Of a DNA stretch of 64,000 nt, positions 1 to 64,000 are shown in pieces; positions within the stretch are counted from its first letter, which is position 1, and the number at the start of each line of letters is the position of its first letter. The stretch lies in NCBI GenBank assembly GCA_902406105.1, contig CABPCP010000001.1:1-64000 (forward strand). Reading direction: 5' to 3'. The DNA comes from an uncultured Mordavella sp. Lineage in GTDB: Bacteria; Bacillota; Clostridia; Lachnospirales; Lachnospiraceae. A program made the translations under genes and the position numbers. Under the pieces are notes generated by a model. That model searched no databases. It was not told where the DNA came from and saw only the letters and a program-made list of their open reading frames with translations.

Positions 1-33
1 GGGATTTTTAAAAAGCCCCCGGCCCCACTTACG

Positions 34-354
34 TTAATGCGGTGAAGTGGCCTTCAACCCGATGATCCCGATCAGCAGGAGCGCTACAAAGAACAGCCGG
101 GTCATGGTAAAGGATTCTTTAAACAGGACAATTCCCACAACGACCGCACCTAGCGCGCCGATACCGGTCCAGATGGCGTAGGATGTGCCAAGGGGCAGGG
201 TTTTGGTGGCTTGCGCCAGAAATAAAAAGCTGAAGACCATGCCGATGATGGTCAGAACTGAAAATTTCAGAACGCTGAAACCTTCAGAAAGTTTCAGGCA
301 GGTAGACCAGAAAACCTCTAAAAGTCCCGCAAAAAACAGAAATATCCATTCCAT
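34..354 (-). CDS. gdx: SMR-family exporter, Gdx/SugE type (probable guanidinium exporter)
   Basis: This 106-residue protein has the four membrane segments of small multidrug resistance transporters, which act as antiparallel dimers exchanging cation for protons. The essential membrane glutamate is present as E13 in LLEVFW. The later segment QATKTLPLGTSYAIWTGIGA is typical of the Gdx (SugE-like) branch, whose characterised members export guanidinium, rather than the promiscuous EmrE branch. The start at 354 was chosen because AGAGAGGAAA lies 6-7 bases before it; the 35 codons of in-frame upstream sequence fall in the structured leader. It is divergent from murI. Substrate is inferred from subgroup resemblance. 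Confidence 0.85.
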   Translation of the reverse strand: MEWIFLFFAGLLEVFWSTCLKLSEGFSVLKFSVLTIIGMVFSFLFLAQATKTLPLGTSYAIWTGIGALGAVVVGIVLFKESFTMTRLFFVALLLIGIIGLKATSPH

Positions 355-486
355 ATATCTTTTCCTCTCTTTCCTTTTGCCGCCCACAAAAAAAGCGTCA
401 AATCGGTATCTCCCAATGGCCTGCTGATACAGATCTAACGCATATTTACCCGGCGGCAAATTTTTACTATTATGATTTTATAACCA
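355..486 (-). promoter_or_regulatory. Structured 5' leader of the SMR exporter (candidate riboswitch)
   Basis: Read on the minus strand, the leader holds three nested helices: TTTGCCGCC (460-452) with GGCGGCAAA (384-376), GCGTTA (441-436) with TGACGC (400-395, one G-U pair), and GTATC (430-426) with GATAC (410-406). The outer helix ends just before the ribosome binding site (AGAGAGGAAA). SMR exporters of the Gdx group are often controlled by guanidine riboswitches. I could not match this leader to the guanidine-I, -II or -III consensus as I remember them, so the ligand is unknown. Regulation is inferred from structure and position only. Confidence 0.45.
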
Positions 487-492
487 AGCTAT

Positions 493-521
493 AATCTAGC
501 AAAGATTTTCTGGATTGTCAA
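493..521 (-). promoter_or_regulatory. Sigma-A promoter of the SMR exporter gene
   Basis: On the minus strand a perfect -35 TTGACA (521-516) is followed after 17 bp by TAGATT (498-493). It points at the SMR gene and predicts a transcript start near 486, which leaves a leader of about 130 nt before the start codon. Confidence 0.75.
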
Positions 522-538
522 GAAAAAAAGGATTCCTA

Positions 539-567
539 TTGATTTTTTGGGACAATCCCGGTATGAT
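539..567 (+). promoter_or_regulatory. Promoter of murI
   Basis: TTGATT (539-544), a 17-bp spacer and TATGAT (562-567) lie about 70 bp upstream of the murI start and are divergent from the SMR promoter. Confidence 0.55.
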
Positions 568-637
568 AAATCGCAGAGCGGCGGGGACCTTAAACGGCGG
601 TTCCCTGCTGGCAGAAGGATGAAAGGAAGTTGGAAAC

Positions 638-1432
638 GTGGATAGATCGGGAAAAAAGGGACTGCCGATCGGCTTTATGGACTCAGGGCTCGGCGGCTTG
701 AGTGTCCTTCGGGAAGCTGTCAGGATCATGCCCTACGATGATTTTATCTATTATGGAGATTCAAAAAACGCGCCCTATGGAGTGAAGGATCAGGAGACCA
801 TCCGCAGGCTTACCTTCCATGTAGTGGAGATGCTTTTGGAGCGGGGGATCAAGGGACTGGCTATTGCCTGTAATACCGCGACCAGCGCCGCGGTGGCGAA
901 GCTGAGGATATTGTACCCGAACCTTCCGATCGTGGGCATCGAACCAGCGGTAAAACCGGCGGTAGAGCAGAACCATGGAGGAAGGATCTTGGTAATGGCT
1001 ACGCCTATGACCATCCGCCAGGAGAAATTCCATAGGCTGTTGGAACGGCATAGAAATGGGAAGGAGGTAATCCCAGTGCCCTGCGCGGGGCTGATGGAAT
1101 TTGTAGAGCATGGTGAACTGGACGGAGATACGCTGGAAGCCTACTTTGAAGAACATTTGACTCCCTATCTGACCGAAGATACAGAAACGATCGTACTGGG
1201 CTGCACCCATTATCCATTTCTGAAAGGGTATCTGAAAAAATTCCTGGGAGACCGGAAGATCGCGTTGATCGACGGAAGTCTGGGCACGGCCATAGAACTT
1301 CGCAGGCGGCTTCTGGAACAGGGGCTGATCTGTGAAGAGAAACGGGACCGGAAGATTATCATTGAAAATTCGCTGGAAGACCCGGATATGATCGATAGAA
1401 GCTGGCGGCTTTTAAACCTTCCGATTGATTGA
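638..1432 (+). CDS. murI: Glutamate racemase
   Basis: This 264-residue protein interconverts L- and D-glutamate to supply D-Glu for peptidoglycan; it is cytoplasmic. The substrate-binding MDSGLGG motif starts at M14, the first catalytic cysteine is C78 in CNTA, and the second is C189 in GCTHYP with H191 beside it, so both general acid/base residues of the two-cysteine racemase mechanism are present. The length is normal for the family. The start is a GTG at 638 with AAGGAAG upstream. The next gene (a MerR regulator) has its own promoter, so murI is probably transcribed alone. Confidence 0.95.
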   Translation: MDRSGKKGLPIGFMDSGLGGLSVLREAVRIMPYDDFIYYGDSKNAPYGVKDQETIRRLTFHVVEMLLERGIKGLAIACNTATSAAVAKLRILYPNLPIVGIEPAVKPAVEQNHGGRILVMATPMTIRQEKFHRLLERHRNGKEVIPVPCAGLMEFVEHGELDGDTLEAYFEEHLTPYLTEDTETIVLGCTHYPFLKGYLKKFLGDRKIALIDGSLGTAIELRRRLLEQGLICEEKRDRKIIIENSLEDPDMIDRSWRLLNLPID

Positions 1433-1456
1433 TCGGAAGAGAAAAAGAAAAAAGTC

Positions 1457-1487
1457 TTGACCCTCCCCTTAGGGCAGGCATTATACT
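1457..1487 (+). promoter_or_regulatory. MerR-type promoter with 19-bp spacer and operator dyad
   Basis: TTGACC (1457-1462) and TATACT (1482-1487) are separated by 19 bp instead of 17. The spacer contains an imperfect dyad, CCTCCC...GGGCAGG. An overlong spacer carrying a dyad is the hallmark of promoters that MerR-family activators realign by twisting the DNA. It lies directly upstream of the MerR gene, which implies autoregulation. Confidence 0.7.
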
Positions 1488-1551
1488 GATTCCAGATCCG
1501 GATCAGAAAGCGGCGCGTTTGAAGAAGCAAAGCGCCGCGGAAAGGAGTATT

Positions 1552-2355
1552 ATGTTTACCATTGGGGAATTTTCCAGAATCTGCCAGGTAAGTATCAAGA
1601 CGCTGCGCCACTATGACAAGGTGGGACTTTTGAAGCCGGCGAAAGTCGATGCGCTTACAGGATATCGGTATTACAGCCAGGGCCAGCTGGAAGTGATGCT
1701 TCTTATCCAGAGGCTGAAGCGGTACGGATTTCCATTGGAAGAAATCCGAGGGATGCTAAACGGCGCAGAGGAAAAAGAGCTCTTTTCAAAATTGCTGCGG
1801 CAAAAGGAGAAGTTATTACAACAGCGGCAGGAGACGGATCAGATCTTGAAAGAATTGACCGGACACCTGCGGGATTTTGAAAGGACAGGTGATATTATGG
1901 GATATCAGAAGAAGTATGAGATCCAGCTTGTAGAAGCGCCGGAACGGAATGTGATCGCGTCCCGGCAGAAGATGGGTGTGGACGAATTTGGCCGGTACTA
2001 TGAGAAACTATATAAACGGGTGCCGGAAGAAAAGGTGACGCCAAATGGTATGGTGGGAGCTGTTTACTATGATGAAGAATTTGACCGCGAATGCAGCGAC
2101 ATTGAACTGGTGTTAGGAATCCGGGAGAAGGAGAAAGCGGACCGGATCATCGAATCCGGGCTGTGCGCGAGGACGGTCCACAAAGGCGCCTATTCTACCT
2201 TGTCTGAGGCATACGCGGCGTTGGTGACCTGGATTAAGGAACAAGGGTATCAGTGCAATGGGGCGCCTTATGAATTTTATCTGAAAACCCAGTTTGACGG
2301 ACTTTCACCGGAAGAGTGGGAGACAGAGATCTATTTTCCGATAGAGAGGGAATAA
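1552..2355 (+). CDS. MerR-family regulator with GyrI-like effector domain
   Basis: This 267-residue protein starts with a MerR winged helix (TIGEFSRICQVSIKTLRHYD, then GLLKPAKVD and GYRYYS), continues through a coiled-coil dimerisation helix at about residues 75-115, and ends with a GyrI-like/SOUL-type ligand-binding domain (about 120-267), as in BltR and BmrR multidrug-responsive activators. The start ATG at 1552 follows AAAGGAG; the in-frame upstream codons contain the promoter and are not translated. No transporter gene is adjacent downstream, so the target may be the gene itself or a distant locus. The ligand is unknown. Confidence 0.85.
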   Translation: MFTIGEFSRICQVSIKTLRHYDKVGLLKPAKVDALTGYRYYSQGQLEVMLLIQRLKRYGFPLEEIRGMLNGAEEKELFSKLLRQKEKLLQQRQETDQILKELTGHLRDFERTGDIMGYQKKYEIQLVEAPERNVIASRQKMGVDEFGRYYEKLYKRVPEEKVTPNGMVGAVYYDEEFDRECSDIELVLGIREKEKADRIIESGLCARTVHKGAYSTLSEAYAALVTWIKEQGYQCNGAPYEFYLKTQFDGLSPEEWETEIYFPIERE

Positions 2356-2373
2356 TCCAAAACGTGTCAATGC

Positions 2374-2417
2374 AGTTTGGGAAAATCACAAGATCGTGAT
2401 TTTCCCAAACTGTTTTT
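2374..2417 (+). terminator. Rho-independent terminator after the MerR gene
   Basis: A perfect 16-bp stem (AGTTTGGGAAAATCAC at 2374-2389 with its complement at 2396-2411) and a 6-nt loop are followed by TGTTTTT. It closes the MerR transcript before the two-component operon. Confidence 0.9.
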
Positions 2418-2443
2418 CATTTAGGAAAAAGATATGTTACACT
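2414..2443 (+). promoter_or_regulatory. Probable promoter of the two-component/ABC operon
   Basis: TTTTCA (2414-2419), 18 bp, then TACACT (2438-2443), about 30 bp before the response regulator start. The -35 is poor, so activation may need a regulator. Confidence 0.4.
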
Positions 2444-2472
2444 GATGAAGAAATTCATAAAAGGGGAAAGCT

Positions 2473-3135
2473 ATGCAAAAGATTTTAGTGATCGAAGATG
2501 ACTGGGAATTGAACGATAGTATCTGTTATGTGCTGGGACAGGAAGGGCTCCAGACTCTTTCCGCCCATTCCTTAGAAGAAGGGAAAGAGCAATATAGAAA
2601 GGGAGGGACAGCCTTGATCCTTTTGGATGTGAATCTGCCGGATGGAGAAGGGTTTGAATTCTGCCGTCGGATCGCCGGTCAGACGCCGGTGTTGTTTCTG
2701 ACAGCGAGAGATCTGGAAGAGGATGTCTTAAAAGGCTATGAACTGGGAGCGGAAGATTACGTGACAAAGCCATTTTCAATGAAGATCCTCCTAAAAAAGA
2801 TCAATGTGATCCTGAAGCGGATACAGGAAAAAGAAGGACAGATTTTTGACGATGGATTCTTAAGAATCGATTTAGGAAAGGCGCTGGTTCAGGTCCGGGG
2901 GCTGGAATGTGGGGTGACTCCCACCGAATTTCGTATCTTACAGGAATTTCTTGCCCGCAAAGGACAGCTTCTGACCTATGAAGTCTTGTTGGAAAGATTG
3001 TGGGATGGGGGAAATCAGTTTGTAGATAAGCATGCCCTGGCAGTGAATATCAACCGTCTGCGCAGAAAGATCGAGGATGGGGAACACAGATATATTTCAA
3101 ATGTATATGGGATGGGGTATCAATGGATTGGATAA
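2473..3135 (+). CDS. OmpR-family response regulator
   Basis: This 220-residue regulator has a receiver domain (about 1-115) with acidic residues EDD at 8-10, phospho-acceptor D52 in LLDVNLP and K99 in TKPFS. A winged-helix DNA-binding domain follows (about 125-220) with the recognition segment DKHALAVNINRLRRKIE. AAGGGG precedes the ATG. It overlaps the sensor kinase gene by 13 bp, so the two are translationally coupled. With the ABC transporter genes that follow, it resembles antimicrobial-peptide-sensing detoxification modules; the signal is an inference from that context. Confidence 0.92.
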   Translation: MQKILVIEDDWELNDSICYVLGQEGLQTLSAHSLEEGKEQYRKGGTALILLDVNLPDGEGFEFCRRIAGQTPVLFLTARDLEEDVLKGYELGAEDYVTKPFSMKILLKKINVILKRIQEKEGQIFDDGFLRIDLGKALVQVRGLECGVTPTEFRILQEFLARKGQLLTYEVLLERLWDGGNQFVDKHALAVNINRLRRKIEDGEHRYISNVYGMGYQWIG

Positions 3136-4058
3136 GCATAGCCGCGGTTTTTCTTTTGGCCGCGGCAGGAATATTGTTATGGAAAAATTGGAAACTGAAA
3201 CGAGACATCTATGATTTTGCCGGCCGGCTGGAGAAGAACCTGGATGCGGTCATGTCCGGCGGCAGACTTGATCCTGCGGAGGACATCGAGGACTCTCTTT
3301 TGGGAAAGATCAATGAAAAATTGATCCGCGCAGATCAAATCTGGAAACGAAAGGAGCAGGAGAGCAGCAGGAGCAGGGAAGCTGTCAAAGAGCTGATTTC
3401 CGATATTTCTCATCAGACGCGCACGCCGATCGCCAATCAGAAGATCTGCCTGGAAATCCTGAAAAGCCAGAACCTTCCGGAAGAGACCAGAAATTTCCTG
3501 GAGAAGCTGGAACACCAGGCGGAGAAGCTGGAATTCTTGTTTCAAAACCTGGTCAAATTATCCCGTTTGGAGGCAGGTGTGATCCAGATCCGCAAGAAGG
3601 AAGAAAACCTGACACAGACCCTGCGGACGGCAGTCCAGGAGGTGGTTCCCCAGGCAGCCGCAAAAGGGATTGCTCTGGGTGCCCGTGTGGAGGAGAATCT
3701 TCGAGTCTCTCATGACAGAAAATGGACGGAAGAAGCGGTCTATAATCTCTTGGAAAATGCTGTGAAATACACCAAAGCCGGAGGATCTATCCTGATCTAT
3801 GCAGGAAAAGGGGAGTTTTTCACAGAGATTCATGTGGAGGATACAGGAAAGGGAATCAAAAAAGAGCGTCAGGCCCAGATTTTTAACAGATTTTATCGGG
3901 AACCAGAGGTGCATAGTGAGGAAGGAATCGGCATTGGGCTTTACCTGGTCCGCCAGATCGCGGAAGGGCAGGGCGGCTATGTGGAAGTACATTCAGAGCC
4001 GGGAAGAGGGTCGGATTTTTGTATCTGCCTGCCAAATGGCAAGAAGAAAGAAGGGTGA
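3123..4058 (+). CDS. Sensor histidine kinase with short N-terminal membrane segment
   Basis: This 311-residue kinase has a single clear membrane segment at residues 4-20 and no sizeable extracellular domain. A cytoplasmic linker leads to a HisKA domain with H97 in DISHQTRTP. The HATPase_c domain carries the N-box NLLENAVKYT, the G1 box DTGKGI and the G2 box GIGIGLYL. It pairs with the overlapping response regulator. The lack of a sensor domain fits kinases that read the activity of a partner ABC transporter, such as the FtsX-type permease encoded just downstream, but that is inference. Confidence 0.9.
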   Translation: MDWISIAAVFLLAAAGILLWKNWKLKRDIYDFAGRLEKNLDAVMSGGRLDPAEDIEDSLLGKINEKLIRADQIWKRKEQESSRSREAVKELISDISHQTRTPIANQKICLEILKSQNLPEETRNFLEKLEHQAEKLEFLFQNLVKLSRLEAGVIQIRKKEENLTQTLRTAVQEVVPQAAAKGIALGARVEENLRVSHDRKWTEEAVYNLLENAVKYTKAGGSILIYAGKGEFFTEIHVEDTGKGIKKERQAQIFNRFYREPEVHSEEGIGIGLYLVRQIAEGQGGYVEVHSEPGRGSDFCICLPNGKKKEG

Positions 4059-4061
4059 TAG

Positions 4062-4075
4062 TCACAGTTTTGTGA
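4062..4075. promoter_or_regulatory. Candidate operator upstream of the ABC genes
   Basis: The dyad TCACA-gttt-TGTGA lies in the 94-bp gap between the kinase and ATPase genes, with a further half-like copy CTGTGA near 4100. It may be the response-regulator site that boosts transporter expression. Confidence 0.3.
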
Positions 4076-4152
4076 TCATGTTCAAATGAGACTGGTCTGT
4101 GATTTTTGCCTGTTAGGATAAGCATATCTTGAAAAAGATAAGGAGGCAGAAT

Positions 4153-4848
4153 ATGAACGATTGGATCGTGAAAACAGAACAGTTGAAGAAATACTACCGA
4201 TTAGGAGATAATACGGTCAAAGCCCTGGATGGTGTGGATTTCCGGGTAAGAGAGCGGGAATTTGTGGCCTTGATCGGAAAATCCGGGAGCGGCAAGAGCA
4301 CTCTCCTTCATATGATCGGAGGTCTGGACGTGCCTACCGCTGGGGAGGTTTATGTGGCGGGAAGGAAGCTGTCTGGCATGAAGAAAGAACAGCTTGCGGT
4401 CTTCCGCCGGAGAAAAGTGGGATTTGTGTTCCAGAGTTATAACCTGGTACCAGATCTAAATGTATATGAAAATGTGGTTCTTCCGGTGGAATTGGATGGA
4501 AGAAGAGTGGATCACAAGTTTGTTCGGGAAATCCTGGACTTCCTTCAATTGGAAGAAAAGAAAGAAGCTCTTCCAGGTACGCTTTCCGGCGGACAGCAGC
4601 AGCGGGTAGCCATCGCAAGAGCGATCGCGGCTAAGCCGGCGATCCTTCTGGCGGATGAGCCTACAGGCAATCTGGATACGGCTGCCAGCCATGATGTGAT
4701 CGGGCTCTTAAAAGTGGCGGCGAGAGAATTCCAGCAGACTATCATCCTGATCACCCACGATATGGATATCGCCCAGATGGCAGATCGGATCGTGCATATC
4801 GAGGACGGCAAGATCGTAAAGGCAGGTGACGGTTATGCTGAGCAATAA
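4153..4848 (+). CDS. ABC transporter ATP-binding protein (MacB/BceA-like)
   Basis: This 231-residue ATPase has Walker [10 protein letters not shown] (42-50), Q-loop region [10 protein letters not shown], signature [14 protein letters not shown], Walker [13 protein letters not shown] and the switch histidine in ITHD. It belongs to the LolD/MacB/BceA class that powers FtsX-type permeases for mechanotransmission rather than channel transport. The start at 4153 follows AAGGAGG by 7-8 bases; an in-frame start at 4129 has no such site. It overlaps the permease gene, so the two form one transporter. Confidence 0.93.
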
Positions 4849-7336
4849 TAATCAAAAAGTGATCCGCCGGATGGCTGGCCGGTCATTGAAGAGCAATCGG
4901 GGCCGGACGGCCATCCTGCTGCTGGCCATCGTCTTGTCTGTATTTATGCTGTTCAGTGTATTTACGGTGGGCATCACATACTACAAGATGTTCCAGGTAC
5001 AGAATATCCGTATGAGCGGCGCCAAGTTTGATGCCATCATGTACGGACTGACCGATGCCCAGCGGGAGAAGTGTGAGACAGACCCGGATATCGTGAAGAC
5101 GGGGATCTGTGCGGTAGCAGGAGCTATTGAATCGACAGAATACGATGATACGGTAAGTGTGGGTCTGATATGGGCGGATGAAATTTACTGGAGGGAGATG
5201 AAAGCGCCTGCCAGGAAATGGATGAAGGGGACATATCCGCGGGCGGAGCAGGAGATCTTGGTGACGGAAAAAGCGCTGGAAGCCTGCGGAACGCCGGATC
5301 TGACGATCGGAGATACACTGACCGCCCAATATATAGACGGAAGCGGCCAGAAAAAAACCGGAGAATTCAAGATTTCCGGAATTTGGGACGGATACGGGGA
5401 CCAGAAGGTGTTCTATGTATCGGAAGCGTTTTACCGGCAGTGCGGTTATCAGCTCTCCGATGCGGCTTCCGGCAGATATCACATTGATTTTAAGCAGAAA
5501 TTTATGACGGAAAAGGCCCAGGAGGATTTTATCGAAAGCCTGGATTTGGGAAAACAGCAGCGTCTTTTCTATACCGTTGAGATGGGGGAATCGATTCCTC
5601 TCTTCCTGGGACTATGCGGCATTGCCCTGGTGACTTGTTTTTGCGCCTATCTTTTGATCTATAATATCTTATATTTGTCCGTATCAGGAAATGTCCGGTA
5701 TTATGGACTTTTACAGACGATCGGCATGACCGGAAGCCAGATCCGCGGGCTTTTAAGACGGCAGATGCTGCTCCTTGGGAGCGGCGGGATCCTGGCCGGG
5801 TTGGCTCTTGGAAGCGGTGTTTCCTTCGTCTTGATCCCGTCTGTGGTACGGTTCTTAGGGGTACGGGAAGAGGCGGGAAAGATTCAGATTGCCTTTCACC
5901 CGGCGGTATTTGCGTTGACGATTCTTTTGGCGGCAATAACGATATGGATCGGGAGCCGCAAACCAGCCCGGATGGCAGAGGCTATTTCTCCGATTGAGGC
6001 TTTGGGTTACCGGCCATCCGGCGGAAGGAAAAGCAGCCGCAAGACGGCGAAAGGAAAGCTGTTATGGAGGATGGCGCTGGAACAGCTGAAAAAGGACAAG
6101 AAAAAAACTGTGGTGATCACCTTGTCTCTGGCGGCGGGCTTATCGGTATTCTTATGTCTGATCACTCTGATCCAAAGCCGGGGCCCCAGGACTTTTGTCA
6201 GTACCTATATGGATGTAGATATGACCATAGAAAATGACACAATGAAGAAAGAAGACCATAAGGAATGGCGGGATATTTTAGACGGCCAGTTCCTGGGGGC
6301 GATCAGGAGTAATTCCAAAGTACAGGAGATGCATCCGATAGTGGTGTCAGAGATCATGATCCCCTGGGAACCGGAGGTGGCGGATCGGTGGATGCGGGAG
6401 GTTTACGCCACGTGGATGTCTGTCCCTTATGAAGAAGACGTGGAAGAGTATAAAGCACATCCGGAGAATTTCGGTACTTTTCTGGTAGGGATCGATGAAA
6501 CGGATTTTGACCAAATGCAGCAGGGATTGGAGAAAAAGATCGATAAGAAAGACTTTCTGGAAGGAAAGACCTGCGTACTATACCGGGATCAGCTGGATTT
6601 TACAGCAGAAGATTTCGCGAAAGAAAAGATTACCTGCGCGGAATACGGGAATGGGGAGAATACCAGATCCTTTGAGATCGCGGGACTTACGGATGAAGAC
6701 TATTATACAGGTCCTATGCTTGGAATACCGCCGGCGGTCATTGTCAGCCAGAAGGCGGTAGAGCAATGGAATCTCTCGCCCTTTGTATCTAAAGTGAGCA
6801 TCCAGTACCAGGAATCCTATGATGAGGCGGCGGAGCAGGCTATGGTGGGTCTTATGGATGGAAGCCCGGACGCCAGAGATTTTTCTTACGTTTCTAAGAT
6901 CGAAGAGGCAAAGAACGTGAAAGAAGCACAAGGGAATATGATGGAAGTTGGAATCGGGATCGCGGCCATCCTGGCCCTGATCGGAATCTTAAACTATGTG
7001 AATACGGTGATCGGAAATATCCAAAGCCGTCAGGCAGAGCTGGCAGTTTTGGAGAGTATTGGAATGACGGACCGTCAAAGGAATCGGCTGCTTATGCTGG
7101 AAGGCGCCTTTTTCGCGGGACTTTCGATCTGTCTGACCGGGACTTTAGGACTTGCGGTGACCTATGGCGTGTACCAGTCTATGAATTATATGGGAGCGCC
7201 CTTTGCAGTGCCGATCCTTCCGGTGGCGGCTGTGGCCGTGCTGATTTTGATAATCTGCATGGCGGTTCCGGTGGCGGCCGGGAAATGGATGGAAAGGCGG
7301 GGCAGTGTGGTAGAGCGGATCAAAGGCGTGGAGTAG
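4835..7336 (+). CDS. FtsX-type ABC transporter permease
   Basis: This protein of about 834 residues has an N-terminal membrane anchor (about 25-48), a large extracytoplasmic domain, a first FtsX block of three helices (about 255-375), a second anchor (about 420-445), a second extracytoplasmic domain and a final FtsX block of three helices (about 705-825). This is the duplicated 4+4 helix layout of exporters that push peptides or lipids off the outer membrane face. The ATG at 4835 is preferred over the GTG at 4826 because AGGTG is 6 bases upstream; both overlap the ATPase gene. Substrate is unknown; a cell-wall-active peptide is plausible from the kinase/regulator context. Confidence 0.88.
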   Translation: MLSNNNQKVIRRMAGRSLKSNRGRTAILLLAIVLSVFMLFSVFTVGITYYKMFQVQNIRMSGAKFDAIMYGLTDAQREKCETDPDIVKTGICAVAGAIESTEYDDTVSVGLIWADEIYWREMKAPARKWMKGTYPRAEQEILVTEKALEACGTPDLTIGDTLTAQYIDGSGQKKTGEFKISGIWDGYGDQKVFYVSEAFYRQCGYQLSDAASGRYHIDFKQKFMTEKAQEDFIESLDLGKQQRLFYTVEMGESIPLFLGLCGIALVTCFCAYLLIYNILYLSVSGNVRYYGLLQTIGMTGSQIRGLLRRQMLLLGSGGILAGLALGSGVSFVLIPSVVRFLGVREEAGKIQIAFHPAVFALTILLAAITIWIGSRKPARMAEAISPIEALGYRPSGGRKSSRKTAKGKLLWRMALEQLKKDKKKTVVITLSLAAGLSVFLCLITLIQSRGPRTFVSTYMDVDMTIENDTMKKEDHKEWRDILDGQFLGAIRSNSKVQEMHPIVVSEIMIPWEPEVADRWMREVYATWMSVPYEEDVEEYKAHPENFGTFLVGIDETDFDQMQQGLEKKIDKKDFLEGKTCVLYRDQLDFTAEDFAKEKITCAEYGNGENTRSFEIAGLTDEDYYTGPMLGIPPAVIVSQKAVEQWNLSPFVSKVSIQYQESYDEAAEQAMVGLMDGSPDARDFSYVSKIEEAKNVKEAQGNMMEVGIGIAAILALIGILNYVNTVIGNIQSRQAELAVLESIGMTDRQRNRLLMLEGAFFAGLSICLTGTLGLAVTYGVYQSMNYMGAPFAVPILPVAAVAVLILIICMAVPVAAGKWMERRGSVVERIKGVE

Positions 7337-7405
7337 ATTTGAATTTGAGGGCTTCCCCAAAACGGCCAATAGAAGTAGAATGGAGGCGAGAAGAAAAGAA
7401 GGATA

Positions 7406-7966
7406 ATGACTATGAAACTGGCGGTGATCTTTCCCGGAATCGGCTATCATGCGGATAAGCCGCTGCTGTACTACAGCAAGATGCTTGTGAAAAACCTGGG
7501 ATATGAGATACGGGAGGTGCCCTATGGAGATTTCCCAGAAGGAGTAAAAGGTTCCAAAGAGAAGATGGAAAAGGCATTTTTTAGCGCGGTAAAACAGGCG
7601 GAACAGATATTGGCGGATGTGGAATTTGCAAAATATGAGGAAATCCTTTTCATCTCGAAAAGCGTAGGGACGGCAGTGGCCTCCGCCTTTGCTTTGAAGC
7701 AGGGATTGAAAACACGGAACATCTACTATACGCCGGTGGAGGCTTCCTTCCAGTTTATGAAACAGGAAGGCCTGGTATTTCATGGAACAAACGATTCCTG
7801 GGTAGAGACGAAGATCGTGGAGGAAGGGTGCAGACAGGCAGGATTTCCGCTGGTGACCATTCCAGAAGCAGACCATTCCTTAGAGACAAAAGAAGTAGGG
7901 ACAGATTTGGAAAACCTGAAACAGATCATGAAGAAAACAGAAGAGTATATATGCAGAAGAAATTGA
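7406..7966 (+). CDS. Small alpha/beta hydrolase
   Basis: This 186-residue protein has a nucleophile elbow SKSVG at about residues 84-88, a candidate acid in GTNDSWVE (about 130-137) and a candidate catalytic histidine in EADHSLE (about 151-157), in the order of the alpha/beta hydrolase triad. It has no signal peptide, so it acts in the cytoplasm. AGAAGGA lies just upstream; the ATG at 7412 is an alternative start. It is separated from the ABC permease by 70 bp and may be co-transcribed. Substrate is not predictable from sequence. Confidence 0.7.
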   Translation: MTMKLAVIFPGIGYHADKPLLYYSKMLVKNLGYEIREVPYGDFPEGVKGSKEKMEKAFFSAVKQAEQILADVEFAKYEEILFISKSVGTAVASAFALKQGLKTRNIYYTPVEASFQFMKQEGLVFHGTNDSWVETKIVEEGCRQAGFPLVTIPEADHSLETKEVGTDLENLKQIMKKTEEYICRRN

Positions 7967-8006
7967 TATTTTATAAAAGATATGCTATTCTCAATAGACA
8001 AAGATG

Positions 8007-8031
8007 CCGGGCAGCCGTTCTGTCTGCCCGG
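8007..8031 (+). terminator. GC-rich hairpin after the hydrolase gene
   Basis: The stem CCGGGCAG (8007-8014) pairs with CTGCCCGG (8024-8031) across a 9-nt loop, 40 bp past the stop codon. There is no U-run, so it is a weak terminator or an RNA-stabilising hairpin. Confidence 0.4.
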
Positions 8032-8211
8032 TGAAGTCTGTATCATTGCAGACGTATTAGTTTCAATGTAAGTTCTGATCAAAAACCCCAATGACAAGAC
8101 AATGTATAGGATGTGCAGGATAAAATTCTGTCTTTTACCAGACTGGCAAATGTGCTACCATAAGGGAAAGACCGGGGTTCTTTCCTGCGCATGCGGGAAA
8201 GGAGCGGTCTG

Positions 8212-9132
8212 ATGGAAAAGAAAACAGATGATTTTATTATGTTTCCCACTGTGGATGTGTGCTTCAAAGGATTGATGCATAATCCGAAAGTAAGAAAAGG
8301 GTTCATTGCGGCACTATTGGGAAGGAGCCCGAATGAAATTGAAGATACGACGCTGCTTCCAACCATCCTGCAGCCGGAATACACAGAAGATAAGCTGGGG
8401 ATTCTGGATGTCCGCGTCCGACTGCGGGATGGTATACAGATTGACATGGAAATGCAGATGGCGTATTTTGCCCACTGGGATGCCAGAAGTGTTTTTTATC
8501 TTAGTAAGATGTTTGTAGACCAGTTAAAAAAGGGAGAATCCTACGAAAAATTGAAAAAATGCATCCATGTCAGTATTCTGGACTTTATCTATTTTGAAGA
8601 TGACACAGAGTGTTACCGTAAGGTTGGCTTTTGTGACCAAAGTACAGGACAGGTCTACACAGATCTAATGGAAATCCAGGTTCTGGAACTAAGGAAGATT
8701 CCAAAGGAAGTGAAAAGCCAGGATAAACTGCTTAATTGGATGCGGTTCTTAAGTGGGAAGAGCAGAGAGGAGTTTGAGGATATGGCGAAGACAAGTGAAT
8801 ATCTGGATGAGGCATATCAGGAACTGCAAAAGTTAAGCGCGGATGACCGGGCAAGGCTGGAATATGAGGCGAGGGAAAAGGCGATCCGGGATTACAACTC
8901 GCAGATAAGCAGTTCTTTGCAGCGGGGGATTGAGCAAGGAGTCAAACAAGGAATTGAGCGAGGAATCAAACAAGGGAAGCAGGAGATCCTGCTGGAATTG
9001 ACCCGGAAGAAACTGGAAAAGGGGATGGGAGTGGAAGAGATCGCCTGTCTTCTGGAAGAGGATCAGAAAGTGATCCGGGAACTGGCGCAAAAGATACAGG
9101 AAGAGGGAACTGAAACAGACGCTGACAGATAA
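8212..9132 (+). CDS. Rpn/PD-(D/E)XK nuclease family protein (transposase-like)
   Basis: This 306-residue protein belongs to the Rpn/PDDEXK_2 group of putative recombination-promoting nucleases, often labelled transposase. The nuclease core spans about residues 10-200, with D in GILDVRV and the acidic cluster IDMEMQ matching the D...(D/E)XK-type layout. The C-terminal part is a charged helix containing Q-G repeats (RGIEQGVKQGIERGIKQG), a trademark of the family. AAAGGAG lies 7 bases before the ATG at 8212, so the longer in-frame start at 8191 is unlikely. No terminal inverted repeats are evident, so it is probably a resident gene rather than an active element. Confidence 0.85.
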   Translation: MEKKTDDFIMFPTVDVCFKGLMHNPKVRKGFIAALLGRSPNEIEDTTLLPTILQPEYTEDKLGILDVRVRLRDGIQIDMEMQMAYFAHWDARSVFYLSKMFVDQLKKGESYEKLKKCIHVSILDFIYFEDDTECYRKVGFCDQSTGQVYTDLMEIQVLELRKIPKEVKSQDKLLNWMRFLSGKSREEFEDMAKTSEYLDEAYQELQKLSADDRARLEYEAREKAIRDYNSQISSSLQRGIEQGVKQGIERGIKQGKQEILLELTRKKLEKGMGVEEIACLLEEDQKVIRELAQKIQEEGTETDADR

Positions 9133-9144
9133 GGAGGACGTAAG

Positions 9145-10758
9145 ATGCTGGATTTAAAGATCGTGAACGGAACCATCATTGACGGGACAGGAGATCCGGC
9201 ATATGAAGGAGATATAGGAGTGAAGGAGGGACGTATCGTTCTTCCGGCAGAAGGGGAAGCCAGGCAGGTGATCGATGCGTCTGGAAAATATGTGTGTCCG
9301 GGATTTGTGGACGCCCACTCTCACGGAGACGGTATTCTTGGAAGTGATTTTGGGGCGCTGTGCAAGGTGAGCCAGGGGATCACCACAGAAGTGGCAGGAC
9401 AGTGTGGAGAGTCTATGGCGCCGGTGCGTCCTGGACGCGTGGAGGAAGCAAAAGCCGTAATTGCGGGAGACGTGGTTTCCTATCCAAGAGAATTTGAAAC
9501 CTTTACCGGTTATGGGCCATATTTCCGCTGGATAGAACATATCCCGCTGGCGCAAAACATAAGGCTGCTGGCAGGACACAGTACCCTGCGGGCGGGGGTG
9601 ATGGGATATCAGAACCGGAAAGCAGGGCCAAAAGAGATAGAGGAAATGAAGCGCCTGCTTAGAGACGGCATGGAACAAGGGGTTCTTGGCATGAGCAGCG
9701 GTCTGATCTATCCGCCAGGGTGCTACGCCGATACAGAAGAACTGATTGAGTTGTGCAAAGTGGTGGCAGAATATGGAGGAATCTATACCAGCCATATCAG
9801 AAATGAGTCCGACAATGTGACAGAGGCGGTCCGGGAAGCTCTTGAGATTGGACGAAAGGCAGGGGTTCCGGTCTTCCTTTCTCATCATAAGGTCTGCGGA
9901 GTACAAAACTGGGGAAAGAGCAGGGAGACATTGAGACTGGTGGAAGAGGCCAGAGCAGCGGGACAGCAGGTGACGCTGGATCAGTATCCTTATTTGGCTT
10001 CCATGACCAATATGAGCGCGGTGATCCCTCCGGATTATTTTGAAGAAGGCGCGGCGGCCCTGGCAGAAAGGCTGAGAGATAAAGCAGACAAGTCAGATCT
10101 TCGCCAACGGATCGGATGGGAGATTGAGAACCGCCAGGATTTTGAGAATCAGTACAGGAATTGCGGCGGATGGGATCAGATCATGATCTCATCGCTTCCA
10201 ATGACAGCGGAGTATGAAGGAATGACGGTAAAGGAAGCGGCGGCAGTCATGGGAAAGACTGGGACGGAGACTTATCTGGAATTATTCGCGAAGAATGGCG
10301 GCGCCGGGAATTTTATTTATTTTTCTATGTGCGAGGAAGATCTTTGCCGTATTTTTTCGAATCCGAATGTGTGCGTGGGTACAGACGGGCTTTGCAGGGG
10401 GATGGAGGAAAAAGGACATCCCAGAGCCTGGAGTTCCTTTCCCCGTGCGATCGCCTATTTCCAAAAAGAGAAACAGCTGCTGACCCTGGAAGAAATGATC
10501 CACAGACTGACTCTGCTTCCGGCAGAACGGACCTTTCTGGAACAGCGGGGAGCGGTGAAAGACGGCTGGGCGGCAGATCTTTTGATTTTGGACTATGAAA
10601 AACTGGAAGACCGGGCGGACTATGTTCATTCCAACGTGCCGGCCGACGGGATTGACTGTGTGATCGTAAACGGGCAGACGGTATACCGGGAAGGAAAGCT
10701 AACAGGACAGATGCCGGGAAGACTGCTTCGGAGAACGGGAAAGGCGGGAAAATGTTAG
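9145..10758 (+). CDS. N-acyl-D-amino-acid deacylase / D-aminoacylase-type amidohydrolase
   Basis: This 537-residue metal-dependent amidohydrolase carries the HxH zinc motif in DAHSHGDG (about 58), the bridging cysteine in AGQCGES (about 91), metal histidines in TSHIRNESDN and FLSHHK, and the catalytic aspartate in GTDGLCRG. This set matches D-aminoacylases, which remove acyl groups from N-acyl-D-amino acids. It also allows dihydroorotase-like or dipeptidase activities. AAGGAGG precedes the ATG. Its stop overlaps the start of the BASS transporter, so the transporter may import the substrate. The PucR-DUF917-HyuA genes downstream suggest a shared amide or hydantoin catabolism theme (inference). 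Confidence 0.85.
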   Translation: MLDLKIVNGTIIDGTGDPAYEGDIGVKEGRIVLPAEGEARQVIDASGKYVCPGFVDAHSHGDGILGSDFGALCKVSQGITTEVAGQCGESMAPVRPGRVEEAKAVIAGDVVSYPREFETFTGYGPYFRWIEHIPLAQNIRLLAGHSTLRAGVMGYQNRKAGPKEIEEMKRLLRDGMEQGVLGMSSGLIYPPGCYADTEELIELCKVVAEYGGIYTSHIRNESDNVTEAVREALEIGRKAGVPVFLSHHKVCGVQNWGKSRETLRLVEEARAAGQQVTLDQYPYLASMTNMSAVIPPDYFEEGAAALAERLRDKADKSDLRQRIGWEIENRQDFENQYRNCGGWDQIMISSLPMTAEYEGMTVKEAAAVMGKTGTETYLELFAKNGGAGNFIYFSMCEEDLCRIFSNPNVCVGTDGLCRGMEEKGHPRAWSSFPRAIAYFQKEKQLLTLEEMIHRLTLLPAERTFLEQRGAVKDGWAADLLILDYEKLEDRADYVHSNVPADGIDCVIVNGQTVYREGKLTGQMPGRLLRRTGKAGKC

Positions 10759-11735
10759 ACCGAATGAATCGAATGAATACCTTTATTGAAAAGCATATGG
10801 CCTTTGTGACTCCCCTATGTCTGCTCTTTGGCGTTTTGTTTCCGGAGATTGCTGGCAGAGGGGTGCCTTTTGTTCCTGTCATGTTTGCGATCATGACATT
10901 TATCGGCGCATTGAAGTCCAGTTTCCAGGATATTGGAGAAGTGTTCAAAAGACCGCTGCCCCTTCTGGTATCGATCCTGATCCTGCATGTGGTGATGCCG
11001 GCGGCAGCCTTTGGCCTGGGGCACTTGTTGTTCCCGGATAATGCGAATCTGATCACGGGAATGGTGCTGGAGTTTGCGGTGCCGACTGCTGTGGTAGGGG
11101 TCATGTGGGTGTCGATCTACCGGGGGAACAACTCTATGGCCTTGTCATTAGTGATCATTGATACTGTGTTGGCGCCTTTTGTGATCCCGGCTACGCTCCA
11201 TCTATTGATCGGCGCCCGTGTGGAGATGGATACCGCAGGAATGATGCGGGAGCTGGTATTTATGATCGCCCTTCCGGCAGTGGCCGCAATGTGCCTGAAC
11301 CAGGCAAGCCATGGGCAAGTAAAGAAGACGTGGCCTTCCAGGCTTGCGTTTTTCTCCAAGCTGTGTATTATCTTCGTAGTCAGCTCGAATTCTTCAAAGG
11401 TAGCGCCTTATGTCAGACATCTGAATCTGGAACGTGCGGCTGTGGCGCTTTGTATCCTCTGTCTTGCCTCCAGCGGCTATATCCTGGGCTGGTCCGCGGC
11501 CCGGCTGCTGGGACTTGGCAGGGAAAACGCGGTAGCCGTGATGTATGGATCAGGTATGCGCAATATCAGCGCGGGAGCGGTGATCGCGGCGGCTTATTTT
11601 CCGGGAGAAGTTATGTTCCCGGTTATGATCGGCACCTTATTTCAGCAGGTGCTGGCCGCGGCATTCGGGTCATGGATCTCCCGGAAGGAAGGGGAAAAGG
11701 AGCAGCATTTAAGGGAAAGGCGGCAGGAAGGATGA
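10752..11735 (+). CDS. Bile acid:sodium symporter family (BASS) transporter
   Basis: This 327-residue membrane protein has about nine to ten hydrophobic helices and the family segment YGSGMRNISAGAVIAAAYFP near residues 262-282, where the helix-breaking crossover of BASS transporters lies. Members use a sodium gradient to import organic anions, including bile acids, pantoate and keto acids. It overlaps the amidohydrolase gene by 7 bp and the yaaA gene by 4 bp, so it is in one transcription unit. The substrate may be the acylated amino acid used by the upstream enzyme, which is inferred from coupling only. Confidence 0.85.
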   Translation: MLDRMNRMNTFIEKHMAFVTPLCLLFGVLFPEIAGRGVPFVPVMFAIMTFIGALKSSFQDIGEVFKRPLPLLVSILILHVVMPAAAFGLGHLLFPDNANLITGMVLEFAVPTAVVGVMWVSIYRGNNSMALSLVIIDTVLAPFVIPATLHLLIGARVEMDTAGMMRELVFMIALPAVAAMCLNQASHGQVKKTWPSRLAFFSKLCIIFVVSSNSSKVAPYVRHLNLERAAVALCILCLASSGYILGWSAARLLGLGRENAVAVMYGSGMRNISAGAVIAAAYFPGEVMFPVMIGTLFQQVLAAAFGSWISRKEGEKEQHLRERRQEG

Positions 11736-12499
11736 AGATCATTATTTCACCAGCGAAAAAGATGAAGACAGATACCGATATAATAGAGTACCAGACAACA
11801 CCGGTGTTCCTGGAAGAAACAAAAGAACTGCTGGAGTGGCTTCGGAAGCTGTCTTTTGAGGAAGCAAAGAAGCTGTGGAACTGTAACGAGAAGATCGCAT
11901 CCCAGAATTATGAAAGAATTCAGAAGATGGATCTGGAAGCCCAGCTTACGCCGGCTATCCTCTCTTATGAAGGGATCCAGTACCAGTATATGGCGCCCGC
12001 GGTATTTGAGGAAAAGGCCATGGAATATATCCAGGAGCATCTTAGGATCTTATCTGGTTTCTATGGTGTGGTAAGACCTCTCGATGGGATAAGGCCTTAT
12101 CGTCTGGAAATGCAGGCTAAGGCAAAAGTAAACGGGACAAAGGATCTCTATGGATTTTGGAAGGATAAGATCTATCGGCAGGTGGCAGGAAAGGGTGAGA
12201 CCATCCTGAATCTGGCGTCAAAAGAATATTCCAAATGCGTGGAAGATTATCTGGGGCCAGAGGACCGGTGCCTGACCTGTGTGTTTGGAGAATGGTCCGA
12301 CGGAAAGGTCCGGCAGAAAGGAACCCTGGCGAAAATGGCCAGAGGAGAGATGGTCCGGTACATGGCGGAGGAAAGCATTGAAGATGTACGGATGATCCAG
12401 AGATTTGACCGTCTGGGATACCGTTTCCGTCCATCCTTATCCTCAGAAGATACCTATGTATTCCTGAAGGAGGAAAGCCAGAATGACAGAAGCAAATAA
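11732..12499 (+). CDS. yaaA: Peroxide stress protein YaaA (DUF328)
   Basis: This 255-residue cytoplasmic protein opens with the family signature MKIIISPAKKM and contains SGFYGVVRPLDGIRPYRLEM at about residues 108-127. In E. coli YaaA lowers free iron and limits DNA damage under peroxide stress, and it binds DNA through a cantaloupe fold. The start at 11732 overlaps the transporter stop (ATGA) and follows GGAAGG. The in-frame sequence upstream is a shadow of the transporter gene. It overlaps the following HAD gene by 17 bp. Confidence 0.93.
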   Translation: MKIIISPAKKMKTDTDIIEYQTTPVFLEETKELLEWLRKLSFEEAKKLWNCNEKIASQNYERIQKMDLEAQLTPAILSYEGIQYQYMAPAVFEEKAMEYIQEHLRILSGFYGVVRPLDGIRPYRLEMQAKAKVNGTKDLYGFWKDKIYRQVAGKGETILNLASKEYSKCVEDYLGPEDRCLTCVFGEWSDGKVRQKGTLAKMARGEMVRYMAEESIEDVRMIQRFDRLGYRFRPSLSSEDTYVFLKEESQNDRSK

Positions 12500-13343
12500 G
12501 ATCAAGTGTATTGCTTTGGACCTGGACGGGACCACTTTGAACAGCCGGGGACAATTGAGCGCAAGGACGAAACAGGCGATCGAACGGGCGCTGGAAAAAC
12601 AGGCCCATGTGATCGTTGCCAGCGGAAGGCCGCTTGAGTCTCTGCCGGAGGAAGTCACGGAGCTTCCGGGAATCCGGTACGCGGTCACTTCCAATGGAGC
12701 CTTGGTCTGGGACCTGCAGTCAAAAGAAATACTGAGGGAATATAAATTGACACCGGAGTCGGTGGAAGCTATCCTGGAGCTGACGGCTGCTATGGACGTG
12801 GCCTACGAAACTTTTATCCGGGGGAAGGCTTACGCTCAGGCTTCGTATGTGGAAGATCCGGTCCGGTATGGAGCGGCGCCGGGAGCGGTGCCCTATATCC
12901 AGCGTACCAGAGAACCGGTGGAAGATATGGGAAACTTCATCCGGCAGCATAAAGAAGAACTGGACAGCATTGATATCGTGATCCGGGATGGAAAAGAAGA
13001 ACTTTGGAAAACAATAGAAACTCAGGTGAGAGAAGTATATGTAACATCGTCTGTACCGCAGCTTTTGGAGATTGCCTACAAGGAGGCGGGGAAGGCTCCG
13101 GCAGTGGGGTTCCTCCTGGAACATCTGGGGCTTAAACGGGAAGAATTGGCGGCTTTTGGAGATGGAGACAATGATAAAGAGCTGCTCCGTCTGGCGGGCA
13201 CCGGCGTGGCGGTAGGAAATGCTGTTTTAGGCTGTAAGGCGATGGCAGATTGGATCGCGGGATCCAACGATGAAGATGGGGTTGCTGTGGAACTGGAACG
13301 GATGTTCAAAGATGGAAGGATTGAAAGCGGGACAGAAAGGTAG
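12483..13343 (+). CDS. Cof-type HAD-IIB sugar-phosphate phosphatase
   Basis: This 286-residue protein has HAD motif I ALDLDGTTLN (nucleophile D14), motif II VASGRP, and motif IV GDGDNDKELL, with the C2B cap domain inserted between. Cof-type members dephosphorylate sugar phosphates, pyridoxal phosphate or FMN. It starts inside the end of yaaA behind AGGAGGAAAG and ends 8 bp before the PucR gene. Substrate is not specified by the sequence. Confidence 0.9.
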   Translation: MTEANKIKCIALDLDGTTLNSRGQLSARTKQAIERALEKQAHVIVASGRPLESLPEEVTELPGIRYAVTSNGALVWDLQSKEILREYKLTPESVEAILELTAAMDVAYETFIRGKAYAQASYVEDPVRYGAAPGAVPYIQRTREPVEDMGNFIRQHKEELDSIDIVIRDGKEELWKTIETQVREVYVTSSVPQLLEIAYKEAGKAPAVGFLLEHLGLKREELAAFGDGDNDKELLRLAGTGVAVGNAVLGCKAMADWIAGSNDEDGVAVELERMFKDGRIESGTER

Positions 13344-13351
13344 AGAAAGAA

Positions 13352-14896
13352 ATGAGTGTAACAGTTGCGGATCTTTTGGAACTGCCTTCCATGAGGGGCG
13401 CCAGGGTCTTAGGCGGACATAAAGGACTTGGCAGGATCGTATCTTCGATCTCCATTCTGGAATCCGTTAATCCGGCGTATCTGACCGATGGCATGTTTCC
13501 GGATGGAGAGTTTTTTGGAAGTGAGATTGTGATCACGGGATTTTTGAACATCCTGGACGATGTAGAACTTCAATGCGCAAATATACGCCGGCTTGCGGAA
13601 GGCGGAGAAGTGGGATTGATCCTGTTCTATGTGGGCGTCTATATGAAAAGCGTTGACCAGAGACTGATCGATCTGGCAGACGAATATGATTTTGTGCTGA
13701 TCACAATGCCGGAAGGAGAGAAACTGCTCCGTTACAGCGAAGTGATCATGGATGTGACGGAATGTATCTATCGGGACCGTATGCGCAGAGAATCTATTGT
13801 TTCGGATATTCTTGGCCGTATTTCCGACTTGCCTGCCCATCAAAGGTCTATCAATACCGTGCTGAAAATGTTAAGTGACCGACTTTCCGCAACCGTGCTT
13901 TTAAAAGATGCTTCCGGGCAGATTCTGAATCTGATCGCCTGGCCAAGGAACCGGGAGGAACAGGTCAAACAGAAGCTGGGGCAGACACATGGAGAAATAA
14001 AACTGCCGGAGGGAGAAACGGCTTATTTCAGAGACATCCGCACAGAAACGGGAAGAAATATGGAACTGGCCATTATCAAAGAAGGAGGGCCTCTGCATGA
14101 AGAACTCCTTTATCAGGCGGCAGATATTGTGCGGATCAGTTTGAATATCTGGAACCGGGGACATGGGGAGATCGCGGTGCGTGAACTGGTGCGGGCGATC
14201 CTCCAGGATGAGCCGATCAAAATGCGTCGGCTGGCGGATATTTTCCATATCGATGTTTCTTCGATCCATGAGATGTGGGTCCTGCACGGCGGCTTTTCTG
14301 GGAAACAGCATCAATTTGAAGAGATCTTAGGCTCTTATCCAGGGCTGACCGTCTGCGACCAATATGAAGATTGTTTTCTATTTTTCCTAAGCACGCCGGA
14401 TTCGCCCAAACAGGCAGAGATGTTCCTGGGGGAACTTCTGGAAGCGGTGCGGGAAGATGAGGCGACGATCGTGCGCTACAGCCATCTTCAGGATACAGGG
14501 AACGTAAGGGAAGCATTTCTTGCCCACCAGAAATACCTGGAGGACGCAAGAAAAATATTTCCGGAAAAAAGGATCTTCTGTCACGGAGAGATGGAGTTTG
14601 CCAGAGAATGCCGTTGTCTTATTGAACAAGGGGAGGATTCCTTGAAAAAATGTACGGACATTCTCGCCCCTTTTCGGGAAAAGCAGGAGGGCGCAGACCT
14701 GGAAGCTACTTTGCGGGTCTATTTCCTGGATGGAGACATGAGCGTGTCTAAGACGGCTGAACTCCTTTATATTCACAAGAATACGGTGAAATACAGGTTA
14801 AGGAGGATCAGCGGCCTTTTGGGATGCCGCCTGGACCAAATGCCGGAATGTATGTATCTCTATCAGGCGGCCGCAGTCAGCAGGCTGGTCTGTTAA
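13352..14896 (+). CDS. PucR-family transcriptional regulator
   Basis: This 514-residue regulator has the N-terminal PucR sensor domain (about 5-125; DLLELPSMRGARVLGG), a middle GGDEF-like degenerate region, and the C-terminal PucR helix-turn-helix (about 455-510; DMSVSKTAELLYIHKNTVKY). PucR proteins control purine, allantoin, hydantoin and amino-acid catabolic genes. A terminator follows, then the DUF917 and hydantoinase-like genes, which are the likely targets. No obvious own promoter was seen; it lies 8 bp after the HAD gene. Confidence 0.9.
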   Translation: MSVTVADLLELPSMRGARVLGGHKGLGRIVSSISILESVNPAYLTDGMFPDGEFFGSEIVITGFLNILDDVELQCANIRRLAEGGEVGLILFYVGVYMKSVDQRLIDLADEYDFVLITMPEGEKLLRYSEVIMDVTECIYRDRMRRESIVSDILGRISDLPAHQRSINTVLKMLSDRLSATVLLKDASGQILNLIAWPRNREEQVKQKLGQTHGEIKLPEGETAYFRDIRTETGRNMELAIIKEGGPLHEELLYQAADIVRISLNIWNRGHGEIAVRELVRAILQDEPIKMRRLADIFHIDVSSIHEMWVLHGGFSGKQHQFEEILGSYPGLTVCDQYEDCFLFFLSTPDSPKQAEMFLGELLEAVREDEATIVRYSHLQDTGNVREAFLAHQKYLEDARKIFPEKRIFCHGEMEFARECRCLIEQGEDSLKKCTDILAPFREKQEGADLEATLRVYFLDGDMSVSKTAELLYIHKNTVKYRLRRISGLLGCRLDQMPECMYLYQAAAVSRLVC

Positions 14897-14930
14897 GAAG
14901 TTTGATATTAGAAAATGCAGGGCTAAACAT

Positions 14931-14973
14931 CTTTGGCTTTGTCCAAAAGGACAAAAACCAAAGGTGTTTTTTT
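14931..14973 (+). terminator. Terminator after the PucR gene
   Basis: CTTTGGCTTTGTCC (14931-14944) pairs with GGACAAAAACCAAAG (14949-14963) with one bulge, followed by GTG and a run of seven T. Confidence 0.8.
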
Positions 14974-15053
14974 GCGCTGTCCGACAGTTCATAGGAGGGA
15001 AAGAAAGAGATATACTTTTTGTCAAAAGCAAAAAGAGAAAGGAGCGCAAAACA

Positions 15054-16154
15054 GTGAGGAAGATTGGATTACAGGAAATAGAGGATATCGCTCTGGGAGC
15101 GGCCCTCCTGGGCGCTGGCGGCGGCGGGGATCCTTATATCGGGAAATTGGTAGCGATCGGCGCGGTAAAAGAGTGCGGGCCGGTAGACTTGCTTGACCCG
15201 GAAGAAATCCCGGATGATGCCCTGGTGATTCCTATCGCGATGATGGGCGCGCCTACAGTACTGGGGGAAAAAGGTATTGGAGGACGGGAGTATAAGACAT
15301 TGTATGAAATGGTCAGCCGGTTTTATGGAAAAGAAATCTATGCGTTTATGCCGATCGAAGCAGGCGGAGTCAACAGTATGCTTCCGATCGCGGCCAGCGC
15401 GAGGCTGGGCCTGCCTATGGTGGATGCGGATGGAATGGGAAGAGCTTTTCCAGAGCTGCAGATGGTGACATTTACCATAGGAGGGATCAGCGCTTCGCCC
15501 ATGGCTTTAACGGATGAAAAAGGGAATTCTGTGATCTTTCAGACGGTGACCAATCATTGGACAGAGGAGCTGGCAAGGGCAGTGACTATGAGCTGCGGCG
15601 GAGCAGTATCGGTGTCTATGTACCCGCTGACGGGCGCTCAGCTAAAAGCATATGGGGTAAAACACATCGTGACCAGAAGCCAGAGACTGGGGGAGGCGAT
15701 CCGAAAGGTGAAGGATTGCGCGGATAAAACGCCCGAAGAATATTTCCTGGAATTCTCCGAAGGTTTCCGGCTGTTCAAGGGAAAGATCGCGGATGTGAGA
15801 AGAGAGACGAGAGGCGCGTTTAATTTTGGTAAAGTGGTGCTGGAAGGAATCGGTGAAGATAAGGGAAGGACAGCAGAGGTAGAATTCCAGAATGAAAACC
15901 TTACAGCGGCAGTAGACGGGAACATCCTTGCCACTGTTCCGGATCTGATCTCTCTGGTAGATACAGAGACCTTTGTTCCGGTTACAACGGATGGATTGAA
16001 ATATGGAAAACGTGTCCTGGCAGTAGGGCTGAAGTGTTTCGATCTTTGGCGGTCGGAAAAGGGCCTGGAATTGGTAGGGCCAAGATATTTTGGATGTGAT
16101 ACGGACTATATTCCAGTGGAAGAACGGTGGAAAGGAGGCAGGGATCGTGTATAA
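15054..16154 (+). CDS. DUF917 / S-methyl-thiohydantoin-desulfurase-domain protein
   Basis: This 366-residue protein starts with RKIGLQEIEDIALGAALLGA followed by GGGGDPY, the glycine-rich start of the DUF917 family (PF06032). The family usually sits beside hydantoinase/oxoprolinase genes, as here, and some members have been linked to thiohydantoin breakdown. The GTG at 15054 is chosen because AAAGGAG lies 9 bases upstream and the preceding codons overlap the PucR terminator. It overlaps the next gene by 8 bp. The substrate is unknown. Confidence 0.85.
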   Translation: MRKIGLQEIEDIALGAALLGAGGGGDPYIGKLVAIGAVKECGPVDLLDPEEIPDDALVIPIAMMGAPTVLGEKGIGGREYKTLYEMVSRFYGKEIYAFMPIEAGGVNSMLPIAASARLGLPMVDADGMGRAFPELQMVTFTIGGISASPMALTDEKGNSVIFQTVTNHWTEELARAVTMSCGGAVSVSMYPLTGAQLKAYGVKHIVTRSQRLGEAIRKVKDCADKTPEEYFLEFSEGFRLFKGKIADVRRETRGAFNFGKVVLEGIGEDKGRTAEVEFQNENLTAAVDGNILATVPDLISLVDTETFVPVTTDGLKYGKRVLAVGLKCFDLWRSEKGLELVGPRYFGCDTDYIPVEERWKGGRDRV

Positions 16155-17703
16155 ATTAGGCATTGATGTAGGCGGGACAAATACGGACGCGGTCATTATT
16201 GATGAAGAGAATCAGGTGATCGCAGATATCAAATACCCGACCTCTGAAGATATTTATGACGGAATCATGGGAGCGATGCGGATGGTTCTGACGGAGTCTG
16301 GGATTGACCGGACACAGGTGAGTCAGGCTATGCTGGGAACGACCCAGTGCACAAATGCGATCGTAGAACGGAAGCACTTGTCGCCCATTGGGATCCTGCG
16401 GATCGGGGCACCGGCAACGCTCAGTCTTCCGCCAATGGTGGACTGGGATGAGGAACTTCAAAAAATGGTAAAAGGCAGCAGGATCATCGGCGGGGGTTAT
16501 GAGTATGACGGTAAGGAACTGGCGGCTTTCGACAGGGAAGCGGCAAAGGAGTTTTTCCTGGAAATGAAGGGGAAAGGAGTAAAGTCCATTGCTATTTCCG
16601 GAGTGTTTTCCACTGTGCGTGAAGAACAGGAAAAAGAGGCGGCCCAGCTTTGCAGGGAGGTCATGGGGGATGATACACATATCTCTATTTCCAGTGAGAT
16701 TGGCTCGATGGGATTGATCGAACGAGAAAACGCCACTATTTTAAACGCGGCTCTCTATCAAGTAGCAGAGCGCTTTACTGAAGGGTTTGCCAGAAGTCTC
16801 AGAGAAGAAGGCATCGAAAACGCGGATGTATATCTGTCTCAGAATGACGGAACATTGATGACGGTAGAGCACGCCAGGAGGTATCCGATTCTGACGATCG
16901 CCTGCGGGCCTACCAATTCTATTCGGGGCGCCGGGTATTTAAGCGGGATGCAGGATGGAATCGTTGTAGACGTAGGAGGCACGACAACCGATATTGGTTA
17001 TGTACAGAACGGGTTCCCAAGAGAATCCGGGGTGGCTGTTACGATCGGAGGTGTGCGGACGAATTTCCGGATGCCGGATGTAATCTCGATCGGCCTGGGC
17101 GGCGGTTCTATTGTCAGGATCAAAGAGGATGGATCGGTGACAGTGGGGCCTGACAGCGTAGGCTACAAGATTACAGAGGAGGCGCGGGTATTTGGAGGAA
17201 ATACGCTGACTGCTACAGATATTGCCGCGCGGCTGGGAATGACGGATGTAGGAGATGTATCTAAAGTGGCGGATATCAGTATAGAAACAGCCCGGAAGGC
17301 AATGGACGTGATCTCATCTTTGGTAGAAGATGGGGTGGATTCTATGAAGGTATCCAATGATGATGTGGAAGTAGTCCTGGTAGGCGGCGGATCGATCATT
17401 CTTCCAGAGCAGATCAAGGGAGCTTCCAAAGTCATAAAGCCGGCGCATTTTGGCTGTGCCAATGCCATTGGGTCAGCGATTTCAAAAGTGAGCGGCACTT
17501 ATGAAGCGCTGATCGATTATGACAAGGTTCCAAGAGAAGAAGCTTTGGAGACAGCCAAAAAAGAAGCGGCGAAGATTGCGGAAAAGGCGGGCGCGATGCC
17601 GGAGACGATAGAAATCATAGAAGTGGAAGATGTCCCCCTGGCATACTATGCGGGAAATACGAACCGGGTGAAAGTCAAAGCGGCCGGAGAGCTGCGGGGC
17701 TAA
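16147..17703 (+). CDS. Hydantoinase/oxoprolinase (HyuA-like) protein
   Basis: This 518-residue protein begins YKLGIDVGGTNTDAV, the phosphate-binding loop of the ASKHA fold, and has a second loop at VDVGGTTTDIGY (about 277) and an adenosine-type motif VVLVGGGS (about 411). It is the single-domain form of the ATP-dependent hydantoinase/5-oxoprolinase A subunit, which opens cyclic amides at the cost of ATP. The GTG at 16147 follows AAAGGAGG by 7 bases and overlaps the DUF917 gene, so the two products probably work together. No HyuB gene is present in the window. Confidence 0.87.
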   Translation: MYKLGIDVGGTNTDAVIIDEENQVIADIKYPTSEDIYDGIMGAMRMVLTESGIDRTQVSQAMLGTTQCTNAIVERKHLSPIGILRIGAPATLSLPPMVDWDEELQKMVKGSRIIGGGYEYDGKELAAFDREAAKEFFLEMKGKGVKSIAISGVFSTVREEQEKEAAQLCREVMGDDTHISISSEIGSMGLIERENATILNAALYQVAERFTEGFARSLREEGIENADVYLSQNDGTLMTVEHARRYPILTIACGPTNSIRGAGYLSGMQDGIVVDVGGTTTDIGYVQNGFPRESGVAVTIGGVRTNFRMPDVISIGLGGGSIVRIKEDGSVTVGPDSVGYKITEEARVFGGNTLTATDIAARLGMTDVGDVSKVADISIETARKAMDVISSLVEDGVDSMKVSNDDVEVVLVGGGSIILPEQIKGASKVIKPAHFGCANAIGSAISKVSGTYEALIDYDKVPREEALETAKKEAAKIAEKAGAMPETIEIIEVEDVPLAYYAGNTNRVKVKAAGELRG

Positions 17704-17722
17704 ATTATTCATACATAAAGGA

Positions 17723-17767
17723 CAGAGGCAGAGAAATCCAGGTTTCCGCTGCCTCTGTTTTGTAATT
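17723..17767 (+). terminator. Terminator after the DUF917-HyuA operon
   Basis: CAGAGGCAG (17723-17731) pairs with CTGCCTCTG (17749-17757), extended inside by AAA/TTT pairs and followed by TTTTGTAATTTTTT. Confidence 0.85.
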
Positions 17768-17769
17768 TT

Positions 17770-18282
17770 TTAATCATCTATTCCAAAGGTGTATTCCAGC
17801 TTATCTTCCGCGGTATCCAACTGGTCTTCCAAGGTTTCTAAAGAGTGTTCCTGAGAGCGGTATTCCTCCAGGGAGAGAGTTCCCTGTCTGTACTGTGCCT
17901 CGATGGTATCGTCAAAGAGATCCAGTCGGTTTTCCACACTTTTTAATTCATCTTTTAATGTAAAGAATTGATCTTGGTTTTCCTGATCAGATCCGGAAGC
18001 CTGCGCGCTGTCTGCTTTTGTGACCACATCGTTTACCGCGCTTTCTAAGGTTTCTAACGTGTCATCGGAAGTCTGATCAGAAGTCTGGCCGGAAGAAGAG
18101 GCAGAGTCATCAGAAGAGGCGCTCTGACTGTTATTCTTCTCCAGGTTGGTGATTTCTTGTTCCAGCTGCTCTACCTTGGATTCCAGTTCCTGGGTCTCTG
18201 AATCATCATCGATTCCGCAGCCTGCCAGGGTAAAAGAGAATACCAAAACAGTTAATAATCCTAATAATCTTAATTTCTTCAT
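17770..18282 (-). CDS. Small coiled-coil lipoprotein
   Basis: This 170-residue protein has a lipoprotein signal peptide with lipobox LAGC at about residues 19-22, so it should be anchored on the outer face of the membrane. A short coiled coil (ELESKVEQLEQEITNLEK), a Ser/Gln/Asp-rich linker and a second helical, acidic region follow. No enzyme domain is recognisable. The start at 18282 follows GGAGG; the 20 upstream in-frame codons are not needed. It is convergent with the HyuA operon. Confidence 0.75.
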   Translation of the reverse strand: MKKLRLLGLLTVLVFSFTLAGCGIDDDSETQELESKVEQLEQEITNLEKNNSQSASSDDSASSSGQTSDQTSDDTLETLESAVNDVVTKADSAQASGSDQENQDQFFTLKDELKSVENRLDLFDDTIEAQYRQGTLSLEEYRSQEHSLETLEDQLDTAEDKLEYTFGIDD

Positions 18283-18347
18283 ATTTTTTCCTCCATTCAC
18301 TTTATATGGTAAGTATTTGTTGATTATGAAACTATCATACAAGAAGA

Positions 18348-18396
18348 AAATTAAAAGAAAATTAAAACGCCATATTTCTGTACAGAAAATATGGCG
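18348..18396 (-). terminator. Terminator of the small Cro/CI regulator gene
   Basis: On the minus strand CGCCATATTT (18396-18387) pairs with AAATATGGCG (18377-18368), followed by TTTTAATTTTC. Confidence 0.8.
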
Positions 18397-18402
18397 CCTG
18401 AT

Positions 18403-18630
18403 TTAATCTGTTTTTTCTGGCGGAATGAATTCAAGGAGATCTCCGATCTCACAGTCTAATACCGTGCAAAGCCGGCTCAGGACATCTATATCTAACCGGG
18501 TGATCTGATTTTTGCAATAATTGTTGATTTGGGTTCGCTGCATCTGAGCTCTGTGGCTCAGCATATTCTTGCTCAAACCGGACGTTTTGAGAAATTCATC
18601 CAGTTTGATGCGGATCGTTCCATATTCCAT
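18403..18630 (-). CDS. Small Cro/CI-type (XRE) helix-turn-helix protein
   Basis: This 75-residue protein consists almost entirely of one Cro/CI helix-turn-helix (TSGLSKNMLSHRAQMQRTQI, then CEIGDLLEF). Such minimal regulators usually act as dimers on nearby promoters. The start at 18630 follows AGGAGG, and the upstream in-frame ATG lacks a site. It is flanked by its own terminator and the lipoprotein gene 120 bp downstream on the same strand. Its targets are unknown. Confidence 0.82.
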   Translation of the reverse strand: MEYGTIRIKLDEFLKTSGLSKNMLSHRAQMQRTQINNYCKNQITRLDIDVLSRLCTVLDCEIGDLLEFIPPEKTD

Positions 18631-18827
18631 TTGCTGTCCTCCTGTTATGCGCATTAGATTAGTATGTACAGTATAGCTTTGATGGAAGAGTCTTATAAGG
18701 TGTAGGAAGTCTTGTTAGATTTCTCACACATGCTATATCGTAACATAAATGACTGTAAAATCAAAGGAGATAGGAAAATAATGCGGCACCATATTTTGGA
18801 TGCAATACTGCCGGTATGTATCCGAAC

Positions 18828-18866
18828 AAAAAAAGCGGAACTGCTGGATATGATTCCAGAGTTCCG
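18828..18866 (-). terminator. Terminator of tRNA-Ala
   Basis: On the minus strand CGGAACT with an inner CTGGA/TCCAG helix closes with AGTTCCG and is followed by CTTTTTTT. It lies 19 bases downstream of the tRNA. Confidence 0.85.
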
Positions 18867-18884
18867 AATAAAAAGCTTTGGGAA

Positions 18885-18957
18885 TGGAGCATACGGGACT
18901 TGAACCCGTGGCCTCCACACTGCCAGTGTGGCGCGCTCCCAACTGCGCTAATGCCCC
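18885..18957 (-). tRNA. tRNA-Ala (anticodon GGC)
   Basis: The minus strand folds as a standard cloverleaf of 73 nt: acceptor GGGGCAT/ATGCTCC with discriminator A, D arm GCGC/GCGC, anticodon stem CCACA/TGTGG with loop CTGGCAG (anticodon GGC, reading GCC/GCU alanine codons), and T arm ACGGG-TTCAAGT-CCCGT. The 3' CCA is not encoded, so it is added after transcription. TACAAT about 10-15 bases upstream is a probable -10 box. Confidence 0.95.
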
Positions 18958-19012
18958 ATGCAGAAAGTATTGTATCATATTTAGCCTTAAAATAAAAGTA
19001 TTAATTTATATT

Positions 19013-19040
19013 TTGAAAATTATCTTAAGAATGGTATAAT
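19013..19040 (+). promoter_or_regulatory. Promoter of the AIM24 gene
   Basis: TTGAAA (19013-19018), a 16-bp spacer and a perfect TATAAT (19035-19040) lie 80 bp before the start codon. Confidence 0.65.
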
Positions 19041-19122
19041 TTTGAAAAATTTCCGTAAAGAAACTTGAATATAGTTCTATATCAAGGTAGTATGAAAACA
19101 TCAAAATGAGGAGGTGTTTTAT

Positions 19123-19803
19123 ATGAGATATGAAATCAAAGGAGAGACTCTGCCGGTAGTGCTTTGTTACCTGGAAGATGGAGAAAAGATGATCAACGAA
19201 GGCGGAAGCATGTCCTGGATGTCCCCGAATATGAAGATGGAGACAAGCACCAATGGAGGAGTAGGGAAGGCGTTCGGCAGAATGTTTGCCGGGGAAAAAA
19301 TTTTCCAGAATATATATACATCTGAGGGTGGAAACGGAATGATCGCCTTTGCGTCCAGTTTCCCGGGATCGATCCGGGCTTTTCAGATCGGGCCAGGACA
19401 GGAGATGATCTTCCAAAAGAGCGCGTTCCTGGCGGGAGAGGCGGGAATAACGCTGTCAGTCTTCTTTAATAAGAAGTTTGGCGCCGGCCTTTTTGGCGGA
19501 GAAGGATTTATCATGCAGAAGGTCTCTGGACAGGGAACGGTTTTTGCGGAATTTGACGGCCATGTGATCGAATATGAACTTCAGCCGGGCCAGCAGATCG
19601 TGGTAGACACAGGCCATCTGGCCGCAATGACAAGTACCTGCAGCATGGAGATCAGAAGCGTGCCGGGTGTAAAGAATATGCTTTTTGGCGGAGAGGGTAT
19701 CTTCAATACGGTAATCACAGGGCCTGGAAGAGTTTGGCTCCAGACTATGCCGATCAGCAATGTGGCAGGAGTCCTGCGGCCATATCTGCCATCGGGAGCA
19801 TAG
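19123..19803 (+). CDS. AIM24 / TIGR00266 family protein
   Basis: This 226-residue protein is the bacterial AIM24-type beta-roll (MRYEIKGETLPVVLCYLEDG, then GEGFIMQKVSGQGTVFAEFD). Members are widespread, cytosolic and trimeric, without a firm function; the yeast namesake is mitochondrial. GAGGAGGTG lies 6 bases before the ATG at 19123, which excludes the GTG at 19114. It has its own promoter and is followed by a multi-hairpin repeat. Confidence 0.9.
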   Translation: MRYEIKGETLPVVLCYLEDGEKMINEGGSMSWMSPNMKMETSTNGGVGKAFGRMFAGEKIFQNIYTSEGGNGMIAFASSFPGSIRAFQIGPGQEMIFQKSAFLAGEAGITLSVFFNKKFGAGLFGGEGFIMQKVSGQGTVFAEFDGHVIEYELQPGQQIVVDTGHLAAMTSTCSMEIRSVPGVKNMLFGGEGIFNTVITGPGRVWLQTMPISNVAGVLRPYLPSGA

Positions 19804-19813
19804 ACAGAAGTTT

Positions 19814-20020
19814 TGCTTGTGACAAGTTACACCCGGACTGTCCCCACATGCGCACTCGTCGCGCATACGCGCTTCAGTTTCGCCCTGCGGGCTAAGACTG
19901 CTTATGTGGGGGCAGTTCCAGGGTACCCCCTGTTCCAGAATCAAGAGGACAGTTACGTACATGCAAGCATGACGTTTACTGTCCTCTTGATTCTGGGCCG
20001 GGTGTGACTTGTAACTTGCG
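19814..20020. repeat. 207-bp multi-hairpin palindromic element
   Basis: An outer inverted repeat (ACAAGTTACACCCGG at 19822-19836 with 19998-20012, one G-U pair) encloses two further hairpins. The first is ACTGTCCCCACAT (19837-19849) with 19904-19916, one G-U pair, with smaller internal stems. The second is a perfect 19-bp stem (19935-19953 with 19978-19996) around an inner CATG/CATG stem. It fills the whole gap between the AIM24 and ABC genes. It contains no plausible protein. It resembles a MITE- or REP-like mobile palindromic repeat or a large structured RNA; it may also end AIM24 transcription. Confidence 0.75.
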
Positions 20021-20108
20021 TTCACAGAATCACCACAAAAAAACCACATACTTTTCAAAAACTTCTCTTATACTGATACCATCTCTATGAGTGACAGGAG
20101 GAAGAGAA

Positions 20109-21113
20109 GTGATAGAAGTAAAGAATCTCACGAAACGCTACGGCTCTCATCTTGCCGTAGATGATCTAAGCTTTACTGTGGAAAAAGGTCAGATTTATGG
20201 ATTTCTCGGCCCCAATGGAGCCGGGAAATCTACGACCATGAATATCATGACCGGATATCTGGGAGCTACGAAAGGTACAGTCCTGATCAATGGGCATGAT
20301 ATTCTAAAGGAACCGCAGGAAGCACGAAAATGCATCGGCTATCTGCCGGAGCAGCCGCCGCTCTATATGGAAATGACCGTATCAGAGTATCTCAAATTTG
20401 CGGCTGAGTTAAAGAAAATCCCCAGATCAGAAAGAGAAACGCAGATTGATAAAGTTGTCCGTATGGCGAGGCTTCGGGACGTGATGGATCGGATGATCCA
20501 GAACCTGTCTAAAGGATTCCGTCAGAGAGTAGGGCTCGCTCAAGCTATTCTTGGGTTCCCGGAGATTATCATCCTGGATGAGCCTACGGTTGGATTGGAT
20601 CCCAAACAGATCATTGAAATCCGGGAACTGATCCGGAAATTGGCAAAAGAGCATACGGTGATCTTAAGCTCTCATATCCTGGCGGAAGTACGCGAGGTCT
20701 GCGACCATATCCTGATTATTTCAAATGGGAAATTGGCGGCCTGCGATACCCCGGAGAATCTGGAGAATCTGATGAGTGGAAGCGGCCGTGTGGAGATTGA
20801 GGCAAAAGGGTCTGTAAATGAGGTGAAAAAGATTATTGGGAAGATCCGGCAGGTGAAGCAGGCGGACTATCAGGAAAAGGATTCTGGAGTAACAGAAGCG
20901 CAGATCCATACGGACGGGAAGGAAGATATAAGGGAAGTGATTTTCATGGCTTTCTCGGAAGCAAAGCTGCCCCTTCTCACATTAAAAGAAAGTAAGTCTT
21001 CCCTGGAAGAAATCTTCCTGGAATTGACGCAGGGAAACAGCCGGGCTGTCAAGCGGATCCGGGAACTGGAGAGGAAAAAAGAGGAGGAGACAGAAAATGA
21101 AAGCAATTTATAA
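20109..21113 (+). CDS. Gld-type ABC transporter ATP-binding protein
   Basis: This 334-residue ATPase has Walker A GPNGAGKST, signature LSKGFRQRVGLAQA, Walker B IIILDEPTVGLDP and the switch histidine in LSSH. A C-terminal extension of about 100 residues is typical of DrrA/GldA-type ATPases. The GTG at 20109 follows AGGAGG by 7 bases. It overlaps the membrane subunit gene by 17 bp, so it is the motor of the downstream four-gene system. Substrate is unknown. Confidence 0.9.
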   Translation: MIEVKNLTKRYGSHLAVDDLSFTVEKGQIYGFLGPNGAGKSTTMNIMTGYLGATKGTVLINGHDILKEPQEARKCIGYLPEQPPLYMEMTVSEYLKFAAELKKIPRSERETQIDKVVRMARLRDVMDRMIQNLSKGFRQRVGLAQAILGFPEIIILDEPTVGLDPKQIIEIRELIRKLAKEHTVILSSHILAEVREVCDHILIISNGKLAACDTPENLENLMSGSGRVEIEAKGSVNEVKKIIGKIRQVKQADYQEKDSGVTEAQIHTDGKEDIREVIFMAFSEAKLPLLTLKESKSSLEEIFLELTQGNSRAVKRIRELERKKEEETENESNL

Positions 21114-21963
21114 AAGAGAATTACAGTCCTACTTCCATACGATGATCGGCTGTGTGTTCATCGCGTTTATGGTGGCGTTTACCGGAGTCTATTTTATGGC
21201 GTACAACCTGAATTATGGATATCCTTACTTTTCTTATGTGATATCGGCGGTCCTCTTCGTTTTTATGATAGCGATCCCGGTCCTGACTATGAAAAGTTTC
21301 GCGGAGGACAGAAAGAGCAAGGCGGATCAGCTTCTTCTGACAGCGCCTGTCAGTCTGGTTAAGATCGTTTTGGGGAAATATCTTGCGATGGTCACGATCT
21401 TGGCCGTCCCCTGCGTGATCTTTTTGATTTTCCCCCTGATCATCGCGGCCCAGGGAACCGCTTATATCCTGGTAGATTACCTGGCGATCCTGTTGTTTTT
21501 CCTGCTGGGATGTGTGTATATCGCCATTGGCATGTTTGTTTCTTCTTTGACAGAGAGCCAGATCATCGCGGCTATTGGAACGTTTGGCGCTTTAATGCTG
21601 ATCTATCTGTGGAGCGGGATACTGGATTTCCTGCCTTCCTCAGCGGGGGCCAATATGGCGGGGTTTTTGGTACTGCTGACCCTGGCTGTTCTCGCAATCT
21701 GGCAGATGACGAAGAATTGGCTGATCGCCGCGGTACTGGAGATGGGGGCGGCGGCGGGCTGTATCGGGGTGTATGCGGTAAAGCCCGATCTTTTGGAGAA
21801 CGGCCTGGCCTCGATTCTGGAGAAATTCGTGTTGACAGACGTTTTTACCGATATTTCCTCCAACAACATTTTTGACACAACGAGCATCATCTTGTATCTG
21901 TCTCTGATCACAGTGTTCGTCTTCCTGACGGTCCAGATGATCCAGAAGAGACGGTGGAGTTAG
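21097..21963 (+). CDS. ABC-2 / GldF-type permease
   Basis: This 288-residue protein has six membrane segments and the GldF-type segment MKSFAEDRKSKADQLLLTAP at about residues 65-84. In gliding bacteria GldF works with GldA and GldG, but Firmicutes carry the same trio without gliding. AGGAGGAG precedes the start inside the ATPase gene, and its stop is 11 bp before the next start. Confidence 0.88.
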   Translation: MKAIYKRELQSYFHTMIGCVFIAFMVAFTGVYFMAYNLNYGYPYFSYVISAVLFVFMIAIPVLTMKSFAEDRKSKADQLLLTAPVSLVKIVLGKYLAMVTILAVPCVIFLIFPLIIAAQGTAYILVDYLAILLFFLLGCVYIAIGMFVSSLTESQIIAAIGTFGALMLIYLWSGILDFLPSSAGANMAGFLVLLTLAVLAIWQMTKNWLIAAVLEMGAAAGCIGVYAVKPDLLENGLASILEKFVLTDVFTDISSNNIFDTTSIILYLSLITVFVFLTVQMIQKRRWS

Positions 21964-21974
21964 GAGGGAAGACC

Positions 21975-23450
21975 ATGTTAGAGAAGATCAAAGGGATGTT
22001 CCAGAATACAACGTTCAGGAACGGAAGCTACAGCGTGGGGATGACGGCTCTCGTCATTGCGGTCGTAGTGGTGGTCAATCTGATCGCCGGACAGCTTCCA
22101 GAAAGTGTGAGAAGTATTGATATCAGCGACAACCGGATCTATGAGATCTCTGATACCAGCAGAGAAATGCTGAAAAAGCTGGATCAGAAAGTAACGTTCC
22201 AGGTATTTGCGGAACGGAATAATACAGACGACCGGATTAAAACTTTTTTGAATAAATACACCTCTTTGTCGGATCAGATCGAGGTGGAATGGATCGATCC
22301 TGTCCTGCACCCCTCTGAATTGACGGAAAATAATGTGTCCGAGGATACGATCCTGATTTCCTGTGAAGACACGGAAAAGAGTACAGCAGTTACCTTCGAT
22401 GAGATTCTGGTGCCGGACGAGTACGCCTATTATTACGGAGACAGCTCTTCCGCTGCGGAATTTGACGGGGAAGGGCAGTTTACCAGCGCGGTCAACTATG
22501 TGACCAGCGACGCGCAGAAGAAGATTTATTATACCACGGGGCATGGAGAAAATACATTTTCTTCATCCGTGTCAGAGCTGCTTGAAAAAAATAATATGAC
22601 TTCAGAAGAGCTGAATCTGCTGATGACAGGCGAGATTCCAGAAGACTGTGATCTGCTGTTTTTATATTCTCCGGCGACAGATATTACAGAGGAGGAGCAG
22701 ACAGCGATTCTGGATTATATGTCCCAGGGCGGAAAGGTTTATGTGATGCTGGGAGAAACAGAGGATACAACTCCTAATCTGGACAGTATCTTAGAAGAAT
22801 ATGGGATTTCCAGAACAGAAGGATATATTGCGGATATGCAGCGAAATTACCAGGGCAATTACTACTATATCTTTCCGGAGATCACAGGGGGCGAGGAGAT
22901 TACAGAAGGTCTGACTTCCGATATGGTGCTTCTGGTGAATGCCCACGGGTTCCAGATCGGCGATCCGGCAAGAGATACGATCACAGTGCAGGGATTTATG
23001 GATACATCATCGGATGCTTACGCGGTGACAGAAGAAACTCAGGAACAAGGGGAATTTACACTTGGAGCGGTAGCGACAGAGAGCGTCACGACAGAATCCG
23101 ACAGTGAAGATTCAGAAGAGGAGAGTGAGGAAAATACAGAAGAGGCTGAGGAAGAAGATTCCGAGGAGGAAGGCGCGGAATCCCGGCTGACCGTAGTGAC
23201 GGCAGACAGCCTGATTGATTCCCAGGTGACGGATTCTTTTACCACGCTGGACAATCTGGACCTTTTCATCAATACGATATCTGCTAATTTTGATGACGTG
23301 GAAAATGTTGCTATCGAAGCAAAAAGTCTGTCTGTTACCTATAATACCATGCAGCACGCAGGGGTGATCAGCCTTTTGATCATCTTTGGAATCCCGGCAG
23401 TCATCCTTATTTCCGGATTCATATGCTGGTGGAGGAGAAGAAAAGCATAG
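21975..23450 (+). CDS. GldG-like ABC transporter auxiliary protein
   Basis: This 491-residue protein has an N-terminal membrane helix (about 24-43), a large extracytoplasmic GldG-like domain related to the ABC_transp_aux family (about 50-330), a strikingly acidic Glu/Ser linker (about 374-404) and a C-terminal membrane helix (about 465-485). It probably binds cargo or regulates the permease at the cell surface. The ATG at 21975 follows AGGAGGG and removes a 7-codon overlap with the permease gene. Confidence 0.85.
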   Translation: MLEKIKGMFQNTTFRNGSYSVGMTALVIAVVVVVNLIAGQLPESVRSIDISDNRIYEISDTSREMLKKLDQKVTFQVFAERNNTDDRIKTFLNKYTSLSDQIEVEWIDPVLHPSELTENNVSEDTILISCEDTEKSTAVTFDEILVPDEYAYYYGDSSSAAEFDGEGQFTSAVNYVTSDAQKKIYYTTGHGENTFSSSVSELLEKNNMTSEELNLLMTGEIPEDCDLLFLYSPATDITEEEQTAILDYMSQGGKVYVMLGETEDTTPNLDSILEEYGISRTEGYIADMQRNYQGNYYYIFPEITGGEEITEGLTSDMVLLVNAHGFQIGDPARDTITVQGFMDTSSDAYAVTEETQEQGEFTLGAVATESVTTESDSEDSEEESEENTEEAEEEDSEEEGAESRLTVVTADSLIDSQVTDSFTTLDNLDLFINTISANFDDVENVAIEAKSLSVTYNTMQHAGVISLLIIFGIPAVILISGFICWWRRRKA

Positions 23451-23460
23451 GAGGTGGAGC

Positions 23461-24378
23461 ATGAAGTCAAAAAAAGGAATGTTGATCCTTGGAATTGTCC
23501 TCGTGGTATTACTGGGAATCTATGGAGGACTCAGATACTGGGGGAACAAAAGCCAAGAAGCGGAAGCGCAAAAAGAAGAGGCGGAGACAGTCCACGTGGT
23601 CCAGACCGAGGATCTGTCCGGATTTTCCTATACAGATGGAACAGATGCCATGAGTTTCGCGAAAGAAGAGGACACCTGGTACTACGAGGCGGACCGGGAG
23701 ATCCCTATGGTCCAGGATACGGTGCGGACAATGGCGGACGCCCTTCAGGACGTGACGGCGGTAAGGGAACTGCAGGAGCCGGACGCTCTTGAGGACTATG
23801 GGCTGGATGCGCCTTCCTATACGATCGAATACACAGAAGAGGATGGGGAGACAGGAACACTCTACATCGGCGATATGACAGGGGAAAATTATTATGCCAT
23901 GCCGGAAGGGAGTGAGAATGTCTATACGATTGACAGTACCCTGGTCTCCGCTCTATTATTTGACCTGGCGGATCTGGCGCAGACAGACACCGTCCCGTCT
24001 ATCAGCAGCGGAAACCTGGTAAGCGTTGCCGTCACAGAGAATGGACAGAGCCAGACCTTTGAAGAAGAGGATGACCTGGCGGAACTGGCGGGAGGATTTG
24101 GAGTGCTTTCGCTGACGGAATGCGCGGATTATCATGTGACAGACGAGACACTTTCAAAGTATGGATTGGAAGAAGAAAACCGGATGACGGTACAAGCGGT
24201 ATATACAGACACGGATACAGAAGAAGAGGAGACATTTACCGTCTATGTTGGAGACGAAGATGAAGACGGAGAGAATCGGTATCTAATGGTAGACGGGTCT
24301 AAGATGGTATATAAGGTCAGTACAGATGTGATCGGGAATATGACGACTGTCAGCGAAGGAGATGAAGCGGAAGAATAA
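23461..24378 (+). CDS. DUF4340 membrane-anchored protein
   Basis: This 305-residue protein has one N-terminal membrane helix (about 7-25) and an acidic extracytoplasmic part with two DUF4340 repeats, including LEDYGLDAPSYTIEY and LSKYGLEEENRMTVQ. DUF4340 proteins routinely follow GldG-like genes, so it is the fourth component of this transporter. GGAGGTGG lies 4-5 bases before the ATG at 23461. The function of the domain is not known. Confidence 0.85.
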   Translation: MKSKKGMLILGIVLVVLLGIYGGLRYWGNKSQEAEAQKEEAETVHVVQTEDLSGFSYTDGTDAMSFAKEEDTWYYEADREIPMVQDTVRTMADALQDVTAVRELQEPDALEDYGLDAPSYTIEYTEEDGETGTLYIGDMTGENYYAMPEGSENVYTIDSTLVSALLFDLADLAQTDTVPSISSGNLVSVAVTENGQSQTFEEEDDLAELAGGFGVLSLTECADYHVTDETLSKYGLEEENRMTVQAVYTDTDTEEEETFTVYVGDEDEDGENRYLMVDGSKMVYKVSTDVIGNMTTVSEGDEAEE

Positions 24379-24385
24379 AGAAAAC

Positions 24386-24414
24386 TTGGATAACGGGCGT
24401 CCTTCCTGTATAAT
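24386..24414 (+). promoter_or_regulatory. Promoter of the ClC gene
   Basis: TTGGAT (24386-24391), 17 bp, perfect TATAAT (24409-24414), about 50 bp before the start codon. Confidence 0.75.
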
Positions 24415-24464
24415 AGAACGAGAAAACATCTGATCGGCACGGTGTTTTATGGGAGGGACAGAAC

Positions 24465-26027
24465 GTGAAGAAGAATATTTCGGGAATACTTGGGCGGGCG
24501 GAACGCTTCCCAGTCATTTTGATCGGAGAAGGCCTTCTGGTAGGCGGAATCGGCGGTTTTGTGGTGGTCTTATACCGAATGACTCTGGATTACGCCGGAA
24601 AATGGCTGGATCAGATTCTGGTGTTCGTTAGGGAAGATCCTCTCAAGATCGCGGGATGGTTTGTAATTCTTGCTTTTCTGGCTTGGATCACAGCCAGACT
24701 GGTAGCTTGGGAACCGTTGATATCAGGAAGCGGGATTCCGCAGCTTGAAGGAGAGATGGCCGGAAAGCTGGATCAGAAGTGGTATCGGGTTCTGCCCGCC
24801 AAGTTTCTGGGAGGATTCTTATGTATTTTGGGAGGACTCGCCCTGGGAAGGGAGGGTCCTTCGATACAGCTTGGGGCAATGGCGGGAAAGGGAGTTTCGA
24901 AAGGATTTGACCGGGGAAAGACGGAAGAGAAGTTTCTGTTGACTTGTGGAGCCAGCGCGGGTCTTTCCGCGGCCTTTCACGCGCCGCTGGCCGGAGTTAT
25001 GTTTTCGCTGGAAGAGGTCCACAAGAATTTTTCGGTATCTGCCCTGCTGTCTGTAATGACCGCCTCACTGACGGCGGATTTTTTGGCGACCGCGGTCCTG
25101 GGGACGGATTCTGTCTTTCAGTTTTCCATCGTTCAGGAACTTCCGGTGTCCGCTTATGGGATGATCGTGGGACTTGGAGTGATCCTGGGCGCGCTTGGGG
25201 CATTCTATAACTGGTTTACTTTAAAGATCCAGTCCCTGTATGATAAAGCTGATTTTCTGAATGTTGCGGGAAAGATTTTGATTCCGTTTTTGTGCGCGGG
25301 TGTCCTGGGATTTACTGTGCCGGAGCTTCTGGGAAGCGGGCATGACCTGATCGAAAATCTGACCAGCACGAATATGCTTTTAGAGACGGCGATTTTCCTT
25401 TTGGCAGGAAGATTTGTGTTTTCCGCGGTGAGTTTTGGCTCCGGAGCGCCGGGCGGGATTTTCTTCCCTTTATTAGTATTGGGCGGATATATTGGCGGGA
25501 TCTTTGCTATGGCAGGCGTAAGATTATGGGGATTAGATCCGCTGTTTATCAATAATTTTGTGCTTCTTTCAATGGCGGGATATTTTGCCGCCGTGGTGAG
25601 AGCTCCCTTGACGGGGATCATTTTGATCTTTGAAATGACAGGGACGCTGACCCAGATGCTGTCTCTGTCGGTAGTCTCTATTGTGGCTTATATTACCGCC
25701 ACACTCCTGAAGTCAAAGCCGATCTATGAAAGTCTTCTGGAGCGGCTTCTTCTGCGCGGGGGCCAAAAGCCGGATAAGGAGAATGGGGAAAAGATGCTGA
25801 TGCATTTTGCTGTCTGCCGGGGATCCAGGATTGAAGACCTGACGATCGGAGAGATCCCCTGGCCCGACAACTGCCTTTTGGTGGCGGTAGAACGAGGGAC
25901 AGAAGAGATCATTCCGAAAGGGAAGACCCGCCTTTTGGCCGGTGATGTGGTGGTGACCATGACCGATGAAAGAGACGGCGCTCTGATCCATGACCGGATG
26001 GAAGAACTGTGCCGGGAGATGTTTTAA
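24465..26027 (+). CDS. clcA: ClC-type chloride/proton transporter with RCK C-domain
   Basis: This 520-residue protein has the three chloride-binding motifs of ClC proteins: GSGIPQLE (about 87-94), GREGPSIQLG (about 126-135, with the gating glutamate) and GAPGGIFFPLL (about 325-335). The gating glutamate suggests an H+/Cl- exchanger rather than a channel. A cytoplasmic TrkA-C/RCK-like domain (about 440-520) follows the membrane part and may bind a regulator ligand. The GTG at 24465 follows GGGAGGG. It has its own promoter. Confidence 0.92.
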   Translation: MKKNISGILGRAERFPVILIGEGLLVGGIGGFVVVLYRMTLDYAGKWLDQILVFVREDPLKIAGWFVILAFLAWITARLVAWEPLISGSGIPQLEGEMAGKLDQKWYRVLPAKFLGGFLCILGGLALGREGPSIQLGAMAGKGVSKGFDRGKTEEKFLLTCGASAGLSAAFHAPLAGVMFSLEEVHKNFSVSALLSVMTASLTADFLATAVLGTDSVFQFSIVQELPVSAYGMIVGLGVILGALGAFYNWFTLKIQSLYDKADFLNVAGKILIPFLCAGVLGFTVPELLGSGHDLIENLTSTNMLLETAIFLLAGRFVFSAVSFGSGAPGGIFFPLLVLGGYIGGIFAMAGVRLWGLDPLFINNFVLLSMAGYFAAVVRAPLTGIILIFEMTGTLTQMLSLSVVSIVAYITATLLKSKPIYESLLERLLLRGGQKPDKENGEKMLMHFAVCRGSRIEDLTIGEIPWPDNCLLVAVERGTEEIIPKGKTRLLAGDVVVTMTDERDGALIHDRMEELCREMF

Positions 26028-26050
26028 TAAAGAAAGGAATCTGAAAGCTG

Positions 26051-26079
26051 TTGCGCTGTTCTGTGGATTGTAATAAGAT
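26051..26079 (+). promoter_or_regulatory. Promoter of the zinc-ribbon membrane protein
   Basis: TTGCGC (26051-26056), 17 bp, TAAGAT (26074-26079), 38 bp before the start codon. Confidence 0.45.
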
Positions 26080-26117
26080 AGAAGCAGGATATCTGCGAGG
26101 GATGAGGAGGGAAGCGC

Positions 26118-27167
26118 ATGTTTGGAAAGAGATGTACTCTGTGCGGCGGGAAGCTGGACAGCAACAACATTTGTATGGAATGTGGCCTGGATAATAACAA
26201 GTCTGAGCAAAATTATCAGATCAACCGGAGCGGCTGCGATGACCTTCCGCTGACCCATGTCCATAGGGAGACCGAGAAAGAGCAAAGACGGCGGTATCCG
26301 GAACCTCAGACAGAGGGGGCAGGAAGAAGGCAGAAGCATTCACAATATCAAGGTCAGACCTTCCAGAGACGAAGTTATCATTCCCAGGAGGATCTGATCA
26401 GGAAGCGAAAAAAGAAATATCTGTGGTGGGTCGTCATCCTGGTGATTGTTGTTGTGGTCAGCGGAGCTGTAAAGGCGTTATCGGATATTGAAAGCGAAAG
26501 CGGTCTTACAGATATGAGCTGGGATCCATACGAGTACGTGACGAGCCAGCTGTCTGACGAAGGCGAGAGCGTAGAGTACGATCTGCCCAGCGGAAGATAC
26601 ATGGTAGGCGTCCACATTCCTTCTGGGACGTACGCGGCGGAACCAAAGGACGAATTTGACGCGATCCAGGTGTGGGATGAAAAAAATAATATTTCCTTAT
26701 ATGAGTATGAAGGAAAAGAGGGAGAGGAAAGCTATCTGGACGACCTGCGGCTTTATCCGGGAGCTATTATTGAGATCAGTACAGAATCACCGATGAAGCT
26801 TACCTCTGATAATGCGCAGAGCACAGATATGGCAGGAATGGGAAATCCGCTGACAGAACCTGTGGAAGTGACAGACGGGCAGACGCTTGAGGCTGGTGTG
26901 GATTTTGAGGCCGGCACGTATGATATCACGGTCCTCACTGGAGAAGGCAGCGTGGAGATCGCGATAAAAGATGAGGCCGGAGAAGTGTATGCGGAAAAAT
27001 ATCTGGGCATGGGGTCGGAATATAGTGATGGTATGGAATATAAGAATTTTATCTTTCCGGAAGGAAGCACGGTCTTTTGTGAAGGGGAAGATATGGCGAT
27101 CAGGCTTACGCCAAGCGAGAAGATCATATCCGAGGATTATTTCCAAGACTGTATAGCCTTTTATTGA
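26118..27167 (+). CDS. Zinc-ribbon membrane protein with extracellular C-domain
   Basis: This 349-residue protein starts with a zinc ribbon (CTLCGGKLDSNNICMECG; cysteines at 6, 9, 19 and 22), then a basic/Gln-rich linker, one membrane helix (about 97-117) and an extracytoplasmic part. That part has two similar beta-rich blocks (LPSGRYMVGVHIPSGTYAAE and VDFEAGTYDITVLTGEGSVE), suggesting a duplicated domain. GAGGAGGG precedes the ATG. The function is unknown; the layout suggests a cell-envelope sensor or scaffold. Confidence 0.75.
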   Translation: MFGKRCTLCGGKLDSNNICMECGLDNNKSEQNYQINRSGCDDLPLTHVHRETEKEQRRRYPEPQTEGAGRRQKHSQYQGQTFQRRSYHSQEDLIRKRKKKYLWWVVILVIVVVVSGAVKALSDIESESGLTDMSWDPYEYVTSQLSDEGESVEYDLPSGRYMVGVHIPSGTYAAEPKDEFDAIQVWDEKNNISLYEYEGKEGEESYLDDLRLYPGAIIEISTESPMKLTSDNAQSTDMAGMGNPLTEPVEVTDGQTLEAGVDFEAGTYDITVLTGEGSVEIAIKDEAGEVYAEKYLGMGSEYSDGMEYKNFIFPEGSTVFCEGEDMAIRLTPSEKIISEDYFQDCIAFY

Positions 27168-27187
27168 TAAAAAGAGATAATTCCTAT

Positions 27188-27217
27188 TAGACAGAAGCCG
27201 GGCTTATGTGTTACAAT
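27188..27217 (+). promoter_or_regulatory. Promoter of the PurF-like gene
   Basis: TAGACA (27188-27193), 18 bp, TACAAT (27212-27217). It is followed by a leader of about 85 nt. Confidence 0.55.
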
Positions 27218-27306
27218 GGCGGGGCGGGAAACGCAGCACGAAAATAAAAGGGAAGGCGTGGGAGAAAAACTCTCTGCCTGAGATAGGACAGAAAGGAAGA
27301 AATCAC

Positions 27307-28719
27307 ATGGGAGGACTTTTTGGCGTAGCTTCTAAGGAAGATTGTGTATTGGAGCTTTTTTATGGAGTGGACTATCATTCTCACTTAGGAACCAGAAGAG
27401 GCGGAATGGCGACCCACGGCGCGGAAGGGTTTAACAGGGCGATCCACAATATAGAGAATTCACCGTTCCGTACCAAGTTTGACCGGGATGTAAGCGAGAT
27501 GAAGGGGAATCTGGGAATCGGCTGTATTTCAGATTTTGAGCCTCAGCCGCTTTTGATCCAGTCTCATTTGGGAAGTTTTGCGATCACTACTGTTGGAAAG
27601 ATCAACAATCAGGCGGAACTTCTGGAACAGGTATATAAGGATGGACATTCTCATTTTCAGGAGATGAGCAGCGGGCAGATCAACGCTACAGAACTGGTGG
27701 CTTCTTTGATCTGCAAGAAGGCTTCGATCGTGGAAGGAATCCAGTATGTGCAGGAAATCATAGACGGATCCATGACCTTACTCCTTATGACGAAGGATGG
27801 GCTTTACGCCGCCAGGGATCGTTACGGAAGGACCCCATTAGTGATCGGCCGCAAAGATGGAGCTTACTGTGTTTCATTTGAAAGCTTTGCCTATATCAAC
27901 CTGGGCTATCAGGATTATAAAGAGCTGGGACCTGCTGAAATCGCTTTCATAACGCCGGAGAGCGTGGAAACGTTGTCAGCTCCGAGAGAAGAGATGAAGA
28001 TCTGTTCTTTCCTTTGGGTGTATTATGGCTACCCTACATCGTCCTATGAAGGAGTCAACGTAGAGGAGATGCGTTATAAATGCGGAAGTATGCTGGCAAA
28101 GAGAGACGGGGACTCTGTCCATCCGGATATTGTAGCCGGCGTGCCGGATTCTGGTGTGGCACACGCCATCGGGTATTCAAATGAGGCAGGAATCCCATAT
28201 GCCAGACCCTTTATCAAATATACGCCTACTTGGCCAAGATCGTTTATGCCGACCAACCAGAGCCAGAGGAATCTGATCGCTCGGATGAAGCTGATCCCGG
28301 TAAAAGCATTGATCGAGAATAAGAAACTGCTGTTGATCGATGATTCTATCGTAAGGGGGACCCAGCTTAGGGAGACAACGGAATTCTTATATCAGAGCGG
28401 CGCCAAGGAGGTCCATGTGCGTCCGGCATGTCCGCCGCTGCTCTATGGCTGTAAATATCTGAATTTCTCCCGGTCGAAATCAGAACTTGATCTGATCACG
28501 AGAAGAATGATCCGGGAACGGGAAGGGGACGAGTGCTCCCAGGAGGTGTTGGAAGAATACGCAAATCCCTGCAGCTGCAGATATGCGCAGATGATCGAGG
28601 ATATCCGAAAGCAGCAGAATTTCACAACGCTGCGTTATCACAGATTGGACGATTTGATCGCGTCTATTGGTCTGGAGCCGTGTAAACTGTGTACGTATTG
28701 TTTTGACGGAAAAGAATAG
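27307..28719 (+). CDS. PurF-like amidophosphoribosyltransferase lacking the N-terminal catalytic Cys
   Basis: This 470-residue protein has the PurF architecture: an N-terminal Ntn glutaminase-like domain (about 1-240; SHLGTRRGGMATHG, DGLYAARDRYGRTPL) and a phosphoribosyltransferase domain with PRPP loop LLLIDDSIVRGTQL (about 340-353). C-terminal cysteines (CSC and CKLCTYC) could hold an iron-sulfur cluster as in Bacillus PurF. The mature enzyme needs Cys at position 1 after Met removal, but here the start reads MGGLFGVAS, with no cysteine until residue 13. Glutamine-dependent activity is therefore doubtful; ammonia-dependent or regulatory roles are possible. The ATG at 27307 follows AAAGGAAG. 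Confidence 0.85.
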   Translation: MGGLFGVASKEDCVLELFYGVDYHSHLGTRRGGMATHGAEGFNRAIHNIENSPFRTKFDRDVSEMKGNLGIGCISDFEPQPLLIQSHLGSFAITTVGKINNQAELLEQVYKDGHSHFQEMSSGQINATELVASLICKKASIVEGIQYVQEIIDGSMTLLLMTKDGLYAARDRYGRTPLVIGRKDGAYCVSFESFAYINLGYQDYKELGPAEIAFITPESVETLSAPREEMKICSFLWVYYGYPTSSYEGVNVEEMRYKCGSMLAKRDGDSVHPDIVAGVPDSGVAHAIGYSNEAGIPYARPFIKYTPTWPRSFMPTNQSQRNLIARMKLIPVKALIENKKLLLIDDSIVRGTQLRETTEFLYQSGAKEVHVRPACPPLLYGCKYLNFSRSKSELDLITRRMIREREGDECSQEVLEEYANPCSCRYAQMIEDIRKQQNFTTLRYHRLDDLIASIGLEPCKLCTYCFDGKE

Positions 28720-28731
28720 AGAAATAGGAAG

Positions 28732-28774
28732 AGGCTGTCCCGTGAGAACACAAACTCGCGGGACAGCCTTTTTT
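28732..28774 (+). terminator. Terminator after the PurF-like gene
   Basis: AGGCTGTCCCGTGAG (28732-28746) pairs with CTCGCGGGACAGCCT (28755-28769) with one mismatch, followed by TTTTT. It sits between convergent genes. Confidence 0.92.
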
Positions 28775-28779
28775 GGAGG

Positions 28780-29280
28780 TTATATCTGATAGGTCATGAT
28801 GTAATCATCCATTACAAATCCATGTCCAATGTCTGCTTCCTGCTGGTCGGTGATCACAAATCCTAAGTGGTCGTAGACGGCCAGGCTGTTATCGTTATGT
28901 TTGTTGCAGGTAAGCCAAATCTTCTTTAGATTCCGTTCTTTGCACAGGCCGATCAGAAAATGAAAGGCTTTTGTGGCCAGATGACGGCCCCGGAAATCCT
29001 TGTGGATATAAAGTTTGCTTAAGAAAAGGGAGTCCGCTTCCGGGTGGACGCCAGTGTAACCGGCCAGTTTCCCGCCGATGCGAAGTTGATAATACTCGTA
29101 TCCATCCTGCTCTACCTGGTTTTTGAGAGCCGGGAAGGACTGGAATTTATCCACCATATATTCTACCTGCTCCAGCCCGATGATGGGAACAAAATGCTGA
29201 TGCCAGATCTCCCGCGCCAGAGCGGCGATAGCCCGCAGGTCCGTGTCATTTTCTGCCTTGCGGATGTTCAAGTTATCCAT
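28780..29280 (-). CDS. GNAT-family N-acetyltransferase
   Basis: This 166-residue protein has the GNAT fold: LSKLYIHKDFRGRHLATKAF is beta4 plus the acetyl-CoA pyrophosphate loop (R/Q-x-x-G-x-A class, about 88-107), followed by IWLTCNKHNDNSLAVYDHLGF (motif B). The acceptor is unknown; such enzymes modify small amines or protein N-termini. The ATG at 29280 follows GGAG by 8-9 bases; the GTG three codons upstream is less likely. Confidence 0.87.
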   Translation of the reverse strand: MDNLNIRKAENDTDLRAIAALAREIWHQHFVPIIGLEQVEYMVDKFQSFPALKNQVEQDGYEYYQLRIGGKLAGYTGVHPEADSLFLSKLYIHKDFRGRHLATKAFHFLIGLCKERNLKKIWLTCNKHNDNSLAVYDHLGFVITDQQEADIGHGFVMDDYIMTYQI

Positions 29281-29347
29281 GTCGATCACTCCAATTCTTT
29301 AGAATAGTTTCACAAAATAATCATTTTTATTCTTTCATTATAAGTGA

Positions 29348-29353
29348 TATAAT
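29348..29353 (+). promoter_or_regulatory. Extended -10 promoter of the ABC/FtsX operon
   Basis: TGATATAAT is an extended -10 with a perfect TATAAT hexamer (29348-29353), 54 bp before the ATPase start; the -35 region is only T-rich. Confidence 0.5.
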
Positions 29354-29406
29354 GAAAAAAAACAATTTTGAAAATATTTTACCGGATAAGGCTTTGGAGG
29401 CAGAGC

Positions 29407-30111
29407 ATGGATGGATTTGTAACACTGAAGGACGTAAAGAAGATATATCAGATGGGCGAGGTTCAGATCATGGCCGCGGCAGGGATCGATTTCCAGATTC
29501 AGAAAGGCGAGTTCGCGGTAGTGGTAGGGCCAAGCGGCGCTGGAAAGACTACGGTGCTCAATATCCTGGGCGGAATGGATACGGCCACTTCCGGACAGGT
29601 GCTGGTGGATGGAGAAGATATCGCCGCCTATTCTCAAAGAAGGCTGACGGCTTACCGGCGGGACGATATCGGGTTCGTCTTTCAGTTTTACAATCTGATC
29701 CCCAATCTTACCGCCTTAGAGAATGTTGAGCTGGCGCTTCAGATCTGTAAAGACCCGATGGATGCCAGGACCGTTATGGAAGAAGTCGGACTTGGAGAAC
29801 GAGTGGACAACTTTCCAGCACAGCTCTCCGGCGGAGAGCAGCAAAGAGTATCGATCGCCCGCGCGCTGGCGAAAAATCCCAAGCTGCTCCTGTGCGATGA
29901 GCCTACAGGAGCTCTGGATTATAATACGGGGAAATCTATCCTGAAGCTTTTGCAGGATACGTGCAGAAATAAAGGGATGACGGTGATCCTGATCACCCAC
30001 AATTCGGCCATTGCGCCAATGGCGGACCGGGTGATCAAAATTAAAAACGGAATGGTTTCCCGTATCATTGAGAATAAAGACCCTGTTCCGGTGGAGACAA
30101 TAGAGTGGTAG
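29407..30111 (+). CDS. ABC transporter ATP-binding protein (MacB/LolD-like)
   Basis: This 234-residue ATPase has Walker [31 protein letters not shown] after the Q-loop, signature [14 protein letters not shown], Walker [13 protein letters not shown] and switch histidine ITHN. It is the motor for the permease 9 bp downstream. TTGGAGG precedes the ATG at 29407; the 13 upstream in-frame codons overlap the promoter region. Confidence 0.92.
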
Positions 30112-30120
30112 GAGAAGGCA

Positions 30121-33100
30121 ATGGGCACAAAGGCGACGAGGAAAGATTTTTATAGAGAGATACGGAAAAGCCCAGGGCGTTTTCTGTCCATTTTGTTTAT
30201 CGTGGCTCTTGGCGTGGCCTTTTTTTCCGGAATCCGTTCCTCTGAGCCGGATATGAGGGTCACCGGAGATGCTTATTATGATGAAACGGACTTGATGGAT
30301 ATCCAGGTGATGAGCAGTTATGGTATTACTAAAGAGGATATCCAGGTTTTGAAAGAAGTGGAAGGTGTTCTGGATGTGGAAGGCGCCTACAGCGGGGATT
30401 TCTTAAGTACGCTGGATGACGAGCAGACGGTGCTCCATGTCATGTCCCTGCCTAAGAAGATGAATGAAGTGGCGGTCAGCGAGGGACGTATGCCGGAAGC
30501 CGCCGATGAATGTCTGGTAGATAATGCTCTGGGATATGAGATCGGAGATAAGATCACATTAGAATCCGGCACAGAGGATCCGGTAGGAGATACACTGGCC
30601 GCGGATACATATACGGTGGTGGGCAAAGGGAGCACTCCGCGCTATATTTCCTTCCAGCGGGGCAGTACCACCATCGGGACAGGAAGCCTGGACGGTTTTC
30701 TTGTGGTGCCGGAATCGGCCTTTGTGACGGACGTTTACACAGAAGCCTGTATCCAGGTGGAAGGCGCTAAAAAACTGATGGCGTACAGCGAGGATTATGA
30801 TCAGCTTATAGAAGAAGTCATAGGACGAGTGGAGGATATTACCGGAGAACGGGGAGAGATCCGCAGACAAGAGCTGATCGATGAAGCGGACGAAGAATTA
30901 GACGATGCCAGGGAAGAGCTGGAGAAGGGAAGGCAAGAAGCCCAGGATGAGCTGGATGCGGCCTGGACGGCTATTGAGGATGGAGAGAAACAACTGACTG
31001 ACGCCAAAGCTCAGATCCAGGAAGGAAAAGACCAGATCGCATCCGCCAAGGAGACGCTGGATTCCAAGCAGAAGGAATTAGACAGCGGCCTGGCGGAATA
31101 CCAGGATGGAAAGAAGAAGCTGGATCAGGGGCAGGAGGCTTATGAGCAGGGGCTGGCGGAATTTGAGGAACAAAAGGCGGCGGCCGCTGAAAAGATCCAG
31201 TCCGGACGGGAGGAAATGGAAAAACTCCAGTCCCAGATCAAGGCGGATCAAGGAACTTATGAAGAGTTGCAGAAACAGATCCAGGCACTGAAGGAACAGA
31301 TCCAGAAAGTGGAAGATCAGGGCGGCGATCCGACAGAATTGGAAAAACAACTGGAGCAGGCGGAAACAAACGCAGGTCTTTTAGAACAAAAGATCGCGGG
31401 CGAGCAAAAGGCTTACCAGGAAGGCACGGCCCAGCTTGACGCCTATCAGAAGCAGATCGACGATGGGCAGGCGCAATTAGATCAGACGAAAGCCCAGTTG
31501 GATGCCAGCAGGGAAGCGCTGAGCGAGGCATATGCCCAGATCAAGAGCGGACAAGATCAGATCGATGCGGGATGGGAAGAACTAAACAGCCAGGAACAGC
31601 AGCTTCTCAGCGGAGAACAGGAGATCCAAGAGAATGAGAAACAGTTAGAGGAAGCGAAGGAAGAATACCAGCAAGGAAAAAAGGACGCGGAACAAGAGAT
31701 CGCCGACGGAGAACAAGAGATCCAGGAGGCAGAACAAGAGATTCAGGATCTGGAAGCCCCCAAGTGGTATGTGTATGACAGGAGCAATCTGCCGGAGTAT
31801 GACGGATATGGAGAGAACGCGGATCGGATGCGGGCTATCGGTCAGGTGTTCCCCGTGATCTTCTTCCTGGTAGCGGCGCTGATCAGTCTGACAAGCATGA
31901 CCCGGATGGTAGAAGAACAGAGGATCGAGATCGGCACTATGAAGGCGCTGGGATATGATCGGTTCACCATTGCCTCTAAATATCTGGGGTATGCGCTGCT
32001 GGCAACGGCGGGAGGAAGCGTGATCGGCGTTCTGATCGGGGAAAAGATCCTGCCGTACATTATTATCTACGCTTACGGGATCATGTATCAGAATCTGCCG
32101 GAGATCCTGGTACCTTACCAGTGGAGCTACGCTGCAATGGCTTCCGCGGCGGCGGTGGCATGCACGATGGCGGCCACGCTTCTGGCCTGCTATAAAGAAC
32201 TGGGAGCCCAGCCGGCAGTGCTGATGCGTCCGCCCACGCCTAAGAAGGGACAGCGGGTTTTGCTGGAACGGGTGAAGATCATATGGAACCATCTGAACTT
32301 TAACTGGAAGTCCACGGTCCGCAACCTGGTGCGGTATAAGAAGCGGCTTTTCATGACGGTATTTGGAATCGGCGGCTGTATGGCTTTAATGCTGGTCGGA
32401 TTCGGGCTGAGAGATTCTATTTTTGAGATTGCTGATCTGCAATATGGGGAGCTGCAATTTTATGACGGAAGCATTTATCCGGAAGATGGGCTGACAGAGG
32501 AAGAAAGTCAGCGGCTGAAAGATTTCCTGGAACAGGATGAAGACATCGAGCGGTTTATGGATGTAAATATGATGAATATGACTCTGGAGAACGGGCAGGA
32601 GTCCCATGACGCCTATCTGTGCGTGCTCAGCGATCCGGACAGAATCAATGAGTTCCTGTGCTTCCGGGACCGGAAGAGCCATGAGACATATGAGCTGACT
32701 GACGATGGAGTTATCATCAGTGAGAAGACGGCGAATCTTTTGGGAGTCGAAAAAGGAGATACCGTGGTGATCCGTGGTGAAGAGAAGGGAAATAAAGAGG
32801 TAAAGATCGCCCAGGTCTGCGAGAACTATATGGGCCATTATCTCTATCTTACCGCGGGCTATTATGAAAAGATATATGGAGATGAACCGGAGTATAACGC
32901 AATTTTCTTCCAAGTTCCAGAATCTTACTCTATAGAGGAGCTGGAAGATGCAGGCCAGGAAATCTTGGAACAGGATGAAGTCTTGAGCGTCAGCTATACC
33001 CATGATATCCGTTCTCAGCTGGATGATATGCTGGCCAGTTTGAACCTGGTGATCGTGGTATTGATCATTTCAGCCGGAATGCTGGCGTTTGTGGTGCTCT

Positions 33101-33441
33101 ATAACTTGAATAATATCAGCATCACAGAGCGGCAGAGAGAACTGGCCACCCTGAAAGTACTGGGGTTCTACAATCCGGAAGTGGCAATGTATGTATACCG
33201 GGAGAATATCATCCTGACATTCCTGGGCGCTGCTTTCGGCGTGATCCTGGGACGGATCCTTCATTTGTTTATCATTCAGACCGTAGAAGTGGATTCGGCT
33301 ATGTTTGGAAGAAACGTTCATTTTACCAGCTATCTCTACAGCCTTTTGTTTACTCTGCTTTTCACGGCGCTGGTGAACCTGGTCATGTATTTTAAACTGA
33401 AGAGGATCAATATGGTCGAATCATTGAAAAGTATTGAGTAA
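30121..33441 (+). CDS. FtsX-type permease with very long extracytoplasmic coiled coil
   Basis: This 1106-residue protein has a first membrane helix (about 20-40) and an extracytoplasmic MacB-like domain. A highly charged coiled coil of about 300 residues follows (about 245-545), built of repeats such as LDAAWTAIEDGEKQLTDAKA. Then come three FtsX helices (about 575-700), another anchor (about 750), a second extracytoplasmic domain and three final helices (about 965-1095). The coiled coil could reach tens of nanometres into the cell wall. Such YhgE/MmpL-like stalks suggest contact with wall, partner protein or cell surface cargo. AGGAGAAGG precedes the ATG. Cargo is unknown. Confidence 0.9.
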   Translation: MGTKATRKDFYREIRKSPGRFLSILFIVALGVAFFSGIRSSEPDMRVTGDAYYDETDLMDIQVMSSYGITKEDIQVLKEVEGVLDVEGAYSGDFLSTLDDEQTVLHVMSLPKKMNEVAVSEGRMPEAADECLVDNALGYEIGDKITLESGTEDPVGDTLAADTYTVVGKGSTPRYISFQRGSTTIGTGSLDGFLVVPESAFVTDVYTEACIQVEGAKKLMAYSEDYDQLIEEVIGRVEDITGERGEIRRQELIDEADEELDDAREELEKGRQEAQDELDAAWTAIEDGEKQLTDAKAQIQEGKDQIASAKETLDSKQKELDSGLAEYQDGKKKLDQGQEAYEQGLAEFEEQKAAAAEKIQSGREEMEKLQSQIKADQGTYEELQKQIQALKEQIQKVEDQGGDPTELEKQLEQAETNAGLLEQKIAGEQKAYQEGTAQLDAYQKQIDDGQAQLDQTKAQLDASREALSEAYAQIKSGQDQIDAGWEELNSQEQQLLSGEQEIQENEKQLEEAKEEYQQGKKDAEQEIADGEQEIQEAEQEIQDLEAPKWYVYDRSNLPEYDGYGENADRMRAIGQVFPVIFFLVAALISLTSMTRMVEEQRIEIGTMKALGYDRFTIASKYLGYALLATAGGSVIGVLIGEKILPYIIIYAYGIMYQNLPEILVPYQWSYAAMASAAAVACTMAATLLACYKELGAQPAVLMRPPTPKKGQRVLLERVKIIWNHLNFNWKSTVRNLVRYKKRLFMTVFGIGGCMALMLVGFGLRDSIFEIADLQYGELQFYDGSIYPEDGLTEEESQRLKDFLEQDEDIERFMDVNMMNMTLENGQESHDAYLCVLSDPDRINEFLCFRDRKSHETYELTDDGVIISEKTANLLGVEKGDTVVIRGEEKGNKEVKIAQVCENYMGHYLYLTAGYYEKIYGDEPEYNAIFFQVPESYSIEELEDAGQEILEQDEVLSVSYTHDIRSQLDDMLASLNLVIVVLIISAGMLAFVVLYNLNNISITERQRELATLKVLGFYNPEVAMYVYRENIILTFLGAAFGVILGRILHLFIIQTVEVDSAMFGRNVHFTSYLYSLLFTLLFTALVNLVMYFKLKRINMVESLKSIE

Positions 33442-33455
33442 AGGAATGATTTTTG

Positions 33456-33482
33456 TTAGCACTCTTTTTGAAAGAGTGCTAA
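33456..33482. promoter_or_regulatory. CIRCE element (HrcA operator)
   Basis: TTAGCACTC (33456-33464), a 9-bp spacer and GAGTGCTAA (33474-33482) match the CIRCE consensus exactly. HrcA binds it as a dimer and is inactivated by heat. It lies just upstream of the htpG -35 box. The same dyad may also stop transcription from the permease gene (it ends in a T-run). Confidence 0.95.
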
Positions 33483-33489
33483 TTTTTTG

Positions 33490-33518
33490 TTGACTTTTAT
33501 TTTTAGGAGTATTATCAT
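33490..33518 (+). promoter_or_regulatory. Sigma-A promoter of htpG
   Basis: TTGACT (33490-33495), 17 bp, TATCAT (33513-33518), adjacent to the CIRCE operator. Confidence 0.75.
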
Positions 33519-33576
33519 AACAATTAGGGTATCCGAAAGGATTATATTTAGAAAAAATAAATTAGGAGTGATAGAA

Positions 33577-35631
33577 ATGGCAGTGAAAAAAGGTAATTTG
33601 TCCATTAGCAGTGAAAATATTTTCCCCATTATAAAGAAATGGGTATATTCAGATCATGATATATTTGTCCGTGAAATGATATCCAATGGCTGTGACGCCA
33701 TCACAAAACTGAAGAAGCTGGATGTGATGGGAGAATATCAGCTTCCTGACGATTATAAGCCGGCGATCCAGGTAGTGGTAAATCCAGAAGAGAAGACCCT
33801 GAAATTCATTGATAACGGAATCGGAATGACGGCAGACGAGGTAGAGGAATATATTACGCAGATCGCGTTTTCCGGCGCCACGGAATTCTTGGAGAAGTAT
33901 AAGGATAAGACAACCGAAGACGATATGATCGGCCACTTTGGATTGGGATTCTATTCTGCCTTTATGGTGGCAGATGAGGTGCATATTGATACCCTTTCCT
34001 ATAAGGACGGATCGAAAGCTGTCCACTGGGTAAGCACCGGAGGCACAGAATATGAGATGGAAGATGGGGATAAAGAAAGCGTTGGAAGTGAGATCACACT
34101 GTATTTGAACGAAGACAGCCTGGAATTTGCCAACGAGTATCGGATGCGCGAGGTGATCGAGAAATACTGTTCCTTTATGCCGGTGGAGATCTTCCTTTCC
34201 AAGGCCAACGCGGAACCGGAATACGAGACTATCGATGAGGCGGATCTGAAAGAGGATGATGTGGTCATTGAACATATCCACGAAGACGCTAAGATGGAAG
34301 AAAAGGAGAATAAAAACGGCGAGAAAGAGATGGTAGAGACGGAGCCTGCCAAGGAGAAGGTGAAGATCCAGAAACGGCCGGTCTCCTTAAGCGATATCCA
34401 TCCGCTGTGGACCAAACATCCAAATGAATGTTCCGATGAAGATTATCTGGAATTCTACCGGAAAGTTTTCCTGGATTATAAAGAGCCTTTATTCTGGATC
34501 CACCTGAATATGGATTATCCTTTCAACCTGAAAGGAATCCTGTATTTCCCAAGGATCAACACCGAGTATGATTCTATTGAGGGGACGATCAAACTGTACA
34601 ATAATCAGGTGTTCATCGCCGATAATATCAAAGAGGTGATCCCGGAATTCCTGATGGTATTAAAAGGCGTCATCGACTGCCCGGACCTTCCGCTGAATGT
34701 ATCCAGAAGCGCGCTGCAAAATGATGGGTTCGTGAACAAGATCGCGGATTATATTTCTAAGAAAGTAGCGGACAAACTTTCCGGCATGTGCAGGACGAAG
34801 CGGGAAGACTACGAGAAATACTGGGATGATATCAGCCCATTTATCAAATTTGGCTGCCTGAAGGACGAGAAATTCTGTGATAAGATGAAGGATTCTGTCC
34901 TGTTCAAGAATCTGGATCACAAATATCTGACTTTGAAAGACTGCATCGCAGAAAACGGCGGCGAGGTGGTGGAGCCAAATGATAAGCAAGAAGAAAATGA
35001 CAGCGAAGATGAAAATAAGGTAGAAGAGATCAAGACGACCATCTATTATGTGACAGATGAGATCCAGCAGAGCCAGTACATCAACCTGTTTAAGAGTCAG
35101 GGAAAGGATGCGGTGATCCTGGGGCACAATATTGATTCCCCATTTATCACCCAGTTAGAGCAGAGGAATCCCACGATCCGGTTCCAGAGGATCGACGCGG
35201 ACGTGAATGAAGATATCCGGGAAGAAGTGGCGGAAGACGAGAAAGAAGAATTTAAGAAGACGTCTGACAGTCTGATCGAAATTTTCCGCAAAGAGCTGGA
35301 GAATGATAAATTAGACGTGAAGATCGAGAAGCTCAAAGACGACAGCGTAGCGGCCATGATGACCTTGTCAGAGCAGAACCGCCGAATGCAGGAAATGATG
35401 AAGATGTACGGAATGTCAGGCGTGGACATGGGCGGAGAGACTACATTGATCTTAAATGCGAACCATCCGCTGGTACAGTATGTGGTAGACCACAAAGACG
35501 GCGAAAACACCAATTTGATCTGCCATCAGCTCTATGATCTTGCGCTGCTGGCCCATAAGCCGCTGAATCCGGATGAGATGACGGCGTTTGTAAAGAGAAG
35601 CAATGAGATCATGCTGCTTTTGACGAAATAG
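33577..35631 (+). CDS. htpG: Molecular chaperone HtpG (Hsp90)
   Basis: This 684-residue homodimeric chaperone has the GHKL ATPase domain (about 1-230) with REMISNGCDAITK, the ATP-lid glycine motifs DNGIGMT and GHFGLGFYSAF, then the middle domain (LYFPRINTEYDSIEGTIKLY; catalytic arginine region VSRSALQND) and the C-terminal dimerisation domain. An acidic, charged insertion around residues 225-265 is longer than in E. coli HtpG. TTAGGAG precedes the ATG at 33577; the first 30 in-frame upstream codons span the promoter. The CIRCE operator indicates HrcA control. Confidence 0.96.
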   Translation: MAVKKGNLSISSENIFPIIKKWVYSDHDIFVREMISNGCDAITKLKKLDVMGEYQLPDDYKPAIQVVVNPEEKTLKFIDNGIGMTADEVEEYITQIAFSGATEFLEKYKDKTTEDDMIGHFGLGFYSAFMVADEVHIDTLSYKDGSKAVHWVSTGGTEYEMEDGDKESVGSEITLYLNEDSLEFANEYRMREVIEKYCSFMPVEIFLSKANAEPEYETIDEADLKEDDVVIEHIHEDAKMEEKENKNGEKEMVETEPAKEKVKIQKRPVSLSDIHPLWTKHPNECSDEDYLEFYRKVFLDYKEPLFWIHLNMDYPFNLKGILYFPRINTEYDSIEGTIKLYNNQVFIADNIKEVIPEFLMVLKGVIDCPDLPLNVSRSALQNDGFVNKIADYISKKVADKLSGMCRTKREDYEKYWDDISPFIKFGCLKDEKFCDKMKDSVLFKNLDHKYLTLKDCIAENGGEVVEPNDKQEENDSEDENKVEEIKTTIYYVTDEIQQSQYINLFKSQGKDAVILGHNIDSPFITQLEQRNPTIRFQRIDADVNEDIREEVAEDEKEEFKKTSDSLIEIFRKELENDKLDVKIEKLKDDSVAAMMTLSEQNRRMQEMMKMYGMSGVDMGGETTLILNANHPLVQYVVDHKDGENTNLICHQLYDLALLAHKPLNPDEMTAFVKRSNEIMLLLTK

Positions 35632-35639
35632 TATTAATT

Positions 35640-35674
35640 GGGGACGTAGTATTTTGCAAAAATACTACGTCCCC
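35640..35674. repeat. Perfect REP-like hairpin after htpG
   Basis: GGGGACGTAGTATTTT (35640-35655) faces AAAATACTACGTCCCC (35659-35674) across a 3-nt loop. It starts 8 bp after the htpG stop. No U-run follows the hairpin, so it may be a REP-type repeat that doubles as an mRNA 3' stabiliser or a bidirectional terminator. Confidence 0.65.
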
Positions 35675-35687
35675 GTTCACATTTTGT

Positions 35688-36155
35688 TCATATTTTCCAA
35701 CTCTTCAGAAACTCTTCCACGTATTCATCCCATTGGCGCTCTAAAGATTTGTCCAGCGAGAAAGAATGGAGCGAGATTCCTGTCACGCATTGCAGCGCGC
35801 TTCCATCGTACTGGAAATTCAGGTATAATCCCTGGATTTCTTCCGGGCGGAAGGATGTGATCTGATATTGGGAAAGGAAAGCGGGGAAACACTCCGGCGC
35901 CAGTGATAATACGATCTTAAATTCCAAAGGCGTCCGCTTTCCGCGGATCAGTTCCAGACAGTAGCCGCGTACGTCTTTCCAATGGGAGTAGCTGTACGCG
36001 GGCGGTTCGTCAAAGAATTCCCTGCGGAGAAAACCATCTATGGCAAATCTATTAAAGGTAGTGATCTCGCCCTCGATGAATGAGAAGGAATCGAAGGTTT
36101 CTTTGAGAAGAAGATGATTCATAGTGTCCTTTGCGGAAAGCTGAAATACGTTCAT
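35688..36155 (-). CDS. DUF5721 family protein
   Basis: This 155-residue protein (MNVFQLSAKDTMNHLLLKE; later LEFKIVLSLA and SLHSFSLDKSLERQWDEYVE) matches a family I know only from Lachnospiraceae-type genomes as DUF5721. It has no signal peptide or membrane helix. AAAGGAG lies 11 bases before the ATG. It is convergent with htpG and stands alone. The function is unknown. Confidence 0.7.
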   Translation of the reverse strand: MNVFQLSAKDTMNHLLLKETFDSFSFIEGEITTFNRFAIDGFLRREFFDEPPAYSYSHWKDVRGYCLELIRGKRTPLEFKIVLSLAPECFPAFLSQYQITSFRPEEIQGLYLNFQYDGSALQCVTGISLHSFSLDKSLERQWDEYVEEFLKSWKI

Positions 36156-36339
36156 TCTGGTAAAACTCCTTTGTGCTTTGTAAGACAGTATAGCATAGTT
36201 TTGGATATGGTGGAGAAAAAGTGCGAATGGAACGGGGGAATTTTAATAGTTGCGTAATAAAAAATTAATAAAAATGTAACATGATATATATATGCTAAGA
36301 CAGAATGTCGTATTTTATCGTATTTTGGAGTATTGTATC

Positions 36340-37106
36340 ATGGAACGAATAACGAAGATCATTCAAAAGCATAAATGGGTTGTTCTTCTTGTGTGTGCAA
36401 CCTTAGTCATTGTGATTGTTATGCTGGTAAGAGCATTGTGGGATCCGGCCAGGGATGAAGTGCGGGAAGGAACCGTTTATCTGGAGAAATTGGAAAATAA
36501 GGATCTTGCTGCTGTAGAGGCGGAAGTGAAAGAAGTAAAGAGGAAGGCGCAGGATGAGGCGATTGAAGCCGGCGAACTTTCCATTTGGGCGCAATTTAGT
36601 GATTATGTTATATTTGGGGATTCCAGAACGGTAGGATTTTCTTCTTATGAGTTTTTGGACAAGCAGAGAGTGTTGGCAGAGAGAGGTCTGACTATTGCGG
36701 ATATTTCTGCTTATGAAGACCAGATGGTGGCTCTGAATCCATCCTGTCTTTTTTATGTACAGGCTTGAATGATGTGGCGAGTGGATATTGGAAAACGCCA
36801 GAGGAATATGTGGCCGCATACGAGGAGACTGTGCAGGAACTTATGAAAATGCTGCCGGATACGGAAATTTATATCAATTCTATTTTTCCAGCCCAGGCCC
36901 CGGCCTTTGAGAAAAACGAAAATGAGCGAGAGATTCCTGAGTATAATGAGGCCGTGAAACAGTGGTGTGAGGAAAAGGGATACCATTACATAGATAACAC
37001 AAGTGTATATGAAAAACACAACGATTTATATGAAGAAGATGGTATCCATTTTAAAAAAGAGTTTTATCAGTATTGGGCGGCGAATATGCTGGCAGAGGTA
37101 GAGTAA
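36340..37106 (+). pseudogene. SGNH hydrolase interrupted by a frameshift in a T6 run
   Basis: The first part (36340-36768) has a membrane anchor (about 13-31) and SGNH block I IFGDSRTVGF, but stops soon after CLFYVQA. The other frame continues through GLNDVASGYW (block III) to block V EEDGIHFKKEF, ending at 37106. Adding one T to the run at 36749-36754 joins the parts as CLFLCTGLND, the normal family sequence. Intact, it would be about 255 residues and act as an esterase or acetyl transferase on extracellular polysaccharide. The break may be a real mutation, phase variation at the homopolymer or a sequencing error. GGAG precedes the ATG at 36340. Confidence 0.85.
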
Positions 37107-37591
37107 TGAGAGATTATTTGATGAAGGGGATCGGGTTTGTTAAATATATCCTGCTGATTTTATTGGCTGTTTTTATTGTGGGCTTGATGCGGGGAGACAA
37201 GATCAGCAATGCTAAAATAGAGGATGTGGCGGAAAAGGTTACGAAAGCTGTGGATATGACGGACCTTTCAGCCGCGGATAACAGGACAGTGCGGCGGCTT
37301 TATGGAATCAATGTAAATGATTATGAGGGAGTCAGCCTGTATGTATCAGATTCTAATATGAAGGTAGAAGAAGTATTGATTGTAAAACTAAGGGATGTAT
37401 CGCAAGCGGATGGAGTAGAAACAGCAGTGCGGGAAAGGGTGGATACCCAGCTCCAAAGTTTTGAAGGATATGGGCCGGAACAGTGTAAGCTTTTAAACGA
37501 TCATGTGCTGGATACGGAAGGCAATTATATCCTGTTCATAGTGAATCAAAAGGCGCAGGCGGCGGATCAGGCATTTCAAAAGAGTCTATAA
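37106..37591 (+). CDS. DUF4358 family membrane-anchored protein
   Basis: This 161-residue protein has an N-terminal membrane helix (about 8-28) and an extracytoplasmic DUF4358 domain (MTDLSAADNRTVRRLYGIN, then ESVSLYVSD-like strand VSLYVSDSNMKVEEVLIVKL). The family is common near MBOAT acylation genes. Its start overlaps the stop of the SGNH gene by 1 bp, and the next gene starts 16 bp later, so it belongs to the acylation operon. An alternative start is at 37121. Confidence 0.75.
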   Translation: MRDYLMKGIGFVKYILLILLAVFIVGLMRGDKISNAKIEDVAEKVTKAVDMTDLSAADNRTVRRLYGINVNDYEGVSLYVSDSNMKVEEVLIVKLRDVSQADGVETAVRERVDTQLQSFEGYGPEQCKLLNDHVLDTEGNYILFIVNQKAQAADQAFQKSL

Positions 37592-37607
37592 AAGGAAGTA
37601 AGATACC

Positions 37608-39020
37608 ATGATATTTAGCAGTGTTTTCTTTATTTTTATATTTCTTCCTCTGACGCTGGTCATTTACTTCTTGGTTCCCAAAGCGGGGAAAAATATCGTA
37701 CTTTTGATCAGCAGTCTTATTTTTTATGCATGGGGAGAACCAATCTATATTGTGCTGATGATGTTCAGCATTGTTTATAATTACATCAGCGGAGTCGAGA
37801 TTGACTATCACAGAGATAAAGGCAACAGGCGGAAGATGCGATTTGTATTTTGGATGGCTGTGGCAGTGAATCTTGGTGTTTTGATGTTCTTCAAGTATTA
37901 TGGATTCCTGATGGAAAATTTGAATTTTATTCTTCCGGTAGATATTCCTTATAAGGAGCTGTCACTTCCTGTCGGAATTTCTTTCTATACATTCCAGACA
38001 TTATCCTATATCATAGATGTGTATAAAGATAATGTGGCCGTACAGAAGAACCTGATCAATTTTGGAACATATATTACGATGTTTCCGCAGCTGATCGCAG
38101 GCCCGATCGTGCGCTATTCGGATATTGAAGGGCAGCTGGAAGAGAGAAAAGTGACGCTCGCCAAATTTGGAAACGGAGCGGCGTGGTTTCTGCGCGGCTT
38201 GGGGAAGAAAGTGCTTTTGGCGAATAATGTGGGAATGGCCTATGATGCGATCGCGGCCCTGCCTCAGGGCGAGATGTCGATGCTGTCAGCCTGGGTGGGA
38301 TGCGCCGCCTATACGTTCCAGATTTATTTTGATTTCAGCGGCTATTCTGATATGGCGATCGGGCTTGGGAAAATGTTCGGGTTTGAATTTATGAAAAACT
38401 TTGACTACCCATATATTTCCAAAAGTGTGACTGAGTTTTGGAGAAGATGGCATATTTCTCTTGGCACATGGTTCCGAGAATATGTATACATTCCTTTAGG
38501 AGGAAATCGGGTGGGGACCAAGAAGGCGATCCGCAATATTTTTATCGTATGGTTTCTGACTGGTTTCTGGCATGGGGCGGCCTGGAACTTTATTTTCTGG
38601 GGCGTATATTACGGAGTGCTGCTGCTTTTGGAGAAATATGTATTAAAAGAAGTTTTAGAGCGTGTGCCAGGAATCATCAAACACATCTATACTATGCTTT
38701 TCGTGATGGTGGGCTGGGTATTATTTTTCTCTCCTGGAATGGGAGAAGCGCTTTCTTATATCGGAGTGATGTTTGGAATTGGCGCTGATGGATTTGCGGA
38801 TGCGGCAGGAATTTACTACCTGTATAATTATCTGATCTTATTTGTGATTTCTATTATTTGTTCAGCGCCTTATGCTTATAAAAAATTTCAACAGATTGTG
38901 TTTGGCGGCGCAAAAGGCCGGACGGCCGTGGCAATGGGAGCGTATATGGCGATTTTCCTTCTGTCGCTGGCTTATCTGGTAAACGCGACGTATAATCCAT
39001 TCTTATATTTTAGATTTTAA
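37608..39020 (+). CDS. MBOAT-family O-acyltransferase (AlgI/DltB-like)
   Basis: This 470-residue polytopic protein has about ten membrane segments and the MBOAT signature WHISLGTWFREYVYIPLGGN plus the catalytic histidine in TGFWHGAAWNFIFWG. Family members pass an acyl or acetyl group from the cytoplasm to a surface polymer acceptor. Here it is flanked by DUF4358 and DHHW genes, the usual bacterial exopolysaccharide or wall-polymer O-acetylation set. AAAAGGAAG precedes the ATG. Confidence 0.95.
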   Translation: MIFSSVFFIFIFLPLTLVIYFLVPKAGKNIVLLISSLIFYAWGEPIYIVLMMFSIVYNYISGVEIDYHRDKGNRRKMRFVFWMAVAVNLGVLMFFKYYGFLMENLNFILPVDIPYKELSLPVGISFYTFQTLSYIIDVYKDNVAVQKNLINFGTYITMFPQLIAGPIVRYSDIEGQLEERKVTLAKFGNGAAWFLRGLGKKVLLANNVGMAYDAIAALPQGEMSMLSAWVGCAAYTFQIYFDFSGYSDMAIGLGKMFGFEFMKNFDYPYISKSVTEFWRRWHISLGTWFREYVYIPLGGNRVGTKKAIRNIFIVWFLTGFWHGAAWNFIFWGVYYGVLLLLEKYVLKEVLERVPGIIKHIYTMLFVMVGWVLFFSPGMGEALSYIGVMFGIGADGFADAAGIYYLYNYLILFVISIICSAPYAYKKFQQIVFGGAKGRTAVAMGAYMAIFLLSLAYLVNATYNPFLYFRF

Positions 39021-39035
39021 GAGGACTGACGCAAT

Positions 39036-40268
39036 ATGACGCAGAGAGACGAGAAAAGAAGGCAGAGAGAAAAAAGAGGAAGAAAAATCCAGAGCAGATT
39101 TTATCGGAGACTAGCTAGAGTATTCGGTGTGCTGCTGCTGATTTTTGTTCTGTTAAATATAGTAAAGAGAGATCAGGAATTCTCTGATGAAGAAAACCGA
39201 GTGCTTGCAAGCAGGCCAAAGCTTACTTGGGAGTCGATCAAAAGCGGAGATTTCATGACGGATTTTGAGACCTATGTATCGGATCAGTTTTTTGCTAGGA
39301 ATCAATGGATTTCGTTAAAACTCTACGAGGATCGATTCCTTGGAAAGAAAGAATCCAACGGGGTGTATCTTGGAAAGAATGGATATCTGATCGAGAAACC
39401 AAGTGAGCCGGACTGGAAAAATGTAGAGAGAAATATGGCGGCAATATCAGATTTCGCGGGACGCCACGAGGAGATTCCCACATATATGTGTTTGGCGCCA
39501 AATGCGTACTATATCTTGGCGGATCATCTGCCAGCCAAGGCGCCGGTCCGGGATCAGGCGGATGATCTGAAAAAGATAAGGGAGATGGAAGGAAGTTCAA
39601 TAAAAGACATTGATGTGACTGGCGCGTTACAAAAACACGCAAAAGAGGACATTTATTATAAGACCGACCATCACTGGACCAGTCTTGGGGCCAGATATGC
39701 CTTTGAGGAAGTGGCAGGAGCAATGAAATTGGAAAATATAGAAACGGATTATGCAGTCCATACAGTGGCTAGTGATTTCCAAGGGACTCTTGCATCGAAA
39801 AGCGGCTATCATGGCTCCAAAGACTTGGTTCAGGTATATCAGCCGAAGAATCAGACGGTAGATTATGTCGTTTCTTATGTAGAAGAGGGGGAGAAATCCA
39901 CATCTATTTATAACAGCAAGTGTCTGAAGGAAAAAGATAAATATACGGTCTTTTTTGGAGGAAATCACGCGCGGATTGATATCAGTACGACTCAGCCGGA
40001 GCGAAAGAATCTTTTGATTTTTAAAGATTCTTACGCAAATTGTTTTGTACAGTTTTTGCTTCCGTATTATCAAAATATTATTATGGTAGATCCGCGATAT
40101 TATTATGAAAATGTAGATAGTCTCGTGGAAAGTTACGGGATTACCGACATTTTGTTTTTGTATAATGTCAATACCTTTGTCACAGATAATTCGCTTGCGG
40201 ATGTTCTGGCAGAGGAAGAAACTGCGGAAGAAGCTGCTGCAGAAGAAAATATTACCAACGGAGTATGA
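39036..40268 (+). CDS. DHHW-family SGNH-like acyltransferase (AlgX/AlgJ-like)
   Basis: This 410-residue protein has a basic N-terminus, one membrane anchor (about 25-43) and an extracytoplasmic SGNH-like domain. The motif KTDHHWTSLGARYAF (about 208-222) gives the DHHW family its name, and LLIFKDSYANCFVQFL carries the candidate catalytic serine. It probably transfers the acyl group delivered by the MBOAT protein onto the polymer. The C-terminus ends in an acidic Glu/Ala tail. It lies 15 bp after the MBOAT gene and 3 bp before the pseudouridine synthase gene. Confidence 0.88.
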   Translation: MTQRDEKRRQREKRGRKIQSRFYRRLARVFGVLLLIFVLLNIVKRDQEFSDEENRVLASRPKLTWESIKSGDFMTDFETYVSDQFFARNQWISLKLYEDRFLGKKESNGVYLGKNGYLIEKPSEPDWKNVERNMAAISDFAGRHEEIPTYMCLAPNAYYILADHLPAKAPVRDQADDLKKIREMEGSSIKDIDVTGALQKHAKEDIYYKTDHHWTSLGARYAFEEVAGAMKLENIETDYAVHTVASDFQGTLASKSGYHGSKDLVQVYQPKNQTVDYVVSYVEEGEKSTSIYNSKCLKEKDKYTVFFGGNHARIDISTTQPERKNLLIFKDSYANCFVQFLLPYYQNIIMVDPRYYYENVDSLVESYGITDILFLYNVNTFVTDNSLADVLAEEETAEEAAAEENITNGV

Positions 40269-40271
40269 ACG

Positions 40272-41018
40272 ATGGTACGATTGAATAAATACTTAAGTGA
40301 AGCCGGCGTATGCTCCCGGCGGGAAGCGGACCGCCTGATCCAGGCGGGGCGTGTGACGGTGGACGGACAAAAGGCCGTTCCAGGGATGCAGGTGACAGAG
40401 GGCCAGGAAGTCAGGATCGGGAAAAAGCTGGTGGCCGGCAGGGAGGATAAAGTCGTGCTGGCTTTCTATAAGCCGGCGGGGATCGTGTGTACGGAAGACC
40501 GCAGAGAGAGGAAAAGCACGGCAAGGTTCCTGGATTATCCGGTCAGAGTCACTTACGCCGGACGGCTGGACAAGGATTCCGAAGGCCTTCTGATCATGAC
40601 CAACGACGGGGATCTGATCAACCGTATGATGCGGGCCCGGTATTTCCATGAAAAAGAGTATCAGGTGACGGTAGATCGGCCGATAACGGAAGAATTCCTG
40701 GAAGGCATGAGAAAGGGAGTCCATATCAAGGACAAAGAGAAGGGATTGGATGCCATGACCAGGCCCTGCCCGGTGGAAAAGATTGGGAAATATACCTTCC
40801 GCATCATACTCACGCAGGGACTTAACCGGCAGATCCGCCGGATGTGCCAGGTATTTGGATATCAGGTAAAGAAATTGGTAAGAGTAAGGATCATGAATAT
40901 TAAATTAGGCAGTCTGAAGCCGGGGCAATTCCGGCCGCTGACTGAGGAAGAGGCCAGAGAATTATATGAACAGACAGAAACAAAAACGGATGCAGGAGTT
41001 GGTAGAACTTCTGAATAA
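40272..41018 (+). CDS. RsuA/RluF-family pseudouridine synthase
   Basis: This 248-residue enzyme has an S4 RNA-binding domain (RLNKYLSEAGVCSRREADRL) and a catalytic domain with the RsuA-type motif YAGRLDKDSEGLLIMTNDGD, where the aspartate of GRLD is catalytic. HYRQLK-like motif II appears as GLNRQIRRMCQVFGY. It most resembles RluF, which modifies 23S rRNA near positions 2604/2605. It starts 3 bp after the DHHW gene but is probably unrelated in function. The ligA gene starts inside its 3' end. Confidence 0.93.
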   Translation: MVRLNKYLSEAGVCSRREADRLIQAGRVTVDGQKAVPGMQVTEGQEVRIGKKLVAGREDKVVLAFYKPAGIVCTEDRRERKSTARFLDYPVRVTYAGRLDKDSEGLLIMTNDGDLINRMMRARYFHEKEYQVTVDRPITEEFLEGMRKGVHIKDKEKGLDAMTRPCPVEKIGKYTFRIILTQGLNRQIRRMCQVFGYQVKKLVRVRIMNIKLGSLKPGQFRPLTEEEARELYEQTETKTDAGVGRTSE

Positions 41019-42921
41019 AGCGGGGAAAGCCTACTATCAGGATGCCCAGGAGATCATGAGCAACTATGAGTATGACAGCCTGTACGACGAGCTTGTGGAG
41101 CTGGAAAAGGAGCTTGGAATCACGCTGTCAGACAGCCCCACAGTGAATGTAGGCTATGAGGTTTTGAGCGAACTGCCCAAGGAGCGGCACGAAGAGCCTA
41201 TGCTTTCTCTGGATAAAACCAAGGAGGCGGAGGGCTTAAAAGACTTCCTGGGAGATCAGAAAGGATTGCTGTCCTGGAAGATGGACGGCCTGACCATCGT
41301 TCTGACTTATCAGGGCGGAGAACTGGTAAAGGCGGTCACCAGAGGAAATGGGGAAGTTGGCGAGGTGATCACCAACAATGCCAGAGTGTTCCGCAATATC
41401 CCGCTGAAGATCAGCTATCAGGGGGAGCTGATCCTTAGGGGAGAGGCTGTGATCGGCTACAAGGATTTTGAGCGGATCAACGAGGAGATCACAGACGTTC
41501 AGGCGAAATACAAGAACCCAAGGAATCTGTGCAGCGGGTCTGTCCGCCAGCTCAACAATGAGATCACAGCAAAAAGAAATGTGCGGTTTTTTGCCTTTGC
41601 GCTGGTACGGGCGGCGGGAGTAGATTTCCATAACTCCAGGGCTTCCCAGATGGAATGGCTGGAGCAAGAAGGGTTCGAGACGGTGGAATACCATGAAGTT
41701 ACCAGAGAGACGGTGGAGGCGGAAGTTATTAAATTTTCCGAAAAAATCGCGAAGAATGATTTCCCCTCAGACGGACTCGTGTTAATATATGATGATATAG
41801 AGTATGGCCAGTCTCTGGGACGCACAGCCAAGTTCCCAAGAGATTCCATTGCGTTTAAATGGGCGGATGAAACCTGCAGGACCAAGCTTCTGGAGATCGA
41901 GTGGAGCCCTTCCAGGACAGGGCTTATCAATCCGGTGGCCATATTTGAACCCGTGGAGCTGGAAGGCACCACCGTGAGCCGGGCCAGCGTCCATAACATC
42001 AGCATCATGGAAGAGTTGGAGCTGGGCGTAGGAGATGAGATCGAGGTATATAAGGCCAATATGATCATCCCGCAGATCGCCCGGAACCTGACCAGAAGCG
42101 GAGTCAGGGACATTCCGGAAGTCTGTCCGGTCTGCCAGGGCAGGACAAAGATCCGGCAGGAGGGAAACGCAAAGACCCTCTACTGTACCAACCCGGACTG
42201 CCAGGCGAAACATGTGAAGGCGTTTACCCTCTTTGTCAGCAGAGACGCAATGAACATCGAAGGCCTCTCGGAATCCACGCTGGAGAAATTTATTTCCCGC
42301 GGATTTATCCGGGAATACGCAGACATCTTCCACCTGGACCGGCATCAGGAAGAGATAAAGACCATGGACGGTTTTGGAGAGAAATCTTACAATAACCTGG
42401 CGGCCAGCATTGAAAAAGCAAGGAGTACGACGCTGCCTAGAGTGATCTACGGTCTGGGGATCGCCAATATCGGACTTGCCAACGCCAAGATGATCTGCAA
42501 GTATTTTGATCACGACCTTGCGCGGATGCTGGCGGCAGACGCGGAAGAGCTGAGCGGGATCTCCGGGATCGGAGGCGTGATCGCGGGAGCTTTTGTAGAA
42601 TATTTTGCCGATCCGGTCCATGTAGAGCGGCTGGAACGTCTCATGAAAGAACTGACCATCGAAGAAGAGGAAGGAACAGGAGCGGCCCAGACGCTGGAGG
42701 GAAAGACCTTTGTGATCACCGGAAGCGTGGAACATTTCGCTAACCGGGGAGAGGTAAAGGCGCTGATCGAAAGCCTTGGAGGAAAGGTGACGGGTTCTGT
42801 TACGTCTAAGACAGATTACCTGATCAATAATGACGTGACTTCCACATCATCGAAGAATAAAAAGGCCAGAGAGCTTGGGATTCCTATTATCTCGGAGGAT
42901 GAATTCCTGAAGATGACGTAA
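40966..42921 (+). CDS. ligA: NAD-dependent DNA ligase LigA
   Basis: This 651-residue ligase has the N-terminal Ia NMN-binding part (YEYDSLYDELVELEKE), the nucleophile K105 in SWKMDG, a Cys4 zinc finger (CPVCQG ... CTNPDC), a helix-hairpin-helix domain (LSGISGIGGVIAGAF) and a C-terminal BRCT domain (about 575-651). It seals DNA nicks using NAD. It is slightly shorter than the E. coli enzyme and the KMDG motif is less common than KIDG. The start overlaps the pseudouridine synthase by 53 bp; the ATG at 40990 is a possible alternative start. Confidence 0.93.
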   Translation: MNRQKQKRMQELVELLNKAGKAYYQDAQEIMSNYEYDSLYDELVELEKELGITLSDSPTVNVGYEVLSELPKERHEEPMLSLDKTKEAEGLKDFLGDQKGLLSWKMDGLTIVLTYQGGELVKAVTRGNGEVGEVITNNARVFRNIPLKISYQGELILRGEAVIGYKDFERINEEITDVQAKYKNPRNLCSGSVRQLNNEITAKRNVRFFAFALVRAAGVDFHNSRASQMEWLEQEGFETVEYHEVTRETVEAEVIKFSEKIAKNDFPSDGLVLIYDDIEYGQSLGRTAKFPRDSIAFKWADETCRTKLLEIEWSPSRTGLINPVAIFEPVELEGTTVSRASVHNISIMEELELGVGDEIEVYKANMIIPQIARNLTRSGVRDIPEVCPVCQGRTKIRQEGNAKTLYCTNPDCQAKHVKAFTLFVSRDAMNIEGLSESTLEKFISRGFIREYADIFHLDRHQEEIKTMDGFGEKSYNNLAASIEKARSTTLPRVIYGLGIANIGLANAKMICKYFDHDLARMLAADAEELSGISGIGGVIAGAFVEYFADPVHVERLERLMKELTIEEEEGTGAAQTLEGKTFVITGSVEHFANRGEVKALIESLGGKVTGSVTSKTDYLINNDVTSTSSKNKKARELGIPIISEDEFLKMT

Positions 42922-42953
42922 GGAGAAAGGCCTTTAGAAAGAAGGGATTGAAC

Positions 42954-44387
42954 ATGTCTGAGAAAGAAAACAGAAATGAACAGGAAATAGAGAAAGCAGA
43001 AAACGTACAGGGTGTCGTAGAAGAGCAGGACAAGGATGACAATGAATATGAGAAGGTCTGCTTTATCTGCCGGCGGCCGGAGAGCGTGGCCGGGAAGATG
43101 ATCGACCTTCCGAACAATATCTGTGTGTGCCGGGACTGTATGCAGAAGAGCTTTGACGCCATGACCAGCGGGCAGGTAGATTACTCCCAGCTTATGAATA
43201 ATCTGCCCCCTGGAGTACAGTTTATGAACTTATCGGATCTGGAACAGTCGGTGCCGAAACAGCAGAAGGTCAAGAAGAAAAAAGAGGGAGAAGAAAGAGT
43301 TCCCCTGGTAGACCTGAAAAATCTGCCGGCGCCCCACAAGATCAAGGCTCAGTTAGACGAGTATGTGGTGGGGCAGGAATATGCCAAGAAAGCCATGTCT
43401 GTAGCAGTTTACAACCACTACAAGCGGGTGGCCACAGACACGATGGACGACATCGAGATCGAGAAGTCTAATATGCTGATGATCGGTCCTACAGGATCTG
43501 GCAAGACCTATCTGGTCAAGACCCTGGCCAAGCTTCTGGATGTGCCCCTGGCGATCACGGACGCCACTTCGCTTACGGAAGCAGGCTACATAGGAGACGA
43601 TATTGAGAGCGTAGTTTCCAAGCTTTTAGCGGCGGCGGATAATGACGTTGAGAAGGCGGAGCAGGGGATCATTTTCATTGACGAGATCGATAAGATCGCC
43701 AAAAAGAGAAATTCAAACCAGCGGGATGTCAGCGGAGAATCTGTCCAGCAGGGAATGCTGAAACTCCTGGAGGGAAGCGACGTAGAGGTGCCGGTGGGCG
43801 CCAACAGTAAAAACGCGATGGTGCCGCTGACCACCGTGAATACAAGAAATATTCTGTTCATCTGCGGCGGCGCGTTCCCGGATCTGGAAGGCATCATCAA
43901 GGAACGGCTGACCAAACAGTCCTCCATAGGATTTGGCGCTGACCTGAAGGACAAATATGATAAGGATAAAACGATCCTGGAGAAAGTGACTGTAGAAGAT
44001 CTCCGGAATTTTGGAATGATCCCGGAATTCCTGGGGCGGCTTCCTATTATCTTCACCTTGCAGGGAATGAATGAAGACATGCTGGTGAAGATTTTAAAAG
44101 AACCAAAGAACGCGATCTTGAAGCAGTACCAGAAACTCCTGGCGTTAGACGAAGTGAAGCTGGATTTTGAAGAAGAAGCGCTGGAGGCGATCGCTAAGAA
44201 GGCAATGAAAAAGGATACTGGGGCCAGAGCTTTGAGGGCTATCATTGAGGAATTTATGCTGGATATCATGTATGAGATCCCCAAAGACGATAATATCGGC
44301 CAGGTGACGATCACCAAGGATTACGTTGAGGGAACAGGAGGCCCGATCATCACGCTGCGGGGACAGCAGGTGGCCAGACTTCCGTAA
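42954..44387 (+). CDS. clpX: ClpX-type AAA+ unfoldase with extended zinc N-domain
   Basis: This 477-residue protein has a zinc-binding domain with C36, C39, C59 and C62, a linker, and an AAA+ module with Walker A GPTGSGKT, the pore loop GYIGDD (usually GYVG), Walker B IIFIDEIDKI, and the IGF docking loop for ClpP (SSIGFGADLK). About 50 extra residues (acidic N-terminus, charged linker KKKKEGEE) make it longer than usual ClpX. It is not linked to clpP here, so it may be a paralogue of a main clpX elsewhere; I cannot tell from this window. AAGGG precedes the ATG at 42954. Confidence 0.92.
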   Translation: MSEKENRNEQEIEKAENVQGVVEEQDKDDNEYEKVCFICRRPESVAGKMIDLPNNICVCRDCMQKSFDAMTSGQVDYSQLMNNLPPGVQFMNLSDLEQSVPKQQKVKKKKEGEERVPLVDLKNLPAPHKIKAQLDEYVVGQEYAKKAMSVAVYNHYKRVATDTMDDIEIEKSNMLMIGPTGSGKTYLVKTLAKLLDVPLAITDATSLTEAGYIGDDIESVVSKLLAAADNDVEKAEQGIIFIDEIDKIAKKRNSNQRDVSGESVQQGMLKLLEGSDVEVPVGANSKNAMVPLTTVNTRNILFICGGAFPDLEGIIKERLTKQSSIGFGADLKDKYDKDKTILEKVTVEDLRNFGMIPEFLGRLPIIFTLQGMNEDMLVKILKEPKNAILKQYQKLLALDEVKLDFEEEALEAIAKKAMKKDTGARALRAIIEEFMLDIMYEIPKDDNIGQVTITKDYVEGTGGPIITLRGQQVARLP

Positions 44388-44404
44388 GGAATATCTGAAA
44401 TATT

Positions 44405-44443
44405 ACACCTCATATACTTACAAAAAGTATATGGGGTGTTTTT
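44405..44443 (+). terminator. Terminator of clpX that overlaps the next gene's RBS
   Basis: ACACCTCATATACTT (44405-44419) pairs with AAGTATATGGGGTGT (44425-44439), followed by five T. The U-run directly abuts the ATG of the protease gene at 44444, and the only ribosome-binding sequence (GGGGTG) is inside the hairpin's 3' arm. Confidence 0.75.
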
Positions 44444-46147
44444 ATGGAGCTGGAAGGCTGCAGAGAGAAGATTATTTCCCAGGACTATTGGGACTTTATC
44501 ATACCAGGCTATCGAAGAGACCAAGAAATCCTAAGTTCGCCGGAAAGGTTCTGTGTCCAGGAGGCGGGATTAGGCTACCGGATCGTGTCTGTAGACAGTC
44601 GGACGACGGGAGACCTGACTTTTGAGAATTATGGATACCCTTCTATTCCCCAGTGTTATGGACTTTTGGATATGGACGCATTAAATGAGACTGGGATCAG
44701 TACCGTACAGAATTATCCCGCGCTGAATCTGGATGGCAGAGGAATCATGATTGGATTGGTAGATACGGGCATCGATTATACAAACGAGATTTTTAAAGAC
44801 CTGGATGGCCGCACCAGGATCGTAGGAATCTGGGATCAGACGATCCAGACAGGGAGGCCGCCGGAGGGTTTTTTCTACGGGACTGAATATACACAAAGAC
44901 AGATCAATGAGGCGCTGCGCTCTGAGGAACCGGAGGAAGTGGTGCCCAGTCGGGATGAAAACAGCCACGGGACATTTCTAGCCAGTATCGCGGCGGGAAA
45001 TCCGGTGAGCAGTGAGCGGTTTTCCGGGGCGGCTCCGGCCGCGGCCATCGGCGTGGTAAAGCTGAAAGAGGCCAAAGACTATCTGAAAGAATTCTACGCG
45101 ATCAAGCCGGAGGCTGTCTGCTATCAGGAAAATGATATCATGCAGGGGCTTAATTATCTGAACCGTTTGGCCGAGGAAAAGGGACTGCCTCTGGTGCTTT
45201 GTATCGCGCTGGGCACAACTTTTGGCGGACACAATGGAGGTTCCCTGCTTTCCAGGATCCTCAGGGAATACGCCAATACCATTGATCGCTGTGTGGTGAT
45301 CGGGGGAGGAAATGAAGCGGCCTATCGGCATCACTATTTTGGAAGGCTGGATTCTGCCGGAAGCGTCCGGGAAGCGGAGATCCGGGTGGAAGACGGGGTG
45401 GAAGGATTTGCGGCAGAGGTGTGGACCACACTGCCCAATATCGTAACTGCGTACTTAGTGTCGCCTTCCGGGGAGAAGAGCCCTGTCATCTCTCTCAGGC
45501 AGGGAAGTATGTACCGTCTGAATTTCCCTTTTGACGGGACACAGGTAGATGTGGAGTACCGGCTTCTCATTGAAAATGAGGACTCTCAGCTGATCTTCTT
45601 CCGGTTTCAGAACCCGGCGGGAGGGATATGGAAGATTGGAGTAGAGGCGATCCAGATCTCAGAAGGGGAGTTCCATATCTGGCTGCCGCTCCAGGATTTT
45701 TTAAGCGGCGAAGTGTATTTCCTGGAAGCGGACCCGAATACGACGCTGACAGAACCGGGCAGTACGGAGGAAGCGATCACAGTGGCCTTCTATAACGGGG
45801 AGGATAAGGGTGTTGATATTCATTCTGGGAGAGGGTATACTAGAGGTGGATTGATAAAGCCTGATTTTGCGGTGCCGGGAGTAGATATCACAGGATTGGG
45901 GCCAAAGGGAAGATTTGTAAAGAGAACTGGTTCCAGCGCGGCGGTGGGCATCACGGCAGGAGCCTCGGCGCTGATTATGCAGTGGCTGGGAGAACAGCCC
46001 ATGACCATGGGGATCACCACCAGCGCAGTAGCAGGGATCATCATTCTTGGGACAGAACAGGATAATTTCTTGGAATATCCGAACCGGGAATGGGGATATG
46101 GAAGGATGAACGTCTATCAGTCCTTGGACCGCTTGAGAAGGCTGTAG
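44444..46147 (+). CDS. S8 (subtilisin-like) serine protease, Csp-type
   Basis: This 567-residue protein has the catalytic triad: D in IGLVDTGIDY (about 105), H in SRDENSHGTFLASI (about 173) and S in KRTGSSAAVGITAGA (about 495), with the oxyanion asparagine in GGGNEAA. A long insertion (about 300-470) precedes the serine. This is the layout of the CspA/B/C germination and spore-cortex protease group; it has no signal peptide and could act in the cytoplasm or spore. Read-through of a terminator hairpin or its own promoter must supply expression. Confidence 0.87.
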   Translation: MELEGCREKIISQDYWDFIIPGYRRDQEILSSPERFCVQEAGLGYRIVSVDSRTTGDLTFENYGYPSIPQCYGLLDMDALNETGISTVQNYPALNLDGRGIMIGLVDTGIDYTNEIFKDLDGRTRIVGIWDQTIQTGRPPEGFFYGTEYTQRQINEALRSEEPEEVVPSRDENSHGTFLASIAAGNPVSSERFSGAAPAAAIGVVKLKEAKDYLKEFYAIKPEAVCYQENDIMQGLNYLNRLAEEKGLPLVLCIALGTTFGGHNGGSLLSRILREYANTIDRCVVIGGGNEAAYRHHYFGRLDSAGSVREAEIRVEDGVEGFAAEVWTTLPNIVTAYLVSPSGEKSPVISLRQGSMYRLNFPFDGTQVDVEYRLLIENEDSQLIFFRFQNPAGGIWKIGVEAIQISEGEFHIWLPLQDFLSGEVYFLEADPNTTLTEPGSTEEAITVAFYNGEDKGVDIHSGRGYTRGGLIKPDFAVPGVDITGLGPKGRFVKRTGSSAAVGITAGASALIMQWLGEQPMTMGITTSAVAGIIILGTEQDNFLEYPNREWGYGRMNVYQSLDRLRRL

Positions 46148-46184
46148 AGAAATACAGTACATAAATCAAAAGGAGAGATGGACA

Positions 46185-46475
46185 ATGGCAGATTTTTTTG
46201 ATGAACTTGGGAAAACGATCTCAGATGTGGCGGAAGATTTCGGAAAAAAAGCGGAGGACACGATAGAGATCCAGAAGATCAAAGGGCAGATCCGCTCCTT
46301 GAAGCGGGCCAATGAACGGGATCTTCTGGACATTGGGCGGATGGTTTATGACAAATTCCAAAGAGGCGAGATCACAGATCTGGACTGGGTTTCTCTGTGT
46401 GAATCCATTGAGAGCCGGACAGAAGAGATCGAGCGTCAGGAAGAAGAGATTGTCAGGATCAAAGGAGTCTTCTGA
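46185..46475 (+). CDS. Small helical protein of unknown function
   Basis: This 96-residue protein (MADFFDELGKTISDVAEDFG) is predicted to be almost entirely amphipathic helix, with a coiled-coil central and C-terminal part (IESRTEEIERQEEEIVRIKG). Phasin- or band-7-associated proteins have similar starts, but there is no signal peptide or membrane helix. AAAGGAGA precedes the ATG. Its TGA overlaps the start of the lspA-like gene by one base, so the two are translationally coupled. Confidence 0.75.
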   Translation: MADFFDELGKTISDVAEDFGKKAEDTIEIQKIKGQIRSLKRANERDLLDIGRMVYDKFQRGEITDLDWVSLCESIESRTEEIERQEEEIVRIKGVF

Positions 46476-46930
46476 TGATCCCCGCGATGGCAGGTCTTTT
46501 CCTTGTGCTGGTCTGCGTAGATATGGGCGTGAAACAGTACATCGAAGACTTTTTTGAACCGAAAGAAGAGCGAGAGACGATGAGCAGCCATGTGATGCTG
46601 CGCAAAGTATATAACCGGGGATTTATACTGGATACCTTAGACCAGTATCCAAAACTTGTGCAAAGAAGCTCTCTCATCCTGGGAATCGTGCTGCTGGTCT
46701 ATGATCTGCGGCTGTTCCTGACAAAAGGGAGAAGGTTGGAGAAACTGGGGCTTACGCTGTTGAGCGCCGGAGCGTTCAGCAATATCTACGATCGGGTGAT
46801 CCGGGGAAAAGTGATAGACTATATTGGCTTTAAGAGTAGATGGAAATCCCTGTCCAGGATCACAGCAAACCTGGCGGATTTCTATGTGCTGATCGGAAAC
46901 GTTCTGGCGGTACTGGGACGGAGAAAGTAA
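46475..46930 (+). CDS. Signal peptidase II (LspA)-like membrane protease
   Basis: This 151-residue protein has four predicted membrane helices and both LspA active-site motifs: NIYDRVIRGKVIDYIGF (about 109-125) and NLADFYVLIG (about 132-141), carrying the two catalytic aspartates. LspA removes lipoprotein signal peptides after lipid attachment. The N-terminal DMGVKQYIE replaces the usual DQxTK, and the middle NRGFILD is also divergent. It may be a paralogue dedicated to certain substrates. Confidence 0.75.
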   Translation: MIPAMAGLFLVLVCVDMGVKQYIEDFFEPKEERETMSSHVMLRKVYNRGFILDTLDQYPKLVQRSSLILGIVLLVYDLRLFLTKGRRLEKLGLTLLSAGAFSNIYDRVIRGKVIDYIGFKSRWKSLSRITANLADFYVLIGNVLAVLGRRK

Positions 46931-46959
46931 AATTGGGTCTGCTGAGATAAAAGGACACA

Positions 46960-46991
46960 CAGCAGAGGCCGGTTATTCCCGGCCTCTGCTG
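46960..46991 (+). terminator. GC-rich hairpin after the lspA-like gene
   Basis: CAGCAGAGGCCGG (46960-46972) pairs perfectly with CCGGCCTCTGCTG (46979-46991) around a 6-nt loop. It lies between convergent genes and lacks a U-run. Confidence 0.6.
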
Positions 46992-47064
46992 TGCGTCCCT
47001 GATCTCCAACATTTCAATGGGATTTTGTTGAGAGAAAAGTACAGGCGATTAGAGGGGGCGGAAT

Positions 47065-47670
47065 TTATCTTATGACAAGATGTTTGCACATCCCTGTTTT
47101 TCCGCACTTGGGGCAGGTTAATCTGCGTTTTGTAAAAGTGTGATAGCTCTTTATATATTCGTCCATGCTGGGAACAAAGAGTTCCTTACAGTAAGGACAT
47201 TCAAAATAACCAGCTTTAATATCAAGCATCGCGGTCGCGGCTATACCAGCTATTCCCACTGCAACAGAGAACATAATCAATATAATCCGTACAATCGTAG
47301 GCAAATCGATAAAGGCTGCTATTATAATTAGGGCGTATACAGCAATAACAGTAATTGCGCCGGTAATAATGGACAATGCCATTCTTTTTTTATTTTCTTC
47401 ATTTTCTTTCATCAGATTCATCATGTTTCCCTCCGCTTTCTTTTGATAATCAGTTGAGGAAACCTTTTCACCCGAAAGCAAATCGTTGACAGTAATATCT
47501 AATGCCGCACACAATGGCAGCATGAGAGAAACTTCAGGAAGTCCTTTTCCGCACTCCCATTTGGAAATTGTTTTGTCGCTGATGGAAAGTGCATCGGCGA
47601 GCTGCCTTTGGGTAAGGTTCCTTGATTTCCTTGATTCGGCTATAAATTTGCCGATTCGGATTTGGTCCAT
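47065..47670 (-). CDS. XRE regulator with membrane helices and zinc ribbon
   Basis: This 201-residue protein combines an N-terminal XRE helix-turn-helix (LTQRQLADALSISDKTISKWE; about 18-60), two membrane helices (about 95-118 and 125-148) and a C-terminal zinc ribbon (CPYC ... CPKCGKTGMC). The arrangement makes it a membrane-bound transcription factor that could sense an envelope signal. Direct and inverted repeats upstream may be its operator. AGGAGGG precedes the ATG. Confidence 0.8.
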   Translation of the reverse strand: MDQIRIGKFIAESRKSRNLTQRQLADALSISDKTISKWECGKGLPEVSLMLPLCAALDITVNDLLSGEKVSSTDYQKKAEGNMMNLMKENEENKKRMALSIITGAITVIAVYALIIIAAFIDLPTIVRIILIMFSVAVGIAGIAATAMLDIKAGYFECPYCKELFVPSMDEYIKSYHTFTKRRLTCPKCGKTGMCKHLVIR

Positions 47671-47728
47671 TCGTTTCTTCCCTCCTTCCTGCCTTTATTG
47701 TAGGTAACGGGCAGCTTAATAAACACAC

Positions 47729-47798
47729 ACGGAGCGTAGAATTCCTTATATCTGCAGGATATCTACGGAGCGTAGACCTTAATTTTCTACATGCTCCG
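47729..47798. promoter_or_regulatory. Repeated operator-like sequences upstream of the XRE membrane regulator
   Basis: ACGGAGCGTAGA occurs at 47729-47740 and exactly again at 47765-47776, 36 bp apart. The second copy lies in the dyad TCTAC-ggagc-GTAGA, and TCTACATGCTCCG (47786-47798) is a nearly inverted third copy. A minus-strand TATAAT is at 47814-47809. The spacing suggests dimers on one DNA face. Confidence 0.5.
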
Positions 47799-47855
47799 CC
47801 CTAAAAGTATTATACCACTGAGAGGCCAATTGGAGTTTCTGGAAAGACCATCTCT

Positions 47856-47915
47856 AAAAATATAAGGCTCCGGGATCAAGCCATATTGGCGATGATCTCG
47901 GAGCCTTATATTTTT
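47856..47915 (-). terminator. Terminator of argG (bidirectional shape)
   Basis: A 23-bp stem (47856-47878 with 47893-47915, one G-U pair) is flanked by A5 and T5, so it can terminate either strand. The argG gene ends 80 bp upstream on the minus strand. Confidence 0.85.
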
Positions 47916-47997
47916 GTGGATGTAAGCTGCAGGGAACGGAACATTGAAACAGTCATTCCCGGCCTTTTGTGTGGTCTTTGTCTCAACAACCCCGATC

Positions 47998-49224
47998 TTA
48001 CTTCTGATTCTTCTCTACTTCCAGCATTTTCATTGCCCGGACTTTCAGCGGCAGTCCGAAGAGGTTGATGAATCCGTCCGCATCGTGATGGTCATACAGA
48101 TCTCCGGTGGTAAAGCTTGCCAGAGACTCGCTGTAGAGAGAGTATGGGGAAGTGGTTCCGGCTTTGATGATATTTCCCTTATAGAGTTTGAATTTTACTT
48201 CGCCGGTCACGTATTCCTGGGTGCTTTCGATGAACGCCTGGATCGCCTCACGCAGGGGAGTAAACCATTTGCCTTCGTATACAACCTGAGACAGCTTATT
48301 TCCCATCTCTTCTTTCACTTCGTAAGTAGCCCGGTCTAAAACCAGCTCTTCTAACTGCTGGTGGGCTTCATAGAGGATGGTTCCGCCGGGAGTCTCATAG
48401 ACGCCGCGGGATTTCATACCTACAACACGGTTTTCTACGATGTCACAGATTCCGATGCCATGCTTTCCGCCCAGTTCGTTTAATTTGCGGATGATATCGG
48501 AAACTTTCATTTCCTCTCCGTTGATGCTCTTTGGAACACCTTTTTCAAAAGTCATGGTCACATACTCCGGATCGTCCGGGGCATTCTCCGGCGTTACCCC
48601 AAGGACAAGGAGATCGTCATAGTTTGGCTCGTTGGCCGGATCCTCCAGTTCCAGTCCCTCGTGGCTGATGTGCCATAGGTTCCGGTCACGGCTGTAGCTG
48701 TGGCTGGCGTCGAAAGGAAGATCGATGCCGTGCTTATGGCAGTATTCAATCTCATCTTCTCGGGACTGCATGGTCCAGATATCTGTCATCCGCCAAGGAG
48801 CAATGATCTTCAGATCTGGAGCCAATGCCCGGATGCCAAGTTCAAAACGGATCTGGTCGTTTCCTTTTCCAGTCGCGCCGTGACAGATGGCGGAAGCGCC
48901 CTCCTTACGCGCGATCTCTACCAGCTTCTTAGCGATCGCCGGCCTTGCCATGGCTGTTCCCAGCAAATATTTATTTTCATAAATGGCGTGTGCCTGCACG
49001 CAGGGAACTATATAGTTGTCGCAGAAATCATCTACGATATCTTCAATATATAATTTGGAAGCGCCGGATAATTTGGCACGTTCATCCAGTCCTTCCAGCT
49101 CTTCGCCCTGTCCGCAGTTGACGCAGCAGCAGATGACTTCATAACCAAAATTCTCTTTTAACCATGGGATGACAGCAGTGGTGTCCAGTCCGCCGGAATA
49201 AGCTAATACAACTTTCTCTTTCAT
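47998..49224 (-). CDS. argG: Argininosuccinate synthase
   Basis: This 408-residue enzyme joins citrulline and aspartate with ATP in arginine biosynthesis. The PP-loop AYSGGLDTTA is at about residues 8-17, and GATGKGNDQIRFE (about 115) and SRDRNLWHISHEG (about 178) are conserved substrate motifs. AGGAGG precedes the ATG at 49224; the 20 in-frame codons upstream are leader. argH is not in this window, so argG is transcribed alone here. Confidence 0.95.
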   Translation of the reverse strand: MKEKVVLAYSGGLDTTAVIPWLKENFGYEVICCCVNCGQGEELEGLDERAKLSGASKLYIEDIVDDFCDNYIVPCVQAHAIYENKYLLGTAMARPAIAKKLVEIARKEGASAICHGATGKGNDQIRFELGIRALAPDLKIIAPWRMTDIWTMQSREDEIEYCHKHGIDLPFDASHSYSRDRNLWHISHEGLELEDPANEPNYDDLLVLGVTPENAPDDPEYVTMTFEKGVPKSINGEEMKVSDIIRKLNELGGKHGIGICDIVENRVVGMKSRGVYETPGGTILYEAHQQLEELVLDRATYEVKEEMGNKLSQVVYEGKWFTPLREAIQAFIESTQEYVTGEVKFKLYKGNIIKAGTTSPYSLYSESLASFTTGDLYDHHDADGFINLFGLPLKVRAMKMLEVEKNQK

Positions 49225-49286
49225 AGTGAATCCTCCTGAATCTATGTATTTTTCTAGTGTGTTCCTGTTTTCTCGCCGTAACAAAT

Positions 49287-49315
49287 ACTATACACTAAAG
49301 TTTATAAATATGCAA
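49287..49315 (-). promoter_or_regulatory. Promoter of argG
   Basis: On the minus strand TTGCAT (49315-49310), 17 bp, TATAGT (49292-49287). The surrounding AT-rich sequence could contain ArgR boxes, but no clear site stands out. Confidence 0.6.
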
Positions 49316-49406
49316 GAAAAAAATGAAATAAATTTAATAATATGCAAAATATGCAATAGAAATGTATAAAATATAGAATTATATAAAAATCTGCGGAAAG
49401 AAACGG

Positions 49407-49466
49407 TTGACATATATCGGTAATCGATATAATATATAGATAAACAATATATCGACAATCTATATA
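49407..49466 (+). promoter_or_regulatory. Promoter with two PadR-type operators
   Basis: TTGACA (49407-49412) is followed by TATATCG-gtaat-CGATATA (49413-49431) and TATATCG-acaat-CTATATA (49448-49466). The centres are 35 bp apart. The first dyad covers the -35/-10 spacer and a TATAAT-like -10, so binding would block RNA polymerase. These are the likely autoregulatory sites of the PadR protein encoded next. Confidence 0.75.
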
Positions 49467-49499
49467 TAAAAAACAAGCATTTCAAAAAGGAGGATGAAA

Positions 49500-49835
49500 A
49501 TGGCGGTTGATAAAAGTTTGATCTCAGGAAGTACGTCTATGCTGATCCTAAAACTTCTTGAAGAAAAAGATATGTATGGATATGAAATGATCGAGACGCT
49601 CCGGGATAAATCCCGGAATGTATTTGAGCTGAAGGCCGGGACTTTGTACCCCCTGCTCCATGGGATGGAATCCAAAGGATATGTAGAATCTTATGAGCAG
49701 GATGTCCTGGGGAAAACCAGGAAATATTACCGGCTGACCAAGGAGGGAAAGCGTTATCTAAAAACGAAGAAAGAGGAATGGGAAGAGTATTCCAAGGCAG
49801 TCGCGGGTGTTCTTGGAGGTGTATGTTATGGATAG
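49500..49835 (+). CDS. PadR-family transcriptional regulator
   Basis: This 111-residue protein is a PadR winged helix (SGSTSMLILKLLEEKDMYGY, then LKAGTLYPLLHGMESKGYVE and KTRKYYRLTKEGKRYL) with a short C-terminal dimerisation helix. Small PadR-s2 regulators repress nearby transporter or envelope genes. AAAGGAGG is 7 bases before the ATG at 49500 and too close to the ATG at 49494. Its stop overlaps the next start by 8 bp, so it co-regulates the HAAS-SEDS gene. Confidence 0.92.
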   Translation: MAVDKSLISGSTSMLILKLLEEKDMYGYEMIETLRDKSRNVFELKAGTLYPLLHGMESKGYVESYEQDVLGKTRKYYRLTKEGKRYLKTKKEEWEEYSKAVAGVLGGVCYG

Positions 49836-51171
49836 GAAGGAATATCTGGATACCCTGGCTGAGCAGATACGGTCAAAGCCGGCGGCCGCGGCTGTGCAGC
49901 GGGAGATCGAGGATCACATTGAAGAACAAAAGGAAGCTTTCCTAGCCCAGGGAATGTCAGGATCAGAGGCGGAGGAGGCGGCCGTCCAGGAGATGGGAGA
50001 TCCAGTGGAGACAGGCGTGGCCATGGATCTGATACACCGGCCCCAGATGCCTTGGGGAAGCATTGCCCTGATCGCTTTTTTGAGCGTGGCGGGAATGGCG
50101 TTTCGTTTTCTCCTTGCGGCAAAACTGCCGGATGTAATCTTTATGACTGGGGATGTGACCACTCAGGGGATCTACCTGTGCCTGGGACTGGCCCTGATGA
50201 TCGGGATCTGCCTGGCGGATTACAGCAGGATCGGAAGGAGAGCCAGAACATGGACCCTCGTACTGGCGCTGGCCCTCTTGGCGGGAAACACATTTACAGG
50301 CGTAGTGGTCAATGGGATGAGCGGGTACCTGTACTTTATGGGGTATGTGGTCAGTATAAGTCTGATCTGGCCGCTGTTTGCCCCATTGTATGGCGGAATC
50401 GTGTATCATTACCAGAAGAAAGGATATCTGGGATTGGGGATGTGCCTGCTTTGGACACTCCCTGGAGTGATAGCGGCTGCAAGCTGTTCCGGCCCAGGGG
50501 CGGCGCTGCTGCTGCTGATCATTGACCTGGTGATTCTTGGTATCGCGGTGTGGAAGAAATGGTTCCCTGCGGCAAGAAAAAAAGTGCTGTTCGGATTAGG
50601 GTGCGCGGTGATCCTGCTGCCGGCCCTGAGCGCGGGGATCACGCTGCTGTTTGGAAACGAGTATCAGAAAGTAAGGCTTGCCGCACTGTTCGGCAGGGTT
50701 GACCAGGGAGGAAACTGGGCGCGCCAGACCCTCCAAGATATCCTTGGCAGCAGTAAGCTTATTGGGGCAAGCCAGCAGATGTTGGATCAGGAAGAAGCAT
50801 TTTCGGCAGCAGACTTTGTGCTTACCTATATTACAGGATATTATGGGATCCTGGCGGCGCTGGTACTGATCGGGCTGATCCTGTATCTGGTGTTCCGTCT
50901 GTTCCGGGTATCTCTGCAGCAGAAGAACCGGCTGGGAATGTTGATGGGCGCGGGAAGCGCCGTGGTCATGACAGCGCAGGTGCTGATCTATGTGCTGTGC
51001 AATATGGGGATCATTCTTCCAGGAACGATCTACTGTCCCTTCCTTACCGGCGGCGGAACGGTGATGCTGGTCACCTATGTGATCTTTGGAATACTGCTGT
51101 CAGTCTACCGGTATCAGGATATCCCCTTGGAGGAAGGGGAAAGAGCGCGGCGGCTCTCCCTTGACAAATAA
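49828..51171 (+). CDS. HAAS-domain/SEDS (FtsW/RodA-like) fusion protein
   Basis: This 447-residue protein begins with a cytosolic HAAS domain (about 1-60; IEDHIEEQKEAFLAQGMSGS, then EEAAVQEMGDP), usually found on proteins controlled by PadR regulators. About ten membrane helices follow. The last part matches the SEDS C-terminal signature: AADFVLTYITGYYG (D329, equivalent to the SEDS catalytic aspartate in TDFIF), and PFLTGGGTVMLVTYVIFGIL. SEDS proteins polymerise glycan strands of peptidoglycan. The EELG part of the catalytic loop is changed to TGYYG, so activity is not certain. GGAGGTG precedes the ATG at 49828. Confidence 0.8.
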   Translation: MDRKEYLDTLAEQIRSKPAAAAVQREIEDHIEEQKEAFLAQGMSGSEAEEAAVQEMGDPVETGVAMDLIHRPQMPWGSIALIAFLSVAGMAFRFLLAAKLPDVIFMTGDVTTQGIYLCLGLALMIGICLADYSRIGRRARTWTLVLALALLAGNTFTGVVVNGMSGYLYFMGYVVSISLIWPLFAPLYGGIVYHYQKKGYLGLGMCLLWTLPGVIAAASCSGPGAALLLLIIDLVILGIAVWKKWFPAARKKVLFGLGCAVILLPALSAGITLLFGNEYQKVRLAALFGRVDQGGNWARQTLQDILGSSKLIGASQQMLDQEEAFSAADFVLTYITGYYGILAALVLIGLILYLVFRLFRVSLQQKNRLGMLMGAGSAVVMTAQVLIYVLCNMGIILPGTIYCPFLTGGGTVMLVTYVIFGILLSVYRYQDIPLEEGERARRLSLDK

Positions 51172-51189
51172 GAACCCATTGCATATAAT
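51161..51189 (+). promoter_or_regulatory. Consensus promoter of tmRNA
   Basis: Perfect TTGACA (51161-51166), 17 bp, perfect TATAAT (51184-51189). The -35 box overlaps the last codons of the SEDS gene. The predicted start near 51196 gives a 5' leader of about 47 nt to be processed. Confidence 0.9.
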
Positions 51190-51242
51190 GAAATGGCTAT
51201 CAAAAGAAAGACAGTCTGCGAACCAGAGAGAGCGTAAAACAA

Positions 51243-51592
51243 GGGCTTGTACTGGTTTCGACGGGGGTCTGGAAGTTGGGGAAGCCATCCGTAGCGGGAC
51301 ACTACGTTAAAAGTTCCACTTAAATATAAACGCAGACGATAGACAGTTAGCGTACGCTGCCTAATTTTGGCAGTAGTCGGCCTTAGGTCATCCGCTGCTT
51401 AAGTCACCGGCTTCAAAAAAGGCGGAGCACTTCACCTCCAAAGCTTTGAGGAGATGGAAGAACTTATGAAGCTACTGAAGTCAGAAGCCTGTCATTAGGC
51501 GTCTGGCCAAGGGAATGTCAAAATAATGACTGTGATGGGAGATGCCCTGGTGGATGGGCTTTCGGACGCGGGTTCGATTCCCGCCAGGTCCA
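51243..51592 (+). ncRNA. ssrA: tmRNA (transfer-messenger RNA)
   Basis: The 5' end GGGCTTGTACTGGTTTCGAC and the 3' end GGTTCGATTCCCGCCAGGTCC-A form the tRNA-like domain: acceptor GGGCTTG with CAGGTCC (G-U pairs allowed), T arm GCGGG-TTCGATT-CCCGC, discriminator A; CCA is not encoded. The 350-nt middle part carries the tag frame and pseudoknots. tmRNA rescues stalled ribosomes and marks their products for proteolysis, including by ClpXP. Confidence 0.96.
51332..51364 (+). other. tmRNA proteolysis-tag reading frame
   Basis: The tag frame reads ADDRQLAYAA followed by TAA (51362-51364), if the resume codon is GCA at 51332; AAC directly before it could add Asn. It ends in AYAA, close to the LAA-type C-terminus recognised by ClpX. 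Confidence 0.8.
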
Positions 51593-51613
51593 CTTGACCG
51601 CGAAGTGACGAAC

Positions 51614-51695
51614 CCCGCATATGCCATGGGATATGCGGGAGGCGCTTTGACTGAGGTGAACAGAAATAAGGACAGCTTACGCTGTCCTTATTTTA
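51614..51695 (+). terminator. Two hairpins terminating tmRNA
   Basis: CCCGCATAT (51614-51622) pairs with ATATGCGGG (51631-51639). AATAAGGACAGC (51665-51676) pairs with GCTGTCCTTATT (51681-51692), followed by TTA. The second hairpin is a classic terminator. Confidence 0.85.
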
Positions 51696-51771
51696 CTATG
51701 GGGCATGGCTCTGTTGAGTTTATGAAATATTAACCACCTGTTATGCTGGGGGCGCGGCGCTGCCGGGACGG

Positions 51772-51799
51772 TTGACATTCTAGGAGCATTTGCTATAAT
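51772..51799 (+). promoter_or_regulatory. Promoter of the antitoxin RNA
   Basis: Perfect TTGACA (51772-51777), 16 bp, perfect TATAAT (51794-51799). No protein start follows, so it drives a small RNA. Confidence 0.8.
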
Positions 51800-51805
51800 A
51801 TACTT

Positions 51806-51911
51806 AACAAGACAGCCGATACGATAGAGCAAACCTATCCGTTTCCGGCAAAGTTATCAGTAACTAGAAATAGCACCTCAAAAGCTTGGCCAGAGCTGGG
51901 GTGCTATTTTC
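51806..51911 (+). ncRNA. Putative antisense RNA antitoxin of a type I toxin-antitoxin locus
   Basis: Transcription from the strong promoter would begin near 51806 and stop at the terminator at 51868-51911, giving about 105 nt with no protein frame. The 3' 44 nt are antisense to the end of the toxin gene on the other strand. A second region, CCGTTTCCGGCAAAG (51839-51853), is complementary with small gaps to the toxin mRNA's SD region (minus strand 52008-51996, CTTGCGGAAGGGG). Known relatives (RatA, SR4, SR5, Fst RNAII) act the same way by blocking translation or promoting decay. This RNA is predicted, not shown. Confidence 0.7.
51868..51911. terminator. Bidirectional terminator shared by toxin and antitoxin transcripts
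   Basis: AAATAGCACC (51868-51877) pairs with GGTGCTATTT (51900-51909) with an inner AGCT/AGCT stem. T-rich sequence follows on the plus strand. On the minus strand the toxin stop codon (51906-51904) lies inside the stem, as in Fst- and TxpA-type loci. Confidence 0.8.
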
Positions 51912-51987
51912 TATGGGTATAATTCAGAATTGCTACAATTAAGAGACCAACGGTCAGTATAATCATGAACTCTTCATATGTACTCAT
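51904..51987 (-). CDS. BsrE/TxpA-like 27-residue type I toxin
   Basis: This 27-residue frame begins MSTYEEFMIILTVGLLIVAI and ends LNYTHRK: a short polar start, one membrane helix and a basic tail. That is the pattern of the BsrE/BsrG/TxpA/YonT toxins (BsrE starts MSTFQALMLML). Such peptides insert into the membrane and disturb it. GGGGTGG is 7-8 bases before the ATG, which fits the strong SD of this family. It converges on the antitoxin RNA transcribed from the other strand, and the two share a terminator. It is far below usual gene-calling length, so it is easily missed. Confidence 0.8.
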   Translation of the reverse strand: MSTYEEFMIILTVGLLIVAILNYTHRK

Positions 51988-52110
51988 ATCAACCACCCCT
52001 TCCGCAAGACTCGGAAACGGCGGTATGCACCCTATCGGCTGTCCGGGTAAATATATTGTTGCTGTATGCCCCGGTGGCCTGGTATTGACGCACCGGGCGG
52101 TTTTTATTTG

Positions 52111-52932
52111 TTATTCGGCGCTTACATCGATAGTGAAATCTGTAAATTCAATTTCATAATTATCGCTATATACATCTGGGATAATTACCTGTAAATCTTT
52201 TGTTTGATCTATTGCGGGAAATACTACGATCCCAGAAGTAGAAGCGCCAGCCGCAACCTCATAACTCAGTTGAGGGTAATTGCCCATATAAGAAGATTCG
52301 CCAGTTGTATCCTGTTCGATTTGCTGGCCATCCTGAATTAATCGGATACTATATGATCCATATGATATAGTATTTTCGCTGTTATTAGATATAGTTAAAT
52401 ATATACGGGTTTCTGAATCGGCATATTCAATTTTATCAATGGTTGCGGTAAGTCCATTTTGTTCAGAAGAAATATTCGGTGAAATTTCTTTTGTAGCTGG
52501 AGCAAAGGCTTCCATGTAGGTCGTTTTCTCAATGCTGATAGCTTCGAGCAGGGCCCAAGTGGAATCTGTTCCTATGACAGTTTCGCCATCATACGCACCA
52601 TTGATTTTGGCATCGACTATTACATATTCATCGGAAGAAAAAGGTTCCGGGGCAATATCTTTCGAAACTTCAACAAGAACACTATCATTATAATTTGTGT
52701 CCAGGTATACCTGTAGGCCATATGTGTCTTCATCCTCATCTACAGGGGATACCATTCCGCAAAATTTTACATATTTCCCCTTATAGGCATCAGGGTCTGA
52801 AGCAACAGCTTTAATATTGTCCACATATTCAGGTTCTTCTTCACTTGGAGAACTGGAATCTCCCCCTCCGCACGCCGAAAGTCCGATTGCCAATAGGCAG
52901 ATTAACAAAAACGCTACAATTCTTTTTTTCAT
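52111..52932 (-). CDS. Lipoprotein with DUF4352-like C-domain
   Basis: This 273-residue protein has a lipoprotein signal peptide (lipobox LSAC at about residues 18-21) followed by a Gly/Ser/Glu linker. The first domain resembles small OB-like lipoprotein domains (GKYVKFCGMVSPVDEDEDTY); the second (about 155-270) looks like the DUF4352 immunoglobulin-like domain (IYLTISNNSENTISYGSYSI, then AAGASTSGIVVF). It is membrane-anchored outside the cell. GAGGAGGG precedes the ATG at 52932. The role is unknown. Confidence 0.8.
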   Translation of the reverse strand: MKKRIVAFLLICLLAIGLSACGGGDSSSPSEEEPEYVDNIKAVASDPDAYKGKYVKFCGMVSPVDEDEDTYGLQVYLDTNYNDSVLVEVSKDIAPEPFSSDEYVIVDAKINGAYDGETVIGTDSTWALLEAISIEKTTYMEAFAPATKEISPNISSEQNGLTATIDKIEYADSETRIYLTISNNSENTISYGSYSIRLIQDGQQIEQDTTGESSYMGNYPQLSYEVAAGASTSGIVVFPAIDQTKDLQVIIPDVYSDNYEIEFTDFTIDVSAE

Positions 52933-52969
52933 AGTTTTTCCCTCCTCATTCATACCTTACATTGATCTA

Positions 52970-52991
52970 TATAATCGCTGCAGCGGTTATA
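52970..52991. promoter_or_regulatory. Palindrome upstream of the lipoprotein gene
   Basis: TATAATCGCTG-CAGCGGTTATA is a 22-bp palindrome with one mismatched pair, centred on CTGCAG, 38 bp before the lipoprotein start on the minus strand. It includes -10-like TATAAC/TATAAT sequence and may be an operator. Confidence 0.4.
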
Positions 52992-53441
52992 CCACTTCCC
53001 CAATGCCTCTGCTATATTCAAAAGAATGTCAATATCCACTTTTTACTATCTACTTGAATATAGAATAAATCATAGTCAGAGTAACGTTTGTTTTCCTAGA
53101 AGCTTTATAACAGTCCTATTTCTATCGCACTACATCTTGTGATTTGAATATACTGCGTTTGTGGACAATATTCAACAAAATATTCTGCAAATGCATAAAA
53201 AAAGCCAGAACCGTGAAGCTCTGGCAGAGAAAAGGAAAATAAATCTATTTGAAAAGGATCTCTCCTTGTTTGATTATCAGTATACGAGAAAAAGATGAAG
53301 GAAGTGTGTCCTCTGGGTTAAGGGTTTCTAAAATCCATTAAGAAAACCTGAAGAAATCATTACAGTATGCTATAATGGAAGAAATATTTCACAGAAACGT
53401 CATATTTGCCTGCTATGATGAGAAAAATGGAGGTAAACAAT
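52992..53441. other. 450-bp gene-free region with repeats and an orphan terminator
   Basis: No plausible protein was found. TTGAATATA occurs at 53054-53062 and 53144-53152; its complement TATATTCAA is at 53013-53021, with an eight-base match at 53168-53175. A minus-strand terminator hairpin (GCCAGA/TCTGGC at 53204-53225 with seven T at 53203-53197) has no assigned upstream gene. A promoter for the response regulator lies at the right end. Confidence 0.5.
53366..53376 (+). promoter_or_regulatory. Extended -10 promoter of the second two-component operon
   Basis: TATGCTATAAT is an extended -10 with perfect TATAAT (53371-53376), 66 bp before the response regulator start; the -35 region is poor. 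TTAAG repeats at 53320-53345 could bind the regulator. Confidence 0.5.
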
Positions 53442-54125
53442 ATGGATAAGATAAAGATACTGGTAGTGGACGATGAAAGCAGGATGCGCAAACTTGTCCG
53501 GGACTTCCTGGAGCGGGAAGGATATGCGGTCCGGGAGGCGGAAAATGGACTGGAAGCAATGGAGATCTTCTATGAGGAGAAAGACATCGCGCTTGTGATC
53601 CTGGATGTGATGATGCCAAAGATGGACGGCTGGCAGACCTGCCGAGAGATCCGCCAGTCCTCCAATGTTCCGGTGATCATGCTGACCGCGAGGTCGGAAG
53701 AAAGGGATGAACTGCAGGGCTTTAATCTGGGAGTGGACGAATATATATCAAAGCCCTTCAGCCCCAAGATCCTGGTGGCCAGAGTGGAAGCGATCCTTAG
53801 GCGCTCCCATGCCCTTGGAACGGAAGAGGTAGTAAGCGCGGGAGGGATTTCTATTGATAAATCTGCTCACCAGGTCCGGATTGACGGGCAGGAGGTGGAG
53901 TTGAGCTTTAAGGAATTTGAGCTTCTTACTTATTTCATAGAGAATCAAGGGATTGCCCTTTCCAGGGAGAAGATCCTGAATAATGTGTGGAATTACGACT
54001 ATTTTGGAGATGCCAGAACCATCGATACTCATGTGAAGAAGCTGAGAAATAAGCTGGGAGACAGAGGAAGCTATATCAAGACCATCTGGGGGATGGGCTA
54101 TAAGTTCGAGGTGGACGCAGAATGA
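53442..54125 (+). CDS. OmpR/PhoB-family response regulator
   Basis: This 227-residue regulator has a receiver domain with D10-D11, phospho-acceptor D55 in VILDVMMP and lysine in SKPFS, followed by a winged helix (ELSFKEFELLTYFIENQG; DARTIDTHVKKLRNKLG). GGAGG precedes the ATG at 53442, so the upstream in-frame ATGs are not used. It overlaps the kinase gene by 4 bp. It resembles ResD/WalR-type regulators, but targets are unknown. Confidence 0.93.
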   Translation: MDKIKILVVDDESRMRKLVRDFLEREGYAVREAENGLEAMEIFYEEKDIALVILDVMMPKMDGWQTCREIRQSSNVPVIMLTARSEERDELQGFNLGVDEYISKPFSPKILVARVEAILRRSHALGTEEVVSAGGISIDKSAHQVRIDGQEVELSFKEFELLTYFIENQGIALSREKILNNVWNYDYFGDARTIDTHVKKLRNKLGDRGSYIKTIWGMGYKFEVDAE

Positions 54126-55588
54126 AGCATTCGATCAAGTGGCAGGTAACAGCGGTTTTCGCGGGATTGCTGATCGTGCTGATCCTTGCCCTTATGATGA
54201 TCAATCTCCGCTTTTTAGAGCCATATTATATCAACAATAAAAAAGTGGCTTTTATTGAGATGTATCAGGAACTGAATACCGCGGTAGAAGACGGGAGTAT
54301 CGAGAATGAAGATGTGTCTACGGAACTGGCCCACCTTGCGGAGGAGAATAACATTTCCTTTCTGGTCAGCGATCAGACTTTAGAAAAAGTGTTTACCAAT
54401 GTACAAAATCCGGAGCTCCTTCGGAATCAGCTGGTGGGATATCTTTTGAATCAGGCCCAGAAGCAGGGGAAGGTTCTGGAGAAAACCAATGACTATGAGA
54501 TCAGCCAGTCTTTTGATCCCTGGAACCAGAAGGAATATATTGATATGTGGGGCCATATAGGGAACGACAATCAGTTTTTGCTGAGGAGCCCTGTAGAAGG
54601 GATTCGGGAGAGCGCGGAGATTTCCAACCGCTTTTTGGTTTATATCGGAAGCGTTCTGGGAATCCTTGCTCTTGTGCTGGTCTGGTATTTCTCCAAGCGG
54701 ATGACTAAGCCGCTTCTGGAACTGACAGCTTTGTCAGACCGGATGGCGAATCTGGATTTTGAGGCCAAATACAACAGCGGCGGGAAAAATGAGATTGGAG
54801 AGCTGGGGGCTAATTTCAACCGGATGTCAGAAAAACTGGAGAGTACGATTTCTGAACTGAAGAAGGCCAATAACAGTCTGAAGCATGATATTGAACAGAA
54901 AGAGAAGATCGAACAGATGCGGACGGAATTTCTGGGGAATGTGTCTCATGAGCTGAAGACGCCGATCGCTTTGATCCAGGGATATGCGGAAGGGCTGAAG
55001 GAAGGAGTCAGTGACGATCCGGACAGCAGGCAGTTCTATTGCGACGTGATCATGGACGAGGCGGCAAAAATGAATCAGATGGTGAAAAACCTTCTGACCT
55101 TGAACCAATTGGAATTTGGAGATGAGGATATCGTTTTTGAACGGTTTGATATTACAGAATTGATCCGGGGAATTCTCCAGAGCATGGAGATCCTTGCTCA
55201 GCAGGCGGAAGCCCAGGTGATCTTTGGCCTGCGGGAACCGGTCTATGTATGGGCGGATGAATTCAAGGTAGAACAGGTGCTCCGCAACTATATCAGCAAC
55301 GCTTTCCATCATGTAGACGGTGAAAAGGTGGTGGAAGTGAAAGTAATGAAAGGACCGGATAAAGCCAGGGTCAGCGTGTTCAATACCGGGCAGCCCATCC
55401 CTGAGGAAGATCTGGCCCATATCTGGGATAAATTCTACAAAGTGGACAAGGCCCATACCAGGGAGTACGGCGGAAATGGGATCGGTCTATCGATCGTGAA
55501 AGCGATCATGGAGTCCTTCCATCAGGAATATGGAGTCAATAATTATGACAATGGTGTTGAATTCTGGTTTGAACTGGATGTAAAATAG
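54122..55588 (+). CDS. Sensor histidine kinase with HAMP domain
   Basis: This 488-residue kinase has two membrane helices (about 10-30 and 168-190), an extracytoplasmic sensor domain of about 135 residues between them, a HAMP linker (about 190-240), HisKA with H276 in VSHELKTPIAL, and HATPase_c with NYISNAFHHV, the G1 box region NTGQPI, and GNGIGLSIVKAIME. It pairs with the overlapping response regulator. The signal is unknown. Confidence 0.93.
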   Translation: MKHSIKWQVTAVFAGLLIVLILALMMINLRFLEPYYINNKKVAFIEMYQELNTAVEDGSIENEDVSTELAHLAEENNISFLVSDQTLEKVFTNVQNPELLRNQLVGYLLNQAQKQGKVLEKTNDYEISQSFDPWNQKEYIDMWGHIGNDNQFLLRSPVEGIRESAEISNRFLVYIGSVLGILALVLVWYFSKRMTKPLLELTALSDRMANLDFEAKYNSGGKNEIGELGANFNRMSEKLESTISELKKANNSLKHDIEQKEKIEQMRTEFLGNVSHELKTPIALIQGYAEGLKEGVSDDPDSRQFYCDVIMDEAAKMNQMVKNLLTLNQLEFGDEDIVFERFDITELIRGILQSMEILAQQAEAQVIFGLREPVYVWADEFKVEQVLRNYISNAFHHVDGEKVVEVKVMKGPDKARVSVFNTGQPIPEEDLAHIWDKFYKVDKAHTREYGGNGIGLSIVKAIMESFHQEYGVNNYDNGVEFWFELDVK

Positions 55589-55624
55589 AAAACAGAGTTT
55601 TCATTTTATAAGGAGATTAGAAGA

Positions 55625-56230
55625 ATGATCGCAATCATAGACTATGACGCGGGAAATATCAGAAGCGTGGAGAAAGCCCTGCGGTTTCTGGGACAGGAGG
55701 TTTCAATTACACGGGATAAAGAAGAAATCCTGGCGGCGGATAAGGTGATCCTTCCAGGAGTAGGAGCCTTCGGGGACGCCATGGAGAAGATTCGGCAGTA
55801 TGACCTGGAGGGAGTGATCTATCAGGTGGCGGAACGCAATATCCCCTTCCTTGGGATCTGCCTTGGCCTGCAGCTCCTGTTTGAGAGAAGCGAAGAATCT
55901 CCGGGTGCTGTCGGCCTGGGACTCTTAAAGGGGGAGATCTTGCGTATCCCGGAAGGAGAAGGCCGCAAGATCCCGCATATAGGATGGAATTCCTTGAATC
56001 TTCAGAATGAGGGACGGCTGTTTCAGGGAATCCCGGAAGGGGCCTATGTGTATTTTGTCCACTCCTACTATCTGAAAGCGGCGGATGAACAGATGGTGAA
56101 GGCGTCTGCAGAATATGGCCCGGTGATCCATGCCTCTGTAGAGAAAGATAATATCTTCGCCTGTCAGTTTCATCCGGAGAAAAGCGGCAGCACAGGATTA
56201 AAGATTCTTAAGAATTTTGTGGAAATATAG
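55625..56230 (+). CDS. hisH: Imidazole glycerol phosphate synthase subunit HisH
   Basis: This 201-residue class I glutamine amidotransferase has nucleophile C79 in GICLGLQLL and the His-Glu pair in CQFHPEKSG near the C-terminus. It supplies ammonia to HisF in histidine biosynthesis. AAGGAG precedes the ATG. It is followed by hisF after 15 bp; other his genes are absent from the window. Confidence 0.95.
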   Translation: MIAIIDYDAGNIRSVEKALRFLGQEVSITRDKEEILAADKVILPGVGAFGDAMEKIRQYDLEGVIYQVAERNIPFLGICLGLQLLFERSEESPGAVGLGLLKGEILRIPEGEGRKIPHIGWNSLNLQNEGRLFQGIPEGAYVYFVHSYYLKAADEQMVKASAEYGPVIHASVEKDNIFACQFHPEKSGSTGLKILKNFVEI

Positions 56231-56245
56231 ACTGGGAGGGAAGGT

Positions 56246-57007
56246 ATGCATACGAAGAGAATCATTCCCTGCCTGGACGTGAAAGACGGCCGGGTGGTCA
56301 AAGGAGTTAATTTTGTAGATTTGAAAGACGCCGGAGATCCGGTGGAGATCGGGGCGGCCTATGATCAGGCGGGAGCGGACGAACTGGTGTTTCTGGATAT
56401 TACGGCTTCTTCCGACGCTAGAAAAACCGTGGCGGATATGGTGCGCAAAGTGGCGGAGACCGTATTTATCCCGTTTACCGTGGGAGGCGGGATACGGACA
56501 GTGGAAGATTTCAGGACGCTTCTCAGGGAAGGGGCGGACAAGATTTCGATTAATTCTTCCGCTATCAATACGCCAAGACTGATCTCGGATGCGGCGGAGA
56601 AGTTTGGCAGTCAGTGCGTTGTTGTGGCGATCGATGCAAAAAGGAGGCCGGATGGCAGCGGCTGGAATATTTATAAAAATGGAGGCCGCATTGATGTGGG
56701 GATCGACGCGCTGGAGTGGGCGGCTGAAGCGGAGAAGCTGGGCGCGGGAGAGATTCTGCTCACCAGCATGGATTGTGATGGGACGAAGGCAGGATACGAT
56801 TTGGAACTGACCCGCGCTATTGCGGAGACCGTATCGGTTCCGGTGATCGCGTCCGGCGGGGCGGGAAGCTTGGAGCATTTCTATGATGCCCTGACGGAAG
56901 GGAAAGCGGATGCGGCTCTGGCGGCTTCCTTATTCCACTATAAAGAACTGGAAATCCGGGAAGTAAAAGAATACTTGAGAGAAAAAGGCGTATCCGTACG
57001 TCTGTAA
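56246..57007 (+). CDS. hisF: Imidazole glycerol phosphate synthase subunit HisF
   Basis: This 253-residue TIM-barrel cyclase starts [19 protein letters not shown] with the catalytic aspartate D11, and the second catalytic aspartate is in [13 protein letters not shown] (about 130). It forms imidazole glycerol phosphate and AICAR from PRFAR and HisH ammonia. AGGGAAGG precedes the ATG. Its stop overlaps the longest ung frame by one base. Confidence 0.95.
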
Positions 57008-57027
57008 TGGAAAAGGAGAAGAACAGC

Positions 57028-57696
57028 ATGGCGGCGATCAGCAACGACTGGCTTGAAGTCCTGCAGGATGAGTTTAAGAAGCCATATTATAAACAATTGT
57101 TCCAGACGGTAAACCAGGAGTACCGGACCAGGAAGATCTTTCCCCCGGCAGAGGACATTTTCAACGCGTTCCATCTGACCCCTTTCCATCAGGTGAAGGT
57201 GGTGATCTTAGGACAGGATCCTTACCATAATTACGGACAGGCCCATGGCCTTTGCTTTTCCGTAAGGAAAGGAGTGGAGATCCCGCCGTCCCTGGTCAAT
57301 ATCTATCAGGAGCTTCATGACGATCTGGGCTGTACGATCCCAGACCATGGATGCCTTACAAAGTGGGCGGAGCAGGGCGTGCTGATGCTGAATACCGTAC
57401 TGACTGTACGGGCCCATCAGGCCCATTCCCATCGGGATATTGGCTGGGAGGAATTTACAGACGCGGTGATAAGGGCCTTAAACAAGGAGGATCGGCCGAT
57501 TGTCTTTATCCTGTGGGGAGCGCCGGCTCAGCGCAAGGCATCCATGCTTGATAACCCAAATCATTTGATCCTAAAATCGCCTCATCCAAGTCCTTTGTCC
57601 GCGTTTAGGGGATTCTTTGGGAGCCGGCCCTTTAGCAAGACCAACGCTTTTTTGAAGGAGCATGGGGAAACGGAGATCGACTGGCAGATCGACTGA
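57028..57696 (+). CDS. ung: Uracil-DNA glycosylase
   Basis: This 222-residue enzyme removes uracil from DNA. The water-activating D64 is in GQDPYH, the uracil-binding region is FSVRKG and MLNTVLTVR, and the catalytic H186 is in SPHPSPLSAFRGF. The ATG at 57028 follows AAGGAG by 9 bases and is preferred to the ATG at 57007, which overlaps the hisF stop. A short CCCC/GGGG hairpin and T-run at 57698-57720 may end the transcript. Confidence 0.94.
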   Translation: MAAISNDWLEVLQDEFKKPYYKQLFQTVNQEYRTRKIFPPAEDIFNAFHLTPFHQVKVVILGQDPYHNYGQAHGLCFSVRKGVEIPPSLVNIYQELHDDLGCTIPDHGCLTKWAEQGVLMLNTVLTVRAHQAHSHRDIGWEEFTDAVIRALNKEDRPIVFILWGAPAQRKASMLDNPNHLILKSPHPSPLSAFRGFFGSRPFSKTNAFLKEHGETEIDWQID

Positions 57697-57768
57697 ACCC
57701 CAATGGGGCGATGATTTTTTAGAAAACAGTAAAAATGGTTACGAAAATGTTAATTTTGTCTTGTTTTT

Positions 57769-57805
57769 ATGCCAAATGGTTGAAATCACAAAAACCATTT
57801 GGCAT
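57769..57805. promoter_or_regulatory. Perfect inverted repeat upstream of the P1B ATPase gene
   Basis: ATGCCAAATGGTT (57769-57781) and AACCATTTGGCAT (57793-57805) are perfectly complementary with an 11-nt spacer. No U-run follows. It lies 70 bp before the ATPase start and may be an operator for a metal regulator, or an RNA hairpin in the leader. Confidence 0.5.
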
Positions 57806-57874
57806 AATTAATTGGTGTAGAATGATTGCAGTATGTCCTGCATATAGATAGTTATAGAAGAGGAAAGTAGAGTT

Positions 57875-59746
57875 ATGACGGCGCAGTTGAAAAGGAGAAG
57901 TTTGATCTTTGGTGCTGGCGTTTTGGTTTATCTTTGCGCATTGGGAGTTTCAGCGCAGGTGACCTTGTCAGACTGGGTAAGATTCATCTGGTTTTTAATT
58001 GCATATTTGATTGTTGGATTCGATTCTTTTATGGGACTACGAGACCGGTTTGCTCAAAAAAGGTTTCTGACAGAGTATACGCTGATGATCCTGGCTACGG
58101 TCGGGGCTTTTGGCGTTGAGCGGTATGAAGAGGGCGTTTTGGTCATGATCTTGTTTGAACTGGGTCTGATCTTCGAGGCGTTTTCCACAGATACGGCAAA
58201 GAGGTCTATTGCTGAGATGATCGATATACGTCCTCAGTACGCGACCCGCAAAGTAAAGGGAAAGGAACAGCAGGTAGATCCTTCAGAATTAAAGCGCAAT
58301 CATATCATTATCATCAAACCGGGAGAAAGAATACCGGTAGACGCCGTCATCACGAGCGGGACAACGACCATCGACACAAAGGCGGTGACAGGAGAGTCTG
58401 TTCCGGTCAGCGCGGGACCGGGGGACCGGATTTACAGCGGCTGCATCAATCTGCGGGGAGTGATCGAGGCAAGAGTATCTAAAGTATATAAAGAGTCTAC
58501 CGTCTCTAAGATCATGGAGATGGTAGAAGAAGCGCAGAATAAAAAGGCGGAAAGCGAGACGATCATCTCTCGCTTCGCGAGAATCTACACGCCGATCATG
58601 CTGGGGCTTGCGTTTTTGGTCATGATCTATCCGCCCCTTACCTTTTCTTACGGCAACTGGGATACCTGGATCTATCGGGGACTCATCTTTCTGATCGTGG
58701 CCTGTCCAAGCGGAATCGTCATGTCGATCCCAATCGCGTTCCTTGGAGGGATCGCCGCGGCGGCACGGCAGGGAATCCTGGTAAAAGGCGGCAATTATCT
58801 GGAAGACATGTCGAAAGCGGATACGTTCATTTTTGATAAGACAGGAACCTTAACGAAAGGCGTGTTTAAAGTAAAGGAGATCCAGCCAGAAGGAATAAGC
58901 GAGGACGAACTGCTGGAGATCGCGGCCCATGTGGAAAGCTACTCTAATCATCCCATCGCGCAGTCTCTGACGGAGGCATATATAGAACGGGGGAAAACTC
59001 TGGATAAAGAAAAGGTCTATCGGATGAAAGAAATCCCAGGATTCGGGATTACAGCCACCTATGCGGGACAGCGGGTATATGTGGGAAACTGGCGTATGAT
59101 GCGGAAGCAGAAAGTGGAGGCAGAGGAGATAGAGAAGGCCGGCACAGTCGTATATGTGGCGGTAGACCGGCGTTACGCGGGATATATCGTGATCGCGGAT
59201 GAGATCAAAGAAGAGGCTAAGGAGACGCTTCAATATTTGAAGGAGAAATGCAGAGGCGTTCTGGTCATGCTGACAGGAGATTCGGAAGCGGCAGGCCAGG
59301 AGGTGGCCGATGAACTGGAAATGGACTATGTTTATTCCAACCTGCTCCCGAAGGATAAGCTGGAACAGGTAGAGGATTTCTTGTCTTTGCAGGACTCTAC
59401 AGAGCGGCTGGTATGCGTAGGGGACGGCATCAATGATGCGCCGATCCTGACACGCGCGGACGTAGGAATCGCAATGGGAGATCTTGGATCGGCCGCGGCG
59501 GTAGAGGCCGCGGATGTGATCCTGATGGAAGATGAGCTTGGAAAGATTACGGAAGTGATCCGGATCGCGAAAGAAACCCTGAGAGTGGTCAGCCAGAATC
59601 TTTCTTTTGCGCTGGTCATTAAGGCGATGGTGCTGGTTCTGGCGGTGGTCGGATATTTTGGGATGTGGGAAGCGATCCTGGCAGAAGTGGGAGTCATGTT
59701 CACTGTGATCCTGAACGCGGTCGGGGTTGTGAAATACACAGCTTAG
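57875..59746 (+). CDS. P1B-type heavy-metal-transporting ATPase with CPS motif
   Basis: This 623-residue transporter has no N-terminal metal-binding domain. The actuator loop is TGES (about 170), the membrane metal motif is CPS (C277-P278-S279) rather than CPC, the phosphorylated D321 is in DKTGT, the P1B histidine H359 is in SNHPIA, and the hinge is GDGINDAP. The last membrane helix has AEVG, where zinc/cadmium pumps have DxG. It most resembles the ZntA/CadA (Zn/Cd) group but with altered ligands, so metal specificity is uncertain. GAGGAAAG precedes the ATG. Confidence 0.88.
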   Translation: MTAQLKRRSLIFGAGVLVYLCALGVSAQVTLSDWVRFIWFLIAYLIVGFDSFMGLRDRFAQKRFLTEYTLMILATVGAFGVERYEEGVLVMILFELGLIFEAFSTDTAKRSIAEMIDIRPQYATRKVKGKEQQVDPSELKRNHIIIIKPGERIPVDAVITSGTTTIDTKAVTGESVPVSAGPGDRIYSGCINLRGVIEARVSKVYKESTVSKIMEMVEEAQNKKAESETIISRFARIYTPIMLGLAFLVMIYPPLTFSYGNWDTWIYRGLIFLIVACPSGIVMSIPIAFLGGIAAAARQGILVKGGNYLEDMSKADTFIFDKTGTLTKGVFKVKEIQPEGISEDELLEIAAHVESYSNHPIAQSLTEAYIERGKTLDKEKVYRMKEIPGFGITATYAGQRVYVGNWRMMRKQKVEAEEIEKAGTVVYVAVDRRYAGYIVIADEIKEEAKETLQYLKEKCRGVLVMLTGDSEAAGQEVADELEMDYVYSNLLPKDKLEQVEDFLSLQDSTERLVCVGDGINDAPILTRADVGIAMGDLGSAAAVEAADVILMEDELGKITEVIRIAKETLRVVSQNLSFALVIKAMVLVLAVVGYFGMWEAILAEVGVMFTVILNAVGVVKYTA

Positions 59747-59754
59747 GAGGAAAT

Positions 59755-60279
59755 ATGAGAAAAGTTCAAAGTTTATTGATCATAGCGGCCGCTGGGATAT
59801 TTCTTGCGGGCTGCGGACAGAATCCCTATGACAGCGGAATGGAACAGTTGGAAGCGGGTTCCTATTCAGAGGCGGCCCAGCAGTTCCAACAGGCCATAGA
59901 GGAGGAAGATAATCTGGCGGATTCTTACCGTGGATTGGGACTGGCCCTCTGGGAACAGGAGGACTATGAAGGAGCGAGGGATGCGCTAGTATCCGCCCTA
60001 GAGCAGGGAAGCCAGGAAAGCGGAACAATCTACAGCCTTCTCGGCAACTGCGAATTGCGGCTGGACAACCCGGAGCAGGCGGGCCAATACTATGAGAAGG
60101 GGATCGCGGCAGAGGACAGCAGCAAAGAACTGATCCAGGAAATGAAGCATAATGAGATTGCCGCCTACGAACAGATGGGAGATCTGGAACAGGCGAAGTC
60201 GCTTTTGGAAGAATATATAGAAGCCTATCCGGAGGATGAGGCGGCTGCCAAGGAAGCAGAGTTTTTAGAGACAAGATAG
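59755..60279 (+). CDS. TPR-repeat lipoprotein
   Basis: This 174-residue protein has a lipoprotein signal (lipobox LAGC at about residues 17-20) followed by at least three tetratricopeptide repeats (about 28-165; YSEAAQQFQQAIEEEDNLAD, then YEGARDALVSALEQGSQES). It is anchored outside the membrane and probably scaffolds protein complexes. AGGAGG precedes the ATG at 59755, 9 bp after the ATPase stop. Confidence 0.85.
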   Translation: MRKVQSLLIIAAAGIFLAGCGQNPYDSGMEQLEAGSYSEAAQQFQQAIEEEDNLADSYRGLGLALWEQEDYEGARDALVSALEQGSQESGTIYSLLGNCELRLDNPEQAGQYYEKGIAAEDSSKELIQEMKHNEIAAYEQMGDLEQAKSLLEEYIEAYPEDEAAAKEAEFLETR

Positions 60280-60287
60280 CAGAGCGT

Positions 60288-61532
60288 ATGATTGAATTAG
60301 GAAAAGAGCAAGAAAAGGTCATCCTGGTTGGAGTCAACCTTCCGGGCCAGGAGGATACAGAACAGCTGCTGGATGAGCTGGCGTTTCTGGCTGACACGGC
60401 GGGAGCCAGGGAAGTAGGAAGAGTGATCCAGTCAAGAGATCAGATCCACCCGGCGACATATGTGGGAACGGGAAAGATCAGAGAGATCAAAGATCTTCTA
60501 TGGGAAACAGAGGCCACAGGGGTTATCTGTGATGATGAGCTGACACCGGCTCAGATGAAGAATCTGCAGGATGAGCTGGAGGTCAAGGTGATGGACCGGA
60601 CTCTTTTGATCCTGGATATCTTTGCGGCGAGAGCGCTCACCAGTGAAGGAAAGATCCAGGTGGAGCTGGCGCAGCTCAAATACCGGCAGACCAGACTTGC
60701 GGGTTTTGGGGCGTCTCTTTCCAGACTGGGCGGAGGAATCGGAACAAGAGGACCGGGAGAGAAGAAGCTGGAGACAGACCGCCGCCTGATCCGGAACCGG
60801 ATCGGCCAGCTAAACCGGGAATTAAAAGCGGTCCGGATGCACCGGCAGGTAACGCGGGAACAAAGAAGGAAAAGCGCGCTTCCGGTGGCCGCCATTGTGG
60901 GTTATACCAACGCGGGGAAATCCACCCTTTTAAACCGGCTTACAGGGGCTGGCATCCTGGCGGAAGACAAGCTGTTTGCCACTCTGGACCCAACGACAAG
61001 GAATTTTAAACTGCCGGGAGGCCAGGAGATCCTTCTGACGGATACAGTAGGATTTATCCGGAAACTGCCCCATCACCTGATCGATGCGTTCCGAAGTACG
61101 TTGGAAGAGGCGTGCTATGCGGATATGATCATCCATATGGCGGATATCTCCAGCCCTCAGGTGGAAGAGCAGATGCACACCGTTTATGAGACCCTGCAGG
61201 AATTGGGAGTCAAAGATAAACCTATTATCACAGTCTTAAACAAACGGGACCGGGTGGAGAAGCTGCCCCTGATCCGGGATTTTAAGGCGGATTGTACGGT
61301 GGCGGTCTCGGCAAGGACGGGGCAGGGATTGGAAGAATTTTTAAGTTTGGTGGAAGGAATCTTACGCGCCCAGGAGATCTGCATCGAAGCAATCTTTCCT
61401 TATCAGGATGGAGGGAAGATCCAGCTGATCCGCAAATACGGAGAGATCTTGGAAGAAGAGTACAAGGAAGAAGGGGTTTTGATCAAAGCCTATCTTCCCG
61501 CCCAGCTTTACGAAAGAGTGCGGCCATCCTGA
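60288..61532 (+). CDS. hflX: Ribosome-associated GTPase HflX
   Basis: This 414-residue GTPase has the HflX N-domain (about 1-190), including FGASLSRLGGGIGTRGPGEK, and a G domain with G1 GYTNAGKST (about 205), G3 DTVGF (about 248) and G4 NKRD (about 322). HflX splits stalled or hibernating ribosomes, especially after heat stress. The ribosome binding site is weak, so translation may be coupled to the TPR gene 8 bp upstream. It is convergent with and overlaps the AraC gene by 25 bp. Confidence 0.95.
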   Translation: MIELGKEQEKVILVGVNLPGQEDTEQLLDELAFLADTAGAREVGRVIQSRDQIHPATYVGTGKIREIKDLLWETEATGVICDDELTPAQMKNLQDELEVKVMDRTLLILDIFAARALTSEGKIQVELAQLKYRQTRLAGFGASLSRLGGGIGTRGPGEKKLETDRRLIRNRIGQLNRELKAVRMHRQVTREQRRKSALPVAAIVGYTNAGKSTLLNRLTGAGILAEDKLFATLDPTTRNFKLPGGQEILLTDTVGFIRKLPHHLIDAFRSTLEEACYADMIIHMADISSPQVEEQMHTVYETLQELGVKDKPIITVLNKRDRVEKLPLIRDFKADCTVAVSARTGQGLEEFLSLVEGILRAQEICIEAIFPYQDGGKIQLIRKYGEILEEEYKEEGVLIKAYLPAQLYERVRPS

Positions 61533-62350
61533 GGAGAGCGGCCGAAAAGTTTGCGGTAAGCTCGGAAGAAGGTGGAGTAGTCCCGGTAACCGCATTGGAA
61601 GCAGGCCTGAGCGGGCGGCATGCCGGACAGGATCAATTCTTTGGCCAGCAGAAGCCGTTTTTGGGAGATATAACTTCCCATGGTGTATCCCGTTTCTTGC
61701 TTGAAAAGCCGCATCATATGATATTTGCTGATATAGAATGTCTCCGCGATCTGGCCGATGCTAAGATCTTCTGACAGATTGTCGTTGATATACTGAAGAA
61801 TGGCGCTGACTTTAGAGCCATTCTTTTCTTTATCCAGGAATTCCAGCCGGTTTCTTCTGGCGGCCCGGTTTAAATGAACCAGGAATTCCAGAAATAAAAG
61901 CTGGCGGTAAAGGCCGCAGGCATACCCTTCGTCAGAAAAAGAACGCTCCAGCCGGGTAATAGCGTGAAAGAGAGAACTTTTCTCCAGAGAAGGAATACGC
62001 AGTACATTGGAACCTTCCTGGTAAGCCTTCTGGAAACAGAAGCTCAGATCGTAGTCGGCAGTTTTGTAAGCCTCGATAAAGGAAGGAGAGATATAGACGA
62101 TGATCCGCTCGTAGGGAGCTTGATCGTCCACAGTGAGACGATGCAGATCATTATGTTTGACAAGGACAATGTCGTAGGGTTTCAGTTCGTAAGAACGGCC
62201 CTCCACCACATAGGTTACCCGTCCTTTGACAAAGATGGTGATCTTGTCGAAATCATGATAGTGGTATTCGATTTCCCGTGTTTCCTGGTCTGTCAGATGG
62301 AACAGACGGAATTGACCGTCCAGATATCCCTTTTTCTCATAACGTTCCAT
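61508..62350 (-). CDS. AraC-family transcriptional regulator
   Basis: This 280-residue regulator has an N-terminal cupin sensor domain (about 10-150; HYHDFDKITIFVKGRVTYVV) and a C-terminal pair of AraC helix-turn-helix motifs (LSIGQIAETFYISKYHMMRL, then CGYRDYSTFFRAYRKLFG). GGAGG precedes the ATG at 62350. It is divergent from dapF, with a 190-bp gap. Ligand and targets are unknown. Confidence 0.92.
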   Translation of the reverse strand: MERYEKKGYLDGQFRLFHLTDQETREIEYHYHDFDKITIFVKGRVTYVVEGRSYELKPYDIVLVKHNDLHRLTVDDQAPYERIIVYISPSFIEAYKTADYDLSFCFQKAYQEGSNVLRIPSLEKSSLFHAITRLERSFSDEGYACGLYRQLLFLEFLVHLNRAARRNRLEFLDKEKNGSKVSAILQYINDNLSEDLSIGQIAETFYISKYHMMRLFKQETGYTMGSYISQKRLLLAKELILSGMPPAQACFQCGYRDYSTFFRAYRKLFGRSPQDGRTLS

Positions 62351-62543
62351 ATTGCTGTCCTCCGGCTGTGTGGAGTTATACGAATTGAAAGTCTGTAAGT
62401 TGTCTTCTATTCTAATTGAAAAGAGCAGGATTTGCAATAAAAAGGGCATGATTTGCCTTGAAAGAGTAAATCATGCCTGCTATGATGAAACTAACATGGA
62501 GTGGAGAACCGAAAGAGATTCGGGAAAAGCATGGAGGTATATC

Positions 62544-63401
62544 ATGAAGGTTGTATTGGAGCGATATCATGGTCTGGGAAATGATTATGTAGTATTTGAC
62601 CCCAACAGAAATGAGCTGGAACTTAGAGAAGAAAATGTGCGGATGATCTGCGACCGGAACGAAGGCTTAGGCGCGGACGGGATCTTAGAAGGCCCGATCC
62701 TGAAAGAAGAGGGAATGTACGTAAAGGTGTGGAACCCTGACGGCAGCGAGTCGGAGACCAGCGGAAACGGCGTCCGCATTTTCGCGAAATATTTAAAAGA
62801 TGCGGATTATGTGCAGAAAAAGCATTTTACACTTTATACAGAAAACGGACCTGTAGAAGTTACCTTCCTGAATGAGGAAGGGAGCCGCTTAAGAGTGTCC
62901 ATGGGAAAACTTTCCTTCTGGAGCGACGATATCCCGGTGACTGGAGAGCGCAGGGAAGTGATCAATGAAGACATGGTATTTGGACGGACGCTGTACCCGG
63001 TAACCTGCGTCAGCATCGGCAATCCCCACTGTGTGATCCCTATGCGGGAGGTGTCTAAGCCGCTGGTGTGCAAGATTGGCGATTACGCGGAGATTGCCAG
63101 ATATTTCCCGAATCGGATCAATACACAGATCATGAAGGTGATCGACAAAGAGAATATCGCTATCGAGATCTATGAAAGAGGCGCCGGATACACTCTGGCC
63201 TCCGGAACAGGAGCCTGCGCGGCGGCAGGCGTAGCCTACAAGCTGGGAATGACCAATAATAAAGTGATCGTCCACATGCCGGGGGGAGATCTGCAGGTAG
63301 AAGTGGAAGACGACTGGAACGTCTATATGACCGGGGATGTCTTCTATGTGGCCAAGATCACACTGAGTAATGAATTTGTAGAAAAATTAAGAAGCATATA
63401 G
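62544..63401 (+). CDS. dapF: Diaminopimelate-epimerase family protein with Cys73 replaced by Ser
   Basis: This 285-residue protein has the DapF two-lobe fold signatures: GLGNDYVVFD at about 10-19, NPDGSESETSGNGVR, and YERGAGYTLASGTGACA. DapF uses two cysteines to invert the alpha carbon of diaminopimelate. The second is present as C225, but the first is Ser73 in SGNG (normally CGNG). The protein may therefore be slow, use Ser as the base or act on another substrate. GGAGG precedes the ATG at 62544. It is followed by addB 27 bp later. Confidence 0.85.
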   Translation: MKVVLERYHGLGNDYVVFDPNRNELELREENVRMICDRNEGLGADGILEGPILKEEGMYVKVWNPDGSESETSGNGVRIFAKYLKDADYVQKKHFTLYTENGPVEVTFLNEEGSRLRVSMGKLSFWSDDIPVTGERREVINEDMVFGRTLYPVTCVSIGNPHCVIPMREVSKPLVCKIGDYAEIARYFPNRINTQIMKVIDKENIAIEIYERGAGYTLASGTGACAAAGVAYKLGMTNNKVIVHMPGGDLQVEVEDDWNVYMTGDVFYVAKITLSNEFVEKLRSI

Positions 63402-63409
63402 TATACTAA

Positions 63410-63433
63410 GGCATAGGGAGGAACACCTATGCC
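63410..63433 (+). promoter_or_regulatory. RNA hairpin masking the addB start codon
   Basis: GGCATAGG (63410-63417) and CCTATGCC (63426-63433) pair perfectly. The ribosome binding sequence GAGG lies in the 8-nt loop and the start ATG in the 3' arm, so folding could slow initiation. Confidence 0.45.
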
Positions 63434-64000
63434 TTTAAAATTTATTTTTGGACCTTCCGGGTCCGGGAAATCCTATCAGTTGTATCATCAGATCATCCAA
63501 GATTCTATGCGTCATCCGGAACGCTCGTATATTGTTTTGGTACCGGAGCAGTTTACCATGCAGACGCAGAAGGATCTTGTCTTATTACACCCCCGGAAAG
63601 GGATCATGAATATTGACGTGCTGAGCTTTGGCCGTTTGGCTTACCGGGTATTTGAGGAAACAGGCGGCAATTTGCTTCCTGTGCTGGATGATGAAGGGAA
63701 GAATCTGATTCTGCGCAAGATCGCTGGAGACTATGAAAAAGAGCTGAAGGTCCTTCGGGGAAATATGAAGAAGCTCGGGTATATCAGCGAGGTCAAGTCG
63801 GCGCTGTCTGAATTTACCCAGTATGACATTGGACAAGAGGAACTTTCCCAGGTCATGGAGGAAGCGGGAGAGGGCAGCAGGCTGTATTATAAGCTTAGAG
63901 ATATTGGGATTCTGTATCGGGGATTTTACGATTATCTGGAGAAAAAATATATTACGAAAGAAGAGCTTTTAGACGTGCTCAGCCGTCTGGTAAAACGTTC
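63429..64000 (+). CDS. addB: ATP-dependent nuclease subunit B AddB (5' part)
   Basis: The window ends inside this gene, so only about 190 N-terminal residues are present. The Walker A GPSGSGKS (residues 7-14), VLVPEQFTMQTQKDLV and IDVLSFGRLAYRVFEE are typical of AddB, the helicase-like subunit of the AddAB double-strand break repair enzyme. AGGGAGG precedes the ATG at 63429. addA is expected just beyond the window. Confidence 0.88.
   Translation, partial: MPLKFIFGPSGSGKSYQLYHQIIQDSMRHPERSYIVLVPEQFTMQTQKDLVLLHPRKGIMNIDVLSFGRLAYRVFEETGGNLLPVLDDEGKNLILRKIAGDYEKELKVLRGNMKKLGYISEVKSALSEFTQYDIGQEELSQVMEEAGEGSRLYYKLRDIGILYRGFYDYLEKKYITKEELLDVLSRLVKR

Follow-up and report, generated by a model that had tools for sequence, protein, structure and literature searches.

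A probable type I toxin-antitoxin locus of Lachnospiraceae with co-varying pairing sites between the antitoxin leader and the toxin mRNA

The par locus of pAD1 (Fst-RNAII) and its chromosomal relatives have convergent promoters, a shared 3' terminator hairpin and a Shine-Dalgarno (SD) sequence placed in a 5' stem-loop, and repeats read in opposite senses provide them with a second zone of complementarity (PMC7472228, PMC4147584). The pairs txpA-RatA, bsrG-SR4 and bsrE-SR5 of Bacillus subtilis combine a small membrane peptide with antisense pairing, SD sequestration and loop contacts; Gram-negative bacteria process long inactive mRNAs, while Bacillus uses SD sequestration (PMC6562991). In hok/Sok and aapA/IsoA, a long-distance interaction between the 5' and 3' ends keeps the full-length toxin mRNA inert (PMC6733600). 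According to the accessible text of PMC6563280, experimentally validated systems of Clostridia are restricted to Clostridioides difficile. Its modules (CD2517.1-RCd8 and others) are convergent, occur several per genome and have mostly cognate-specific antitoxins, and their toxins of 34-59 aa were reported to lack homology to known type I toxins. It also refers to TxpA/Fst-like sequences that were predicted for C. bolteae and C. asparagiforme. On a plasmid of C. acetobutylicum a holin-like toxin gene was found through its transcription start, and the accessible text reports no antitoxin for it (PMC9045289). A survey of small membrane proteins includes holin-like toxins (PMC10903887). The type I toxins named in the accessible text on Clostridium clostridioforme prophages are only SymE-like (PMC11318856).

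The window analyzed here is a stretch of 64,000 nucleotides from an uncultured Mordavella sp. It contains a small locus which is, very probably, a complete type I toxin-antitoxin locus operating by the mechanism proposed below; its toxicity, its transcripts and a long form of the toxin mRNA are deduced from sequence. By blastn the locus was found in 11 of 61 genomes. A pattern of the antitoxin leader, allowing at most two mismatches, was present in 85 of 397 genomes of the family, and control columns with the pattern read backwards contained zeros. This recurrence, set against the zero controls, indicates that the locus is not due to chance. The family, which we take to be Lachnospiraceae for the genome nearest to the window, holds Blautia, Lachnospira, Frisingicoccus and Fusicatenibacter. 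Of 106 genomes drawn from the whole order, three had the pattern: two among 10 members of the family and one among 96 from outside it. A scan of genome contigs gave at least 119 stretches carrying the pattern. Among the 80 matches listed, most came from Lachnospiraceae or its genera, several had no closer label than bacterium, Clostridiales, Eubacteriales or Clostridia, and a single one was labelled Mailhella.

Our collection comprises 182 distinct copies in which the ORF starts like a toxin: 136 are of the MSTYEE type and 46 of the MVTYSD or another type. Of these copies, 111 lie on named genome contigs, 70 come from other genomes and one from a viral contig. Where the records carry names, nearly all of these are Lachnospiraceae. 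The sample was picked by the antitoxin leader pattern, in which one position (site N) was left free and its neighbours were limited, and leader matches without a toxin-like start were left out. Eight loci could not be parsed, and the remaining 174 were used for site counts, folds, the tree and accessibility. The set for column covariation started from 154 stretches, some of which were the toxin side of an already counted locus. An ORF candidate was present in 140, a score and motif filter was passed by 129, and 119 were distinct; one locus with a misplaced -10 was removed and one further repeat merged, leaving 117. A scan of IMG/VR gave 8 contigs, one of which counts among the 182 loci once identical copies are merged, and the plasmid and phage records searched contained no match to the locus. 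Rfam returned no family for it, either at the gathering threshold or at a permissive E-value. We found no description of the locus family in the open-licence PMC papers searched. In four loci (L020, L030, L037 and L054) the antitoxin part was recognisable and the filter gave no toxin-like ORF; these are possibly decayed or solitary antitoxins.

The minus strand of the window carries the ORF given in the preliminary description, at 51987-51904, with start codon ATG, stop codon TAG and a product of 27 aa (MSTYEEFMIILTVGLLIVAILNYTHRK). The peptide has a single hydrophobic span and a C-terminal Lys, and its last codons are the complement of the antitoxin U-tract. In 139 of the 182 loci the toxin ends with Lys-Lys. 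For codon analysis we used 89 relatives of 27 aa, chosen by an M-x-T-Y-E start; E6 and K27 were present in all of them (89/89). Entropies of the three codon positions (codons 2-22) were 0.64, 0.34 and 1.24. Among codons with a single difference in 3,916 sequence pairs, 22,686 changes were synonymous and 7,766 nonsynonymous (74%, against 24% expected from random changes). When the selection motif was excluded (codons 7-22), there were 18,306 synonymous changes and 7,766 others (70% against 26% expected). By this codon pattern, the toxin ORF is a real gene under purifying selection. Across the loci collected from related genomes both the reading frame and the asymmetry of the promoters are conserved, the former being partly built in, as the 182 loci were picked by a recognisable toxin start. 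A short hydrophobic toxin ORF under selection, one of the features by which type I toxin-antitoxin systems are recognised, was thus found.

The only Pfam match of the window peptide was Hol_Tox (PF16935; 21.4 bits, E 2.2e-4), just under the curated cut-off of 23.3. One of three relatives scored 23.7, another 15.2, and the third gave no match. The likeness to TxpA and BsrE that had been suggested for the peptide found no support in the family models: Pfam gave Hol_Tox only, below its cut-off, and NCBIfam nothing above cut-off. The family models of TxpA, BsrG and BsrE gave no match (Rfam gathering threshold, NCBIfam cut-off), which sets the toxin apart as far as family models go; the Rfam BsrG model reached 15.1 bits on the locus, against a gathering score of 55. 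The Pfam score below cut-off, together with the deduced character of the toxicity, leaves some room for a non-toxic regulatory or signalling peptide whose level is tuned by the antisense RNA. We consider this improbable, since the Hol_Tox match, the single hydrophobic span and the Lys C-terminus, as well as the convergent antisense gene, the hidden SD and the strong antitoxin and weak toxin promoters described below, form the usual signature of type I systems.

The antitoxin promoter on the plus strand consists of TTGACA (-35, 51772-51777) and TATAAT (-10, 51794-51799), separated by 16 nt and with TG ahead of the -10. It matches the consensus at 12 of 12 positions over 51772-51799, as the claim of a perfect promoter required. 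In a region of 1.3 kb we counted 4 promoter-like sites, compared with a mean of 2.8 (sd 1.9) in shuffled sequences, and only the one described here scored 12/12. Therefore the mere presence of a promoter proves little, and small ORFs, like promoter-like matches, are frequent. This abundance is what speaks for a chance meeting of ORF, promoter and hairpin, a reading to which we give almost no probability: the frame is under selection and compensatory changes are seen in the collected loci, and this conservation refutes it. Of 180 loci, 163 had an antitoxin -35 that agreed with the consensus at five or more of its six positions, and in 132 the spacing was 17 nt. The toxin promoter was placed by homology with other loci; its -10 region lies at 52048-52060 on the minus strand, with the hexamer AACAAT and without a -35. 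At this position TATAAT was the commonest hexamer (61/173 loci), and AATAAT or CATAAT occurred in 55/173. A toxin -35 with at least five matches was seen in 2/173 loci, which is the chance level (random 2.8%). The contrast between a strong antitoxin promoter and a weak toxin promoter fits an excess of antitoxin over toxin.

The predicted antitoxin RNA has approximately 109 nt (51806-51914, plus strand), its ends being derived from the -10 and the terminator. A 5' hairpin is predicted at 51815-51849; three of its column pairs (51824-51838, 51826-51836 and 51827-51835) co-vary and are 98-99% paired. The terminator, a hairpin with a U-tract at 51867-51914, lies over the 3' end of the toxin gene, and sequence and fold agree with the preliminary description in placing the toxin stop codon within it. 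The idea that both genes share a bidirectional terminator was borne out only in part. At least five T in the 9 nt past the shared stem were present in 166 of 182 loci on the antitoxin strand and in 62 of 182 on the toxin strand, so the terminator is mainly that of the antitoxin. By a laxer, fold-based rule the shared hairpin was called in 181 loci on the antitoxin strand and 159 on the toxin strand (182 loci), and so it may stop many toxin transcripts. A rule that demanded an ungapped stem was abandoned, as it called the shared hairpin in just 8 of 182 loci. In these conserved sequence features we recognise an overlapping antisense gene with its own promoter and terminator, another feature of type I systems, the RNA itself being predicted.

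The SD of the toxin (AAGGGGTGG, 51993-52001, minus strand) is strong, as had been claimed, but in the predicted fold it is paired within a hairpin at 51992-52024, with an unpaired probability near 0 except at one bulged base. The loop of this hairpin is AGUCUUG (52011-52005). In 80% of the 174 parsed loci the SD had a predicted unpaired probability below 0.3. Complementarity of the antitoxin to the SD region, proposed earlier, is borne out when it is read as a contact with the loop of the SD hairpin. The antitoxin carries near its 5' end CAAGAC (51808-51813, plus strand; predicted unpaired probability 0.73-0.99), and the complementary loop bases are GUCUUG (52005-52010, minus strand; 0.92-1.0). 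We compared the pairing of true partners with that of shuffled partners in the 182 loci. The contact score was 12.41 for true partners and 10.48 for shuffled ones (z = 16, 0/1000 shuffles), and each toxin class taken by itself also showed covariation (z = 13.3 and 6.2). No contact signal came from three control windows, which were tried in the 136 loci of the MSTYEE type (z = 1.0, 0.5 and -2.0). A second batch of 66 loci, which is not phylogenetically independent, includes 12 loci from the genome-contig scan and contains one locus (L018) repeating a first-batch locus at a shifted coordinate, gave z = 7.9 (0/1000 shuffles). Within it z was 6.2 for 36 MSTYEE loci and weaker, 3.4, for the 30 others (1/1000 shuffles). 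The column pair 51812-52009 was within the top 90 covarying pairs (z = 8.6).

Copies residing in one genome could be compared directly. In 36 pairs the own partner was better in 15, tied in 19 and worse in 2; counted by genome (14 genomes with multiple copies), there were 8 better, 5 equal and 1 worse. Predicted accessibility agreed with the contact. In the 174 loci the contact site was unpaired with a probability of 0.75, compared with 0.41 for windows of the same size placed at random; for nucleotides 3-8 of the antitoxin the value was 0.80. The predicted duplex of the antitoxin 5' half had an energy of -35.3 kcal/mol with its own leader and -32.4 kcal/mol with a swapped one, and in 123 of 174 loci the own duplex was stronger than the median of the swapped ones. 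As a plain count, a YUNR loop motif occurred at 104 of 174 contact sites. Base pairing between antitoxin and toxin mRNA, also characteristic of type I systems, was in this way found by comparison, through the covariation of the contact and the advantage of own over swapped duplexes. These results suggest that the antitoxin 5' end pairs with the exposed loop of the SD hairpin.

A second pairing concerns an inverted repeat that covers both leaders. The repeat GACAGCCGATA was correctly placed at 51811-51821 in the preliminary description, but its inverted copy lies at 52033-52043 and not at 52032-52042. In our delimitation the left arm, in the antitoxin leader, covers 51810-51821 (AGACAGCCGATA, plus strand) and the right arm, in the toxin leader, 52033-52044 (GGACAGCCGATA, minus strand). 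Both transcripts are predicted to start with this stretch, which both carry, as had been noted, and no part of the locus co-varies more strongly. In the set of 117 loci with 278 columns, the top covarying pair was site N (51813 with 52041; z = 17), which ranked above the pairs of the antitoxin's own hairpin; some high-ranking column pairs fall in the ORF and match no RNA structure. No third partner for site N within the locus was present among the top 90 column pairs. Site N was a Watson-Crick pair in 156 of 174 loci and a mismatch in 4; in the other 14 it was a G-U pair when read on the toxin strand, and in no locus was it one when read on the antitoxin strand. The second batch (64 loci) gave 61 Watson-Crick pairs, 1 mismatch, 2 G-U pairs of the toxin strand and 0 of the antitoxin strand, and its pairing was matched by 0 of 2000 shuffles. 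Site +6 was a Watson-Crick pair in 172/174 loci. On a tree built from the sequence without leaders, double changes from one Watson-Crick pair to another made up 18 of 35 changes at N and 11 of 12 at +6, and all 9 changes into G-U at N gave it on the toxin strand. At site +3 the sense of G-U is opposite by cells (12 against 7) and even by tree events (7 against 7). The loop contact confounds the strand bias at sites -1 and -3, and the search pattern does so at +4.

An explanation at another level is that the locus is of type I and its inverted repeat acts as DNA, either as a shared operator or as ends for recombination or transposition. Both arms are located at promoter starts, which agrees with this. 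Neither a constraint on DNA nor gene conversion predicts, however, that G-U at the free site N should be confined to the toxin strand, and the occurrence of all four bases at N is odd for a protein site. We regard action at the DNA level as possible but rather unlikely. Pairing of the two arms as RNA points to the toxin strand. A helix between leader and tail was predicted in 172/174 minimum free energy folds of a long toxin-strand RNA, and a helix between the leader ends on the opposite strand in 150/174 folds, calculated with a leader window 2 nt longer. Given the sense of G-U at N and these fold counts, a long plus-strand RNA was disfavoured as the cause of the inverted repeat. Only an RNA of the toxin strand that spans the antitoxin leader could form the leader helix, from which we infer a long toxin mRNA; in it the right arm would pair with the complement of 51810-51821. 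A terminator of the toxin strand beyond the antitoxin was not enriched (26/176, compared with 76/400 random stretches), and on the toxin strand only 84/174 loci had at least five T in the 10 nt that follow the antitoxin hairpin. Neither result marks a 3' end for a long mRNA, and the missing enrichment is a point in favour of action at the DNA level. Provided that the system is of type I, we lean towards closure of the long mRNA between its 5' and 3' ends.

We also examined the surroundings of the copies. The window and another genome (G322) share a unit at 51765-52074, 92.6% identical over 312 aligned columns, and blastn (E up to 1e-3) of 11 kb of the window against 8 kb of G322 gave no match outside it. 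The statement of dissimilar surroundings rests on blastn; tblastx gave 25 matches over three loci. A tmRNA gene (51243-51595) lies directly upstream of the locus in the window, and ARAGORN detected no tmRNA in the surroundings of G322. Near-identical cores without shared flanks were also seen in L064/L070 (99.5%) and L025/L101 (99.0%) over 205 nt, with matches extending, relative to the antitoxin -10, from -24 to 292 and from -107 to 325, respectively; the flank table, swollen by tandem arrays and self-overlaps, was used just for such cores. The borders of the units are often just outside both promoters. In Blautia (G031 and G501) the flanks are 93-100% identical (steps of 60 bases, approximately 450 bp on each side) and the interior between the promoter boxes 55-70%; according to the alignment, the interior is replaced between conserved promoter boxes, and the block carries its own matching loop and leader. 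Near-identical units in dissimilar surroundings, borders just outside promoters and the replaced Blautia interior would all suit a repeat acting at the DNA level. Three genus searches for clean empty sites gave the one Blautia site with replaced interior and no precise empty site.

Fifteen neighbours on the same strand were separated by 295-423 bp (median 332), which shows that copies are also arranged in tandem. Such arrays, with two or three units each, occur at L046:5150-5539(+), L099:5579-6179(+), L124(-) and L005(-), and those of L046 and L099 mix both toxin classes. Just upstream of a Blautia copy, the stretch L029:4111-4150 recurs in several places of other Blautia genomes, mostly with 83-88% identity over approximately 40 bases, and is by this recurrence a dispersed repeat. 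Around the window locus, a palindromic hairpin between A- and T-runs at 51664-51697 (AAATAAGGACAGC...GCTGTCCTTATTTTA) is likely a two-way terminator between tmRNA and locus. A terminator-like hairpin of the plus strand (52077-52105) lies just outside the toxin promoter, with no obvious preceding plus-strand gene apart from the antitoxin. At 49494-51171 there are a PadR regulator and then a protein of 454 aa, whose N-terminus matches HAAS at a score just under the cut-off and whose membrane region is FtsW/RodA/SpoVE-like.

The type I architecture that had been proposed for the locus is supported by the selection on the toxin ORF, the unequal promoters, the hairpins and the covariation of the pairing sites. 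In the mechanism we propose, the minus strand would encode a membrane peptide of 27 aa, translated from an mRNA of a weak promoter whose SD is hidden in a 5' hairpin, and the plus strand an antitoxin RNA that a consensus promoter makes abundant. The 5' end of this RNA, being single-stranded, would dock first onto the loop of the SD hairpin. Pairing may then spread between the antitoxin 5' half and the toxin leader, and along the fully complementary, overlapping 3' ends. The duplex would block translation and would probably be exposed to RNase III. In toxin transcripts that read through the shared hairpin, the 3' end would contain a stretch complementary to the antitoxin leader; it could close on the 5' leader of the same transcript and give an inert full-length mRNA. 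More tentatively, and with slightly less than even confidence, we suggest that the locus is a mobile micro-cassette of approximately 300 bp, whole cassettes being exchanged between promoter boxes. Its co-evolving leader would be both a recognition code and a template for self-locking of the toxin: in the antitoxin it would read the loop of the SD hairpin, and the copy in the toxin mRNA would lock the 5' to the 3' end.

In this way common gut bacteria (Lachnospiraceae) gain a large and apparently unnamed family of type I toxin-antitoxin RNAs. Its pairing code is short and readable, some genomes carry several copies, and one swap has occurred naturally; with such ready-made variants the specificity of antitoxins and self-inhibition of toxin mRNA become testable.

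Among Gram-positive type I systems, the layout of the locus is, by our comparison, closest to that of par/Fst. Both have convergent promoters, a 3' overlap, a hidden SD and a second complementary zone. Fst toxins carry PxxxG(C) (PMC7472228), whereas the window toxin is Hol_Tox-like and has no P or C. The locus further differs in that the stop codon is inside the terminator, and in an additional inverted repeat over both leaders. The direct repeats of Fst/par have a short counterpart here, CAAGAC at 51808-51813 and 52005-52010; of this repeat of approximately 6 nt, one copy falls at the 5' end of the antitoxin and the other in the SD-hairpin loop. The txpA and bsrG pairs interact through their 3' ends (PMC6562991), while here the antitoxin 5' end and the SD loop form a co-varying contact. 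The proposed closure of a long toxin mRNA resembles hok/Sok and aapA/IsoA, which are Gram-negative, but here the 3' end would pair through a stretch complementary to the leader of the antitoxin itself. For the C. difficile modules the accessible text describes no leader repeat (PMC6563280), and the window locus has one.
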